Source: Stachybotrys elegans (taxonomy: Eukaryota > Ascomycota > Sordariomycetes > Hypocreales > Stachybotryaceae). Taken from it: a stretch of 64,000 nucleotides of DNA. This document shows, in pieces, positions 1 through 64,000 of the stretch; positions within the stretch are counted from its first letter, which is position 1; each line of letters begins with the position of its first letter. Under the pieces are notes generated by a model, which was not told the DNA's origin, made no database searches, and saw nothing but the letters and a program-made list of their open reading frames with translations. The stretch spans positions 620,001 to 684,000 of the forward strand of contig JAGPNK010000007.1 in NCBI GenBank assembly GCA_020746835.1, given 5' to 3'. Position numbers and translations under genes: made by a program.

Positions 1-203
1 AGCGCCTCCGAGAGGCGGGCCCAGCCGCACTTTTGGCAGTAGATGTCCTCTACGGCGTTTACGTGTGCACATACCTCAGCCCTGTCCTCGCCGGGCTTGT
101 GCATGCATTTCCAGTGCAGCGTTTTGCTGCGGTCTAGTTCGCTGGTGGGGAGCGCGGCTTCGTCCTCCTCAGAGATGAGGGTGTCTCCTAGAAAGAGAAA
201 CAT
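1..203 (-). CDS. Partial gene, zinc-ribbon-like small protein (5' end only)
   Basis: An open frame begins with ATG at 203 and runs leftward off the window without a stop, giving 67 complete codons. The peptide starts MFLFLGDTLISEEDEAAL and is acidic, then carries paired cysteines and histidines: WKCMHKPGED, EVCAHVN and IYCQKCGW. That spacing looks like a zinc-ribbon or treble-clef knuckle, which is an inference from the Cys/His pattern only. I do not recognise the family. The C-terminus and any introns lie outside the window. The start is the first ATG in frame. The next gene to the right is on the same strand. Confidence 0.5.
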   Translation of the reverse strand, partial: MFLFLGDTLISEEDEAALPTSELDRSKTLHWKCMHKPGEDRAEVCAHVNAVEDIYCQKCGWARLSEA

Positions 204-517
204 GGCTGCGGCGCCAACGTCGTGGCTTCGGTATGGTTAGAGTGCTGGGAGGGGCGCCGAGATGGACTGTCAGGCATGGAGAGTAGGGATCCCGGACATG
301 TGTGCATGGTAAGGGGGCGGGATGATTTATACCTCGCATAGGAGCTGATAGATGATGACGGTGATGATGGAGGCATCACACAAAGGGGGCTAGAGGGATA
401 GTATGGCTTTCCTTTACACAGCAGAGATGTCGTTTCCTAATCAATGTTCTCCCGTCCTTGTCATGCAACACACGATGATCAGTTCATCCATCGCCGCTTA
501 CACACGACAAAGGCGAA
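204..517. other. Intergenic, nothing recognised
   Basis: About 310 bases between the start of the partial leftmost gene and the stop of the next minus-strand gene. Short open frames here have no recognisable sequence. It probably holds the promoter of the left gene and the 3' region of the right one. Confidence 0.5.
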
Positions 518-1078
518 TCACTCCTCCCGCGCTATCTGCTTCCCCCGTTTCTTATCAGACATCTCCTCCTCCTCCTGCCGGTCAACGACATCCTTCCGCT
601 TCACTGCCTTCTGCTCCTCCACCCTCCGCGGCCCAGCCATGCCCAGCCCAAACATCGGCTCCTGGCCAACGGGCCACTGCACGACAGTCGCCTCCTCCTG
701 CCCGCATATGCGACCCCTGTCCGACGGCGACATGCCAAGCCCCTTGAGCATCACGGCCTCCTTCTCCGGTGAGAAGCTCATCGTCGTCTCGTGGCCCTGC
801 TTGTCCGCCGGCCACCGCCGGAAGTGGCCCCAGTCGACGAGGCGGCCGATGCGCTGGCCGTCGCTGTTGAGGGCGAAGTCGTTTTCGCCGCGGTTCTTGC
901 GGCACTTGTTGTTCTGGCAGGCCAGCTCGGACAAGCTCATCTTCATGCCGCAGGCGTAGCTCTCGTGGAGGGGGCGCTTTCGGCACTCCCAGTAGGAGAT
1001 TTTGTTTGGTGGGATACATTGCACGATGGGGAGCTGTTTCTCCTCCCGTGGGGTGAGGTAGGGTCTTTCGTCAGACAT
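518..1078 (-). CDS. Hypothetical protein, 186 aa
   Basis: Single open frame from ATG at 1078 (MSDERPYLTPREEKQLP) to TGA at 518-520. The frame extends six codons further upstream, but only from a GTG. The N-terminal half holds several Cys (IVQCIPPNK, YWECRK, YACGMK, ACQNNKCRKN) and an RLVDWGHFRRWP segment. The C-terminal third is charged and probably disordered (KRKDVVDRQEEEE, KKRGKQ), as in a nuclear protein. I do not recognise the family and assign no function. The Cys-bearing first 70 residues look like a small folded, perhaps metal-binding or CHCH-like, unit; that is inference. No intron is needed. Confidence 0.55.
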   Translation of the reverse strand: MSDERPYLTPREEKQLPIVQCIPPNKISYWECRKRPLHESYACGMKMSLSELACQNNKCRKNRGENDFALNSDGQRIGRLVDWGHFRRWPADKQGHETTMSFSPEKEAVMLKGLGMSPSDRGRICGQEEATVVQWPVGQEPMFGLGMAGPRRVEEQKAVKRKDVVDRQEEEEMSDKKRGKQIAREE

Positions 1079-2050
1079 GTTATAGAGTTCGACCACGGTC
1101 GTATGCTTGAGTATCGATGTCGGGAGTGTAGTGAGGCATGCTGTTGTAGATCCCTCGAAGGAAAGGAATAGACTGGCTACTTATAGAAGAAATAGGCATC
1201 AAGGGGGTTGGTCGGGCGAACCGAGTCGCCTCTTGTACTGCCCAAGAGACATCTGTGGTGGGAGTCTCTGATTTGTTCAAGTATCGCGCATCTCTTGTGG
1301 AGGGAACAGTCATCTTCCTCTGTATTCACATATTTCGATATCACTCTTGAGGAATGTGTTCAAAGAGAACTAACTGTTGGAAGACCTGATAATCAGATGC
1401 TAGGAAATCATTTCGAGCGTGCGGCTAATCAGTCATGAGACAAGGCGGGATATAAGGCGAGGTGAGAACCGACTGGCAAGACAATGCGCATGATACTCAG
1501 CGTAGCACCGGACATGCAACCATGCCCAGCCTGTGTGACGGTATGCATGTGGCAGTGGCACCGTATCAGATGCCTTTTTTGCCTCTTTGTGCCTTTTGGT
1601 TAGCAATTTAATGGTACAATCTGGCCATGCTATACGAGCCAACCCTGATCATTAGAGGGGCCTGGAGCATGTAACTCTTCTCCGACACGGTGCTTCCAGA
1701 AGCAAAGCTGTTCATGGCACATCTTCCTTTTCTCCACTCACACATCCACCCATTCCTAAGAACCGTGCGTATCATCATAATAAAGAGCTACCCGCACCGT
1801 CCTTCGTGTCAGGTGGTCGTTGGCGACAAAGTCAGCTTGGGTAAATTTCTATTATCTCGTTTGTGTATTTCGTTTCAATCTAAGCGGCCAGTGTTAGTGG
1901 GTTATTGTCAGTGGAGTGAGGCTGTGATATCTACCTGTTCATTCGCTATACCCCTTTCCTCCACGAAATCTCGACCCATTTAAGGGCATTTTATCACAGC
2001 AAACCAATACCGCCGTGGTTATCATAACTGCACGGATGGCGTCTCAGAGC
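1079..2050. other. Intergenic, nothing recognised
   Basis: Roughly 970 bases between the start of the small minus-strand gene and the stop of FAL1. No open frame resembles a protein. It should hold the upstream promoter of the 518-1078 gene and the 3' UTR of FAL1. Confidence 0.5.
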
Positions 2051-3357
2051 TTAGGCAATGAGATCCGCCACGTTCATGGGCATTTCGTCGATCTGGGTAG
2101 AGTAGAACACTGCTACAGTTAGCACTGGGCCAAAAATTTCGAAGCGCGGATACATACACTCAATGTCTCGGAGAATGCGCACATCCTCAGTGGTGACGAA
2201 GTTGATAGCAACACCCTTTCGTCCAAAACGTCCACTTCGGCCGATACGGTGGATATAGTTCTCACGGTTGCTGGGCAGGTCGTAGTTGATGACCAGGCTG
2301 ACCTGCTGAACATCGATACCGCGAGCCCAGACATCCGTCGAGATCAAAACTCTGCTGTTGCCCTGGCGGAAGTCCTGCATGATGCTGTCTCGCTCCTTCT
2401 GAGGCATATCACCATGCATGCTGCTGACCGTAAAATTGGCCTCACGCATCTTGTCTGTAAGCCAATCCACCTTGCGACGCGTGTTGCAGAAGATGACGGC
2501 CTGGGTGATGGTAAGGGTGTCGTACAAATCACACAGGGTATCAAACTTCCAGTCCTCCTTCTCCACAGCAATGAAGTATTGCTTCAAGCCTTCCAAAGTC
2601 AATTCGTCACGCTTAACGAGGATTCGAACTGGGTCCGTCATGAACTTGGTCGTCATATCCAACACATCGTACGGCAGGGTGGCGCTGACGACGACAACCT
2701 GGGTTGCTGGAGGGAGGTAACGGTACACGTCGTAAATCTGTTCCCTGAAGCCCTTGTTGAGGAGTTCGTCGGCTTCGTCAAGAACAAGCATCTTGATGTG
2801 TCTTGTGCGCAGGTGTCGGCGTCGAATCATGTCGGCCACGCGACCGGGGGTGCCAGAGACAATGTGCTGTCCGTAGTCGAGCTTGCGGATATCTTCTCCC
2901 ACGTTGGTGCCGCCAATGCAGGCGTGGCACTGCACGTTCATGTAGTCTCCCAGCGCCATGACCACCGACTGGATCTGTGTCGCCAGCTCTCGCGTCGGCG
3001 AAAGCACCAGCGCCTGAGTCTCGCGCACAGCTGTGTCGATAACCTGCAGCATGCTGATGGAGAAGGTCGCCGTCTTTCCGGTGCCGGACTGGGCTTGCGC
3101 GATGGTGTCGCGTCCCTTGCAGATCTGCACAATTGCTCGGGACTGAACGGCGGAGGGCGATTCGTAGCCATAGGCGTAGATTCCTCGGAGGAGGTTTTCT
3201 GGCGAGCTGTGAGCGTAGTCCCAGTGTGTAGCTTGTCCAGCTGCTTACCCTTCAGAGACATGGCCTCGAAAGTCGGGTGAACCGTCACTTCCTTGGAGGT
3301 GGAAAACTCCATCCTCTCATCCGCCTTGCGGTCAATTCCTCCTGCGCCTTCAGCCAT
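2051..3357 (-). CDS. FAL1: ATP-dependent RNA helicase FAL1 / eIF4A-III
   Basis: DEAD-box helicase of the eIF4A-III/FAL1 group, about 402 aa. Family members act in 18S rRNA maturation in yeast and in the exon junction complex in most eukaryotes. Exons on the minus strand: 3357-3249, 3198-2158, 2109-2051. Intron 1 is 3248-3199; intron 2 is 2157-2110 and ends in TAGCAG just after a TGCTAAC branch point. Splicing gives the expected joins [12 protein letters not shown] and [15 protein letters not shown]. Motifs in order: Q-motif region in exon 1-2, Walker [23 protein letters not shown] as [11 protein letters not shown] as VSATLP, ARGID and HRIGRSGR. The end [14 protein letters not shown] is diagnostic of the eIF4A family. 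The ATG at 3357 gives the usual [15 protein letters not shown] start. It is divergent from the PRP9 homologue. Confidence 0.95.
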
Positions 3358-3629
3358 GGTTGCGACGGTAAAGATGTCTGGGTGGTCAAGGAATACGTAT
3401 GTCTCGTGAGGATGATGTTCGGCAAAGTTTACCAAGTCGCCGCAACCTTCCCAGGATTTTCTGGGGTTTGGTTGGCGGCCACTAAAGGCGCGGCCGGGTA
3501 TACCTCGGACCCACCTGCGCCACGGCCTCTAAATCGATAGAGGCTGGTAATTTTCTGGAAGAGTCAAGCTGCAACTTTCTCAATTCTTCATTTTCTTCAT
3601 ACAGGTCTTTGCCCTTGGACGTCGGCAAG
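3358..3629. promoter_or_regulatory. Divergent promoter between FAL1 and PRP9
   Basis: Only 272 bases separate the start codons of two RNA-processing genes transcribed away from each other, so both 5' UTRs and both core promoters must lie here. This is inferred from layout. I did not identify a specific factor site. Confidence 0.55.
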
Positions 3630-5199
3630 ATGTTGATGCTGGAGGAGCAGAGAAACATTCACGAGGATCTCGAGCGGTTGGAACAGGGCATTGCCGACCG
3701 CATCGGAGACGAGCCAAAACATGTAAGCTTAATCATGATATGTTTCGCGACTCCATGTACTGACCCGGTGTCTCTAGATTCGCGATCGCCTGAACCGCGA
3801 TCATGAAATCTCCCAACTTCTAGATCAGATCCAGGCGCAGTCGAGCCGGCTCATCGATATTTACCAAGACGAGAACGGTACGCGCGCGCAAGAGATTCGC
3901 CAACTCGGTACCAGCGATGCGCTCGACGAGTTCTACAAGCACCTGACCGAGGTGCGCGACCACCACGCGAGATACCCGAATGAACCGGCCGAGAACTCTG
4001 AGCAGAGGTACAAGTCAAGGCGACATGGCGACGAGTCAGACCCTTTGCCATCAATCGTTGACTCGCTCTTCTCTGGCGAGGAGGCGTATGGACGGTTTTT
4101 CGACTTGAACGCTTGCCACGAATCTTTCCTCAACCTCCCCAATGTCAAACGTCTCAATTACCTGCAATACCTGGAGTTTTTTGACAACTTCACCGTCGGA
4201 TATGGTGGCGTGAAGCGCGCAGACAAGCTGACGAACCAGTACTTCAAGTACGTGGGAGGTCTTGCAGAGTATCTCGAGTCATTCCTGAGAAGAACTCGTC
4301 CTTTGGAAGACATCGACAAGGTGGTGACTTCGTTTGATGAAGAGTTTGAGAAGGCTTGGGAGAGGAATGAGATCTCAGGCTGGGAGGTCGACAAGCCGGC
4401 GGCGACTGGCTCATCCAAGAACCTCAGTTCTGCAGAGGCCATCTGGTGCGATGACTGCGAAAAGGAGTTCAAGAATGAGAATGTCTACAAGAATCACTTG
4501 ACGGGCCGCAAGCACATCAAGGCGGCAGAGCAGCGCAAGCAGAGGCAGGAGAGCGGCGAGGAGCCCTCCGCAGGGCAACCCAGAGCGATATCAGGGTCGA
4601 GGTTGAAGGAGCGAGCTGTCGCCGAGCGCGAGTTTCGCATTAAGAGGCTGGCGAGCGCGATGAGCACGGAGCGCAGCGACACGCGCGTCAACGTCGAGCG
4701 CAGGCAGGGCATGACGGAGCGAGAACGTCAACAGGAGCTGGATAACCTCTTCATGATATCTGAAGCGCTACGCGAGCCTGCTGAGGGCGGTGAGGAGGAG
4801 GATGAAGATGGCGAGGAGAAGATCTACAACCCCTTGAAACTCCCACTGGCCTGGGACGGCAAGCCGATTCCCTTCTGGCTGTACCGACTTCACGGCCTGG
4901 GCGTCGAGTTCCCATGCGAGATCTGCGGAAATTTCGTCTACATGGGACGACGGGCTTTCGATAAGCATTTCAACGAAGCACGACACGTCTACGGACTCAA
5001 GTGCCTAGGCATCACCAACACGACGCTTTTCCGAGACATCACGCAGATTGACGAAGCCATGAAGCTATGGGAGAAGATGCAAAAGGAGAAGAAACGGACA
5101 AAGGTTGATGACGGCAGTGTGGTGCAGATGGAGGATGGTGAAGGCAATGTCATGCCCGAAAAGGTGTACTATGACTTGCAGAAGCAAGGTCTTTTATAA
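3630..5199 (+). CDS. PRP9: Splicing factor 3a subunit 3 (PRP9/SF3A3/Sap61)
   Basis: Subunit of the SF3a complex, part of the U2 snRNP needed for prespliceosome assembly in the nucleus. Exons 3630-3722 and 3778-5199, with one 55-nt intron (3723-3777), give 504 aa, close to fungal and human homologues. It starts MLMLEEQRNIHEDLERLEQ, the helical N-terminus of the family, then FYKHLTEVRDHHARYPNE (PRP9 N-terminal domain) and YLEFFDNFTVGY. A first C2H2/U1-like finger is WCDDCEKEFKNENVYKNHLTGRKH. The C-terminal block is WDGKPIPFWLYRLHGL, followed by the second, matrin-type finger CEICGNF..FDKHFNEARHVYG. It ends YYDLQKQGLL, the typical SF3A3 tail. The ATG at 3630 was chosen because it begins the conserved helix. 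Confidence 0.95.
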
Positions 5200-5425
5200 T
5201 GGGTTGTATATTAGCACAGGATTTCCAACAAGCGATTCAATCATCACAGACACATTCACACTTTCACCTTTCCCGCCTTAGATTTGTTTTACTTGGTGTG
5301 CTTAGTCATTCTACGCCTTCCTTGCTCCAGGCGAGTCGCATCATCAATCAATGCTAGCAGGGCAATACACAAGCAAGGAGAACGGCAGGCAAAGTAAACA
5401 GAATTCGCACGCCAATCCCAGAGCT

Positions 5426-6424
5426 ATGCCGCAGCTTTGCAAGCCTCTCCCAGCGCTGTATGTGGTCTACGTTCTCCGGTCCACCGTCAGACACGCGTCA
5501 CTGTACATTGGTTCTACTCCTGATCCACAGCGCCGACTCAAGCAGCACAATGGCCTGGTCAAGGGCGGTGCAACGCGGACGTCGCGCGCCAGCCTGCGTC
5601 CGTGGGAGATGATTATGGTGGTTTCCGGGTTTCCTAGCAGCGTTGCGGCCCTCAAGTTCGAGTAGGTGCCTCAATGTTTGAGGAACAAAGCCATCACTAA
5701 CGTATCCGCCAGGTGGGCACTCGCAAATGCCCATATCACTCTACATATCCCGTCTGAAGCTCGGCTTGCCATTTCTAACAAGAAGAAGCGGAATGGGCAT
5801 CCTCGAAGACCGCCATTGAGCCTCAGATCTGTCGTATCCAACATACATTTGTTGACGGGTGTGCCGAGCTTTGCGCGGTGGCCGCTCAAGGTGCACTTCT
5901 TCGCAAAAGAGGCCCATGCCGCCTGGGAATCATGGACAAGGACAGCCGAGGCCCCAACTCGCAAAAATTTGGACATAATCACTGATTTTGGGCCGTCCGG
6001 GCCAGAGGGTGCAGCACCGTCGGGAGCTCTATGGGGCGCGGGTGCACTGCCTTCAAACTACACACCGATAAAGGAGTACGTGGAAAAAGCACAAGGCGTA
6101 GTGACTTTTGAGCAAGAAGGCCAATGCGTTCACTGTCATGGCGACCTCGAGTCTGGGAAAGGGCTGCACCCAATGTGTCCCAATTCGGAATGCGTGGCCA
6201 TGGGGCATCTCGACTGCTGGAGCAAATACGCGCTTGCGAAAAATGAAGAGGGACAGGTGCTGCCTGATTTGTGTCAGTGTCCATCGTGCGGTGGCGATAT
6301 ACGATGGGGCGACATGATGAAGGAGCTCAGCCTGCGCATTCGCGGGGCAAAGGACGTCCAAACCCTCCTGAAGAAGGGGAGGCGATCCAAGAAAGAAACC
6401 GTAGAGGAGGAGGACCAAGCCTAG
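5426..6424 (+). CDS. SLX1: Structure-specific endonuclease subunit SLX1
   Basis: Catalytic subunit of the SLX1-SLX4 nuclease, which cuts branched DNA such as flaps, forks and Holliday junctions. Exons 5426-5661 and 5713-6424, with intron 5662-5712 (CACTAAC branch point), give 315 aa. The GIY-YIG domain comes first: [10 protein letters not shown] for [13 protein letters not shown] for [11 protein letters not shown], and the metal-binding Glu in LKFEWALAN whose codon is split by the intron. The C-terminal RING/PHD-like zinc module is [19 protein letters not shown] and [10 protein letters not shown], ending in a basic-acidic tail. An in-frame ATG at 5351 would add 25 residues, but the family normally starts just before GIY-YIG, so 5426 is preferred. 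Confidence 0.93.
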
Positions 6425-9059
6425 CAGATATTGTACGATGAGAAATGAAGGATAATGCATTATGAGGGGCGGGTTCCTGGCATGGACAAGCTGAGGGCGA
6501 TCTGCACATGTACAGGTGATGCGTGTCGTGTGAGAAAAGCTAGAGACTCAAACGACCGCTGGGCTTGCTGGATTGGGGCAAGGTGGTCTCAATATGTGAG
6601 TGATTGAGCTGAGCTTCGGGTCCGCATACAGGGATGGCCTTGTCGCTGCTGTGTGCAGGTCACTGCTACTATTGATAATCAAATCCTATGTATTTCTCGG
6701 CATGGGGGATAGGAGGAAGAGAAGAGAGAGCCCTAGGCGGGTGGCGTGCTGTCATTGACCATGGACTCGGGCAACCTTTGGCCTGCTTCGGGATCAACAA
6801 GAACTGGTCCCATGATTGACCTGAATTGCCGGACAATGACGCCTTTTCCGCGTGCAGGCCGGGCGGAGGGTTGCATCACACCTGGCTCCCTGCGGATGGC
6901 TGGAGCTTTTGGTGGCTTGGGTCAGCATGAGAGTGGCCACCCTCCCACCCCTACCCTTACTCTCCTACCCCCCTACTTCCCTACCCTTTGGCCCCTACTC
7001 TGCCTACTCTCTCTACGCCCCTCCCCCCGGCTTGCCGGCGAGTGGTTTACTGCGACTTCATCCTGCCATGATTGGCTGGGATCAAGGTAGTGAATCGCCG
7101 ACCCCCTGCAAGTGCAAGGTCCAATATCAGATTTGGCTGAACCTTCGACAACCACCCACATGGACCAGACTCCAGCAAATGATGTGCTGTACGTGGTCGC
7201 CGTCGCCGTCGTTGTCGCCGTCGTCGCCGCCGCTGTTGTCATGAGCCTGCAGGGCGCGCCATCTGGACTGCATGTTTGTGGCGTGATGATAGGCGACGGA
7301 CGCTCTCGCGCTCTACAGCGACACGGTCCAATTCCAAAGGAGCCAGAGAGCCAGGGCACATACCTAGATGGATTCCCACCAACATACATGAACTGGTACC
7401 AAGGTACAGGATTCGAGCCATGCGATACCTAGATACTCCATGTCGTCTACCATAAATGCAGCTTCATATCACAGGACAACAAGTAATTGAGCGATTGCCA
7501 GTAGATCGCCAAAGCCAGCATCAGCACATCATTTCAGCGGCATAGCAGATGCAATCGACGTGGGATTGGCGCCTCATGCGGCGATATCCTCCCGTCGTGT
7601 CAGCCAGGGTTGCAGGCGGCATATTGCTGACCACCAGGGAACGGGCAGTGGCGCGACGTCTGAATCGCTCACCCAGCCTTTTTTGGCCCTCCGCTCTTGT
7701 GCAGCGACAGGAGTTGGCTTTGCCTATTTTTTTTTTCTTGCCTTGCCCTGGTCGGTAATGAATGAAGTCGCTGGGCCGGTTCGATGTAGTCTTTAGTGGG
7801 CCCCGTGGAGGTACGTACTCGCCCCGACCCCATGCTTACTGGGCCTCCAGTGGAAGTATCGCGAAGTACCTACCCTATCGTGGATGTTGCCTGCCAACAG
7901 CCTTAGGAGAGGCTGATATAAGATGGATTGGCGGTGGAAGGGAAATAAGTTTGAGACCAAGTTACGAGGCGTCTTGTCGGGATTTTCCCCCAATCCCCCC
8001 TCCTTGCTGATGAACGTTGAGCTAGATCATGGCCAATTGAAATGTGCGTAATGTTATTGCAACACGCGTGGCATACGTGCAAAGTTATAACGAGTATTTG
8101 TCTATGCAGGAGGTATTGACGACGTAATTGCTTCAAAAATTGATACATTCACATGATATGCACAACTTGCAGTGTCCCGCAAGATTGAGAGGAAAGGCGA
8201 CGAATATTGACAGCAATAAGCGGTGATAAGCACAGTCAGTATTGCATGAAGTCGGGTGCATTTTTGTTATTGGGGAGCGCCTGGAGAGTACGTGGAGGGT
8301 ACCTCGTGGGTCCGAGACCGAGCCCCACTCCTTCCTTCCTTCCGCGCATTGTGCACTGTTCACGGAGACAGCAGAGGGAAGAGACAGTGTTAGTGAGTGA
8401 GTGAGAGGTGAATTTGGCTCGCTCCTGCCGGGGCTCGGTTCCCTGCGCTGGCTGGCCCTGGCAAGTGCTCCCCGATGCCCAGGAACCTTCCTGCCGCACC
8501 TTCACATCTGACCCGTTTCCACATCCATCCACTCCCGCTGGCCTCCTTCTTTCCACCTTCAACTCTCAACCAACCCACTCTCTCCAGATTGCCCATCGTG
8601 GCATTTCCACGTCGGCCTACTCTCTTGCTCCTGTCTCTCCTCGCCGACCATTCCAGGCACACGTGCCCTGCATTCCGTTCCCCTTCCTAGGTTGGTCTCC
8701 CTTCCCTTTCGTGTTAGTCGACATTTTGGCACATGTCCTACCCTTTGTGATGCATCATGTTTAAGCTTTTTCCCCGGTAGCAAAGGTTAACCAGCACGGT
8801 CTCATCCGTCTTCCAGCGCAGAAGATTCCTCCAATTCTTCGCCTCTCAAACACCACTTTTTGTCGTATGCGACTATGATGACCTCAATGGTCAACTGAGC
8901 ACGATTCCCACCGTACGACGATGCGACGAGGCGCCTGACGCCAACGCCAAAGCGTAAACATACACGATTCCCTTGTCGCCGACTCCGAGCCGGCCCAGCC
9001 AGGCGATTCCTTCGACGATCCCCCTCTCTCGACGCATATCTCGATCGAATTCTCTCACC
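6425..9059. other. Long intergenic region / KDM5 leader
   Basis: About 2.6 kb with no supportable gene. 7196-7240 is an imperfect GTC/GCC trinucleotide run that produces valine/alanine-rich shadow frames. From about 8300 to 9059 the plus strand is C/T-rich with many short pyrimidine tracts, as is common in fungal promoters and 5' UTRs, and it leads into the KDM5 start, so much of it is probably KDM5 promoter and leader. Confidence 0.5.
7196..7240. repeat. Imperfect GTC/GCC trinucleotide repeat
   Basis: A 45-base run made almost entirely of GTC, GCC and GTT triplets, lying in intergenic DNA. Confidence 0.7.
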
Positions 9060-12000
9060 ATGGGTCCCGCTGGCAACGCAGCCGCAGCCAACTTGGCCGG
9101 CACCAACAGCGCCAATGCCAGTTCTAGGAGCTCGCCAGCTGCAGGAGCATCCCAATCCTCCGCGAAGCCGAAATCCAAGATGAACTCCAACGGCTATCAC
9201 CCCACGAACCCCCAAATACCCTTGAGCTCCCTCACAAGCGCGCCCCTTGACCTGACCTCTGTCGAGCGTCGGGGACAGCCCACCGCGGTCCGAGAGCCCC
9301 TTACCAAGAAGAATCGGCCACACGGTATATCGGAGGCTCCTTCATACTACCCAACCGAAGAGGAATGGAAAGACCCGCTCGAGTACATACGAAAAATTAC
9401 ACCCGAGGCGTCGGAGTATGGCATTTGCAAGATCACTCCACCCGAGTCCTGGAACCCCGATTTTGCGATCGACACAGAGGTATGTCCCATTATGACCTGC
9501 CGATGGGATGGTGGCTATCGATCGACGGTTCGAAACCGCAGTCAAGAATTTGGTTCTAATAACGTGCAGAAATTCCATTTCAGGACGCGAAAGCAGGAGC
9601 TCAACTCCGTGGAAGGACGTACGTGACCCTGATTTCTTGTCTACTACTAGGCCCTTCTGACCGCCACCTAGGCACCCGTGCGAACCTCACGTATCTGGAT
9701 GGGTTGTCCAAGTTTCACAAGCAGCAAGGCAACAACTTGCACCGTCTACCATATGTCGACAAAAAGCCTTTGGATCTCTACCGCCTGAAGAAAGCTGTCG
9801 AGTCTCGTGGTGGATTCGAGAAGGTTTGCAAGTTGAAAAAATGGGCGGAGATTGGGCGTGACCTTGGATACAGTGGCAAGATCATGTCATCCTTGTCAAC
9901 CTCTCTCAAGAACTCATTCCAGCGATGGCTCTGCCCGTACGAAGAATACCTACGTCTTGCGAAGCCTGGCGTTCACCAGCAGCTCGAGTACGAGTATGGC
10001 GGCCCATTGACCCCAAGCCCTGCGCAAACCCCCGCAAAGAAGTCAACAGTGAACACGCCTTCTAGCCTGCGGGGGGATTCACCCACTCGCCACGCTTCCG
10101 ACGCCCTGCAGTCTACCGTCGATCTCAAAAAAGAGGCAGACCCTGATACTCCAATGGCCGACGCACCCCCTGCTGCGGCCGGGGGTTTCAAGGCCATTAA
10201 CTCTGGCGGCTTCACCGCAATCAACTCCGGATTCACCAGCGTGAACAAGTCTGTTAATGGGGAAAGCAAGAACTTCACCCCGGACGGCAAGCGTCTGGAC
10301 AGTGCGACCTCTTCGGCCAGAAACACCCCCGATACCCGGACTCCATTAGCGGCGGCCGCAGCCCTCAAGCGACAACTTAGCAACGAAAGCTCCTCCGGCT
10401 CGGTAAAGAAGGACAAGGAAGACAAGAAGGATGATGGCGATTGCAACAGCCGTCGCAGTAAGCGTCTCAAGAAAGGTATGCCGCGGTACTCAGATGCAGC
10501 TCAACTTATTGAGCGACGACAACCTCTCCTGGATTTCAGACTGACGATTCTATAGATACGGTCCCCACGGTTGCCGGATCTCACATGTCGCTATTTCGTC
10601 CCTCTGTTCCTCGGATTCCCCGGGATGAAAGCACGCCCGCCGGAGAGGTCAGTCAACAGCGCGCGTGGCCCTTTGAACTTGGCTAATCTTTGTTAGAAAT
10701 GCGAGAACTGTGGCCGAGGTGACGACGCTGGTGCATTGCTTACTTGCGAGTCGTGTGAAAATGCCTACCACGGCCCCTGTCTGGATCCCCCATTGAAGCG
10801 CAAACCTGACGCTGAATGGAACTGCCCCCGATGCTTGGTTGGAGATGGCCAGTTCGGCTTTGAGGAGGGAGGCCTATACTCGTTGAAGCAATTTCAGCAA
10901 AAGGCCAACGATTTCAAGCAGGGCTTCTTTGAGAAGAAGATGCCCTTTGACCGCACCCTCAACTGCCACAGACCGGTCACCGAAGAGGATGTCGAGACAG
11001 AGTTCTGGCGTCTTGTCTCTGACTTGGAGGAGACGGTCGAGGTGGAGTATGGCGCCGACATCCATTGCACAACTCACGGATCTGGCTTCCCTACTGTCGA
11101 GAAGCACCCAAACAACCCTTACGCGACAGATCCTTGGAATCTCAACGTTTTACCGTTCCACCAAGAAAGTTTGTTCAGGCACATCAAATCAGACATTTCT
11201 GGTATGACGGTACCGTGGGTATATGTTGGAATGATCTTTTCCACATTTTGCTGGCACAACGAGGATCATTATGCATACTCAGCCAATTATCAGCATCTGG
11301 GTGCCACTAAAACGTGGTATGGTATTCCTGGAAAAGATGCAGAGAAGTTCGAAGCTGCAATGAAGGAAGCTGTTCCCGAATTGTTTGAAACACAGCCAGA
11401 TCTGCTTTTCCAATTGGTCACCCTCTTAACCCCAGAGCAACTTAAGAAGGCTGGTGTTCGAGTTTATGCCCTGGACCAAAGGGCAGGCCAGTTCGTCATC
11501 ACCCTACCTCAGGCTTACCACGCTGGCTTCAACCACGGTTTCAACTTCAACGAGGCAGTCAACTTTGCTCCATCTGATTGGGAGCCCTTTGGGCTTGCGG
11601 GTGTAGAGAGGCTTCAGGTCTTCCGCCGCCAGCCCTGCTTCTCGCACGACGAACTATTGTGGACTGCCGCCGAAGGCCACCCGGCCACTTCCTTGTCTAT
11701 TCAGACAGCAAAATGGCTGGCGCCTGCCCTGGAACGTATTCACAAACGAGAAATGGCGCAGCGAGCAGAGTTTATGGCCAAACACCTCTCGGAAGCGCAG
11801 CAAGACGATTCTACCCATAAATGCGTGGCGGATGGTGGCAACGAAGAGTCATGCAAACTTACCCCATGCGTTCACGACGAAGACGTCCTAGAAGAAGATG
11901 AGCAGTGCTGCTATTTCTGCAAGGCTTTCTCGTACCTGTCGCGGTTTAAATGTCAGCGCACAGGGAGAGTTTTGTGCATTGCGCATGCTGGATACTACGC

Positions 12001-14620
12001 CTGCTGTGATCTTTCAGAGCACCAGAGATACCTCGGCGAGGAGCATATTCTTTACTACAGGAAGGACGAAGAGACCATGGATGCAACATACCGGAAAGTG
12101 GTGGAAAAGGCCCAAATCCCCGAGCATTGGGAAGAAAAGTACAACAAGCTCTTGGACGAGGAAGCGACACCTTCCCTGAAGACTCTGAGAAGCCTTCTCC
12201 ACGAGGGTGAACGCATCACATTCGAGCTTCCCTCGCTTCAGGTCCTGCGAGAGTTTGTAGAACGTTGCAATGATTGGGTGGACGAGGCAACAAATTACAT
12301 TGTCCGCAAGCAGCAAAACCGGCGGAAGAGCGAAAAGGGATGGCAGAGCGGCAGTCGAAAGTCGATTGGCAGTGCGTATCAAGACCAGAAGGAGCGGGAG
12401 GCACGACACGTGTCCAACATCTATCGTTTGTTAAAGGATGCAGAGCACATCGGCTTCGAGTGTCCCGAGATCGCACAACTCAAAGAACGCGCTGAGGCGA
12501 TCAAGGAGTTCCAGCGGACCGCATGCCGAACTCTCGACAACCCGCCAGCGGCAGAGTCGATCGAAGAGCTTATTGAGGAAGGACGTACCTTTAATGTGGA
12601 CATGCCTGAACTTGACAAGTTATCTACACTGCTTGAACAACTTCGCTGGAGCCACAAAGCCCGTTCTAGCCGCACGGTGTTCCTGTCCCTCAAAGAAGTG
12701 CAGGACCTCATCGACGAAGGTCACAAGCTCGATATCCCAAGCTACAACGATCACATGTCCTTCTACTGCGACCAGCTGCGCGCTGGCCAGGCCTGGGAAA
12801 AGAAAGCACATGAGTTGATTCATGCAGAGACGGTTCACTATCCACAGCTCGAAGCACTTTCGAATCAGGTGCAAGTCAACGCGCTCCCGGTTTCCCAAGC
12901 CACACTCAATGCTGTCGATCAGATCCTGCACAAACAGCGTGAAGCCCACAAGCAAATCGTTGATCTGACTGAAAGATGTCAGAACCCTGATATCCGGAAG
13001 AGGCCAAAGTACGCCGAGGTCGTAGAGCTGGCGAAGAAACTTGAGGACCTCAACTCTAAGCCCACTGGTACGCTCGAGCTCGAGAACGAACGGAAGCGCC
13101 ATGAAGATTGGATGCGCCGTGGCAAGAAGCTATTTGGAAAGTCAAACGCTCCCTTGCACATATTGAAGAGCCACCTGGAGTATGTGCGCGATCGAAACGC
13201 CGATTGCTTTGACATTGAACACGACACACCTCGACACCCAGGTGAGCCTGTCTCACGCGAGGCTAGTCCCAGTCAGAATGGCAGTGGCTGGGAGGACCCC
13301 CGTTCCCGCCAAGTATTTTGCATCTGCCGTAAGATCGAGGCTGGCATGATGATTGAGTGTGAGCTGTGCCACGAATGGTAAATTGAGACAAGTCGACTTC
13401 TTCGAACTGAGATGACTGACGAATTTAGGTATCACTACAAATGTCTCAAGATCGCTCGTGGCAAAGTCAAGGAAGACGATAAGTACACCTGTCCTATTTG
13501 CGACTGGCGGATGAAGATCCCCCGTGATGCCTCCCGGCCTAAGCTGGAGGATCTCACTGGTCTTGCGGATGAAGTCGCAACGCTACCCTTCCAGCCTGAC
13601 GAAGAGGATGTTTTGCGTAGCATCATTGATAGCGCGCAAACATTCCGAGACCACATTGCACGGTATTGCAATCCCCTGCTTTCCACAGAAGCGGAAGCAG
13701 AGACGCAGAGGTTCTATCTTCGTAAGCTCGAGGGTGCCGAAGTGCTGCTTTCATTCGAGACCAACTTCTTCCGACAAGAGCTTCACAAATGGTGCCCTGT
13801 GGCAGCCGAAGCCCCTCCAATCCTCGAGGTATCTCTGAGCACCAGGAAGCCGAGACCAACAAAGCTTCAGAAGATGTTGGTAGAGTATGGTGTCGATAAC
13901 CCAGACGACTTGCCTGAGCATGCCAAGGGGAAGGCCAATAGTCTCCGGCGCAAGGCAGCCAACGCTGAAGCAGCGGCAGCGGCAGCGATGGCTGTTCATT
14001 CATCCAACGGCCCGCTCCTGCCACCAGGAAGCAGCAGCTCATACGGAGGCCAGGCTATGTTTAGCCATTCATCCCAATCAAGAACGTCCAGCATCGGAGG
14101 CATATCTCATGGCCATCCGGACAGACATGAGTCGCCCAAAAATGGCGAGCATGGCAAAGGTGATCCCATGAACATTGATGGCGGTCTTCATCCTGGATTC
14201 CTGGGAGTTGGAGGTCCACAGGTGCTGGTGGATAACAATACAGCATTATCGCTCGAGGAGCGGCTGCTACAGGACAAGGATGATGGAATCAACCTGCACA
14301 GCGACGCTGAAAAGAGCAAGGCTCTCGAGATTCTTGGCCGCACCGAAGTAGGGAGAAAACAGGCAGAGAAGATATGGGGACCGGACGTCTGGAGCAATCG
14401 TGGCTCAACCAGTGACCACGGACGATCTTTGACGCCAGGGGATATGGATGACATGATGAAGCAAGACGAAGGCAACGTGGACGAAATGTTCAAGGAGATG
14501 ACGCATCAAGACGATGACGAAGATCAAAAGAAGAAGGATGCCACGGCGCACGGGCTCGTGACCGCCGAATCGTTGGAGAGCGAGAGGAACGGCCTGGAAG
14601 CATTACTAGACGGCGAGTGA
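9060..14620 (+). CDS. kdmB: KDM5/JARID1-type histone H3K4 demethylase (JmjN-ARID-PHD-JmjC-PHD)
   Basis: Nuclear 2-oxoglutarate/Fe(II) demethylase of trimethyl-H3K4, 1745 aa. Exons: 9060-9479, 9570-9618, 9672-10475, 10556-10647, 10697-13377, 13429-14620; all phases close. Order, by approximate residue: JmjN (95-140, [15 protein letters not shown]), ARID (about 160-255, [21 protein letters not shown]), PHD1 (456-505, CENCGRG..CPRC), JmjC (about 600-745) with iron ligands H-x-E in [10 protein letters not shown] and the distal His in [12 protein letters not shown]5HC2 zinc finger (about 860-910), PLU-1 helical region, PHD2 (about 1329-1375, [18 protein letters not shown]). The intron at 13378-13428 splits a PHD2 Trp codon. 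The start has a good context (CTCACCATGG). The homologue KdmB of Aspergillus affects secondary metabolism; any link to the cluster at 51-64 kb is speculation. Confidence 0.95.
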
Positions 14621-15440
14621 TTTCGTTTTGCTTGGGATTGCATTGGGACGAATATGGGAGTGACGGCGTTGCGGCCAGTTTATGGCTGTGCTTTCTTTTC
14701 CCAGCCAACTACATAGAGTATTAATGCTGGGCTTGTTTGACCGACGTGGGCAGTGGTGCATGTAAGATATATGTCTCGTGGGATTTGCGCACAGTCTGGG
14801 CATCACGGAGTTGACAAAGATTCACAACTGCCTGTACATCCAATTTACGAAATCTACTGAACAATGTCCACTGTTTGTCCAAGATGAAGGTGAATTTCTT
14901 GATCTTCAACGGCTGCGCCGCCTCACATGTCGATCCTCAGGCAGAACCACGTTGGTATTCGAGCTCGCAGATACGTAAAAGTCGATGCATCTTGTTAAGC
15001 TTTCTCAACCCTCTCAACATGTACGTGACAGGATAGCAAATGACAACGAGTAGTGGCTGCAAACATGCACAGAAGCTGGCAACTTTATGAAAGGCAGAAG
15101 CTTCTGGATGCAAGCTTGAGAGGAGCCCCGCCTGGTACTTGAAGGCAGCTAGAGGGGACCTGAAGTCCTGGTATTAGCTCACATAAAGTGGAGTACTCTG
15201 AATCGTTTTCTTGTACTGCCCAACTTAGCAGCTGAATGCTGCCTCAAGTTACACACAGCAGGCATCCGTTCCGCTTGTTTGCCTCGCAAAGAAGCAATCT
15301 TAACCTTCAAACTTTGGGCTTAATTCAACAAAGCCAAGCCATATATCAACCCACTGACCTGCCTCGAATTACCTTCTCTCATCTCACTCGGACTACTCGC
15401 ACATCTCTTTGTTCTCACCTTGGTCTCAGCCATCAGCAAG
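14621..15440. other. Intergenic; SGT1 promoter and leader
   Basis: About 820 bases with no recognisable open frame. The last 200 bases are rich in CAA and CTC and look like the SGT1 leader. Confidence 0.45.
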
Positions 15441-16842
15441 ATGTCGCACATTTCGGCAGCCTGGAGGGGCATGAGGGCCGTCGAGGAGAAGAAGTACGAA
15501 GAAGCCATCAAGGATCTATCCACTGCTCTCAAAGAAAGTGCAAGCCCTCTATGGCTTCTCGCACGCTCCAGAGCCTTCATCGGCGTGGGACGTTTCCAGG
15601 AGGCCCTCGACGATGCAGACCTCGCCTGGCACAAGGCATATCAACGCAACCAGCGACCCGGCATGACGGAAGCCCACTACCGCAGAGCCGTCGCGCACTA
15701 CCGTCTCGGCCACCTGGCAGATGCCGACTGCTGCTGTCTCTACTCCATGAGGATTGTTAAGGGACACCCTGCACTGGAGAAGCAAGACCCGGCCGAGCAG
15801 TTTGTCGACGAGCAGGGCCGCTGGACTGTGACTATGGAGGCGGTCATGGAGGAAGCAAAGGCGGAGAGCGTCAACAAGGCCCAAGCATACGGGATGGCTC
15901 TTGGTGGGGGCGACCAAAATACCCCCCAGGTCCAGGAATGGCGCAAGGCCAGCACCCTTCGTTTGCAGATTCTTAACTCCATGAAGAAGCTGGCGGAGGA
16001 TGATCCGAACCGCAAGCCCACCGTTCGCCAGAAGCCTGCCGAGAAGGCGCTTTCCAACCCAGTGGTGGAGAATAAGCAAGAGAAGAAGGAAGCCAAACCT
16101 GCCGGTGCTTCTGCTGCGCCGGCTGACGCACCGCTCCGCCTGCAGGAGTTTCAGAGCACCTCCAACATGTCTGTGTCAATCTTCTCCAAGGGCAACAACA
16201 AAGAGAAGCTACAGGTTGAGTTCCTCCCCTTTGCAGTCCGCATGCAGAACATTGTATACCCAGCCGGTCACGAAGCGGACTTTGAACTTGATCTGTGGGG
16301 GGAGATTGAGCCTGCTGCATCTACCTACACGGTGACGCCGAATAAGGTCGAGTTGAACTTGAAGAAGAAGTCACCTGGCAAATGGGCTGCTCTACTTGGA
16401 GAAGGGAAAGCCGCGACAAAGAGCGCCACCGAGAAGGAGGAAGAAGAGAAGTAAGTTGCTCATTACCGGGAGCCCATCTCCAGGCCTGTGCTGACACTAC
16501 TTTAGGGTCGAGGCTTTGAAGCAAGCAAGGAAGAAGGCCATGGAGGAAGCCGAGGCGGCCAAACCCAAGCCCGCCGAGACGAAGCCCTCGTATCCCACAT
16601 CGTCCAAGAGCGGGCCCAAGGACTGGGACAAGATTGGTGAGGAGGAAGATGACGATAAGGGCTCCGACGTCAACCTGTTCTTCAAGAACCTGTACTCCAA
16701 CTCGACGCCGGAGCAGCAGCGCGCCATGATGAAGAGCTTCACCGAGAGCAACGGCACGAGCCTCAGCACGAATTGGGAGGATGTCAAAGACCGCGTCGTG
16801 GAGACGGTGCCGCCTGAGGGCGTGGAGGCTAAGAAGTGGTAG
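15441..16842 (+). CDS. SGT1: SGT1 co-chaperone (TPR-CS-SGS)
   Basis: Hsp90 co-chaperone required in yeast for kinetochore assembly and SCF ubiquitin ligase function, and in animals and plants for immune-receptor folding. Exons 15441-16450 and 16506-16842, with intron 16451-16505, give 448 aa. The TPR region covers roughly residues 1-115 (MSHISAAWRGMRAVEEKKYE, AHYRRAVAHYRLGHLADA). An acidic/Lys linker precedes the CS domain at about 240-320 (SIFSKGNNKEKLQVEFLP, DLWGEIEPAASTYTVTPNKVEL). The SGS domain ends the protein (KDWDKIGEE, VNLFFKNLYSNSTPEQQRAMMKSF, NGTSLSTNWEDV). The intron sits in the linker before SGS. The ATG at 15441 is preferred; seven further in-frame codons upstream lack an ATG. 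Confidence 0.94.
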
Positions 16843-17100
16843 GAAGGCGATAGGGGGGCATTAGTGGTGGTGATTTGGGATATCACGACTGGGTGCGTGA
16901 CTATGATTTTGGGAGAGGCTTTATTCGATCTGCCATGCTGGCTACGGGAATGTCAATGACAAAGTGAGCGTATGAAGCAGTGGCTGGTACACGTGTATGC
17001 TTGACGAGAAGAGTGCAATTCGTCCATGCTATCTATTCAAGGCTCTATATCCAAGTGATATGCAACTGACGGTAGGCCAATGAAGGTGTTTATCACAAAG

Positions 17101-18753
17101 CTATCTCGTCCAGAGTTTTGCAAGCAGAGCTCTTTCGATGGCGGGCGTGTCCGCCAGTGCCAATGCTTTCATCTCCTCCCGTACTTGGCGCAGCCAGTCA
17201 CGTCGTTTGTGCCACATGAACTTCTTCTCGTCGCCGTCGGGGAGCCTGTAACTGTATCTGGGCATCAGATCCCAAGCCCTGGCGTTGAAGTCATCCAGTG
17301 ATATGTATGCGCCTCTTAGCCAGCGACGGCCGTCGACGACAAAGGCGCGGCGGCCGTGGAGCACGCGGCGGTTGTCGAAGAGGACGCACTCGCCAGGCTG
17401 GAGCTTGTATTGGTAGACGGATTGCTCCTGGCTGAAGAGGTTCTCGACGAGGCGAGCCCACTTCATCCAGGTCGAGGAGAGCGAGGACTGCCTGGCGATG
17501 AAGGGAGGGCTCCACCAGACGTCCTTGAGGGTCTTGTTTGCGGTGACTTCGAGGATGGGCCGGGACTGCCTGTGGCGGTGGGGGTTCTTGGAGTATTCGT
17601 ACGTGACCTTGTCCTCGAGGGTCTGGAAGCCGAAGCCGGAGGTGGGGCCGAGAGACTTGGGGCGAAGAAGCAGGGACTCGGCGATGCGGTGCGCGTCGAC
17701 GAAGAGAGACTCGCCGCCCTCGCACTCGTTCTCCATGCAGTGGAGGAGCTGGATCTTGGGCGGCGAATCGAGATACAGGAGGTCCTGGTGGGGGGCGAGA
17801 TAGTCGTTTGTGTAGGCCACGTTCTCGGCGTCGGGCTTGACCTTGACGTCGAATGTGAGGCCGTAGAAGGTCTCCATGATGGGAGCGATGCGCGTCGTGA
17901 TCTCGTTGACGGATGCCTCCTCCTTGGGCACGTCGGTGATGATGACGATGCCGAGGCGGCACAGGTCGCCCACGGCCTGGATGAGACCCTTTTCCGTCTT
18001 GTTGCCACCTTCTAGGGCCATGAAGTCCTTGAAGCTGATGCGCTGGATGTTGCGCTGGAGGACTTCGGCGTCCCAGTGCATAGCGTGGGTGCGGAGCTCC
18101 TCGTCGAGGCGCGGAGCTTCCTTCTGCGACCGGACTTTGAGTCTCAGATCATCCCATGGGAGATGGACCTCGTGTATCTCCGCCTCGTTGCCATCGGGGG
18201 AACTGATGAAGATGGCAAGGCCATTTTTGCGAGGCAGCACATCCGTCACGATCCCACCGGCGGGTATGTCGCCCAGGGACAGCTTTCTCTGCCCAGAGAA
18301 GGTGTCTATGCACTTGGGACAGCTACATCGAAAGCGCAGGTCCTGCGGGGTGTAGGTGCGCACGGGGTAGGATAGGGCATGGCGAGGGCGAGGCCAGAGG
18401 TGCAGGCCCTCGGCGTTGAAGAAGATTCTGGCTGATACCAAGTCGCTCCATCGCGACAAGACGTCCACCTCGTGTGCTCCTTTCAGTGCGATCTCCGGGT
18501 CCAAGGGCTTCTTATGGGCAGCGGATCGTGGTTTGGGCTGTGGCTGGCGGTGTGTGATGTCCTGCTCTGCCGGGCTTGAGAAGAATGCTGGCGCTGTGCT
18601 CGAAAAGGCTCTGTTGGAGCTTCTGTGCTTGATGACCTGGGCTTGTGTTGCCTTGTAAGGAGAGAGGACGGCGGGACGTTGTGCTCTGGCGATGAGTTGG
18701 GAGCAGGAGAGGCCCGAGACCGAAGTCTGCACCCAGCGACTCCGGGAGATCAT
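17101..18753 (-). CDS. Gamma-butyrobetaine dioxygenase-like (TauD family), probably mitochondrial
   Basis: Fe(II)/2-oxoglutarate dioxygenase related to gamma-butyrobetaine hydroxylase and trimethyllysine dioxygenase of carnitine biosynthesis. Single exon, 550 aa from ATG at 18753. The open frame continues upstream only from a TTG. The N-terminus is rich in Arg and Ser with few acids (SRSRWVQTSVSG, SSNRAFSSTAPAFF), typical of a mitochondrial presequence. An N-terminal zinc-binding module follows (FRCSCPKCIDTFSGQRKL), as in GBBH. The TauD domain carries the HxD motif in APHQDLLYLD (about residue 320) and the distal His in VLHGRRAF (about 463), followed by the Arg-rich strand RRWLRGAY. I cannot tell butyrobetaine from trimethyllysine activity by eye; the full GBBH-like N-terminal domain slightly favours the former. 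Confidence 0.85.
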   Translation of the reverse strand: MISRSRWVQTSVSGLSCSQLIARAQRPAVLSPYKATQAQVIKHRSSNRAFSSTAPAFFSSPAEQDITHRQPQPKPRSAAHKKPLDPEIALKGAHEVDVLSRWSDLVSARIFFNAEGLHLWPRPRHALSYPVRTYTPQDLRFRCSCPKCIDTFSGQRKLSLGDIPAGGIVTDVLPRKNGLAIFISSPDGNEAEIHEVHLPWDDLRLKVRSQKEAPRLDEELRTHAMHWDAEVLQRNIQRISFKDFMALEGGNKTEKGLIQAVGDLCRLGIVIITDVPKEEASVNEITTRIAPIMETFYGLTFDVKVKPDAENVAYTNDYLAPHQDLLYLDSPPKIQLLHCMENECEGGESLFVDAHRIAESLLLRPKSLGPTSGFGFQTLEDKVTYEYSKNPHRHRQSRPILEVTANKTLKDVWWSPPFIARQSSLSSTWMKWARLVENLFSQEQSVYQYKLQPGECVLFDNRRVLHGRRAFVVDGRRWLRGAYISLDDFNARAWDLMPRYSYRLPDGDEKKFMWHKRRDWLRQVREEMKALALADTPAIERALLAKLWTR

Positions 18754-19488
18754 TGGTGATTCCGACGGCTCTTTGGTGAATTTTTTCAACAGGTAGAAGG
18801 ATATTGTATAGGTACGTTGAGATGTCGCATGTGTTGGCAATGAGATGGTGAGCCGAGGTAACCCATCAGCCGCTGGCAACGCCGGCTGAGGGGGACTTCC
18901 GATTTAGCTGCAGAAGTGGTCCCGGACCGGAGGGTCTGACAATGGATGGCTAAAATAGCAGTCGTCTGTTATACATATGATTAGGTGTGTTATTATGGTG
19001 AACCCGTAATGAATGTATGTGGTTAGGCAGTAGGCATGGTGGACAAGAAGGCTGATGGAGAGGAAATTGAAGCCGTCTGAAACTTTGGAAGTCACTTCCT
19101 TCCCACTCAGTCCACCTACAGTGCAGGGCCCAGATGCCTCAGGCCAATTCTTAGGCTGCTGCAAGCTACCAACACCAATCGCAGCAAGATGTTGTTGAAC
19201 TCGATAAATCCAGAAATCATTCAGATAATCTTGCGCATGATTTTTCTTGGGATTTCCGACGCGCATGAGGGAAGCGCCGGGTGAGGCAGCAGACAGTTGC
19301 TGCTTCCTCATTGGCTGGGTGCCCACCTAGGCAGGTGATAGGTGATAGGCAGAATCTCGAATCTCAAATCTCACATCTTTTAGGCAAGGACCAACGTCTT
19401 AACTCTTGAAGCTTCAGCTCATTTCCGAGACGCCTCAACAATCAGCGATTCCTGTTGCCGTCATTTCATCCATCCAGGGGCAGACGCC
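18754..19488. promoter_or_regulatory. Divergent intergenic region between GBBH-like gene and pICln
   Basis: 735 bases between two divergently transcribed start codons. A 140-codon minus-strand frame at 18904-19326 has no protein-like composition and was rejected. The region must hold both promoters. Confidence 0.5.
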
Positions 19489-20414
19489 ATGCCTATCACG
19501 ACGATCAGGACACCTCCCTCGGTGGAGGATTACACACCACTGTCCGTCTATGAGTCCTCTACGCCCGAGTCCTTCATTGGCGGCAAGCCCGTTCTTCACT
19601 TCGACGTCCGCAATGTGCGAGCTACTGTTCCGCGATCGCAACGCGGCATTCTTTCTATTTTCCCCGAGGATGCGCCTGCGGCGGTTGCAGAGGCCCACGA
19701 CAGCCCCTGGGATGACCTGGTAGAGCAGAGGGTCAATGTATTTGTGAACTCGGCGTATGTATCCTGTAACCAGCTCCCCCATCTTGAGCGATCGGCTGAC
19801 CCTGTAATCAACAGCAACTTTACCATTTTTTCTTTGCAGGCGGAGCAAGGCCTGGAAATCCCCTACCCATGCATCTCCATCCACGCCGTTAAGCAGGTCG
19901 GCTCGGCTCAGGCCGTGTGGATGCAGCTTGAATTCTCCGACGGCGGAGCAGGTGACGATGACTTCAAGACGGTCGAGCTGACCATCACTCCGCCGCCCAT
20001 CGAAACCGAGCCATCCATGGCCACGCAGCTGTATACTGCCATTGCCAACTGCTCCAACCTCCACCCCGACCCTCTGGAGGCAGGCGAGGAGGACGACGAT
20101 GACGACCGAATTATTTTCGAGGGCAGCCAGGAGCACGAGGCGCTTGAAGGGTTCACGGGTGTGCTGCGCGGCTCGGCTACCGGCGGCCTCCCGCCCCCAT
20201 GCCTGGCAGCGGCGGCTGGATCACCGCTGACAATGTGAATGAGTACTTTGATGAGAATGGCAATTGGATTGGGGAGGGCGCCGGTGAGGAGGAGGCTGAG
20301 GAGCTTGGCGAGGGTGCAGGCCGGTCACGTCCCCGCGATGAGCTGGAGCAGTCGGACGTCAACGGCCATGCGAATGGCGACGATTCAGACAACAAGCGAC
20401 CCCGGCTTGAGTAA
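19489..20414 (+). CDS. pICln/Voldacs-family methylosome subunit, with apparent frameshift
   Basis: Homologue of pICln (CLNS1A), which binds Sm proteins and the PRMT5 methylosome and has a PH-like fold. Exon 1 is 19489-19754. The intron is 19755-19814 (GTATGT..ACAG) and joins FVNSA to NFTIFSLQAEQGLEIPYP, the family signature strand. An acidic stretch follows (EEDDDDDRIIFEGSQEHEALEGF). After GGLPPP at 20194-20198, a run of five Cs, the frame runs into a stop at 20236-20238, while the +2 frame from 20199 continues the expected C-terminus (MPGSGGWITADNVNEYFDE .. NKRPRLE) to the stop at 20412-20414. No GT-AG intron fits the phase; one missing C in the run would restore it. Either a sequencing error or a real lesion. 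Confidence 0.78.
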
Positions 20415-20686
20415 ATGGGTGTTCAATAATTGGGAAGGGAAAAAACGAATAGAATTAAGGATAAACGAAGGGAAATGGTCATGATTTCAACGTGGGCTCT
20501 TGGGATTACTGAAGCTCAGGTATCAAAACTACCCTCCCACACTTGCCGTACCTGCCACTTTTATGATGAAACACGTGATTGACACACTGCAGTCATTTTT
20601 CTTTGATGCAGCAAGCCGATTTCAAGTCATGCACCCTCCTACTGCGAACAGGCATAATTGCAGAGCATTAGTCGAGGCATACTGCC

Positions 20687-22228
20687 ATGGCTCCCTACAA
20701 CCTTCGAAGTGCCACGCGCACCACGCCATCAAGCAATGCTGAAGTGGCCGTTGAACAGACAGCTCCGCCCAGGGTTACAGGTATGGTTGTGGCGAGGATT
20801 GAGAACATCCTCGAGTCTGTTCTGGATGGTTTCTCTCGGGCGGATGAAGTCAGAATCGAGTTCAAGTCGCGCAAGAGCATGCGCCGGCGAGTGGGCACCG
20901 CCTCGACTTCCCAACAAGAATACATCCTGTTCCCTGGTCGCACAGTGCATGAGGCCAAGCGGTTCGGTATGATCAGCGCCCACAACGCTTCGCAGATTGG
21001 TTTTAACCTGGACCAGCCCGAGTTCTCCTTATCCTGCAGCTTTCGCACGATGCTCTCGTATCTGGCACCGTGCTCACGAAGCGGTTGGCACGCCTCTTCA
21101 CATCAGAGTTGGGGTATGTATTGCTGATCACTGTTCTATCTTAGCCATATATTCTATCAACACCAAGACTTGTTCGAAAAGCAGCGGAATGTTGATGAGC
21201 TGGTCGACGATATCGCGTTTACACTTGGTGTAAATCGCCATGATCTCAACATTGTGAGTATGCGTGACCGGAAAGTGGTCTACACTAACGAGATAGGCTG
21301 CCGCGCCTAAGGGCCATATTATAGGGCTTTTGAAGCTCAAGCTTCTTGATGAAGCGGTGGTAGATATGTCTCTCGGGACGTTGGTAAGTGATACCTGCTA
21401 TACCGAATACATGTCTGACTGGCCAGGGCACCACAATTCCCGAGATGAGTTCGGTTACAGATATGGACTTTGGTACTACTAGATAGGCTCTAGTAGTCGA
21501 GAAAGAGGTAGCCGTCCTGTGGTCTCCAGCAGGTAGTAGTTCTAACATCCCTAGGCCGTATTCCGATCGCTGTCATCATCGCAGTTTTGGCGCACCTCCA
21601 CGTCTGGTCCCGGGTTAATCGTCACGGTCAGTACTTTAGGAGAATTGGCACTTTGAGCGGTCAGACTAAGCATGACCAGGCCAAAGGTTATCCGGACATG
21701 GCTACCCTCTCCTTCCTCCGAGAAGTACACCGGAGAAAGCCAGAGATGCCCATACTCGCGCTCGTGGATTTTGACCCTGACGGCCTGAATATTTTTCGAT
21801 GCTACAGATATACATCGGAGCAGCAAATCCTGCAGCCGTACCCAACGAACCCGGCGGTTCAGCTACTAGGAATTGGTGCGAGCCAAGTCCTGGAAGAAGA
21901 CTCGCCGACAAATGGAACCGGTCCACAAGATGATTTTGACAACAACCGAGCTTCTGATAATAGAATCAACACCAAGGTCTCGGTGTCGTCTGTATCATGC
22001 CGGGATCCCTTTTTACATCTCACGGGGAGAGATCGAAAGTTGGCCGTGAGCACCCTGCAAAGGTTGGATGATGTCGTTCCGGAAGATGACGAGGCAACGC
22101 ATATCAGGAGGGAGCTCCAGGTAATGCTGATGATGGGCGTCAAGGTCGAAATTCAATGGCTCGATGACTCGGGAAATCTCTCAGACTGGCTTGACAAGAC
22201 GATCAGCAACGTGATGGCTTCGAGATAA
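20687..22228 (+). CDS. SPO11: Meiotic DNA double-strand-break transesterase SPO11 with in-frame UAG
   Basis: Topoisomerase VI-A-like enzyme that starts meiotic recombination. Exons: 20687-20966, 21017-21083, 21145-21253, 21297-21383, 21427-21507, 21555-21626, 21680-22228; all phases close, total 415 codons. The catalytic Tyr is Tyr120 in RHIFYQHQDLF. Toprim metal ligands are Glu206 in ALVVEKEA and Asp262/Asp264 in LVDFDPDG; GYPDMATLSFL precedes them. Codon 201 (21484-21486) is TAG where DFGTTR-x-ALVVEKE should hold an aromatic residue, usually Trp in fungal homologues. Unless edited or read through, the product would be 200 aa without the Toprim domain. The frame is otherwise intact, which argues against an old pseudogene. 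The donor at 21084 is a weak GTTGGC; using GTATGT at 21114 instead would leave a 31-nt intron. Confidence 0.85.
21475..21497 (+). promoter_or_regulatory. Perfect 9-bp hairpin with the SPO11 UAG in its loop (candidate RNA-editing site)
   Basis: Bases 21475-21483 (ACTACTAGA) and 21489-21497 (TCTAGTAGT) are exact reverse complements. The 5-base loop 21484-21488 is TAGGC, so the premature stop is the first three loop bases and its A (21485) is the second. A U before the target A and a hairpin-loop location are the known preferences of fungal sexual-stage A-to-I mRNA editing. Editing would turn UAG into UGG, Trp. Confidence 0.6.
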
Positions 22229-22389
22229 TTAAATACAGCCTACCCTGTACCGGATTGGTTGGAAGTGGAAGCTCTACCGTGCGAGAAATGCGGGGCACTT
22301 TAGCCACACAGTCCCCTCATTGATAGACTCAGTTCAAAATTTGCGATCAACAACTTTGAAGCGAAAAAAAGAGAAAGAAAAAAATAATC

Positions 22390-23049
22390 ATGGCTCCCCA
22401 GCTCACAGAAGATGAGATCGATGATCTGGTGTACTTTTCACGAACGGGCGAGGATGAGGATTTGATCTCGACGCTGACGGCCTTGGCCGAGCGAGAAAAA
22501 GTATCGCCCGCTGAAATTCTTCTTGCCGCAAAAGATGAGGGCAAGTCGACGTGTTTACACATGGCCACGGGCAACGGCCATTTGGGTAAGTCTTTGGCCT
22601 CTTTTGTACAATTTTGCAGAGCCCGAGATGTCTGAGCACCCGGGCTCCAGGGGCTGATAATATGAGCTAATCCAAGTCAAGGGACGGTGCAAAAGCTGGT
22701 GGCATACTTCGAGGGCCGACCCAAAGAAGAGAAGCAGACGTACCTGGACGAGGCCAACGAGCACGGCAACACGGGCATGCACTGGGCCGCCCTTGGTGGA
22801 CACCTAGAGACGGTCAAGTTTTTGTTGGACCAGGGGGCGTCGCCCGCCCTGGCCAACGAGCGAAACTATGTGCCGTTGGACCTGGCCAACTTCAACGACA
22901 AGGCCGAGGTGGCGCGCTACTTCCTTTCCTTCTCCGGGATGCTGGAGGACAAGAACCAGGAGAGCGGGCTCAGCAGTGCGGCAGAGAAGGTCAGCCTTGA
23001 TGAGGGAGAGGAGGAGGACAAGGGCGAGAAGGCCGGCAAGGAGCCCTGA
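22390..23049 (+). CDS. YAR1: Ankyrin-repeat protein, YAR1-like
   Basis: Small ankyrin protein resembling yeast Yar1, the dedicated chaperone that escorts ribosomal protein Rps3 into the nucleus. Exons 22390-22585 and 22682-23049 give 187 aa. The intron 22586-22681 ends in an AAG acceptor, chosen because it is the one that keeps phase and gives NGHL-GTVQKLVAYF. Ankyrin units seen: STCLHMATGNGHLGTVQKL; NEHGNTGMHWAALGGHLETV; and NERNYVPLDLANFNDKAEV. The tail is acidic and lysine-rich (EGEEEDKGEKAGKEP), like Yar1. The assignment to YAR1 rests on length, repeat count and tail; another small ankyrin protein is possible. Confidence 0.75.
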
Positions 23050-24002
23050 GGCGATGTGCCCGAGGTGCGATGAGGGTCATGGAATATTGTGCTTTCCCGT
23101 GTGGTGAGCATGAGTCATTGAGGGTGTTCTCGAATCCGAAATTGGCACGCCAGAGCGACGCCTACTCGTCTACAACACGGAAGTGTATACGAGCGATGAT
23201 GACTGGGTCACGCTTCGCTGATACGATGCAGTGATGGGGGAACAAGGCATAGTATAGATAGACACCGGCGGAGTATGGGTTGGATTTCTGAGGAAACGGG
23301 TAAGGGTAGGTTAGTCAAGGCACTTACTTCATAGAAGAAGAAAAAATATATGCGGGCAGGGTTCATACTACCTTACATGGATGTGTCCAGGGGACTATTT
23401 CCCAAACCCTACTACCTCTCTCTCTCGTCCCATTCAGGTGACCTGCGACAAGGGTTCTGGAAAGGCCATGTGGTGATGCAATGGAGCCGTGCCAAGGTTT
23501 CTCTGATTCGACTCGACGCCAACTCATTGAGACTGAGAGAGAGAGAGAGAGAGAGTGAACATGGGGCCAAGCTGGTGCGGGGGAAAACGACGGCTTGGAC
23601 GCCCAGGGCGCGCTGCGCTGAGGCGCTGGGGAAATGACCCCCACGCTGCGGACGGGCAGGCAGAAAACTCCCCGCACCTGGAAAAAAGATGGGGGTCCGG
23701 CGACAGGTCGTTCTACCCCAGCTTTTCGCTTCGCCCAAACAGCCCGGCCTCCCAATCCCAAATCCTCCCTCCACACCCAGAAAATTGGCCAGCGTCGTAA
23801 CACAGATCTGAGTTGTTGTTGTTGATCAGTTGGAAATCCAGATCGTGGAACAAGGCCCCCCCTTCCTCCCTCCCTCCCTCGGGATAGCACCCTCCACCAC
23901 CATCAATTGGTGCCTTTGTCCCTCTTTTTTTGTATTTGTTTCTCAATGCTGGGTGGCTCATGAGGAGCGGCCGCGCCCGAAAGACTATGCTGCAAGCGCG
24001 CC
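23050..24002. other. Intergenic; promoter/leader of the C2H2 factor
   Basis: About 950 bases without a supportable gene. It contains a (GA)10 run at 23535-23555 and, near the right end, pyrimidine-rich sequence typical of a fungal leader. Confidence 0.45.
23535..23555. repeat. (GA)n microsatellite
   Basis: Ten uninterrupted GA dinucleotides upstream of the C2H2 transcription factor gene. Confidence 0.85.
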
Positions 24003-26696
24003 ATGGCTTCCACGCATTCACCCACCGCATCTCCCGACTCCGCGAGCGCCGCCGCCGCCGGAGCTGGCCCGGACTCGGGGAGGGCCTATAAGCGTGCGAG
24101 CCGCAAGGGCGCGGCGCGCAGGTTCAGTTGCGATCATCCGGGATGCGACAAGCTGTACTCGAGATATGAGCATCTCCAACGTCACCAGCTAAACCGTACG
24201 GCCGCTCATTCCTTTTTTCCCCCTCTCTTGATGTAGCTCTTTCTTATTTAATCTTGTTATTTCATACCTCAGACATTGGCGACTGACATATAATGCTCAG
24301 ATAATCCAAAGGAAATCTTCGGTTGCGATGTCGTGGGATGTGACCAGAAGTTTGTCCGCCTGGACCTCCTCGCGCGTCACAAGAAACGCCACACAGCCTC
24401 CTACACCCCGAGGAACCGCCTCCCCAGCTTCAACGAGCCCAGAGAGAGCGTTGTCCAGTATCCGCAGGTTGCATCCCCCGAGCCTCACCAGAGCCAGCGA
24501 ACGCTGTATTCGCACCCGCAGTCTGGGGGGCCGCACGACGCTGACATCCTCCTTACGCCCAACTCCAACATAGAATCATCGCAGGCCTCCTTCTCCCAGC
24601 AGCTGGCGAGCCGGCAGTCGCACAGCACGCAGCCCTGGACGCCGAGCTTGACGGATCGAGCTCCGCCACCCTTGTTGGAGCAGAAGAATAGCTTCTTTGG
24701 CGCAGAACCCACACCTCTACCTCAGCCTTCCATGGTTCCTTTCCCCGCTGTATCGTATTCCACCGACGAGGAAGATGTGCAGGCCAACTTTGCCGCATGG
24801 CTTTTTGATCCCCAGACCAGCTACACCGACTTCAACGTTGCCAACCTCCCCTTTCTGGAAGGAGGCCTGGAGTCGGCCTTTAATAACAACATCCATTACG
24901 ACTATGAGCCCATGGGCCGTTCATCAGTAGACCACAACACGCCACCACGATATGCCGACGCCATCGCCGACGATCAGATCTCCGAGTCGCGCCGCGCCGA
25001 GCTTGTTACCTGGTTCCGGATGTTCTGCAAGAAGCAGCCGAGATATGATCCTCTAATGCCGACGTTGCTCCAGGAAAGCGGGGGTGATCTCGTTGCGCTC
25101 AACACGGATATGATGAGGGATTGCGTCAAGGAGTTTTGGGACACGATATCTCCGCGTCTGCCCATCATACACCAGCACACCTTTTCTCCGAATCGCTGCC
25201 CCATCTTTCTCCTGTTTGTCATGATAGCGCTCGGAGCCGCCTCTTTGCGCAACCGCCACGGGGGACATCTCATCGAGTACGGAGCGTTTGCCGACGTCAT
25301 CATGTCGAGCGTTCGATGGGAGATTCAGACGGCCGATGATGCTGCTCCACCAGTTAGCCTCTGGGTGGCGCAGGCATGGCTGCTGCTAGAATTCTACGAG
25401 ACGCTGTACTCATCCCGGAGATTTCACGAGCGGGCTCATATATACCATTCGGCGTTTCTCACGCTGCTTCGTCGTGGTAGTCCACTGATAGGAAGGGCGG
25501 GCAGCGAGTCGCCGCCGGAAGGGGACGGCCTGGCTTCGGATCGTGCCAATGCCGCACACCTGGATTCCCGGACGTGGTGGGTTCGCTGGGCAGAGACGGA
25601 GTCAATGCACCGAGTGGTGTTTGCCGCCTTTATGCTAGACACCATCCACGCCGTCATGTTTGGACATAATGCCGACATGATGGTGCACGAGATTCGACTG
25701 CCGCTTCCCTCTGACGATAACCTTTGGATGGCCAGCAGCCCGGACGAGGTGCGCCAGCTCGACGCCAACTTCCGCATGTACGGAGTCAAGCAGGTCACGT
25801 TCTTGGACGGCCTCAAGAACGCGCTGCATGGCAAGGAGGTCAAGACGCACGCCTTTGGGCGTATGATTATCGTTGCTGGTTTGCTGAGCGTAGGATGGCA
25901 CCTGAACCACCAGCAATCGCACCTCAAGTGGCTGGATATGCGCGGAACCCCCTCAGAAACACAGGATAGCTGGAGGAAGATGCTTCTCAAGGCATTCGAC
26001 AGCTGGAAGGAAAGCTTCGACCATGCCATGTCCGACAGTCTATCGGATGCAATGGGTGCGCGGCGCGTACCAAACGGGCCCATCAGCAGCGCCTCGGTGC
26101 TGTACCATCTCGCCCACCTGAGCCTGCATTCTGATTTTGTGGACTGCCAGGTGTACAACGGGGCAAAGCGGCTGATGGGGCGCAAGATATCCACGAGGGA
26201 CTATCACAACGCCGTCAAACGCATGAACGCGTGGGCGAAGCAGGCGTCGACTCGGCATGCCATACTGCACGCCTTCAAGCTGCTATATCGCATACTGGTT
26301 GAGCCAAACTCGCGTCGCCGCGGGAGCATGCATGACGCACCAGTAATACAATATTCTATACGCAGCGACCCCGATCCAAACCGGCCGTGGATCATGTACT
26401 TTGCAACCCTCAATATCTCCTCCTTTGTGCAGGCGCTCGGCCGACCGCCCGGAAAGGGGTTCCCGTACGCGCCGCACCGGGGCTTGGACATATACGGGCG
26501 CGTGGCCGACTACCTGGCAAGCGTGGCGGCTCTGGCGACGCTCGACGAGAAGCAAGCAGCCATGCTGCACGAGGGCGTGCCTGGTCTGCTGGACGTGGTG
26601 GAGCGCATTCTGCGGGAGGCGGACACGGAGCTGCTGAGGGAAGCGCAGCAGAGATTAAAGGTGTGTCGAGAATTGCTGCTGGGCGGGACGAGGTAA
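24003..26696 (+). CDS. C2H2 zinc-finger transcription factor with fungal-specific TF domain
   Basis: Nuclear DNA-binding regulator, 862 aa. Exons 24003-24195 and 24301-26696; the intron 24196-24300 falls between two C2H2 fingers and joins HLQRHQLN to HNPKEIFGC. Finger 1 is FSCDHPGCDKLYSRYEHLQRH; finger 2 is GCDVVGCDQKFVRLDLLARHKKRH. A Ser/Pro/Gln-rich linker follows (about residues 110-240). The fungal_trans-type helical domain occupies roughly 290-620 (ELVTWFRMFCKKQPRY, FWDTISPRLPIIHQHTF, CPIFLLFVMIALGAASL, WWVRWAETESMHRVVFAAFMLD). This architecture is common in filamentous ascomycetes (AmdX-like factors), but I cannot name the target genes. An Ala/Arg-rich N-terminus precedes the fingers. 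Confidence 0.85.
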
Positions 26697-26973
26697 CGAC
26701 ACCGCATTGTAGATATAGGACAGAGAGCACGGATTCTTGCCAAGTGTAACATTGTTGATTTCGCAGACAGCTCAAGTACTCCAAACCCATCCTCTTAGCA
26801 TGACATTCAAAGCTCAGGTCGTCCTGAGCCTTGATTTGCCTGTCCTGACAGGCATCCGAGAAGGTGGTATAGCAATGCTTCAGTGGTTGTTGTCCTTGCT
26901 GATATGGATCATGCAGAAGCCATTGGGCTCCTCTAGACCAGCCGTGCAGAAGGCCCAAACCTTGCTGCGGGTA
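26697..26973. terminator. Convergent 3' ends of the C2H2 factor and a hypothetical gene
   Basis: 277 bases between two stop codons facing each other; expected to hold both polyadenylation regions. No coding potential seen. Confidence 0.4.
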
Positions 26974-27777
26974 CTAATGCAGGGGAGGCGCATTGGGCTC
27001 GCGACGTTGATGCGAGGGTGCAGACGGCTCGCCAGGCGTCGGATGATATCCGATGCGAGCCAGATACATTCGCCGTTCGCATCGTCGCTGGTGAGCGCAG
27101 ATGCTGCAAGACGTGTGCGACTCGTCGATTTGCCTGCCGTGCAGGCGTCGTCTCTTGCAGTTGGTCATCTCCTGCACGAGGACTTCCGAGCAATTCTCGG
27201 GAAGGGCGTCGCTCCAGTTCAAGATTCCGTGGACGCGCTCCGTGGCAGGCCAGGCATCTTCGCCCGTACGGGGCTCACGCAGCTCACGGATGAGGGTGCC
27301 AAGAAAGATCTTGTGCAGCTCCATCTCCATTGCGTCATACACCTCGTCCCCGGCGGCGTAATAGGGGACGAGGTGGGAGTCGTCGGAAGCGTTAGCCGAG
27401 TTGTCGACGTCGGGGTGCTTACACAGCCAGTGGAAGAACTCCATCACCTTCGCAGGGATGCTGAAGCAGTTGCCACAGATGGGGTGTGTGGCTTCGGAGG
27501 AGGCCGCCTCGCCGTGGTTCCAGGGGCAGCGGACGACGCGCGTGTCAAGACCGAGGACGGGGACGCCCTTGTTCGGGCAACGGCGCCACGAACGGCACTC
27601 CTCATGCCCGCATGGTTTGGCGGCGATGGGCTCGATGACAAAGTGGTCGGGTCTGGCGCCCGCACCTTGCCAGAAGAAGGCAACCTCGGACGACAGAAGC
27701 GAGACGAGGGCATCCCGCAGGTCCTTCCAGAAGCCCATCTCTTCCGGCTCGACTTCCATTCTCGCCGTCTGTTCCAT
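26974..27777 (-). CDS. Hypothetical Cys/His-rich protein, 267 aa
   Basis: Single open frame from ATG at 27777 (MEQTARMEVEPEEMGFW) to a stop at 26974. It carries clustered metal-ligand-type residues: KPCGHEECRSWRRCPNKG, VRCPWNHGE and ICGNCF in the first half, and SCSICAHQRRCERRMYLARIGY near the C-terminus. Both clusters could bind zinc; the first loosely resembles a RING-like arrangement but lacks the full pattern. A long plus-strand frame (26737-27933) overlaps it and has no such coherence, so the minus strand was chosen. I do not recognise the family. It lies convergent to the C2H2 factor and tandem with the methyltransferase gene. Confidence 0.55.
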   Translation of the reverse strand: MEQTARMEVEPEEMGFWKDLRDALVSLLSSEVAFFWQGAGARPDHFVIEPIAAKPCGHEECRSWRRCPNKGVPVLGLDTRVVRCPWNHGEAASSEATHPICGNCFSIPAKVMEFFHWLCKHPDVDNSANASDDSHLVPYYAAGDEVYDAMEMELHKIFLGTLIRELREPRTGEDAWPATERVHGILNWSDALPENCSEVLVQEMTNCKRRRLHGRQIDESHTSCSICAHQRRCERRMYLARIGYHPTPGEPSAPSHQRREPNAPPLH

Positions 27778-28130
27778 TGTTTGCAATGGGTATCGCCCAA
27801 AAGGCAGGAGGAGTTGTGTATGGTTACAAGGAGGAGAAGTGAAGCGTGCTGGATGGTGGGGAGAATATTGAAGGACAAGACAAAGACGGACTGTAAGGTC
27901 ATATGTTTATATATACGGGTTGAAGCTCGGTGAGACTTGGATGTGCTTAGAGTTCTGGTGTGTGAGCGGGTCTTTTCTTTCATTTAAGTTGCCTCTTAGA
28001 CTTTTCGTTGTTGTATTGGTTGTATTCTGGAAGAAGAAAGGAAAGTTTGTTTTATTGACAAGGGAGTGAACAAGCGCCTCGTCATTCGGCCGTTTGAACA
28101 GGCAGCTGTTCGGAGCGCACCTTCCTCCCT
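27778..28130. other. Intergenic, promoter of the hypothetical gene
   Basis: 353 bases between two minus-strand genes; no coding signal seen. Confidence 0.4.
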
Positions 28131-29025
28131 CTAACCTTCTCTGACGCCCCTCGCCAGGAACAGCTGCTGCACGCCTCCAGCCGCCTCTGGCAACTTTGTC
28201 TGCTCGTCCATCCACTTCCAGGCCCAGCTCTGCAATCCAGCCTGCGAGAACATGTCACGGACGGCCTTTTCGGTGAAGCCGCGGTGGGCGATGGCGTGGC
28301 TCATGGGCGAGTCGTCTTCGAGGGCCGGGCATCCGCTTTCCGACGTGGCGACGAAGTCGATGATGAGGAGAACGCCACCCGGGCGGAGGCGCTGCGATAG
28401 CTTGCGGATCATGGTTGCTGGGTCGGAGACGTGGTGCAGGGCCATGGACATGACGACGAGGGCTGCGTCGGTGGGCGCGGCCGCTACGGCGCCGCTGTCG
28501 CTGTCGTCGAGGAGGTTGCCGACGACGGCGTGCATTCGGTGCGAGAGCTTGGAGTCCTCGGCGCGGACGTTGTACTGCGACACCATGCCTGAGGAGATGT
28601 CCATGCCGTGGATGACGGGGAAGAAGGAGGCGAGGGCCTACGTTTCGTGATGCTGTTAGCAACTTTGAGTCGTTCTTTGGGAGCTACGGGGCCGCGTCTT
28701 ACATGGGAGGCCACGCCGTTGCCGCAGGCGTAGTCAAACAGTTTATAGTCGCTGCCCGTGTTGTCCGTCTCGATGCCGATCCAGGCGACGTGGTTTTGGA
28801 GTGCCGTGGTGATTTGGCTGGTGAGGGCCTTGATCCAGGGCTCTTCCCACACGGCTGGACTCATGGCACTGCAGCACACTTGTGAGTATACATGGAGTGT
28901 GCGTATGAAAAGGAAGTGGCTCACTCAAACTTGTGTATGTTATAGTCTGCCGTGGTCATGCTATGGTTATGACCGTGACCATGGTGACCATGGTGGTGTT
29001 GGTCATGGTGGTGGTGTGAAGCCAT
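28131..29025 (-). CDS. Class I SAM-dependent methyltransferase with a histidine-rich N-terminus
   Basis: Exons on the minus strand: 29025-28925, 28868-28703, 28637-28131; introns 28869-28924 and 28638-28702; 257 aa. Splicing gives YNIHKFD-AMSPAVWEEPW and ACGNGVASH-ALASFFPVIHGMD. The Rossmann methyltransferase motifs are LFDYACGNG (motif I), HGMDISSGMV (acidic loop), ALVVMSMALHHVSDP and LRPGGVLLIIDF. The substrate is unknown; the closest general family is Methyltransf_11/25. From the ATG at 29025 the first 22 residues are more than half His with Gly, Asp and Asn, and are in frame with the next ATG (28959). If translation starts at 28959, the His segment is only leader. Both starts are possible; the in-frame His pattern with alternating CAC/CAT codons favours coding. 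Confidence 0.78.
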
Positions 29026-29499
29026 GGCTGTTAGAGATACTGTCAAGAGTGCAGTCCAATGGAAAAGCATTCAAAGTATTAGTTGCTGTGGTTGTCTTGT
29101 CTTGTCTTTATCTTTTGTATTGCCATGCTCGACTTACACCAACATCACCACAGGTTTATATATATGTATATGTCTCCGATATGTTACCGGTTTTGGCACC
29201 ATCCACGGAGCTAATACACAATCTTGTGCAATAGTATCCGCAAAGACTCCGTTATTCTGGCTGGCGCCAAGGCACACGGCACTAGCTGGGCACGTAGTTG
29301 GGCAGATATAAAGAATCCTGTTGCCTCCCCTGATCCCTGATTGCAATGACCAAACTCCGGTGTATGCCTCAATCCTCTATATCCAAACGCCAATTTCAGT
29401 CTATGCAAATCATTTCTTGCCTCCTCTTCTCGCATGCCATTTTTATGGGTATCTTCAAATCAATCATGTGCCAGCCACACTTTACCTTTCATGCTTTAC
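29026..29499. other. Intergenic, nothing recognised
   Basis: 474 bases between two minus-strand genes; holds the methyltransferase promoter and the PAF-acetylhydrolase 3' region. No coding signal. Confidence 0.4.
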
Positions 29500-31284
29500 C
29501 TACGCCACCGTGGCAGTACGACTCTGTGCCATGGGCTGAGCAACCTGCTCATCCATCTTCTCGTGGATATGCTGGCCAGGTTCAATCTCAGTCTCCATCT
29601 TCTCTTCGCCTTCCTCGACCTTCTCTGTAAGCGTCTGGCCTGTCTCAGCATCTTCGGAATCACCCATGCCAATCATATCAATCCACTTCCAGCAATCCAC
29701 AGAACTATTGCCGCTCTTGTCAAAGATGGCCTTGTCATCGTCGAGGCCAGCCTTGGAGGGGTCGACAGTCCCTTCTTTCAACAAGTCAGACTTATCGACA
29801 TGGGCACCATCGATCAGGTCGCCCGCTGAGGTACGTGCCACGCGGATTCCATTTGCGCGGAAGAACTGCAGCTGGGATCGCAGATTGAGCCTCAGGGCTC
29901 GCTCGGGCTGCTGAGCGTCGAATATCTTCTTAGTCAACAGGGGAAACAAGATGCCAAAGTCGGATTGGTTGAGGTGGGCCGAATTGACAACGTAGTAAAA
30001 GTTGGGCTCAGGGAGCTTCATTCCACTGGGACGCTCATACAGCTGTGGCGTAACCACCTTGCTCGAGGGGTCAGGAGACAGCAGCCTCGCCTTCATGTGC
30101 AAATGCTCCTTCCACTTGAAGAAGGCCTCTGACTCGACAGCGAGAAGCGCGGTGCCTCCGGGAGCTGATGGCACATCAGCATAAATGGGCAGAGGCAGAC
30201 GGAAAAGGGGGGCCGTGTTGGGTCCCATCAAGGGCATGCACCACATATCCAGTAGCATTGTAACCGACTTTTCCGTAATCTGCTTTCGAATCTCGCTACC
30301 CTTGGCTGGGCTGAACAACGGTCTCTCCATGGCAGCAACCTCGGGAACGTCGGCGTAGTAGGTAGTCTTGAGCAACTGGTAGATTGTAGCTGAACCAAAG
30401 CTGTGTCCAGCCCAGATGATCTTGCCCGGCTCGTTGACATCCAGGGTGCCTCGGAAACGCTCGAGGCCAGACGTGCTGAGGTTCAGGTTGTTGTACTCTT
30501 GGCCGCGGTCAATCGCTAGCACAGCATTGTGAATCAGGCCCATCTCCCACAGTCGGATACGTAGCTGGTCCTCGCGAAGCTCGTATATCTCGGGGGTGAC
30601 GTCGTGAGGAATTCGTTGGTATGGGACTTCGCGTCGTGTGTTGGAAGCAGAGAAGAACCCGGGCGTCTCGTTTGGTACGCGGATAAAGGAAGCAACCGCG
30701 CTGCCATCCCTATGCTCTGGGCAGAAGACAACTACACCATGGGAAGCCAAGGAGCCGGCAATGTACGAGTATGAGTTCCTGCTACCGCCAAGACCATGGG
30801 AAAAGATCATGGTAGGCCATCTCTCGTTCTCTGCCGCAGGGTTGAGGAGCTTGGCGTTCTTATGAACCGGGATCGTCGAGTAGTATAGATGGCGGGGCAG
30901 GAATCTGGCCAGCGTCAGCTCTAGTTGGGATATAGTTCAAGCTCGGTACGGGACTTACGAGAGAACGCTGGCAAGCCTGGGTCCAAGGCCAATAAACTTG
31001 GTGTATGCAGAAACGTGGTGCCTCTGGGGTGTGGGGAGCCAGGTAATGGGCTTCTGGTTAGACCATGAGACAGTTGGATAGAAGACTCGGAATTGGACCG
31101 TATGGATGCCCTCGGCGTGAGCGGGTGCTGGGCTGGGCGAATCCAAGTCCGCGACGGGTATCTCGACATCGACGGTTCCGACCTTGTATGGGCCGGTGTA
31201 GTCGGGGAAGCTCGGTACGGGGTTTAGTCTCGAGAGGTAGGAGGCAAGCCTCGCAGACGCGGAGGGATCGGCGGGGGCAGCCAT
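29500..31284 (-). CDS. Platelet-activating-factor acetylhydrolase-like phospholipase (PLA2 group VII type)
   Basis: Alpha/beta hydrolase that in the family removes short or oxidised sn-2 acyl groups from phospholipids. Exons 31284-30959 and 30904-29500; intron 30905-30958; 576 aa. Core motifs: oxyanion region MIFSHGLGGSRNSYS, nucleophile elbow IWAGHSFGSATIY (GxSxG), and a later His in NSAHLNQSDFG, which fits the catalytic His. YYSTIPVHKNAKLL lies at the exon junction. There is no signal peptide (MAAPADPSASARL), so it is probably intracellular. The C-terminal 60 residues are acidic and probably disordered (EKVEEGEEKMETEIEPG). Some fungal homologues lie near lipid or polyketide genes, but here neighbours give no clue. 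Confidence 0.88.
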
Positions 31285-33007
31285 TGTGCCGTGTCGACAG
31301 GTCGAATTGGTCGTGCGAGAGCTGTGAAAGTGTGGAAGAAGATGATACTTGGTAGTAAAAGGGAATTGGGGGGCACAGTCAGGGGCCGCTGTCTATGAAT
31401 CGCAGAAGAAAAGATCAAAGGGGGAAAGAGGCGTGTATATCATACGGACGCGAGGGTATAGGAATAAAACAAAAAGAGGCAGAAGCGAAAAGAAAGGGAG
31501 TGAATGGGTTATTATCGATGATGGGAAAGAACCGTCAAACAGGAGGAGCAGACGGAAAACAAAAACGCCAAGTATCAGGTACTTTTGCGGAGCTGCAGAT
31601 TAGGTCAGTCCAGATGCTGACGGATGGCGGACGATGCAGGGGTCAAGAGGCCCAGCAACGCCGCAATTGCACATGGGCGAGATAAGGAGAAGCTGGATGA
31701 AGAAACTATTGAGTGGAGAAGGAGAAATAGGTACTTGGCCAAGTTATCCAAGTCTGCCTCTGGCTCTGTTGAAAGCCCGTGCAGGAGAATGGCATTCCGC
31801 TGTGGTCTGCCAGAGAGGAAGTACCCAGTACAGCTCTGTGGCGCACTGTTCAAAGGTGACGCAATGCGCCGCAGCAGCAAGGGACCTCGGAAGCCCCTGT
31901 GGGGAATGACCTATCTTCTAAAAATTCCACTAGGTACCGAGGCTGCGTCGGGATTGGCGGCTGTCTGGTTTTTTCTTCTTCTTCTTCTTCTTCTTCTTCT
32001 TCTTCTTCTTCTTCTTCTTCTTCTTCTTCTTCTTCTTCTCTCCATCCTGCCTCTTTCTTTTCCATCAGACGTGTCGTTTGTCAGATATGTAGCGTGAGAT
32101 TGGGGGCCGTTAATCAGGGGCCCGGATCTTATTCCAGGAACAGACTCGCCCGGTGGCCAATCGCATGTCCTGTCGACCATCCATTCCGAGGGACAATTGT
32201 CTGATGTCATCCTCCCTCCTTTTATATTTTGGGGTTGAGGCTGCATGGCCGGGACATTTGGGGCCGCGGCATCATTGCCAGGCTATTGAATAAACAATCG
32301 GATCCGTCTGCCCCCATTACACACACTACTTACTACACAGGCGTGGAAGCACAGCAGAGGGACTGATAGTGTCGTCAGCCCTTTCGCTTGGCCCTGTCGC
32401 GTGTCCCTCCCCACTTGACAGTCAAGATCTGCGTCCATCATCGCGTTCATCTGCCGAGTATCCCTGTCTGTCACCTTTAAAAGACTTGGTGGAGAGCCGG
32501 CCTACAACCGTATTTCGCGGTCAATGGAGACCATAGGTTCTATCCAATTCAACAGGTAGCTATGTGGAAATGATAATCGTCTCCTCTTCTCTCTCTCTCA
32601 TTCCTGGCTCTTCTTCATTCCTCGAAGCTCTTACATCCCTATCGGCTATAGGGTAGGTGCAGGGTAAGTGCATATTTGAGCCACTTGGTCCCCAAACCAG
32701 ACAGCTGCCGAACAGACTTGTCTTACCTACATATCAATGATTTGCCCAGTTCAAGCTGATTATTTCAGTGTGTTATGCTGGAAAATCATGGATGCTTTGG
32801 CAGAATTTCCCAGGTTGCGCACAAGGATGATTCCGTATAGTCGAACCGACGCAATTTTCCCACTTAGATGCCGTCTGCTATTATTCATGTGTCAAGTACG
32901 CCCTGTAGAGGCAGCAGTTAAGCCGAACGCACGCTGAAGCATCAACATCCACCTCCATACCTTGCCCCATTCACATACATCATCGCAACACAGAATCACT
33001 AGCCATA
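31285..33007. promoter_or_regulatory. Divergent intergenic region with a (TTC)22 tract
   Basis: 1.7 kb between the divergent PAF-acetylhydrolase and PEP-mutase-family genes. No supportable gene. It contains the long TTC microsatellite at 31973-32038 and pyrimidine-rich runs. The last 100 bases are a typical CA/CT-rich leader ending CACTAGCCATAATG. Confidence 0.5.
31973..32038. repeat. (TTC)22 perfect trinucleotide microsatellite
   Basis: Twenty-two uninterrupted TTC units (66 bases), a pure polypyrimidine/polypurine tract in the divergent promoter. It generates poly-Glu, poly-Ser and poly-Leu shadow frames, which were discarded. Confidence 0.95.
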
Positions 33008-33844
33008 ATGACCGCTGAACTCGCAAAGACCTTCAAGGACCTCCACAAACCTGGCTCTCCCCTCATCCTCGCCAACGTTTGGGATGTGGCCTCCACCAAG
33101 GCCCTCCTCTCACTCAACGACAATGGCAGCCAGCCCGTCAAGGCCGTAGCCACTGCCTCCTTCGCCGTCGCCGCCACGCTCGGCCTCAAGGACGAGGAGC
33201 TGACTCCTCAGCAGAACGTGGATGCCATCCGTCCCATCAGCGACGTCTGCGCCGCAGCCAAAATCCCCCTCACCGTGGACCTGCAGGACGGATACGGCGA
33301 GCTCATACCTTTCTTCGTCACCATGAGTGTTGCCCTTGGAGCTGTCGGCGCCAACATTGAAGACGTCAGGTCCACGCATAACCAGCCGCCCGGTAGCGTC
33401 CCGGACTCGCTCTACCCCATCGAGGAGCAAGCCGAGCGCATCAAGAAGGCCCGCGAAGCCGTCGCCAGCATGTGTCCCGACTTCGTCATCAACGCCCGGT
33501 GCGACGTCTTTCGACCGGGCGTTGTGGGCGCACCGGACACCGACGAGCTCAGGATGAAGGAGGCCATCGCCCGTGGCCGGGCGTATCTCGAGGCAGGCGC
33601 CACGACTGTCTTCTACTGGGGTTCAACGCGCGGTCTCCGCACGGAGGAAGTCGAGACGTTGGTGAAGGAGCTGGACGGCAGGGTGGCTGTGAAGCTGGCC
33701 TCGGGCCCTGATGCCTTGACCACAAAGGAGCTGGCGGATATTGGCGTGGCTAGGATCAGCGTTGGGCCAAGCATCTTCCGCATTGCCATGGACGCGGCAA
33801 AGAAGGCAGCCATGAACCTCTTCGAGGGTCGCGGGCTGCCCTGA
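33008..33844 (+). CDS. PEP mutase / isocitrate lyase superfamily enzyme
   Basis: Single exon, 278 aa, from ATG at 33008 to TGA at 33842. Member of the phosphoenolpyruvate mutase/isocitrate lyase family (TIM barrel, Mg-dependent C-C or C-P chemistry on 2-oxo acids). Signatures: LILANVWDVASTKALL, VTVDLQDGYG-like LTVDLQDGYGE, GANIEDV, FVINARCDVF, RGRAYLEAGATTVFYWG and RISVGPSIFR. It is about half the length of isocitrate lyase, matching the short bacterial-like 'PEP phosphonomutase' group whose substrates are mostly unknown; oxaloacetate or 2-methylisocitrate-type cleavage is possible. No targeting signal is visible. The start lies in a good context after a CA-rich leader. Confidence 0.88.
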   Translation: MTAELAKTFKDLHKPGSPLILANVWDVASTKALLSLNDNGSQPVKAVATASFAVAATLGLKDEELTPQQNVDAIRPISDVCAAAKIPLTVDLQDGYGELIPFFVTMSVALGAVGANIEDVRSTHNQPPGSVPDSLYPIEEQAERIKKAREAVASMCPDFVINARCDVFRPGVVGAPDTDELRMKEAIARGRAYLEAGATTVFYWGSTRGLRTEEVETLVKELDGRVAVKLASGPDALTTKELADIGVARISVGPSIFRIAMDAAKKAAMNLFEGRGLP

Positions 33845-34064
33845 ATCATACATATTTATATATATAGAAAAAGATGTACGGTAATGAACAAACGAATGGA
33901 ATGATTTGGAATTTCCTCATGCAGCACCTAGTGTATTACACTGTCTTATTCAACTATCTGTAAGTGCCATGGTATCATCCTAACCAGCTTCATAAATCAT
34001 TGACACATCCCACAACCTTCTCGTCACCACCATTCTTCAATACTTGCCTCGATACGCTCCCTCT

Positions 34065-35036
34065 TCACAGGTTCTGCATCCTCACGCTATCGCTGGAAGC
34101 AGACTTCTTGCCAGGCTGGGCTTCCCAGCTGACGCCCCGAGAAGAGTGCTGCTGTCTCAGAGCGAGGAGACGCTGCTGCCTGCGACGGTATATGTAAAAG
34201 GCAGCGCCGGCAATCAGCCCAACGCCAGCAATACTGCCCACGGCAATCCCGGCAATAGCGCCTCTGCTCAAGCCCGAACCGGAACTCGAGCCCCCGGAAG
34301 AGCCAGAACCGGAGGAACCGTCAGGGCTATCCTCCTCATCATCGTCATCATTGTCACTGGGGAAGTCCCCGTCGTGGTACCAGTCAGGGTTACCAGCATC
34401 CGGCTCTGTAGCGTTGAAGCACGGCACCGAGCCGTCAAAGTCGGCCAGCTGGACCCAGACGATGTCGGCGCAGGCGTAGAAGGTCTCGTTGTTGGGGTTG
34501 TCGAACTGTGCAATGTACTGGATCTGGAGGGTGGCCAAGTCGCCGGGCGACACAGACGAAGGGGCGTCGGGGATGTCGAGGCATGTGTGGCCGGGGTCGA
34601 GCTCCCGCATAGCCCGCGCGCTGATGAGGGTTTCAAAGTCGCTGTTCGACTGGGGATCTGTGTTGTGAACTGTTAGATATTGTCAAGCATAAAGAGCTTC
34701 TTGTTGGACTTACCATTGTTGTAGGCTATGCTGAGAATAACGTCGTAAGAGTCATCCTGCGCAACGAGAGCAACCTGTCCGTTCTCTTGGGGCATGTCAG
34801 CATATATTATCTCTACAACGTGAAGATCCTCCAATAAACTTACGCATGGGAAACTCTGTCCTATTGTGCGGCTCAGCCACCGAGCCGCAAGGACCGTGGT
34901 TGTCTGCATCGCCAGACCACACTCTGTCCTCGGGCCACATGAAAGCAGCAGGGCCTATATCATCCGCAGTGCCCTGAGCAGAGACATGGACGGCTGCATA
35001 GGCCACACCCATGACGAGGTGCTTAAGAGATGCCAT
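34065..35036 (-). CDS. BIM1-like copper-acquisition (LPMO-like X325-related) surface protein
   Basis: Secreted, membrane-anchored protein, 285 aa. Exons 35036-34844, 34785-34714, 34657-34065; introns 34786-34843 (CCAAG acceptor set by phase) and 34658-34713. Signal peptide MASLKHLVMGVAYAAVHVSA, then GPAAFMWPEDRVWS, ADNHGPCGS, DGQ-type strand NGQVALVAQDD, ISARAMRELDPGHTC and ETFYACADIVWV, the pattern of fungal BIM1-like proteins. An acidic/Gly-Ser stalk (DNDDDDEEDS..GSGSSGGSSS) leads to a transmembrane helix GAIAGIAVGSIAGVGLIAGA and a basic cytoplasmic tail RRRQQRLL. An N-terminal mature His, used by LPMO-like copper sites, is not obvious after the signal peptide, so copper binding here is uncertain. 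Family assignment is by eye. Confidence 0.7.
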
Positions 35037-35942
35037 GTCGAAAGATCGAAGACAAGCTGATGATACTGTAAATTGAGGATGCAGACTTGATATCGACACT
35101 GGGAAGCAAGATGGGTGAAAGCCGCAGGAGTGATGCCTCAAGTGGGAGCGAGCATGCCCGATATTTCCCAGCTTCTTATGCCCATGCCAAGTCACCGGCC
35201 CTTCTCCCCCCTCCTCTCCATTCTCCCGTAGCGATTCCCGTACAACAAGGTCATGACCCTGTACCACCACCACACAAAAGCCCCCCCTCTCTTGGCCCTT
35301 TCAGCTCCTCCCACAAAAAAAAGACCACTTCATATCCCACCGGCCTGCCAAGAACGCGCCAGTGCCAATATCAGACTCCCAACAGCGGGGCTCATCGCAA
35401 ACCATTGGCCCAGCCCCGACGGAGATGCGTGATTATCTGATGATCTGATAAAACCCCAGCTCCATCTGATTAGATGTGATCTCAGCACCTCATTGGTCAG
35501 CTACCAGTCAAGGTGCATGCCCGCTATCACGCCCTCGTCAATGGGTTGCCTTCCTGCCGAGGCCGGAGGCATGAATGGAGAAGGTGGCCCTCGTATAGCG
35601 ACCAGCTCGAATGAAATCCCTCATGTTGGCTAAAGGCCGCTTGCAAGGGCCATCTCTTGGCTCACCGTGGCGGAGGAGTCTTCGGCTGGATCTTGCCTCG
35701 GTGAGTCAATGGACGAGGCTGGTTGACTGGATTGACAGGTGATGCTGCAACTAAATGATCCATGCAGGCTAATTCGGTCCCTGCGAGGGCCCGGAGTCCA
35801 ACCCGATGTATAAAGAGGTCCTTGGCTGTTTGCTCCGTAGTGTGTATCCTGCACCCAGGCACCCTTCTCGTCTCCTCCTCATTCATTCCCCATCCCTCAC
35901 CCCATTCTTTCTCTCCCAGCTTACCCGCAAGTCTTCCTCACC
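35037..35942. promoter_or_regulatory. Divergent promoter of the BIM1-like and GPI-protein genes
   Basis: 906 bases between two divergent cell-surface genes. It holds a paired GATA-factor motif at 35433-35451 (separate entry) and short C/T tracts before the plus-strand start. No gene seen. Confidence 0.5.
35433..35451. promoter_or_regulatory. Paired ATCWGATAA GATA sites (iron-regulator SreA/Urbs1-type consensus)
   Basis: TTATCTGAT at 35433-35441 is the reverse complement of ATCAGATAA, and ATCTGATAA follows at 35443-35451, one base away. Both match ATCWGATAA, the consensus of fungal iron-responsive GATA repressors. A plain nitrogen-type (AreA) HGATAR reading is also possible. Confidence 0.5.
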
Positions 35943-36647
35943 ATGCATCCCATGCTCTCCCTCCTCACTCTGGGCCCTGTGCTCGCCGCAGCGGCCGTCT
36001 CCCGCGATGCCTTTGAGTTCCCCGACACTGTCCCCATGGAGAAGCGCCAGACCAGCGGCCCATCATACGAGTGCCACGCCGACTGCGGTACGTTATCCCC
36101 AACCTTATTCCTTCTCGGAAGACCATGCTGACTCGTCTTTTGTCCCCAGGCTTTGCGATCCGCAACGCTCGCACGGAAGGATACTGCGAGGACCCAGAGT
36201 GGCTGGAGCTTCTTGACGGATGTCTCGACTGCGCACTCGAGTTTGACATCTGGCAACACTATGGCGGGAGCGTCGGAGAGGCAGCCGAGGCTTGCGGTCT
36301 CGACGCCACGCCTCGACCAGCCGGTGCTGAGGCCGAGTCATCCTCCACCCCGGCTCCTGCCACCACGCTCGAAACCTCCTCCACTTCCCCGACTTCTGCT
36401 CCCGTCACTTCCAGCGAAGCACTCCCTGCCTCCACCACATCGGCTGCCGTCGTCACGACGACCTCGGCCTCTACCCCAGGAAACGGCGTACGTATTCGAA
36501 GCTTCTCACTTGCACTGGAAAGCAGCTCACACAAGACAGACCATCACCCCGGCACCCACTCCACCTAGCGAGGCCACCTCTCCTCGTGCTCTCTCCGGCA
36601 TTCTGGCCGTCGCTGCCGCCGCCATGATCGCCGCGTTTGTAATGTAA
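35943..36647 (+). CDS. Small Cys-rich GPI-anchored secreted protein
   Basis: Predicted extracellular protein, 196 aa. Exons 35943-36087, 36150-36487, 36540-36647; introns 36088-36149 and 36488-36539; the last acceptor (ACAAGACAG) is the AG that puts the third exon in the frame coding for the hydrophobic tail. Signal peptide MHPMLSLLTLGPVLAAAAVS, a Lys-Arg Kex2-type site in PMEKRQTSG, then a six-Cys domain (YECHADCG, GYCEDPEW, GCLDCALEF, EACGLDA). A Ser/Thr/Pro-rich, presumably O-glycosylated stalk follows. The C-terminus (SPRALSGILAVAAAAMIAAFVM) is a GPI-attachment signal. Function is unknown; it is not a CFEM domain, which needs eight Cys. Confidence 0.78.
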
Positions 36648-36853
36648 GGTGACGGCTCACCGAGCTCCCTAAACAAGGTGTAGCATTGTTCTGTATATCA
36701 AGATAGTAGCAATTCATTCGATCCGTCAAAAGCGCGCAGTAACGAAAGACAAGAGAAAATACTCCAAAGCATGACCTCACAGACGCCGTGTCGAGTAGGT
36801 AGACCAGCATGTGCCTAGAACAACGAGTGAACAGAGTGAATCGCCCCCAAGTT

Positions 36854-37450
36854 CTAACCTCGCAACTCCATGCCGCCAAATGCCCTGTCCAGCTCGGCGC
36901 CCTCGTCAACTTGGGGCGCCGCTGGCTGGGACTGAGCGGCATCCACCTCTAGTACGGACACTTCATTAGCTTGTGACGAGGAAGCATGACGCTCCGGTTC
37001 CAGAATGCGCGCCTCGCTGTCGAGCCAGCCTGGCGCCAGGCGTCTCTTCTCGGCCAGCTCGCGCTCCCGGATGCGCTCCTCAAGCTCCCCCAGCTCGCGC
37101 TCGGCGTCCTGCTGCATCTTGACGATGTGATCCTGCAGGGCGCGGCACGAGGCCATGATGTCCTCGGGATGCGCTGCGTGGCCCGACCCCGACACGACAT
37201 ACTTGGGCTTGGGCTGCTGGGAGGGCCCATCGCCGGCCGCGGCTGGAATGCCAAGCGAGGAGGGGGGGATCGTAGACGGCAGCGTCTTGTAGTTGTAAGA
37301 CAGCGTGGTGGCCGCAGGGAGGGAGACGAATGGCGACACGGTGAGGGGGACCTGCTCGAGCAGGTGGTGCGGTCCTGCGCAAAAGTGTCAGCCGTGAGGG
37401 CCAGGGCGAAGCGGTCGGCATGGCATCTCTGGCGTACGGTTGTTGTGCAT
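36854..37450 (-). CDS. Hypothetical coiled-coil protein, about 177 aa
   Basis: Exons 37450-37438 and 37374-36854; intron 37375-37437 lies just after the fourth codon and joins MHNN to RPHHLLEQVPLTVSP. Recognisable segments: LPAATTLSYNYKTLPSTIPPS, a helical charged stretch IVKMQQDAERELGELEERIRERELAEKRR (coiled coil, cited in parts: VKMQQDAEREL, LEERIRERELAEKRR) and an acidic C-terminus. I do not recognise the family. The frame stays open upstream to another ATG at 37669, including a helical-looking RLLACVIRLQHAHIEL; if that is coding the protein would be 250 aa. The start is therefore uncertain. It converges on the GPI-protein gene, about 200 bases apart. Confidence 0.5.
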
Positions 37451-38121
37451 TGTGGCGATGAGCTCAATATGCGCGTGCTGAAGCCTGATGACGCAGGCAA
37501 GGAGACGAGGGGGTGGTGATGGTTCTATTGGCACTTGGACAGCGCGCGAACGGATAAGGGAAATACGAGGACAAGACGATGGAGAAGCGCGGCGAGGGGA
37601 TGCGATTACGGTGATGCAGGTTGGCAGGCAGCAAGCATGGATCTGGAAGCCAAGGTCCAGATCAATCATATGATAAATAACTGTACTGGCCTGAAGCTAG
37701 GAAAGATCTGCCCCACAGCCAATCTGCTGCCACTGTAAACTCACAATCCTCTTCTCTGAGTCCCTTTCAAGGACTGCCCAATTCACTTCAAGAAAAAAAG
37801 GAGGAAAGGACGACAATATTCATGTAAAATAACCAGATTTAAATAAAAATACTAGATAGTAATACAAGCCTGTTGAGCAGATAAGTAGATAACTACTAGG
37901 TTAGCATGCAAATTTACAGAATGAATTCTTCGACTCGGAAGATATTAATAGGCAATTCCTCTGCCCCAAACGCCAACCTTCAAGATGGTCCAGCAAAAGA
38001 AATAAAGAAAAAAAGAAGAAGAAGAAAAAAAAGAGAAATGAAAACACCACCACTCTGACACCCTCTTTCCCTTTATATGACATCACGTATGTAACCGCCT
38101 CACATCCTCTTAGGCCGCGTC
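37451..38121. other. Intergenic, AT- and GA-rich
   Basis: About 670 bases. 37780-37910 is AT-rich, and 37998-38042 is nearly all A and G. Apart from the possible N-terminal extension of the hypothetical gene (to 37669), no coding signal is seen. Confidence 0.4.
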
Positions 38122-40895
38122 TCACCTCACCTTCTCAGGACGCACCCTGCCAAACTCATCCACATTATACAGCCCGAGAGCATTGGGGCTTCCCATCGAC
38201 TTGACCTCCTCCCACGCCTCCATCTTTCCTCTCCCCACGAGCGTCGACTCGCGGCTGATATTAGCCCCAGAACCGGTCTCCTGCAATATATTGGACTCCT
38301 CGTCCTCAGCTCCGGGCGCCTGGTTCTCCTTGCCTTGCTGTTGGAGCCCCTGCATCCGGACCACCACCGTTGGGCGGCTGCGGCGTGCCATGTCCGCCCT
38401 GCTGTGCCTCTGAGGGCTCGCCCCGGCTAGGTTCAGGTAATGTCGGCTGCTGGCGGAGCTTCTTTTGTGGTAGCTCATGCGTCGCGGGCTCTGCGAAGAC
38501 GCATCACCCTCCGCAAACGTCATCGAGTTCGCGCTCATGGTGCTCACTGCGCTGTTCATCCTGCGCAGCTCGGCCACAGTGCCAGCTACACCAAGAGAAT
38601 CCTCCTTGGTCGGAGAAGGTGGTTGTTGCTGTGGCCGCCAGCTTGCCATTGTCGCACTCGGGCCTCCTTCGCAGTCATCTGGGTAACAGGAGCTCGCGAA
38701 TGAGGAGACAGAGGGTCCTCGTTGCAGCGGCAGTGATGGGAAAACCCTTGACTGAGGGGTCTGTGGTGTCTTTGGTTGGGGCAGCAGCGGAGTAGGGAAA
38801 TTGTTCTTCTCGGCATATGCCTCCGAGGACAGCTCAGGCAGCTCTCTCTTGGTGACCCTTTCCGACAAGAGGGCGTTGAGAATATCTTGGCCATTGGAGC
38901 GAGGGGGTGGCAGCCGAATTTCTGGAGTCCCATCATTCACCTCAAAAGTGCTTGCACTCGGGGATGTATTGGCAGGACTTCCTCCACGCCCTTCAAGGCT
39001 TGGAGAGCCCTGCGCCGTATCTTCGGAATCAGAATCGCCGTATATCGACTTCTTCAGAATGGTCGCCTTCATTTTTGGTGGTGCCATCGAAAACTGGGGT
39101 GCTGCTGCTACGCCATCCTCTTCAAGCAGAAAAGTCACCTTGGGCTTCTGCTTGGGTTGTCTAGGCGTTTCATCGCCATCGACTTGATTCTCCACGAGCG
39201 GCTGCTGAAGCTCCGGCGCAGGCTTCTTCATTGGCCACTCTATCTTCTCCTCGTGATGGACGAAAGCCTGCATGCTTGAAATGCGCAGGTTGGGCGTCAG
39301 GCGCTTTGGTGACTGTGGTCCAGCCATCTTCTTTGTTGATTCCATGACGGAGGCGCGGGCCGTCAGAGCTGTGACGAAAGGATCGTGTAATTGGAGGGTT
39401 TCCTGCGACCTATTATCCTCCACGTCGCTGACACTATAAAGTGTAGATAGAGTGCTTGAGGTGTTGCTGTGCGTTGATGCCGCTCTCTTGTGCTGGATTG
39501 GCTGATCATTACCACTGTATACGCTCCTGTCATCCTCTTCACTGACTAAGCTATAGCAAGAAACGCTCTCGCTATCCTCCATTTCGGGGCTCGTCTTGAT
39601 AGTTAGATACTTCGTAGCCGCCGAGCCGGCCATAGCTTGGCCATCTATTGGAAGTGACTGCTGACCATGCGGCTTTACCGGGCTTGGGGGAGTCAGTCCA
39701 ATGATGACGGGCCCATGCGCGGAGCCCAAGATGCCCTTCCTGGGTGATCTGCGAAGTCTCTTTGTGGGCGAGGAATTAGGCGTACTGTTGGTCGACTTGC
39801 CCTCTTGCAACCGCTCATCAATAGATCTGAGCACATTCTGCAGGTCGACGTCCGTGATTGATGGCTGTCTATGGCTGTGGCCATGACTGGGAGCTCGACC
39901 ACGAGCCCGTGTTACGTCGTGTGCAGCGCCGGGAGTTCGAGCCGTTGGAACCAATAAATGGGGGTTCAACGGCGTTCTATTCTGTCGCTTCAGGATGTGA
40001 ATCTCTGGCTCCACGATCACCTCTGTTGGCTTTTCATCGGGTTCCGCCAGTCCCTGCTCCGCCAGGTTCACTGGATGTGGAGGCTTGGAAAACCAGCTAT
40101 CCCTACAAAACCATGTTTCCTTCGGCGTCTTGGAGTTGTTGTCGCTGTTGTTGTTGTTGTTGCTCTCATCGTTGTCCTTGGCATCGTCGTGCCAGACTCG
40201 CTCACGCGGCCTTCCGCGTCGTTCCTCCTCCTCGTCTTGGACCTGGTGAGAAGGAAGCGGTGCTTGCACCGAAGATGCAGCAGATATCGAGCCGTGGTTG
40301 GAGAATCGGCTTCCCGAGTACTCGGAGCCCAATCCGCGATACTTGGTGTGGCTCCGGTCAGCTTCTATGTTAGGTAACGCATATCCATGGCCTGGAGCGT
40401 CTCTGATACGGCGGAGCTGGATACGCCATGAAATTAATAGGCCGATTGCGAGCACCAGAAGCACAGCCCCTCCCAAGGACAACCCCAGGAGCCATCCCAG
40501 GTTGGGCCCTGTAGGCTCATGCCGTTCTTCTGCGCGTGGCTGGATCTCGGGCAACATGACGTTCGACGACGGGATCTTCGACCCGGACTCGGCGGTAGAA
40601 GCAGCAGTAAGGAGCGAGGTATGACGAGATGAGGAGGTTGGGCTCGACGAGATACCATACCTGGGAAGGGGCGGTCATTTTGTTGTTTGCCCTCACCATT
40701 ACGATCATCGCTCCCCTCATCCTCGCTCTTGAGTATTTGAGGGTCTCACCACGATATGTTGTGGAATGCGTCGTCCAGCGTGACCCATTCCTACTAAGCA
40801 TTCTCGTCAGGCTCGATCTCGCTGAGGTATGAGACAGTGTTTTGTAATTTAAAAGAGAAAAGAAAATCGACCTGAATCGCTGGTTGGAGTCGCAT
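38122..40895 (-). CDS. Large disordered single-pass membrane protein
   Basis: Unknown fungal protein, 867 aa in this model. Exons 40895-40872 (8 codons, MRLQPAIQ), 40790-40750 (41 nt, EWVTLDDAFHNIS), 40660-38122. The tiny exons were added because the big exon stays coherent upstream of its first ATG (40557), ends in a CCCAG acceptor, and the joins restore W-YGISSSPTSS in phase. The first donor (GTCGAT) is weak. Ser/Thr-rich segment, then a transmembrane helix LGWLLGLSLGGAVLLVLAIG and a basic stop-transfer RIQLRRIRD. The remaining 750 residues look cytoplasmic and disordered, with Ser/Pro/Lys/Arg clusters (SPTKRLRRSPRKGIL, SQSPRRMSYHKRSS) suited to phosphorylation. No catalytic domain is visible; a cell-wall or polarity sensor-like role is only a guess. 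Confidence 0.65.
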
Positions 40896-41296
40896 TATGG
40901 TGCAAATCGACTGCCTCGCCGAGAGCCTATGAAATTTCATTAGACCATCTAGTTGTAGTCAGCTCCCTGCAACAGGGGTAACTGACCTTGACAAGGCGAC
41001 TCCTCAATGTACAGCAAGAATGGCAAATATAGGTGCATATCTCGTTACTCATCACATTGAACCTAACTAACCACGTAGCTCCTGGGAGACGCCATGTTAT
41101 TGATAAAGGAGTAGCATCTGATCCTAACATAGCGCGCAACCAAATCTTGTTCCAAGTTTGTGTCGAAAATCCGGAACCCGTCCAGATGACAAAAGAAATA
41201 ACAAAAAGCCTCCCCGAATTTCACAACCGTTTCTTGGTATCGAGCTGTATTCTTTTTCTTTTCTTTGGCTTTCCTTTACCTTTCCCCTTGAAAAGC
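40896..41296. other. Intergenic, nothing recognised
   Basis: About 400 bases between two minus-strand genes. No coding signal. Confidence 0.4.
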
Positions 41297-43021
41297 TTAA
41301 ATATGACGGTGTCCATGACCATGCAGGTGTGCTCCGCGTCGCTTTCGCTGGGCAGCGTTGCTAGGGGAAGCAGGGACGACCACAGTGGTGGTGGAGTCGA
41401 GAATCTCGGTGACGGTAACCATCTCCTCAGCCCAGAGGATCTTGCTGACAACGTTTCCGTTAGTCACGTACTGGGTGCTGAAGATATCGGGGTTCTCCTC
41501 CACGGGCGCGAACTCAGGAGCGGCGGTGGTAGTGGGCGCGGGAGCAACAGGCTGCTCGACCACCGGGGCGTTGTTGGCAATTGCCTCAGCAGTGGGAGCG
41601 GGGGGAGGAGGAGCAGGGATGGACGTGAGGGTTGTGGGAGCAGGAGCAGGAAGGATATTGGCCGATGACTCATGGAAAACCTCGCCAGGAACAGGAGAGG
41701 CAGGGTCCTTGGGTGGCTGGCCAGGCAGGTAAGTCAGGGTCGGCATGGGAGGTTGAGAAGACTCGATGGGAGGAGCGGGCTTGTCATCGCCCAACAGGGA
41801 GCCACCAGGAAGAGAGGCAAAGGGGCCCTCGCAATCCTCGTTCTCCAGGATGAGAGGGAGCTTCGCCTCGCACTTCTTCGAGGTCTCTTCGCTGACCACG
41901 TTGAAAAGAGGGCAGTCTTCGATCCTTCCGGAAGGGTTGGTGCAGGTCTGGATAGCACTCTGGAGGAATTCAGGCTCCCAACCAGTAAGGAAATCAGCGT
42001 GGTAGCCGTAGCCTAGAAAGATTAGCTGAGTAAAACTGTGCATGTCTGGTCGTTACTCACCAGTATAGTCACCGTTGGAGATGACAAAGCGGCCATTGCG
42101 GTTGGCATAGGCATTAGTGGCCCAGATAGTCTCGTAGAGGAGGCTGGGGGTGCGTACGTCGTAACCCTTGGGGCAGTTGCCAGTGATGACAAGGTCAGGG
42201 TAAGCGACGTGGTCCTTGTGGTTGGTGCTGTCGGTGTCCTCTCCATTCCAGCACGAAGGGAACATCATCTCAAATCGAACACCATCCTTGCAGTTGGCAT
42301 CGAGGTACGACTTCTCGGGTAGGAAATGGCGGTAGAGAGTAGCCTCAGGGTCCTTAGCGTAGTTGAGGCAGTTGAAACCAATAGCTCGCTGAGCGAGCGT
42401 CTTCTGGTCCGTCTCTCCGCTCAAAGCCCAGAGCGACTTCTCGGGATCCGGCTTGTTAGGGTCACCGGCGGTGTATTCGCGTCGCGCCGTGTCACCGGCA
42501 AGCATGCGGAAGCCAGGGGGGAAGGCGGTAATGTTGTCTCCATTGAGGAGGTAGTAGCTGGACAGCATTAGCACGGAACCGCATTGTGCACAAGCCGTGC
42601 TTATTTCTGAATTTTCGGGACTGAGGTTGTACTTACGCCAGCATGCCTCCAACTTGGTTGACGAGTTCAAACTCGCCAGTGTCGGCGTCCTGGAAATACA
42701 GCGATGGGTGCCAGTACACCGACTTGTCCTGGGTAACACGGCAAGAGGTGCAGTCACCACCCATCAAGGTAGAAAAATCGCCAATAAGGTCGAATCCTAG
42801 TGTGAAATTAGCATCAAGTTCAATAAATCATCGCTTCAGAGGGAGCGCGTGAACTTAAACTCACCAGAGGATCCGTGAATCGAGTGAACGTGAGGAGAAG
42901 GAACCCCAGGGTCAACAATAGGGTCCATTCGCGCAAGGGCAACGCGCGAAGGGCACTCCATGCGCCAGAAGGCGTGGGCGCCGGCAATCAGGCCGGCGAA
43001 AATGGTCGACGACTTCATCAT
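41297..43021 (-). CDS. Secreted DUF1996-domain protein
   Basis: Predicted secreted protein, 509 aa, of a fungal family of unknown function. Exons 43021-42865, 42796-42637, 42557-42061, 42012-41297; introns 42797-42864, 42558-42636, 42013-42060; all phases close. Signal peptide MMKSSTIFAGLIAGAHA, then the DUF1996 hallmarks FWRMECPSRVALARMDPIVDPG (cited as FWRMECPS and ARMDPIVDPG), SPHVHSIHGSSG, CTSCRVTQDKSVYWHPSLYF, PPGFRMLAGD, NFNCLNY-like GFNCLNY, MMFPSCWNGED, HVAYP and NGDYTGYGYHADFLTGW. After residue 340 comes a Pro/Ala/Thr-rich, probably O-glycosylated region. The extreme C-terminus is a short basic, His-rich tail (RRGAHLHGHGHRHI). No enzymatic activity is established for the family. The start has two adjacent ATGs. 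Confidence 0.88.
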
Positions 43022-46000
43022 CTTGATAGTAATATTTTTAGTTGCGTTATGAGGCGGGTGCGATGCTGTAGTCGGCCAAACGAAAGGCTAGAAGGAGTGG
43101 ACGACGCAACCAGGCAGTCTGAAGTAAGGTGTTAGTCGGCTCAAGACGCACGTGAAATGGCTGGCAGATGAATTTGAAAACAAGATGGATCGCGTTGGTA
43201 AAGATGCAGGAGAAGAGAGGGATGGTATGAGTCGATCAGGCTGCGCGTGACGACTTTGTGCGGGTGATAAGTTTGTGATAAGAATGGAGGGCAGGAGCGG
43301 GTGTGCAGGTAGGCGGCAGGTGCAACCAGGAAGCTGATGCTAGAAGGAAGTCACCAAGGTGAGGTGAGCAAGTTGTGAGGAATATCTGAGGCTGTGCCAG
43401 CATTCAACAACTTCCACAGGAAAGGCTCTTTTTGTGCACTTGCAACACGTCAACAGCTGGCAAAGCCAACACATAATGGCTGTGATTAGGTGACAGCCAG
43501 ACCCCATTCTGCATTCTTCCTCATCTCAACCGAGCAAGCACAGGTGCCATCGATACAACTCGACATGCTCCGACTCTCCACGAGGTGCGACCGAAGATGC
43601 AGCTCTAATCTTGCGCTGAGATGCCGCCGGGCTTGGATGATTTCGACGTGTAATGTAGGTAATGTGCCATGGGATATGCTGGAACTTCTGCAACGTCACT
43701 GCCATCATGCTGTGGACTTACCAAAGAAATCCAGATGTATCCGCAAGAGGATGAAAGGTGTACAGAGAAAGTGTGAAGAGGACAAGCCAACTTCGACCCT
43801 GTCAGATCAAGAAGGCCCTCGTACTCCTAAACAGTTTTATCCCTCTCGACGAGCCACGCTTCGTCAATCCCAGCCCCGTTCAGGGTTCTGAGACTCAAGA
43901 TTCCAAGGGAGGGCCGCGTTTGTGTATGGCCAGGCGAACAATGTTGATAATGGAACCCCACGGCGGTTCACCACGTGAGATTGGGTAGTTCACTTCTGGT
44001 CGAGATCGAGAAGGCGACCTTGGCGTTCTGACTGATCAACAGACTTCGAGGTCGGAAAGGCCGATGAATGTCGAATGTCGGACTGCTATAGGACCGTTGG
44101 ACAAAGCTGGTGTAGCGCGAGGCGAAACGTTACTTCAGGTCGGTGTTTTCGGTTTGTCCTTCTCTTCCTTGCGCCCTATGAATACCGTCTGCTAACCCGA
44201 AGACCGCGTAGGTGCCAGTCGCAAGCTGGTCCTTGACCTGGCGTCTAGTAAAATGAAGCGAAGGTTGTGTATGGCCTGGAACGATCAAAGAGAATCTGAG
44301 TGAGTGGACGAACGTCGAGGCTATCGTGTAAGGAGCGTGTTTGGTGCCAGTCGATGACTGACTTAACAGAGGAAAGAGTGGCAAGTTTGGCGACAAGACA
44401 GAATCAACCCAGTCACGCAAATCGAAGAGCGAAGGGAGAGAGTCAGGAAGAAACAATGGATTCCATGGTGGAGAAAGAGCGCTTTAAGAGCAACATGGAC
44501 CGACGTACTCCAGGAGTGAACCACACACACACCCACGATGGGGCCGATCCTCCTGTCCCTCAGACCGCACATCAGAAGTCCGGCAGGGGCAGTGACGAAG
44601 ATTAAAGTGATGATAGTCGCCCTACCTCGCCCGCCCCGTCTTTTGCCCAGCCATGGTGGGGAAGATGATAAGATAATCCAGGGGAAGGGGATCACCAGGA
44701 GTATCAGCCGAAGCAAGTACAAGCGCACTAACAGCGACCCGCAGGGCACCCATCCGAAGTCTGAGAAGTACGTGGATCCGCCTGAGCCCAAGATAGCCAG
44801 CAAGTATCTACGGCAGATTGGGATGGGCGGGAGCGAAAGGGATACCCGCCATTGTGGATGATTGGTCTGTATCCACCCACATTCAGGTACCAAGACTGAA
44901 GGTGGTGTTTCAGTTAATGGGAGGAGACCAATGAGATTCATCCATGCATATGGCGCATGAACAGAATTACCCCTGAAGATGTGGCTTCGCAAACGCCTCA
45001 TAGTTGCATGTCGATGTTTGTGGAGAACAGGGATGGGAGAAGGAAGGGTCCTTCGCAGGAGTTGGGATTCCGATGCCGTCGTCTTCCCGTTTCCCATTGC
45101 TCGAAAAGGCGCCGTGAGCATGCATGCAAGCGAGCGAGCCGCTGGTCTGCATGCTTCCATGAGGATGGACATCGGTGACGACAACGTACCATTGAGATCG
45201 GACAGGTTCAGACAGGAAGCGCACCGTGCAGTGCTAGCAGTATCTCCTATGTACTGTACCTAGCGCCGAGGGAGCTTCTGATTCCTGGCAGAGCAGATGA
45301 GCAACTGGGCCCAGAAATAACGATTGCCGCCTAGAGTCACTCCCGGTCTCACAGCAAGATTGCGATGACCCCTCAAAAACCTTGGACAGAAGGGGGCTTG
45401 GAGGCTTGGAGCCAAGTCAGATCTAGCCGCATATGCAAGGTACAGAAGTTTGTTCCCGTTGTGCAACGGTTGCACAACTAGCCAACCGCCTCGCAGCGGA
45501 TACTACCAGATGAGTTGTCCCTGCAGGGCAGATTAGTACGTGTTTCGTTCCTCCAGTGAAGGGCGCACATGCATAGCCTACGTCGATTGGTCATACGAAT
45601 TGGCTTGCTACAAATGCTGTCCTTCTGTGGCTTGGGCGGATGGCATGATTTTGATGTTCTCTGTGCGCGGGGGGGTCTCGTCTGAGCATTCAGGTCAAGC
45701 TCTGTATCACCATAAACGCCCAGGGGCAAGGGAGGGTCTTCAACAGCCATTGCACACGCGTTTGGGGGTTGTTTCAAATGCCAAGCATCCGACCAATGCG
45801 GTGGCTGGTTCTCTGTCTGGCTTGCACGGTCCCCTGCAAATAGAGGTTAAGCATCGGAAACTTCCCATCAGAGAGCTCTGGCCCTCCGAGCCTGTTGCCA
45901 CCATCGCGTTACAGAAGCCATCAATCCCCTTTAGCCTGGCTCGGTGACCATGGCCATCGGCTGCTGAAACTGGTGGGCACATTCACACGGAATAGCCGTC

Positions 46001-47128
46001 GATATGGGTCTGCCGCGGGTGACAGCAGCTTCGTAGAGACGACCCTCATTCAGATTTCGTTGGATTTCTTCAAGCTGCTATACCGAACGGCAAGGCGTCA
46101 GAATTGTATGTTGGCACATACAGGTGTCACAACTCCCCACAGAGGGCCCATTTTGCCGTGCTTAATGAAGATTTGCTGCGGGACTCCGTCTAAAGATGAT
46201 GTTAGAACCCCCACTGCTGCCCAGAACGCCAATGTCTTGATGCCTCCATCTACGCGCCTACCGTTCTCCATCATATCAGCCGACCGGTGCTTGTTCCAAT
46301 TAGACTGGGCTACTAAACCGGCGTGCATTGTTTGGAACATGGAAGGTTGGTATAGATTGCAGTGCATACGGGACCAACCAGCAACGGCAATATGACCAAG
46401 GGGCAAGCACACGACTCATGACTTTAGGCGGCGCCATCTGTCAAGAATATATTCCGCCCTGAAACAGGTCGTTAGTGTCCTCCTCATTGTACCTACTTGT
46501 CATGAAAAGCACGCCTGGCCTATGCAGCCACTCGTATGCCAAAGGCCCATCGTATCGTGTCGGGATTGGTCGTTCTGGGCATCCCTCCTTCACTCCTTGG
46601 CAGCAAACAAACACGAGCCACGTATCATATGCCACCCAGTGAGGATGGTTAGGTGATTGGTCACAGGATGCGAGGAATCCCACTGGCTTCAGAGGAAGCT
46701 GAGATGTTTTTATTTTTTATTTATTTTTTTATCCGAATGCACTGGCTGTTTTGTCTGGGCGGCACCTAGGAAATTATCATGTTTATATTCGAAACCAAAG
46801 AGCTATTTCGAGTTTTTATTTATGGAAATATTCCTTCAAAACAAACGTCAATAAAAAGGTATAGGTAATTCATGCATCATGAATCAACAAATTCAACGAC
46901 CTGCCTGATCATGTGACCAATGGCTGCATGGGGAACACTGAACCAGCCACACTGAGGTGCCCCATTCTCAGGCATGGCGGGACTGCTGCCGAGGGGCTAC
47001 GTAGCCTGCGGCACAAGCTCTGGTTCAGGCCGCCATTAACTCCAGGTCACGATACTGAGCCAACATGAATTTCAAGAAACGCCGCTCATGATTGAACGTT
47101 TTCGACGGCAGTACGCTATTACTACAAG
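43022..47128. other. 4.1-kb stretch without a supportable gene
   Basis: Open frames here (for example 44363-45184 minus and 45895-46395 plus) have no domain, low-complexity composition or poor codon character, and I could not join any into a protein-like sequence. 46700-46870 is strongly AT-rich. No inverted terminal repeats or transposase fragments were recognised by eye. The right end must contain the promoter of the auxilin-like gene and the left end that of the DUF1996 gene. Confidence 0.45.
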
Positions 47129-49816
47129 ATGGACGACCTCTCAGGCCTCGATTGGTCATGCAAACCGGCCACCAACCAGCCCAAGCCCCCCATAATGAAC
47201 CCCTCCTTCTCGACTCTACGCCCATCGCCGTCTCCTTTTGCTTCCGGCCGCAACACGCCCGTATCGGCGCAGGGCTCTGGCAATTCAGCGCCCAAGGCCG
47301 CTCCGGCAAAGCCAGCCCAGGACAACTTTAGCAACTTGATGAACTTTGGTCCCGCCAAGTCGAACCAGAATCTGAGTCTCGCCGAGAGACAGGCCCAGCT
47401 CGATCAGGAGAAGAGGAGAAAAGAGGAGGAACGGAGGAAGCAGACAGAGGCGCAGTTTGGAAATGGGCAGTTCTGGGATACCCTGGGATCTCGTACCTCG
47501 TCAACCTCGAGCCCGGCTTTCCAACAGCCGCCACCCTCAAATGGCGCCGCTCAGGACGACGACGACTTGTTTGCTGCCTTCAACAAGGACACCAAGGTGG
47601 ATAATGCAAGCCACTATCCTCCGCCCGAATCGCTGCGATCAACCCCTCAACTAGATCTGAGCAATCCAAATGCGTGGGGGTCCAAGCCCAGCTCCAACAT
47701 CGCTGCTCCTGCAGTCGACGATGACGATCCCTTCGGCCTGAACGAACTGAAGCCGAGCGCCGCCCCTGCTCCCAGCAATACGATGATGGACGATGACGAT
47801 TTCCTTGGCGACTTGGGACGGCCTGTGGAGGAGGTTCGCAAGAAACAGCAGGTGGCGCAGCCAGAGCCAGGCAAGCCCCTCGAAGAGGACGACTCCAGCT
47901 CAGATGACGAAGAGCCACCCATCCCTAAGAGACCGCAAGCAGACAATGACGGTCTGTCTCATGCTGTGGCTCAGCTCGTGGACTACGGCTTCTCACCAGA
48001 GGACGCGAGGCGTGGACTGATTGCGACCGGCAGCAATGGCAACGTGCAAGCTGCTGCTAACTGGCTACTCGACGACGCTCATCGGAGGTCGAAAGAAAAG
48101 GCGCAGGCGCAAGGGAGAAGCTCATCAGCGAGTTCGAGTCAACGTCGTGCAAGGGATGAGCGCTCCCCCGCCAGGGGTGGCGAAGCTGACTTGGCCAAAT
48201 CTGCCGCGTCCGTGGGCAACTCGCTGTTCAAGACAGCCAACTCCCTCTGGAAGACGAGCCAGAAGAAGGTCCAGCAGGCAGTTGCCGACTTTCAGCAAGA
48301 TGCCGATCCCAGCCAGCCCAAGTGGATGCGGGATGCACAGCAGAATCGTGGGCATGCGTCAGGCAAGGCCTCTGCGTCAGTTACGGATGAGGCTATGATG
48401 CTTGAGTCGGGAGGGAGGCCGGAGCCTGTCAGGAGCAATAGCAAGCAAGGCTCCAGCTCCCGCCTCCCTCAAGAGCCTCCAAGACGCCAATCTCCTGCAC
48501 CGTCTGCCGGCAGCAGAGCCAGCCCCACCCCTCGATGGCAGCAACAAGCAGCTCCTCCCTCCATGTTTGATGCAAAGTCCAAGCTTAGCAGGCTCGGCGC
48601 GGATGATGATGACTTTGCAATCAATGTGAGGTCAAGGCGCCAAAAGGCTCCAACTCCAGAGCCTAAGAGGGCTGAACCAGAGGAGGATTTACTATTTGGT
48701 TCAGAGGCTCCCAAAGCAGCTCAGTCTCTTCCAAGACGGCCAGCCGAACGTCCGGCACAAACACCTTCACCACGGCCCGCACAGCCAGCACCGCAGCGCC
48801 AGCAGCCCGTTCCTAGACCTGCGCCTAGACCTGCTCGTCAAATGCCCTCTGTCAGCCCTGTTGCCCTGCAGACCTCGACGAAGCATCGTTTAGAGGGCAC
48901 TGCCCACTTCAAGAGAGGAGACTACGCTGCAGCCCACTCTGCCTACTCATCATCGCTCAATGCCCTACCATCCACGCATCCTCTGGTCATCATCCTTCTC
49001 ACAAACCGTGCTCTGACGGCATTAAAGACGGGAGAGCCGAAACAGGCGGTGACTGACGCCGACAGCGCGCTAACCTTGATTGGTCCAGGAAATGGACAGG
49101 GCGAGACTGTCTCTGTTCAAGGTGAGGGTGGACAGGATGAGAAGAGAGACATGAAGGAGCTCTACGGCAAGGCGTTGAGCCGCAAAGCCGAGGCACTGGA
49201 GCAGATGGAGCGGTGGGCAGACGCCGGATCGGTGTGGCAGCAATGTGTCGAGGGTGGTGTAGGCGGCGCTAATGCCATCAAGGGCAAGCAGCGCTGTCAG
49301 AACGCGCTGGCACCGAAACCCAAGGCCGCCCCGAGGCCAGCACCAGCGCGACCGAAGCCATCAGCTGCGGCAAGCCTGGCACCGCAGAAGAGCTCCGAGG
49401 CTGTAACCAGACTGCGAGAAGCAAACGCGGCGGCGGCCAAGGAGGACGACGAGAAGTTTGCGCTCTCCGAAAAGATTGATGCGCGCGTGGCTGCATGGAG
49501 GGACGGGAAGCGGGATAATCTACGAGCCCTGCTTGGCAGCCTGGACCAGGTTCTCTGGGAGAACAGCGGGTGGAAGAAGGTGGGCCTGCACGAGCTCGTC
49601 ATGGCCAACAAGGTCAAGATTGCGTACATGAAGGCTATTGCCAAGACGCATCCTGACAAGGTAAACACTCTCGGATTCCCACAACATGCAGTGCAACGTG
49701 CTAACGTGTAGCAGCTCGCGCAAGATGCATCGACCGAGGTCCGACTAATTGCTGGGCTGGTATTTAGCACGCTGAACGAGAGCTGGGACAAGTTTAAAGC
49801 AGATAACGGGTTGTGA
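47129..49816 (+). CDS. SWA2: Auxilin-like clathrin uncoating factor (UBA-TPR-J), SWA2-like
   Basis: Hsp70 co-chaperone that strips clathrin coats, as yeast Swa2/auxilin. Exons 47129-49660 and 49715-49816; intron 49661-49714 (CTAAC branch; TAG and CAG acceptors three bases apart, CAG chosen); 877 aa. The disordered N-terminus contains clathrin-box-like and acidic repeats (DDDDLFAAF, DDDDPFGL, DDDDFLGDLG). A UBA domain follows at about 270-320 (LSHAVAQLVDYGFSPEDARR, AANWLLDDAHRR). TPR repeats lie at about 590-720 (EGTAHFKRGDYAAAHSAYSS, LSRKAEALEQMERWADA). The C-terminal J domain is DNLRALLGSLDQVLW, LVMANKVKIAYMKAIAKTHPDK with the HPD triad, and VFSTLNESWDKFK. The intron immediately follows HPDK. 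Confidence 0.92.
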
Positions 49817-50125
49817 TGCATAGATGTAGAGGATCACTACATGGGCGCTGTTTATAGACGAGGGTGTGTTTTGGAGGAGGAGCATCGTGAAGACATAGGA
49901 AGCGTTGTAGCCATTGAACACCATGCCATGCCTTTAACCGCCGTGTGCTGAAACGAGGAATGAACAAAGAAGAAGCATATGAGTACTGTATAATCGGGTG
50001 GGAAATGGCCCGGGAAACATGAAGCGTAAACCACATTATTACTCTAATCAAAGGTGTTTGATATCCCAACGCCCGCTCCAACTGCTAGGGGCCAGTACCT
50101 GCGGTTCCAGCCCGTTTTGGGGGGG
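49817..50125. terminator. Convergent 3' region of the auxilin-like gene and UBC7
   Basis: 309 bases between two facing stop codons; no coding signal. It should hold both polyadenylation sites. Confidence 0.4.
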
Positions 50126-50692
50126 TTACAGGCCGAGCATCTGCCTGACGCCATCGCGGACCTTCTTCTCGTAGTCGGCTCGGCGCTCGCGCCACATCTT
50201 TGCGGCCTCGACGTTAGCGGGACTCTCGTCGTTGGGCTCGGCAAGCATGCTCATGACGGAGATTAGGATCTTCTCGACGGACTGGATGGGCGACCAGCGC
50301 TCTGAGGCGTGCTCGTAGTGGTTGGGGTCGTCGCCGGGCGGGTGGAGGATGGAGATGCAGACAAGGCCGTTGGGGTAGACTGCGTTTGGGGGTCAGCATT
50401 GAAGAAGGGCTTTTTGAGTTCGGGTTGTTTTGTTGTTTTTATTACCATTGGGGTGCCAGATATCGGCGAGGAACTTCATGGAGGGGGGCGCCAAGGGGTA
50501 GTCCTTGGGGAACTTGAGCTCCGCGGGGAAGACGCCGCCCTCGAAGGGCGTGCCCTCAGGCCCTTGAATCAGGCACTCCCAGTGCAGCATATCGTCCTCG
50601 GAGATGGGGCCGGCGGTGATGCCGTCGGGCGGGTTGTTGGTCAGGGCGCGGTACTCCTGGAGGAGGCGGCGCTGCGCGGTCGATTGGGCCAT
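50126..50692 (-). CDS. UBC7: Ubiquitin-conjugating enzyme E2, UBC7/UBE2G2 type
   Basis: E2 of ER-associated degradation, acting with membrane RING ligases such as Hrd1/Doa10. Exons 50692-50446 and 50379-50126; intron 50380-50445; 166 aa, the usual length. It starts [20 protein letters not shown], then [20 protein letters not shown] and [10 protein letters not shown]. The HPN motif sits at the exon junction (WHPN-VYPNG), and the catalytic Cys is in [15 protein letters not shown]. The extended acidic loop after the active site ([17 protein letters not shown]) is the UBC7/G2 signature. It ends VRQMLGL. The GTAATA donor is unusual but fits the phase. Confidence 0.95.
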
Positions 50693-51058
50693 GGCTGTGC
50701 GTGTGTGTGTGTGGCGAGCGACGGGGAGGGGGGGGATGGAGGGAGGAGAGTGTCTAGTTGAAAGCCGTAGGATGCGTTGAAGGAGGTTGACGTTGAGGTC
50801 CACTCGTTTATCGGCCGGAGGTTCCCCGCAATGAAATCAACCTGCTGTAGCTCTTCGGCGATGGAGGGGCTGGAAATGCCCCGCCCCCGTGTAATGGGTA
50901 CGTAAGTATGTGCTGTTTAACCTGTAGTAACACCCCAAACCAGACACTCTCATAACTATCCGCTTATACAAGGCATTGCTGCTTTTGCTCAGGTTCGGTT
51001 CAGTGTCGGCTCTGCTCTGCTCACCTAGCCTTGGCGTTTGCTCACCCTTACACTACAG
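50693..51058. promoter_or_regulatory. UBC7 promoter and region left of an orphan exon
   Basis: 366 bases upstream of UBC7. It begins with a (GT)n-like run near 50698-50712 on the plus strand. No upstream exon for the orphan C-terminal exon could be recognised. Confidence 0.4.
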
Positions 51059-51163
51059 GCCGCGAAGCCCCAGCTCGAGGCAATCTTTCAGCAGGTCACT
51101 GGCGTCACCTTTAAGCAGAACGACAAGATCAAGTTCCCGGCTCCTATCCACCCGGCTGCCTAG
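51059..51163 (+). pseudogene. Orphan terminal exon (gene remnant?)
   Basis: A CACTACAG acceptor-like sequence is followed by 34 well-formed codons (KPQLEAIFQQVTGVTF .. KIKFPAPIHPAA) and a TAG at 51161. Codon use and composition look like the last exon of a real gene, but there is no recognisable exon upstream before UBC7. It may be the end of a broken gene left at the boundary of the biosynthetic cluster, or the C-terminus of a short gene I could not assemble. The family is not recognised. Confidence 0.35.
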
Positions 51164-51381
51164 TTAAGTAGAGGAACGAAGGACTTATCTAAATTCCTGG
51201 GCTGGAATCTAGGAATCTTCGGATTACTTGATAGAAGAAATTCATAGAAACCCTCGTTAGTTGGGCTGCGTGAGCCCGCTACCCTAGACCAACGCGTATA
51301 TTTTCCCTCTCACCGCTGCCACTGCTAAGGAGGGAGTCATCGCTCAGGACTGAGCCAGAAGGGTTATATTTACTCTTCAAT

Positions 51382-53073
51382 TTATCTCCTAAAAAGATGA
51401 ATATCGAGAGGCGTCTTGTCCCAGTGTAAGTAAGAAGTCTGCTTTTCCATCCAATTCTGACAATCCTCTGCAAGCCTCCACTCAAAGTTCCATGTCATGC
51501 GGCATAATATCACACGGAGCTCAGCATATGCAAGACTATAAAATATTAGCCATCTTCGTGTGTATAAGGGACTACACCTACTTGATGCCGATACAGTTTC
51601 GTGGACCCAAGGAGAATGGGTTAAAGCAGTTTTTCTGGTCACCTGAGAACTCGGCGTCCTCCAGCCATCGCTCGGGTATGAATTCCTTGGCTCGCTTGAA
51701 GTTAGACTCGCTGAGATAAGTTGCCAACTGAGGGATCCCTATAACAGTCTGGAAAAGGTCAGCTTGAGACGGTCTAGCTGCACATTCTAGTATACACACA
51801 TTTCCGGGAATATACTCTCCCAAGATCAAGTTTCCCTCAGGGGGAGTGATGCGAGGTTGCGCGTTAGGACCTGGAGGATAAAGGCGCAGCGACTCCTCCA
51901 CGACGGCACAGAGGTAAGGCAGCGTAGAGACTGTAGCAAAATCCATGGTTTTTTCGTCTGCAAAATGACTCCTCACCTCGTGGCTGAGCTTGGCCATAGC
52001 GCTAGGATTCTTTGCGAGGAGGTATATTGCACCAGTTAGTGCTGTAGCCGTCGTCTCAGAACCAGCCACTGTGATGACGAAAGCGTTGTTATCAATTTCA
52101 TCCCGCGTGAGTGTCTTGTAGGAGATGAATCAGTAATGGTCTCCACATGCTTGGCCAGGAGAGATGCCCTTACCATATCCCCCTTGCCGGACGTCATGGT
52201 TTCCAGAATATCTGGCCTCGAACTTCCGCTTTCTAACCGCTTACTGACTTTGTCATGAGAAAACCTCTTCAATTCTTCCCCCAGCCTGAGAAGTTTCTTG
52301 GGCACGAGCAGAGGTAGGATGGCCGGTAAGAGGGGAAACCGCTTCAGCGCAGCACCGATAGCACCCGTTCGTAGGCTGGCAAAAATGGTGGCAATCCAAG
52401 GGTGCATGGCAGAGTCTTGCAGACATCCAAAAGGTTCCCCAAACGCGAGGTCGCCGATAATGTCAAAAGCGCAATAGTTAAGCCAGCTGCCAATCTCAAT
52501 AGCAGCCTCGCTGTTCTTGGCCTTTTCGTGTAGCCGCTTGATGAGCATGTCAATGTGACCCATGACTATAGGCTGCTGCTGCTTCATGGTACGAGCGGAG
52601 AAACCATTAGCCAGGATTCGTCTCATACGAACGTGGTCGTGATAGGGTGCTCCTGCTATGTGTTTCCCATCCGGAGGGCAGAACCACGGTGCCTTGGGGT
52701 TTTCGATGACCCTCGTTTGCTTGCCGTTGATGGCACTCCATGCTTCAGGAGCAGTATAGGAGAGCTCATTGGGGCCGATGCGCACAACACTTCCATATTG
52801 TTCGTGCAGTTCCAGGAGGCGTCGATGCGACTGTCCTGAGCAAAACATAATGGTCCAAGGTATTTGTGATATTGCCCATGTTTTCGGACCCGGGAATCTG
52901 GACAATGGATGAATCCAGAGACGATACGCAGGAAGGAGCAAAAAGAAATATACTGAAATCTACCAACGTTAGTTTACTGATATCTGATACGATGGGGAAG
53001 TCCATACAAGTAGTGCCAGCTTTGTACAAGACCCTACCAAGCACCAACTTGCGCTCTCAAGTTTCTCAAACAT
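51382..53073 (-). CDS. Cytochrome P450 monooxygenase (cluster P450 A)
   Basis: Membrane-anchored microsomal P450, 495 aa. Exons 53073-53008, 52959-52174, 52114-51800, 51748-51582, 51535-51382; introns 52960-53007, 52115-52173, 51749-51799, 51536-51581; phases close. The first intron joins CTKLALL to ISVYFFLLLPAYRLW, completing the N-terminal anchor, followed by the Pro-rich hinge HPLSRFPGPK. I-helix VAGSETTATAL, K-helix ESLRLYPP (ExxR), PERWLED, and heme loop FNPFSLGPRNCIGI with the Cys ligand. The family looks like the CYP3/CYP5-type fungal P450s common in polyketide clusters (isotrichodermin C-15 hydroxylase-like), by general resemblance. It is the leftmost member of the putative cluster. 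Substrate unknown. Confidence 0.9.
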
Positions 53074-53816
53074 TTCCAATCGTGATGTTTTAAGAGAGCT
53101 TCGGACTGCTAATAGTACCCAATCGAACATTAAGCTGAGCAGGTCCTCACCAACCCTTGCTTTAATGGACTGAGATAAGCCGTGTCTACAATTCACCTGC
53201 TAACGACCTACAGCTTCGTCACGGTCGCTACCGGTAATGAACTAATATAACAAGTGCCTGGTGGTTGCTGTCGGCCATACTATATTCGGCTATATGTCCT
53301 AATTACATGCCTCGGAAAATCCAGGAATGATGGATGGCTATCAAGAGCTCGCATTGTGCAGCACCGGCATACTCGACGTTCCCTTCTGAGTTATTTCCTC
53401 GTGCGACTACTTATCTCACGTCAGCCCAGCGTACCCATGGCTTCGGCAACTTCATGCCATAAGCCCAGCGTGCCATCCCTACACCCTCTTGAATTTTGCG
53501 GGGAGAGATCGACATGAATCTGTCCAGCCGGGATATAAGCCCGAGCAAGAATCCGCACAGCCGTGGAATGGTTTCAACACGGGAGAAGGATCGAAATGGT
53601 CACCAGGCCGAGACGGGAGCCAGGCAACCAGGGTACACACAACCTCCTTGTGGTCCTTGACATTGTGGAAAATGAAAATGGGAGAACGTGTTGCTTAACT
53701 CAGAGCAACGCGTCATGGGCTGGACACGATGTTGAGGGTATTATTATTCTTGACCACTGTAGACAAAATGGCATCCAGTTGAATGATGACATATTAAAAA
53801 TGATTCAAGACTTGGG
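53074..53816. promoter_or_regulatory. Promoter of P450 A / 3' region of the PTH11-like gene
   Basis: 743 bases, no gene. It contains CGG-N6-CCG at 53222-53233, a possible Zn2Cys6-factor site upstream of P450 A. Confidence 0.4.
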
Positions 53817-55170
53817 TTACACGACCTCGTACGTTCTATCCACCTTGACAAACTGCTGCCCTTGGCCACGATGAGCGTGACTAGAGGATGTTACTGGCGA
53901 ATGGGTGCCACGGGATTCTATAGTGGCGATGTTCTCGACACCAGCCCAGCCCGAGCCCTCTTGATCCGACCTCTCACCCTGCAGTTGAATCCAGTTCTGA
54001 TTCGGCATACCTCGCTTCCATGTAGTTCCGCCGATGGTGACGAGTGTGGGAAGCTCAGAGGAGTTGTCCGAAGCCCCCCCTTTTGAGCTCCTACTCTTAT
54101 TGTAGTAGCCTAGGGATAGCTTCGGAACGATCTTTCCTAGGAACGGCATCCGAGGAAGTATGCTTCGGTACACGGGAGCGCAGCAACAGATGGTGTTGGC
54201 CATGAACTGAATTGTGACGAGACACAAGTATGTCAAGTTGAGTTCTGGAGATGGTCAGCCACGAACAGAGACGAGGATTGCAGAGACGCTACCGATAGTT
54301 CCGTATGCCTGTATAATGCTAACGACGTCGATAATCCCCGTTCTATCCATGGTTAGCCACTAGGTGAAAGCAAGACAGCTGAAAACCATGCACCCACATG
54401 CCACCAAATACGAAGAGCGCACGCAGTTTCCATCTTGTTCCGCTGGACATTATCAATGTTCGCACCATATACATGGCCAGCGCAATCATTGCGAAGGAGA
54501 TGGCGGCGTTGACGGACTCGCCCGCTGCGAGCAAGAGCGAAGGGTCGATGCAGCCTCGGGGAAAGTTGGCGGACCAGAGCGTGGAGACGGGAATGCAGAA
54601 CATGGCACGCGTTAAGAAGATGGCCAGGAACCAGCAGATTTGTATAATCGCCAGAGCCCACACCCAGCGTGCGAATTTCCGGTTGATGGAGAAGATGCGG
54701 AAGTAAAGGACGAGAAGGCTCAGCTTGGCAAAGGTCGGGTTGACAGGAAAGTTGAGCTGCATCGCGTAGCCAACCTGCAGATACATGGTTAGTCCAGCAG
54801 CCCGAGGTGAGTGTATGCGGGAATCGCGTACCTGCGACATGGTGACGAGCTCATTAGGAGACATCGAGCCTTGCGCAAACCTGTCTCTGCCGTTGAGGAT
54901 CAATATGGCTAGCGGACATGGCCCGGTCAGCAGTGCCCAGAGTGCCGTTGAGGAGGAGGAATTTGACGGACTCCATAGGGTCACGGCTGCGTGAAGCCAG
55001 AATGAAACCAGGGCCACCAAGGCAAACCAGTCATCCCAGTTGATGGCTCTCCCTGCGCGCTTGGTCCCGACGAAGCGGAGAATAGTGATGAGAGTGCATA
55101 TCGGAACCGTGATGACGCATATCAGGAACACGGCTCCCTGAAGAGACTCGTCAAAGACGTTGAAGGGCAT
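53817..55170 (-). CDS. PTH11-like / fungal rhodopsin-domain integral membrane protein
   Basis: Seven-helix plasma membrane protein of the PTH11-related (rhodopsin domain, DUF3328-neighbouring) family often found in fungal clusters, 397 aa. Exons 55170-54832, 54774-54398, 54342-54293, 54244-53817; introns 54775-54831, 54343-54397, 54245-54292; phases close and give FVFGG-ITGIIDVVSIIQAYG-TIELNLTYL. Hydrophobic helices include FLICVITVPICTLITILRFV, SLLVLYFRIFSINRKFARW, ALAIIQICWFLAIFLTRAMF and VNAAISFAMIALAMYMV. A Ser/Gly-rich cytoplasmic tail ends the protein. A 63-base stretch in exon 1 (about 54909-54971) has intron-like ends (GT..CTAG) and keeps frame; it may be an unspliced or optional intron. 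Role in the cluster unknown. Confidence 0.82.
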
Positions 55171-55693
55171 GACGAGCCCCTCGTGCGATGGCTGGAGTAT
55201 GATTCTCGCCCGTAGCTGGACAGGCTTTTACGAAAAGATGTCCGGACTGGGCGGATTTGAGGAACACATAATCTCAGACTTTTCTTGTGACGAGCTCCAA
55301 TGCGATTAGGAAAGGGGCATGGTACTACTAAATTGGGCAATTCGTTGGCACGGTCGCCTCTCGGGGTGCTACATTGTTGGTTGCAGTGCATGGGGGGTGG
55401 GCGTTGGACTTCAATACGTAAGTGCCGAAGTCACACTCACCCTCCAACATATGTAATATGCATGCGAGTGGTGGAGGTTGGACAACTAGGTATGTTATTG
55501 GGCAGCCCTGATATTGTCTGGTGCTTATCGTCTCTCCAACAAAGTGCCCCGCAGTGAGAGAAGAGTATCCGGCCAAGGTATACTCAGTCACCACATCCCC
55601 CTTCCCTTGCTTTCCATCCTAACTTGATCCTGGGGGTTAGCATACCCAGTAGTTGCTTCATCAGCTTGCAAGCCCTGTATCCAACGTGCTCTT
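55171..55693. promoter_or_regulatory. Divergent promoter between PTH11-like and P450 B genes
   Basis: 523 bases between two divergent starts inside the cluster. No clear factor site was identified by eye. Confidence 0.45.
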
Positions 55694-57367
55694 ATGGAAT
55701 TGTCTACCCTAACATCAGCAATCTGGGCATTGCCAGAGGAGCACGGCGTTGTTCTATCGTCCCTGATTATCCTTCTCGTTTCGTCGGGCGCACTGGCACT
55801 TCTGTACTCGCAAAAGGATGCGAGTCCCGGCCCAAGGCCGAAGGCACTACGAGACCCCATCCCGGGAATCTTCAACACGGTCCAGTTCGCCTCTAATAAC
55901 GACAAGTTTATGAAACGCATCAAAAATGTGATAGAGGCGGGCCACAGTATAGTCCGCTTCTCCCTCGGCCCCAAGACAGTGTATCTGGTGGTCGGAGCAC
56001 AGAATATCAGAACCTTCTTCAGCCGAGACCTGGTGCATGACATCACCAACCAGGAGCAGATGACACGCTTCGCACTCCCGACCTTGTACAAGATGAAGGC
56101 AGACGAGGTGCGGCGCTGGGAGGAGGACAACTCGGGTGTGACGAAAACCCCGATTCGGGGAACAGAGCATATACCCGCCCGACAACGGCTCTGGTATAAC
56201 TATGAGCACATCTACGCCGAGTACCTTGGCAAGCAGCAGTATGTCAGGCCGCTGGTGGCCATGTTCACTCGCAATCTAGGCCAGGTACTGCAATCCTATC
56301 CGACCGACCAGTGGACGACTATAAGCATTCAAGACATATGCCGCGGCCAAATCGCACAGGCGGCAATCAGTGCGCTGTTTGGCCCCAACATGGTTGGACT
56401 GAGTCCCGACTTTGTCGATCGATTCTGGGACTTCGACAAGCATGTCTTCAGGCTGGTCATGGGGCTGCCCAGATGGATGAACCCAGCCCCTTCCAAGGCA
56501 CACGATCGCTATACTGATTGCATAGAGAAGTGGTTGGCTGACGCCTCAGACGGGTTTGACTGGGACGGCGACGAGGCAGAAGCCGACTGGGAGCCGCGTT
56601 TTGGTGGGCGCGCCGTCCGCGAGCTCTACAAGTGGATGAAGGAGACGGATTGGAGGAACGAGACGATTGCGGCGACGTTGGGAGCACTAGTCTTTGCGCT
56701 TAACTCCAACAGTATACCGACCACGGCGTGGATGCTGATGGAGATCCTTGCCGATGCCTCTCTCCTCCAAGCCGTGCGGGAGGAGGTGGCGACGGCGGTG
56801 ACGACGGATGCCGAGACGGGGAAGCTCAAGGTTGACAGCCAGAAGCTCGTCGAGCTACCGCTGCTGCAGTCCATCTGGACAGAAACACTGCGGCTGCGGA
56901 TCAACTTCAACATCGGGCGCGATGTCAAGCAGCCCGTCACGCTGAGCGGCTACACGATCCCCAAGGGGTCCCTGCTGCAGGCTCCCATGAGCATAGCACA
57001 CTACGACGAATCCATCTGGGGCACTGCCGGCCATCCAGCTTCTGAATTCTGGGCCGAGCGCCACATCAAGTACTCGGACCAGGCATGCTCCAAGCGCAGC
57101 TACGCCATGGCCGGGCGCCCGACATGCTACTTTCCGTTTGGAGGCGGTGCCAACATGTGCCCTGGGCGCCAGCTGGCCAAGTTTGAGGTGCTGACGTCGG
57201 TTGCGCTGGTGGTATCTTGCTTCGACATCGAGGTGCAAGGGTGGACCAAGATGGACGGGTCGCCCTCGGACCGCCCGGCCGAGAGCGACTTGCGGTATAG
57301 CGGAGCCGGGGCCATGCCGCCGGACCGAGACTTGAAGATGCAGTGGAGACGGATTGTTGAATTCTAG
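55694..57367 (+). CDS. Cytochrome P450 monooxygenase (cluster P450 B, CYP7/8-like)
   Basis: Intronless gene, 557 aa. N-terminal membrane anchor VVLSSLIILLVSSGALALLY, then ASPGPRPKALRDPIPG. Conserved parts: NETIAATLGALVFALNSNSIP in the I-helix region, where the usual AGxxT is replaced by ALNSNS, ETLRLRINFN (ExxR), SGYTIPKGSLLQAP, and heme loop FPFGGGANMCPGRQLAK. The NSNSIP I-helix lacking the acid-alcohol pair and the PFGGG..CPG loop resemble the CYP7/CYP8/prostacyclin-synthase-like fungal P450s, some of which catalyse rearrangements or dehydrations instead of simple hydroxylation; that is family knowledge, and the reaction here is inference. Its stop lies 8 bases from that of the convergent flavoprotein gene. 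Confidence 0.88.
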   Translation: MELSTLTSAIWALPEEHGVVLSSLIILLVSSGALALLYSQKDASPGPRPKALRDPIPGIFNTVQFASNNDKFMKRIKNVIEAGHSIVRFSLGPKTVYLVVGAQNIRTFFSRDLVHDITNQEQMTRFALPTLYKMKADEVRRWEEDNSGVTKTPIRGTEHIPARQRLWYNYEHIYAEYLGKQQYVRPLVAMFTRNLGQVLQSYPTDQWTTISIQDICRGQIAQAAISALFGPNMVGLSPDFVDRFWDFDKHVFRLVMGLPRWMNPAPSKAHDRYTDCIEKWLADASDGFDWDGDEAEADWEPRFGGRAVRELYKWMKETDWRNETIAATLGALVFALNSNSIPTTAWMLMEILADASLLQAVREEVATAVTTDAETGKLKVDSQKLVELPLLQSIWTETLRLRINFNIGRDVKQPVTLSGYTIPKGSLLQAPMSIAHYDESIWGTAGHPASEFWAERHIKYSDQACSKRSYAMAGRPTCYFPFGGGANMCPGRQLAKFEVLTSVALVVSCFDIEVQGWTKMDGSPSDRPAESDLRYSGAGAMPPDRDLKMQWRRIVEF

Positions 57368-57375
57368 TCAATGTT

Positions 57376-59258
57376 TCATAACCTACACAGCCTTCCATGG
57401 CTGTCGATGCTAAGCTCATCGCTGCCCACGGCAAAGTGCCCATACAGAAGGTGATGGGGATCGTGAGCATGCTTGATCCTCAGCAGCCGCTCGTAGTTGG
57501 ACCCGTACATGGTCTGCTTCCAGTCTCCCCGGTACAGAGGGTCCACCTCGCTGAGATAAACCCCGGACCCAGGGGTGGCAGCCTCGATGGCAGGGACGTG
57601 GACGCTGACCAGCTCGTCCTTGAGAGCCAGGTTCGTGGTCAGCGGGGCCGTGAAGTCCCACAAGGCGTTGATGCCGCACAGAGCAATCGAGTCCCGCCAC
57701 GCCGGCAGCACGGCGTTTTCCATCTCGGGGCTTGCTCTGTTGACAGCGTTGCCCGCGACGCATCCAACCAGGAACGCCCCGCTGGCAACGATGGACTCGA
57801 CGGCGCCGATGAAGCGCGCGTTGGCTCGGGCGTCCTGGACGAGGCGCCGCGGCAAGAGCCGAGAGCTCTGCTGGGTGAGGGGCTGCGAGCCCCATGGCAG
57901 GGGCCCGAGGTAGCGGTCGTAATGCTCGCTGTACGAGGCCGACTGGCTCGCTGCCAGCGTGTAGGTGATGCCCTTGCTGCGCAGATGGGCCGTGAAGGGA
58001 GCCAGCAGCTCCTCGAGGGCGGTGGCGTCCTGGTCGGGCAGAGTAAAGGCAAAGACGCCAAACGACTCGTTGAACATGTTGTACATGATATTGTTCCTGT
58101 CGCCGACCATGCGCGGCAGCTGGCGGTGCCATTCCTCGACAGCCCCCCAGAAGACATGCTGGTTGTTGTGCGCGTCTGCAAGGCTAAAGCCAAGCGAGCC
58201 ACCGCCCACCGGCCCGTCTGGGTACAGCCTGGCAGTCATGCTCAGCACTACACCATAGGTCCCTCCCCCTCCGCCGCTCAGCGCCCAGTACAGATCAGCA
58301 TTGCGTTCTGGCGTCGCCACCAGATGCTCGCCCCGCGCCGTTGTCACCTCCCACTCCAGCACCTGGTCCGCGGCAAGCCCGTACGCGCTTGTCAGCATCG
58401 AGTGCCCACCGCCCTGCGCGTACCCCCCGCCGAGGCCTACGCTCGCGCATTCCCCGCCCACGATGCGGTACCCAGCCTGCGCGGCGGCCTGGAGAGCCTC
58501 CCCTGCAATCACCCCGGGCCCCAGCTTGATGGCTGGCCCAGAGTATGCGGCGCTGTGGTAGTGCGGGATCATGTCGATGGTCTTGAGGTTGAATAGCCAC
58601 AGGGAAAGCGAGCCGCGGCCCGACGATTTCCCTAGGTAGCTGGGCTTTGGTCAATTAAAAGCTGAGAGGAGGAAGGGGTAAGGGGGGTTGGTAGTTACTC
58701 ATGACCCGTCGTCTTGATCACCAATCGCACGTTCTTGTCGCGCGCAAACCGTAGCCCAGCCTTGACATGCTCGGCACTTGTTACATTGATGGAGTAGGCT
58801 GCATAGTTTCCGAGCTCGCACGGCCTAGCCTTAGGTGTGAAGGGGTCACAGGACTGGTTTTGGAAGTAGTAATTGGGCAGCTCAGCAGGTTTGGTTACAC
58901 TGTTACATTCTCAAGGGTAAAAGTAAGACACGGCACCCATCTCATGGAAAGGGGGGGGGGGGGGGGGTCCTGCGACTCACAAAGTCTGGGCTGCACCCCA
59001 ACTAGACTGCAGGGTCGCACATGCCGCTGCGTCATAGTTGGAGTATGGTTGGCTGTGGCAGACGCTGCCCTGGGGTACTGTTGCAATCAGGCGGCCTCCC
59101 ACGGTGCTGTTGAGCTGCGACCAGGCAGACGGAGCTGGCCAGCGGGCATCATCCGGAAGAAAAGTGCAAGTATTACGGTTGCTGACAGCACCGAGGGCTA
59201 GGCAGCAAGTCAGAGCAACGCTCAGAAGGAGAAGGAGACGCACAGAGAAGGTCAACAT
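57376..59258 (-). CDS. Secreted FAD-linked oxidoreductase (berberine-bridge-enzyme type)
   Basis: Flavin oxidase of the FAD_binding_4/BBE family, 580 aa. Exons 59258-58981, 58899-58699, 58639-57376; introns 58900-58980 (contains the G17 run) and 58640-58698; phases close. Signal peptide MLTFSVRLLLLLSVALTCCLALG. Conserved parts: PNYYFQNQSCDPFTP, VRLVIKTTGHD-YLGKSSG with His159 as the likely 8-alpha-histidyl FAD link, GGECASVGLGGGYAQGGGHS with Cys224 positioned for a second cysteinyl link, DLYWALSGGGGGTYGVV, and the BBE C-terminal motif HDPHHLLYGHFAVG. Such enzymes oxidise C-C or C-N bonds and make rings in fungal polyketide and alkaloid pathways. It probably acts in the secretory pathway or outside the cell. 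Confidence 0.9.
58951..58967. repeat. Poly-G homopolymer, 17 bases
   Basis: Seventeen consecutive Gs on the plus strand (Cs on the coding strand), inside the first intron of the BBE-type gene. Length is likely to be variable or mis-sequenced. Confidence 0.9.
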
Positions 59259-59801
59259 GCTCAACCAGCAACGAGTTTGTGCTCTTCGTGCTGTGTCAAG
59301 GCGATTACGAGGTGAGATGGGGTTCGAGGTTGCATTGCAGGGCGGAGACTGACCAGTTATAACTCGAAATCCTACCTGATGCTGATTGTATCTGACCACC
59401 CTCTGTTGTACACGTGCTTCAGCCGAAGCAATAATCTACGCTCCCTGGGAGAGCATCAGGACTGGAATGAGCGGCAGGATCACTACGCTGGCGTTGAGCC
59501 AAGATCTTGATTGGATATCCTTGACGTTGTATGCGCTCTAGAATCTCAGCTGTAGATACACAAGCATACTGTCACAGACCACAGTTGGCTGCGATTGACA
59601 TCAAACGGTTGACCGTCGATGGATGGATAGCCCAACTGACTGACTGCTTATTCGTTACACCCCATGGGCACACCTGATGCACGAGATGTCACTCATTATT
59701 ACGCGCAGCTTGGTTCGTTATAAGATTGTCCAACGTCATCCTTGGACCCTGGGCAGATAGCTAGCATCTCCCTTACTCTTACTCTTTGCCAACACAACAA
59801 G
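59259..59801. promoter_or_regulatory. Divergent promoter between flavoprotein and enoyl reductase genes
   Basis: 543 bases between two divergent cluster genes. It contains an inverted CGG-N4-CCG at 59606-59615, a possible binuclear-zinc (Zn2Cys6) factor site. No gene seen. Confidence 0.45.
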
Positions 59802-60950
59802 ATGCAGACCAAGTCACAGACAGCCATTGTACAATCAGCCGATCCACCAAAGTCTGGCTCCCTGCCACTATCAGTGTGTACGAGTGCGGCAATACCAGCC
59901 CTGCTTACGGAGCACCATGTCCTCGTCAAGGTCCTGGCCGTGGCCCTCAATCCAGTCGACTGCAAGACCCCTCTCTACTTCCAGACTCCTGGACAGGGCG
60001 TAGGCTCTGACTTCTGCGGCATAGTCGTCGAGTGCGGTGTAGGCGCAACGGAATTGTCACCGGGCACACGCGTCTGCGGCGCCGTCTTCCCTTACACAGT
60101 GTCTGCGGAGGAGGGCATTGCTTACGCCAGCGGGGCTTTTGCCGAATGGGTGGCCGTGGACGCAAGGCTGCTTATCAGGGTGCCAGATTACTGGGATGAC
60201 ATTCAAGGTGCAGCACTAGGTGGCATTGGTTGGGGAACCGTGGCGTTGGCCATGTCCGACGTCGACGCCCTGGCGCTGGATGGGCTTCCCTCCGAACCGT
60301 CGGCAGCTGAGGAGCCAGTCTTGGTGTACGGAGGAGGCACCGCCACCGGAACCATGGCCTGCCAGCTCCTGAGCCTGTCAGTCGATCACCCCCCCCAAGA
60401 GGAGCCCGCTGATCCTTTCCACAGATCCGGATACCTGCCAATCGCCACAGCATCCACGCAGTCCGCAGCCCTGGCCATCAAGTACGGTGCGGTAGGCACG
60501 GCAGTGTACACGTCCGAGGACTGTGTGGAAACAGTGCGTCAGCTTGGGCGAGTTCCGATACGGTATGCAATCGACTGCATCACCAGCCCCGAATCCGTGG
60601 CGACGTGCTTCTCCGCCATGGCGCGCACAGGCGGTCGCTATGCCTGCCTCGAAGAACTAGACGACGCATGGCGCACTAGACGGTTGATTCGCGTCAAGCA
60701 CGTCAAGGGCTACGAAGGCACGGGGCAGTCCGTTCGGCTCAGTCCCAAGCACGCGTGCCAGAGCAACCCGGCTTTGTTCCTGTTATGCTGCCAGTGGAGG
60801 GACGAGGTGCAGGCCGTGCTGGACTTGGGGCTACTGAAGCATCATCCCGTTCGCGAAATCCCGGGGAAGTGGGATGGTATCCTGTCCGGCTTGGCTATGC
60901 TGAGTAACGGACAGGTCCGAGGTCAAAAGTTGGTGGTCAGAGTAGGGTAG
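59802..60950 (+). CDS. Stand-alone (trans-acting) enoyl reductase, LovC-like
   Basis: Medium-chain dehydrogenase/reductase family, 382 aa, intronless. In lovastatin-, tenellin- and cytochalasin-type clusters such proteins supply in trans the enoyl reduction missing from the synthase's own ER domain. Conserved parts: HHVLVKVLAVALNPVDCK at the N-terminal domain, GQGVGSDFCGIVVECG, LSPGTRVCGAVFP, GAFAEWVAVDARL, IGWGTVALA, the nucleotide fold VLVYGGGTATGTMACQLL, SAALAIKYGAVGTAVYTSED, YAIDCITSPES and a final RGQKLVVRVG. The ATG at 59802 is the first in frame; twenty more codons upstream lack an ATG. The zinc ligands of true alcohol dehydrogenases are absent, as in LovC. It is transcribed toward the PKS, 291 bases away. 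Confidence 0.9.
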   Translation: MQTKSQTAIVQSADPPKSGSLPLSVCTSAAIPALLTEHHVLVKVLAVALNPVDCKTPLYFQTPGQGVGSDFCGIVVECGVGATELSPGTRVCGAVFPYTVSAEEGIAYASGAFAEWVAVDARLLIRVPDYWDDIQGAALGGIGWGTVALAMSDVDALALDGLPSEPSAAEEPVLVYGGGTATGTMACQLLSLSVDHPPQEEPADPFHRSGYLPIATASTQSAALAIKYGAVGTAVYTSEDCVETVRQLGRVPIRYAIDCITSPESVATCFSAMARTGGRYACLEELDDAWRTRRLIRVKHVKGYEGTGQSVRLSPKHACQSNPALFLLCCQWRDEVQAVLDLGLLKHHPVREIPGKWDGILSGLAMLSNGQVRGQKLVVRVG

Positions 60951-61241
60951 CAATAGGCTTACCACACGCCCGGCTTCAATGTGATGGCACTGCGCCAACT
61001 GCAGACTTGCGTTATCAAAGTCCATTTTTGTTGCGCCAGGAGTACGTCATGGCTCCAGAGGTTGCTACATCGCAATATCCATTGAGCCCGCCGACGATGT
61101 AACCGTGGACGGGACCTGACCGGCAGTTCTGTCTCCATCAATGTGACTAAAGGGGCTTTGCGATGAGAAGAAGTATGACACTCGAGGAGTCGTTCAATCG
61201 CGAACTCAACCTCTCTCGATTAGCAAAGCGACAAGCTTCAT
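60951..61241. promoter_or_regulatory. PKS promoter
   Basis: 291 bases between the enoyl reductase stop and the first possible PKS ATG. No factor site was confidently recognised. Confidence 0.45.
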
Positions 61242-64000
61242 ATGCGCAAAGACATGCATCACGCTCGAGAGCCCATCGCGATTGTGGGCAGCGCTTGCCG
61301 CTTCGCCGGGGGCACGAACTCGCCGTCACAGCTGTGGGAGCTTCTCCAAAAGCCCCGTGATCTTCTTCGAGAGATCCCCGAGAGCCGCTTCAACCCAGAC
61401 GGCTTCTATCACGCCGACGGATCGCGCCATTCCAGGACAAGCGTGAAGCACGCGTATTTTCTTGATGAGAGCCTGGGTGCTTTCGATGCCGAGTTCTTTG
61501 GAATTAAGCCAGTCGAGGCCAAGGCTATGGATCCGCAGCAGAGATTCTTGATGGAGGTGGTTTATGAGGCTCTCGAAAATGCCGGAATGCCCCTACAAGA
61601 CCTAAAGGGAAGCAATACCGGTGTCTACGTTGGGACAATGGGCTATGACTACAGCACATTGATTCAGCGTGATATTTCCAACATGCCGACATATTCTGCG
61701 ACTGGCACCGCACCAAGCATTTTGGCAAATCGGCTTTCGTACTTCTTCAACTGGCACGGCCCCTCTATTGCACTCGATACCGCATGTTCGTCTAGCCTTG
61801 TTGCAGTGCATTTGGCGGTGCAGGCTCTTAGATCCGGAGAATGCACATTAGCACTGGCATGCGGATCCAACCTAATTCTATCTCCCGAGACTTTCATAAT
61901 CGAGAGCAAACTTGGGATGCTCTCGCCCGATGGGCGCAGCCGGATGTGGGATCAAGGGGCCAATGGCTATGCCCGCGGCGAAGGTGTTGGTGCCCTGGTT
62001 CTGAAACCTCTGTCCGCAGCGCTGAGAGACAATGATGTTATCGAGAGCATCATCAGGGAGACTTGCATAAATCAGGATGGCGCTTCCAAGTCCACTGGCA
62101 TCACCATACCCAATCCTTCTGCCCAGGAGGCTCTAATCCGGGCTACCTATGCCAAGGCAGGATTAGACCTTCGGAAAAGAGAGGATCGGCCACAATTCTT
62201 CGAGGCCCACGGAACCGGCACCCTGGTAGGAGACCCGGCAGAGGCAGAGGCCATATACAACGCGTTGACTGCAGAACACAATCGGGAAGGTAGTCAAGAA
62301 CCACCACTGTACGTTGGCTCTATCAAGACAGTTCTTGGCCATACAGAGGGTACCGCAGGCATAGCAGCCATTATGAAAGTTTCGCAGGCCATCAAGCGTG
62401 GGTTTGTGCCGCCAAACATGCTGTTTAATCAGCTCAGCAGCCGAGTTGCACCGTTTTTCATTGGCCTCGAGATTCCCCTCGAGGCCAAGCCATGGCCAGA
62501 GCTCGCGTCAGATGGCGGCACGAGAAGAGCCAGTGTGAACAGTTTTGGATTCGGAGGTACCAATGCTCACGCCATTCTCGAGAGCTACGACAAGACCTCA
62601 ACGACGAGTCTGGGTCCAATGTCGACATTTGCACCGTACGTCTTTTCGGCTTGTTCAACTCTGGCATTGCGAGAAGGCCTTGCTGCATACGCTGCCTTCT
62701 TTGATCAGAAGGGACCCGAGATTAACCCCAGAGACCTCTCCTGGACTTTGCGTAGCCGCCGATCAACGTTTCCTTATCGTATTGCATTTCCATCATCATC
62801 GGTCGAGAATCTCAGTGCAAAGATCTCTGCCAAGCTTGAGGAAGGCCTCAATGTTCCCAAGACCCTACCTAGCTCCAAGAGAGGCAGAATTCTGGGCATC
62901 TTTACGGGCCAGGGCGCGCAATACCCACGTATGGGAGCCGAGCTCATTGAGAGCTCGGCGGCAGCAGCATCTATAATCGAGAATCTTGAGAAGTCGCTCC
63001 GTCAGCTCCCGGATGGCCCGGCCTGGTCCCTCAAGGCCGAGCTTCTTGCTGATGCAACGTCATCTCGGGTCCGCGAAGCGGCGGTCTCGCAGCCTCTATG
63101 TACTGCCGTCCAGATTCTCTTGGTAGATCTCATGCGACTCGCAGGAGTAGAATTCAGCACTGTAGTTGGCCATTCATCGGGTGAAATTGCCGCAGCTTAC
63201 GCAGCGAAATTCATCACCGCAGAGGATGCTATACGAATCGCCTACTATCGTGGTGCTTGTCTTCAGTATGCTGCTAGCCCCAAAGGCCAAGATGTCAAGG
63301 GTGCTATGGTCGCTGTTAGCAGCTCAGCCATGGACCTCGAAGAACTATGCAATGACCGCGTGTTCTCTGGCAGAGTACATGTTGCGGCGTTCAATTCCCC
63401 TTCCAGCTTTACCATGTCTGGCGACGAGGAAATGATCACTGAGCTGGAGATACTCTTTGCTGACGAAGGCAAATTCCACCGACGACTTCGGGTCGACAAG
63501 GCATATCACTCAAATCACATGCTTCCCTGTTGCAAGCCTTATGTCGACTATCTTACTCTATGTGACATACAATCCCAGCAGCCGACAGCGAATGCCTGCA
63601 CGTGGATCTCCAGCGTACATGGACATTGCATGGACTCAACCGTGGACCTGTCCGGTGAATACTGGGCAGAAAACATGGCACGCCCGGTTCTCTTCTCTCA
63701 GGCCTTATCAGAGGCTTTGCAGCTACCTGGAGACGCATATGACCTCGTTGTCGAGATCGGGGCACATTCCGCGCTCAAAGGACCAAGTATGCAGACCATG
63801 CAGAACAATGGCCAACCAAGCCCCTCATATACCGGCACCCTTGAACGTGGGAAGAATGCCGTGGAAGCAATGTCAGCAGCTCTGGGATTTTGTTGGGCAC
63901 ACATAGAGAGCAACCAGGTCGATCTAGATGCGTATGAGCGAATCCTGAGCGGCACCAGCGACGGTTACTGCATGGTAACAGAGCTGCCAACCTATTCATG
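61242..64000 (+). CDS. Highly reducing polyketide synthase, 5' part (KS-AT, entering DH)
   Basis: Iterative type I PKS, probably the core of the cluster, 919 codons before the window ends; no introns in this part. ATGs at 61242 (MRKDMHHAREPIAIVGS) and 61254 are both possible; TAG at 61221 closes the frame upstream. KS: Cys182 in DTACSSSLVAVH, His323 in EAHGTGT, His367 in GHTEGTAG, and NSFGFGGTNAHAILE. AT: FTGQGAQYPRMGAELI, Ser645 in VVGHSSGEIAAAY, and AYHSNHM. The window ends at ELPTYSW, the linker before a DH domain. The KS (AFDAEFFGIKPVEAKAMDPQ, MPTYSATGTAPSILANRLSY) resembles synthases fused to an NRPS module (tenellin/cytochalasin type), so a PKS-NRPS hybrid is possible; its 3' part decides. 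Substrate unknown. Confidence 0.92.
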   Translation, partial: MRKDMHHAREPIAIVGSACRFAGGTNSPSQLWELLQKPRDLLREIPESRFNPDGFYHADGSRHSRTSVKHAYFLDESLGAFDAEFFGIKPVEAKAMDPQQRFLMEVVYEALENAGMPLQDLKGSNTGVYVGTMGYDYSTLIQRDISNMPTYSATGTAPSILANRLSYFFNWHGPSIALDTACSSSLVAVHLAVQALRSGECTLALACGSNLILSPETFIIESKLGMLSPDGRSRMWDQGANGYARGEGVGALVLKPLSAALRDNDVIESIIRETCINQDGASKSTGITIPNPSAQEALIRATYAKAGLDLRKREDRPQFFEAHGTGTLVGDPAEAEAIYNALTAEHNREGSQEPPLYVGSIKTVLGHTEGTAGIAAIMKVSQAIKRGFVPPNMLFNQLSSRVAPFFIGLEIPLEAKPWPELASDGGTRRASVNSFGFGGTNAHAILESYDKTSTTSLGPMSTFAPYVFSACSTLALREGLAAYAAFFDQKGPEINPRDLSWTLRSRRSTFPYRIAFPSSSVENLSAKISAKLEEGLNVPKTLPSSKRGRILGIFTGQGAQYPRMGAELIESSAAAASIIENLEKSLRQLPDGPAWSLKAELLADATSSRVREAAVSQPLCTAVQILLVDLMRLAGVEFSTVVGHSSGEIAAAYAAKFITAEDAIRIAYYRGACLQYAASPKGQDVKGAMVAVSSSAMDLEELCNDRVFSGRVHVAAFNSPSSFTMSGDEEMITELEILFADEGKFHRRLRVDKAYHSNHMLPCCKPYVDYLTLCDIQSQQPTANACTWISSVHGHCMDSTVDLSGEYWAENMARPVLFSQALSEALQLPGDAYDLVVEIGAHSALKGPSMQTMQNNGQPSPSYTGTLERGKNAVEAMSAALGFCWAHIESNQVDLDAYERILSGTSDGYCMVTELPTYS

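Follow-up and report, generated by a model that had tools for sequence, protein, structure and literature searches.

Introduction

The closest described systems are the genes of Fusarium graminearum in which A-to-I mRNA editing corrects a premature stop codon. This premature-stop-correction (PSC) editing is established for PUK1, whose stop is a tandem one, and for 69 further genes, among them the meiosis genes AMA1 and SPO22 (PMC4817773). The Sordariomycetes are the class with most of the reported genome-wide fungal A-to-I editing (PMC11156358). The fungal machinery favours U at position -1 and a hairpin loop (PMC4817773, PMC9600606), A or G at +1 (PMC4817773, PMC11156358, PMC9600606) and A or G at +3, although replacing G by C at +3 eliminated editing at only one of two F. 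graminearum sites (PMC11156358, PMC9600606). Ame1 is the activator of fungal mRNA editing, in which MV500-501, E546/R548 and D589 are needed for contact with Tad3 (PMC11087585). Conserved PSC sites are also reported to cause false introns in genome annotation (PMC11169179).

Here we describe SPO11 of Stachybotrys elegans (Hypocreales, Sordariomycetes), found in a 64,000-nucleotide stretch of contig JAGPNK010000007.1 (the window). Like the PUK1-type PSC genes of F. graminearum, it has an in-frame UAG with U at -1 in a hairpin loop, a false intron in the public annotation and an expected sexual function; unlike those genes, for which editing is reported, it is a candidate identified from the genome sequence. 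With AMA1 and SPO22 it has in common that a meiotic gene carries a premature UAG, but AMA1 acts on the anaphase-promoting complex and SPO22 on synapsis, whereas SPO11 makes the initiating break. A further parallel is Fusarium CHE1, whose stop extends across close Fusarium species and was recognised through annotation failures, although editing of CHE1 takes place in hyphae and its product is a zinc-finger protein (PMC11169179). SPO11 may thus add to the known PSC-edited class of PUK1, AMA1 and SPO22, the notable points being the identity of the gene and a stop that may recur at the same codon. Among the papers listed by full-text literature searches, none was seen to report the SPO11 site; the word SPO11 is absent from the main text of PMC4817773, as is the term 'RNA editing' from PMC11423578 and PMC5509106. 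The supplementary PSC lists for F. graminearum and Neurospora crassa may hold an entry, and the novelty of SPO11 as a PSC gene is provisional.

Results and Discussion

The SPO11 gene is intact apart from one stop codon

The SPO11 gene model comprises seven exons (20687-22228) and 415 codons, with one internal stop and a terminal TAA (Table 1). Tyr120, Glu206, Asp262 and Asp264 are all present in the translated model, and the intact frame of the original prediction is borne out. When the stop is translated as X, the product scores above the cut-offs of Pfam TP6A_N (E = 1.6e-22) and Spo11 Toprim (E = 5.6e-24) and also matches three solved Spo11 or TopVI-A sequences; it therefore has both domains, the catalytic tyrosine and the Glu and Asp metal ligands of the SPO11/topoisomerase VI A family. 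A profile search with TP6A_N found a single place in the S. elegans genome, giving one detected SPO11. The branch motif [CT]T[AG]A[CT] is present in five of the six introns, with its A 8-17 nt before the acceptor.

Table 1. Features of the SPO11 locus, in window coordinates.
Feature	Position	Strand	Basis
SPO11 exon 1	20687..20966	+	also in the window model that reproduces P0001
SPO11 exon 2	21017..21083	+	gene model, Pfam match
SPO11 exon 3, catalytic Tyr120	21145..21253	+	gene model, profile match
SPO11 exon 4	21297..21383	+	gene model
SPO11 exon 5 (81 nt), TAG and first metal ligand Glu206	21427..21507	+	gene model
False intron of P0001 (82 nt), jumps the TAG and drops Glu206 and the VVEKE motif	21473..21554	+	exact reproduction of P0001
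5' arm of 9-bp hairpin	21475..21483	+	pairing computed
In-frame TAG, SPO11 codon 201; candidate edited A at 21485	21484..21486	+	
3' arm of 9-bp hairpin	21489..21497	+	pairing computed
SPO11 exon 6	21555..21626	+	gene model
SPO11 exon 7, Asp262 and Asp264, terminal TAA	21680..22228	+	gene model

The stop at codon 201 sits between the TP6A_N and Toprim domains, and since it separates the two, an unedited product lacks Glu206, Asp262 and Asp264. This UAG is the one interruption of a reading frame that is intact elsewhere, as in a PSC gene, and UGG at this codon would restore a conserved tryptophan. This lone TAG at a Trp site is a stronger observation than the hairpin around it.

The best database hit is the public S. 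elegans protein (P0001), which the window reproduces letter for letter once the 82-nt intron of Table 1 is removed and intron 6 is kept as coding sequence. The deposited model is wrong around codon 201 and is without the first metal ligand; false introns of this type are also on record for PUK1-like genes and CHE1 (PMC4817773, PMC11169179). A number of Fusarium SPO11 models look wrong at the same place.

Nothing downstream of the stop appears to have decayed. At positions invariant in 22 of the 98 Trp-bearing relatives described below, S. elegans SPO11 keeps 29 of 30 residues on the N-terminal side of the stop and 38 of 38 beyond it. Across residues 203-290, it is 65-66% identical to three Trp-bearing relatives, which are 58-69% identical to one another; the corresponding values for residues 291-414 are 35-41% and 37-45%.

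The TAG lies in the loop of a stable hairpin

The predicted 9-bp stem with a TAGGC loop is real, having pairing probabilities of 0.92-1.0 in 101, 201 and 401 nt of spliced coding sequence. As an argument for editing, it is weaker than first stated, because the local amino-acid context favours a stem. When the surrounding sequence was recoded synonymously (20000 recodings with each of three codon tables), the A fell in a loop in 57-62% of cases, a 9-bp stem was reached in 529-635 (∼3%), and loop and energy together were matched in 434-1170 (2-6%). The window has 954 TAGs, counting both strands; 272 of them have their A in a hairpin loop, five (SPO11 included) have a contiguous stem of at least 9 bp, and 42 lie in a loop with a 61-nt energy as low as or lower than that of the spliced 61 nt at SPO11. 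Dinucleotide-shuffle z-scores for the energy at the site were unremarkable, at -1.6 (43 nt), -0.4 (63 nt) and 0.0 (103 nt). The hairpin is thus a moderate departure from chance. A21485 has U at -1, G at +1 and a loop position, which fits the published fungal preference; its +3 base is C, outside the preferred A or G, which is a preference and not a requirement. Back-translations that assumed TAG placed the A in a hairpin loop in 1811 of 2000 cases for F. graminearum and 1112 of 2000 for F. irregulare, although these were uncontrolled and carry little weight.

Codon 201 in related fungi

Two protein searches (the best 120 of 238 and the best 120 of 242 matches) gave 136 SPO11 proteins, P0001 included, in which the site was read by motif pattern as the residue directly before [IVFAL]L[VI]VEK. 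Among these 136 matches listed, 98 have Trp, six have an intron junction at the site and 32 are unreadable in frame; no other in-frame residue was found. That the UAG stands where Trp is expected, as originally claimed, is therefore well founded.

The proposed alignment of relatives also asked whether the codon is TGG elsewhere, and for eight proteins the annotations indicate that it apparently is not. In six, from S. chartarum (P0003) and Fusarium (P0029, P0039, P0044, P0046 and P0049), the annotation places an intron junction immediately ahead of [I/V]LVVEK. No GT-AG intron could have its 3' end at or inside a TGG codon in this position, so the codon is apparently not TGG in these proteins, and it is NAG if the join falls on a codon boundary. 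For the other two, F. graminearum P0098 and F. irregulare P0088, which are counted among the 32 unreadable proteins, the annotation runs through the motif in a shifted frame, and the resulting peptide allows TTG, TCG or TAG at the codon but not TGG. Two further off-frame proteins, P0112 and P0119, fit either TGG or TAG, and the remaining off-frame pattern matches lie elsewhere in the protein or are unusable. Provided that the assumptions hold and that both species share the codon, NAG in F. culmorum combined with THG in F. graminearum leaves TAG.

Other models are missing the stretch containing this Trp. It is absent from all three S. chartarum proteins among the matches listed, each in a different way, and from all those listed of three Fusarium groups, to which we presume the proteins belong: seven of the sambucinum group, five of the incarnatum-equiseti group and four of the tricinctum group. 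Several Trichoderma models and F. musae P0117 also skip the exon although annotations of their kin show Trp, and a skipped exon is for this reason weak evidence for a stop when taken alone.

Together, the annotated proteins hint that S. chartarum and several Fusarium species have something other than TGG at this codon, possibly TAG. Paramyrothecium foliicola (P0010), from a genus that we take to be in the same family as Stachybotrys, has Trp at the site, and on this reading the stop either arose at least twice or was lost repeatedly. One explanation is that SPO11 is a recurrent target, in which the same Trp codon became UAG independently in Stachybotrys and in much of Fusarium since a sexual-stage editing gate is advantageous; we hold this tentatively, at slightly less than even chances. 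If it were true, the genomic SPO11 would be unable to act outside the fruiting body.

A probable editing activator and other stop-bearing genes

Three DUF726 genes were found in the S. elegans genome. In one of them (L021, G000:C45:1636500-1639500), the residues M, V, S, E, R, D and H are spaced exactly as positions 500, 501, 531, 546, 548, 589 and 629 of FgAme1, a match of seven out of seven made by spacing to the published positions. The paralogues L019 and L020 are without M-V, E and R at these positions, and L021 is probably AME1, judged on this residue pattern. Of the 120 database matches listed for the L021 exon, 64 were readable at the M-V site (37 M-V, 14 K-N and 13 others) and 56 were unreadable; the query was one exon, and full-length proteins fell outside its length window. 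The genome also has deaminase-domain matches, none of them assigned to Tad2 or Tad3.

A Cbk1-like kinase gene (L030, G000:C1:2089200-2092200) contains TAGTAG at C1:2090450-2090455, reading D-TAG-TAG-S where yeast Cbk1 has D-WW-S. It is probably the PUK1 orthologue, having been compared with Cbk1 directly and with PUK1 through its published tandem stop. As a control, 136 kinase matches were collected from the genome, of which 27 list stops, 43 in total. Eighteen of these 43 stops are without a candidate intron, many of them at the end of the stretch where the script could not see one, and the stops inside the stretches of L056, L061 and L071 look by eye like unspliced inserts. On visual inspection, the tandem TAGTAG of match L073 is the single case that breaks a contiguous conserved motif. 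One stretch (L072, G000:C12:2411640-2411993) carries two in-frame TGA codons, has no candidate intron and resembles a degenerate copy.

The genome matches to HORMA, SPO22 and DNA methylase are free of stops within the matched stretches; for SPO22 this differs from F. graminearum, where the gene is PSC-edited (PMC4817773).

Probable PSC editing and the alternatives

We consider it highly probable that codon 201 of SPO11 is a PSC editing site. The candidate editing event of the original prediction is well supported by the comparative evidence: Trp in relatives, an undecayed downstream sequence, a probable AME1, a kinase with a tandem stop, and signs in S. chartarum and several Fusarium species that the codon is something other than TGG.

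A young pseudogene, made by a recent nonsense mutation in a lineage or isolate that gave up meiosis, would need no special cause, as TGG to TAG is a single G-to-A transition. A young stop also leaves no trace: in neutral simulations (500 runs at each distance), the gene gained on average 0.7 further stops at 0.02 substitutions per site, and 46% of runs gained none. The genome scan found no match for Mnd1, which would fit a loss of meiosis. It found none for MATalpha either, but that profile was silent in every control and is hence uninformative, and strains of one mating type lack MATalpha; eight HMG boxes were matched, none of them assigned to a mating-type gene. Rejecting a pseudogene depends on an old stop and hence on S. 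chartarum, where P0003 is apparently also without TGG and SPO11 is 54% identical to that of S. elegans. If the stop is as old as the split between these species, a neutral gene would have gained ∼3 to 6 more stops (3.3 at 0.1 and 6.2 at 0.2 substitutions per site, with 3.4% and 0.6% of runs free of them). Stop-free HORMA and SPO22 stretches, and the retention of the probable AME1 and the tandem-stop kinase, also speak against abandoned meiosis, and we regard this explanation as unlikely. A sequencing or assembly error in a genome that truly reads TGG concerns only a single base, but it has to contend with independent S. chartarum and Fusarium genomes in which annotation avoids the same place; P0001 avoids the stop too, but as a product of this assembly it cannot confirm the base independently. 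Such an error is the least probable of the explanations considered.

The stop could instead be removed by splicing, with the AG of the TAG serving as an alternative 3' splice site of intron 4, or with exon 5 skipped. Both options keep the frame, both kinds of join exist as annotated models in relatives, and FgBUD14 combines PSC editing with alternative splicing (PMC11156358). At the S. elegans locus, however, the stretch 21427-21486 contains no match to the branch motif [CT]T[AG]A[CT], and four other AGs precede the one in the TAG, whereas the normal intron 4 acceptor is preceded by CTGAC, the A of which is 8 nt away. Skipping exon 5 loses Glu206, and use of the TAG as acceptor deletes a G..IP segment present in the relatives compared, which together make a splicing solution very improbable. 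Translational readthrough or a suppressor tRNA would give the full protein without any RNA change. The tandem UAGs that replace Trp codons in another gene point, however, to a Trp-specific route. We also know of no readthrough context in which UAG is followed by GCU, and decoding of this kind is, if anything, slightly less probable still.

Editing of SPO11 would proceed as follows. Without it, translation ends at residue 200 and the Toprim domain is absent, a truncation that follows from the sequence itself. In the course of sexual development, A21485 in its hairpin loop would be deaminated by the tRNA deaminase Tad2-Tad3 together with Ame1, its activator, and the edited UIG would be decoded as UGG (Trp) to give full-length SPO11. 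Were the full protein made only in sexual tissue, Spo11 activity would likely be confined there, which would amount to the 'developmental lock on double-strand breaks' of the original prediction.

Genetic data are available for the F. graminearum Rec12/Spo11 orthologue, FgWING12. Its deletion leaves perithecia normal, while spore number, septation and nuclear distribution are abnormal, with three-septate ascospores at 61% in the wild-type, 58% in the complemented strain and 13% in the mutant (PMC11423578). FgWING12 is therefore needed for normal ascospores, which indicates that a SPO11 with, apparently, a codon other than TGG is functional in sexual development. On complete medium the growth of the mutant was normal, but on minimal medium it was not (PMC11423578), a defect that does not fit a purely sexual role of SPO11.

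SPO11 makes the breaks that initiate meiotic recombination. If the full-length protein exists only where its mRNA is edited, the initiation of recombination depends on the editing machinery, and ectopic breaks would be prevented at the level of the code. To our knowledge, there is no described sexual state for S. elegans; a mould of this kind that keeps an editing-dependent meiotic gene would offer a testable sign of hidden sex. Many public Hypocreales SPO11 models would also be wrong if the editing is true.

Directly downstream of SPO11, at 22390-23049 of the window, lies a gene that by eye resembles an ankyrin-repeat gene. In Ophiocordyceps and F. avenaceum (P0069, P0112 and P0120), SPO11 is annotated as fused to ankyrin domains, and the fused part is perhaps this same neighbour.
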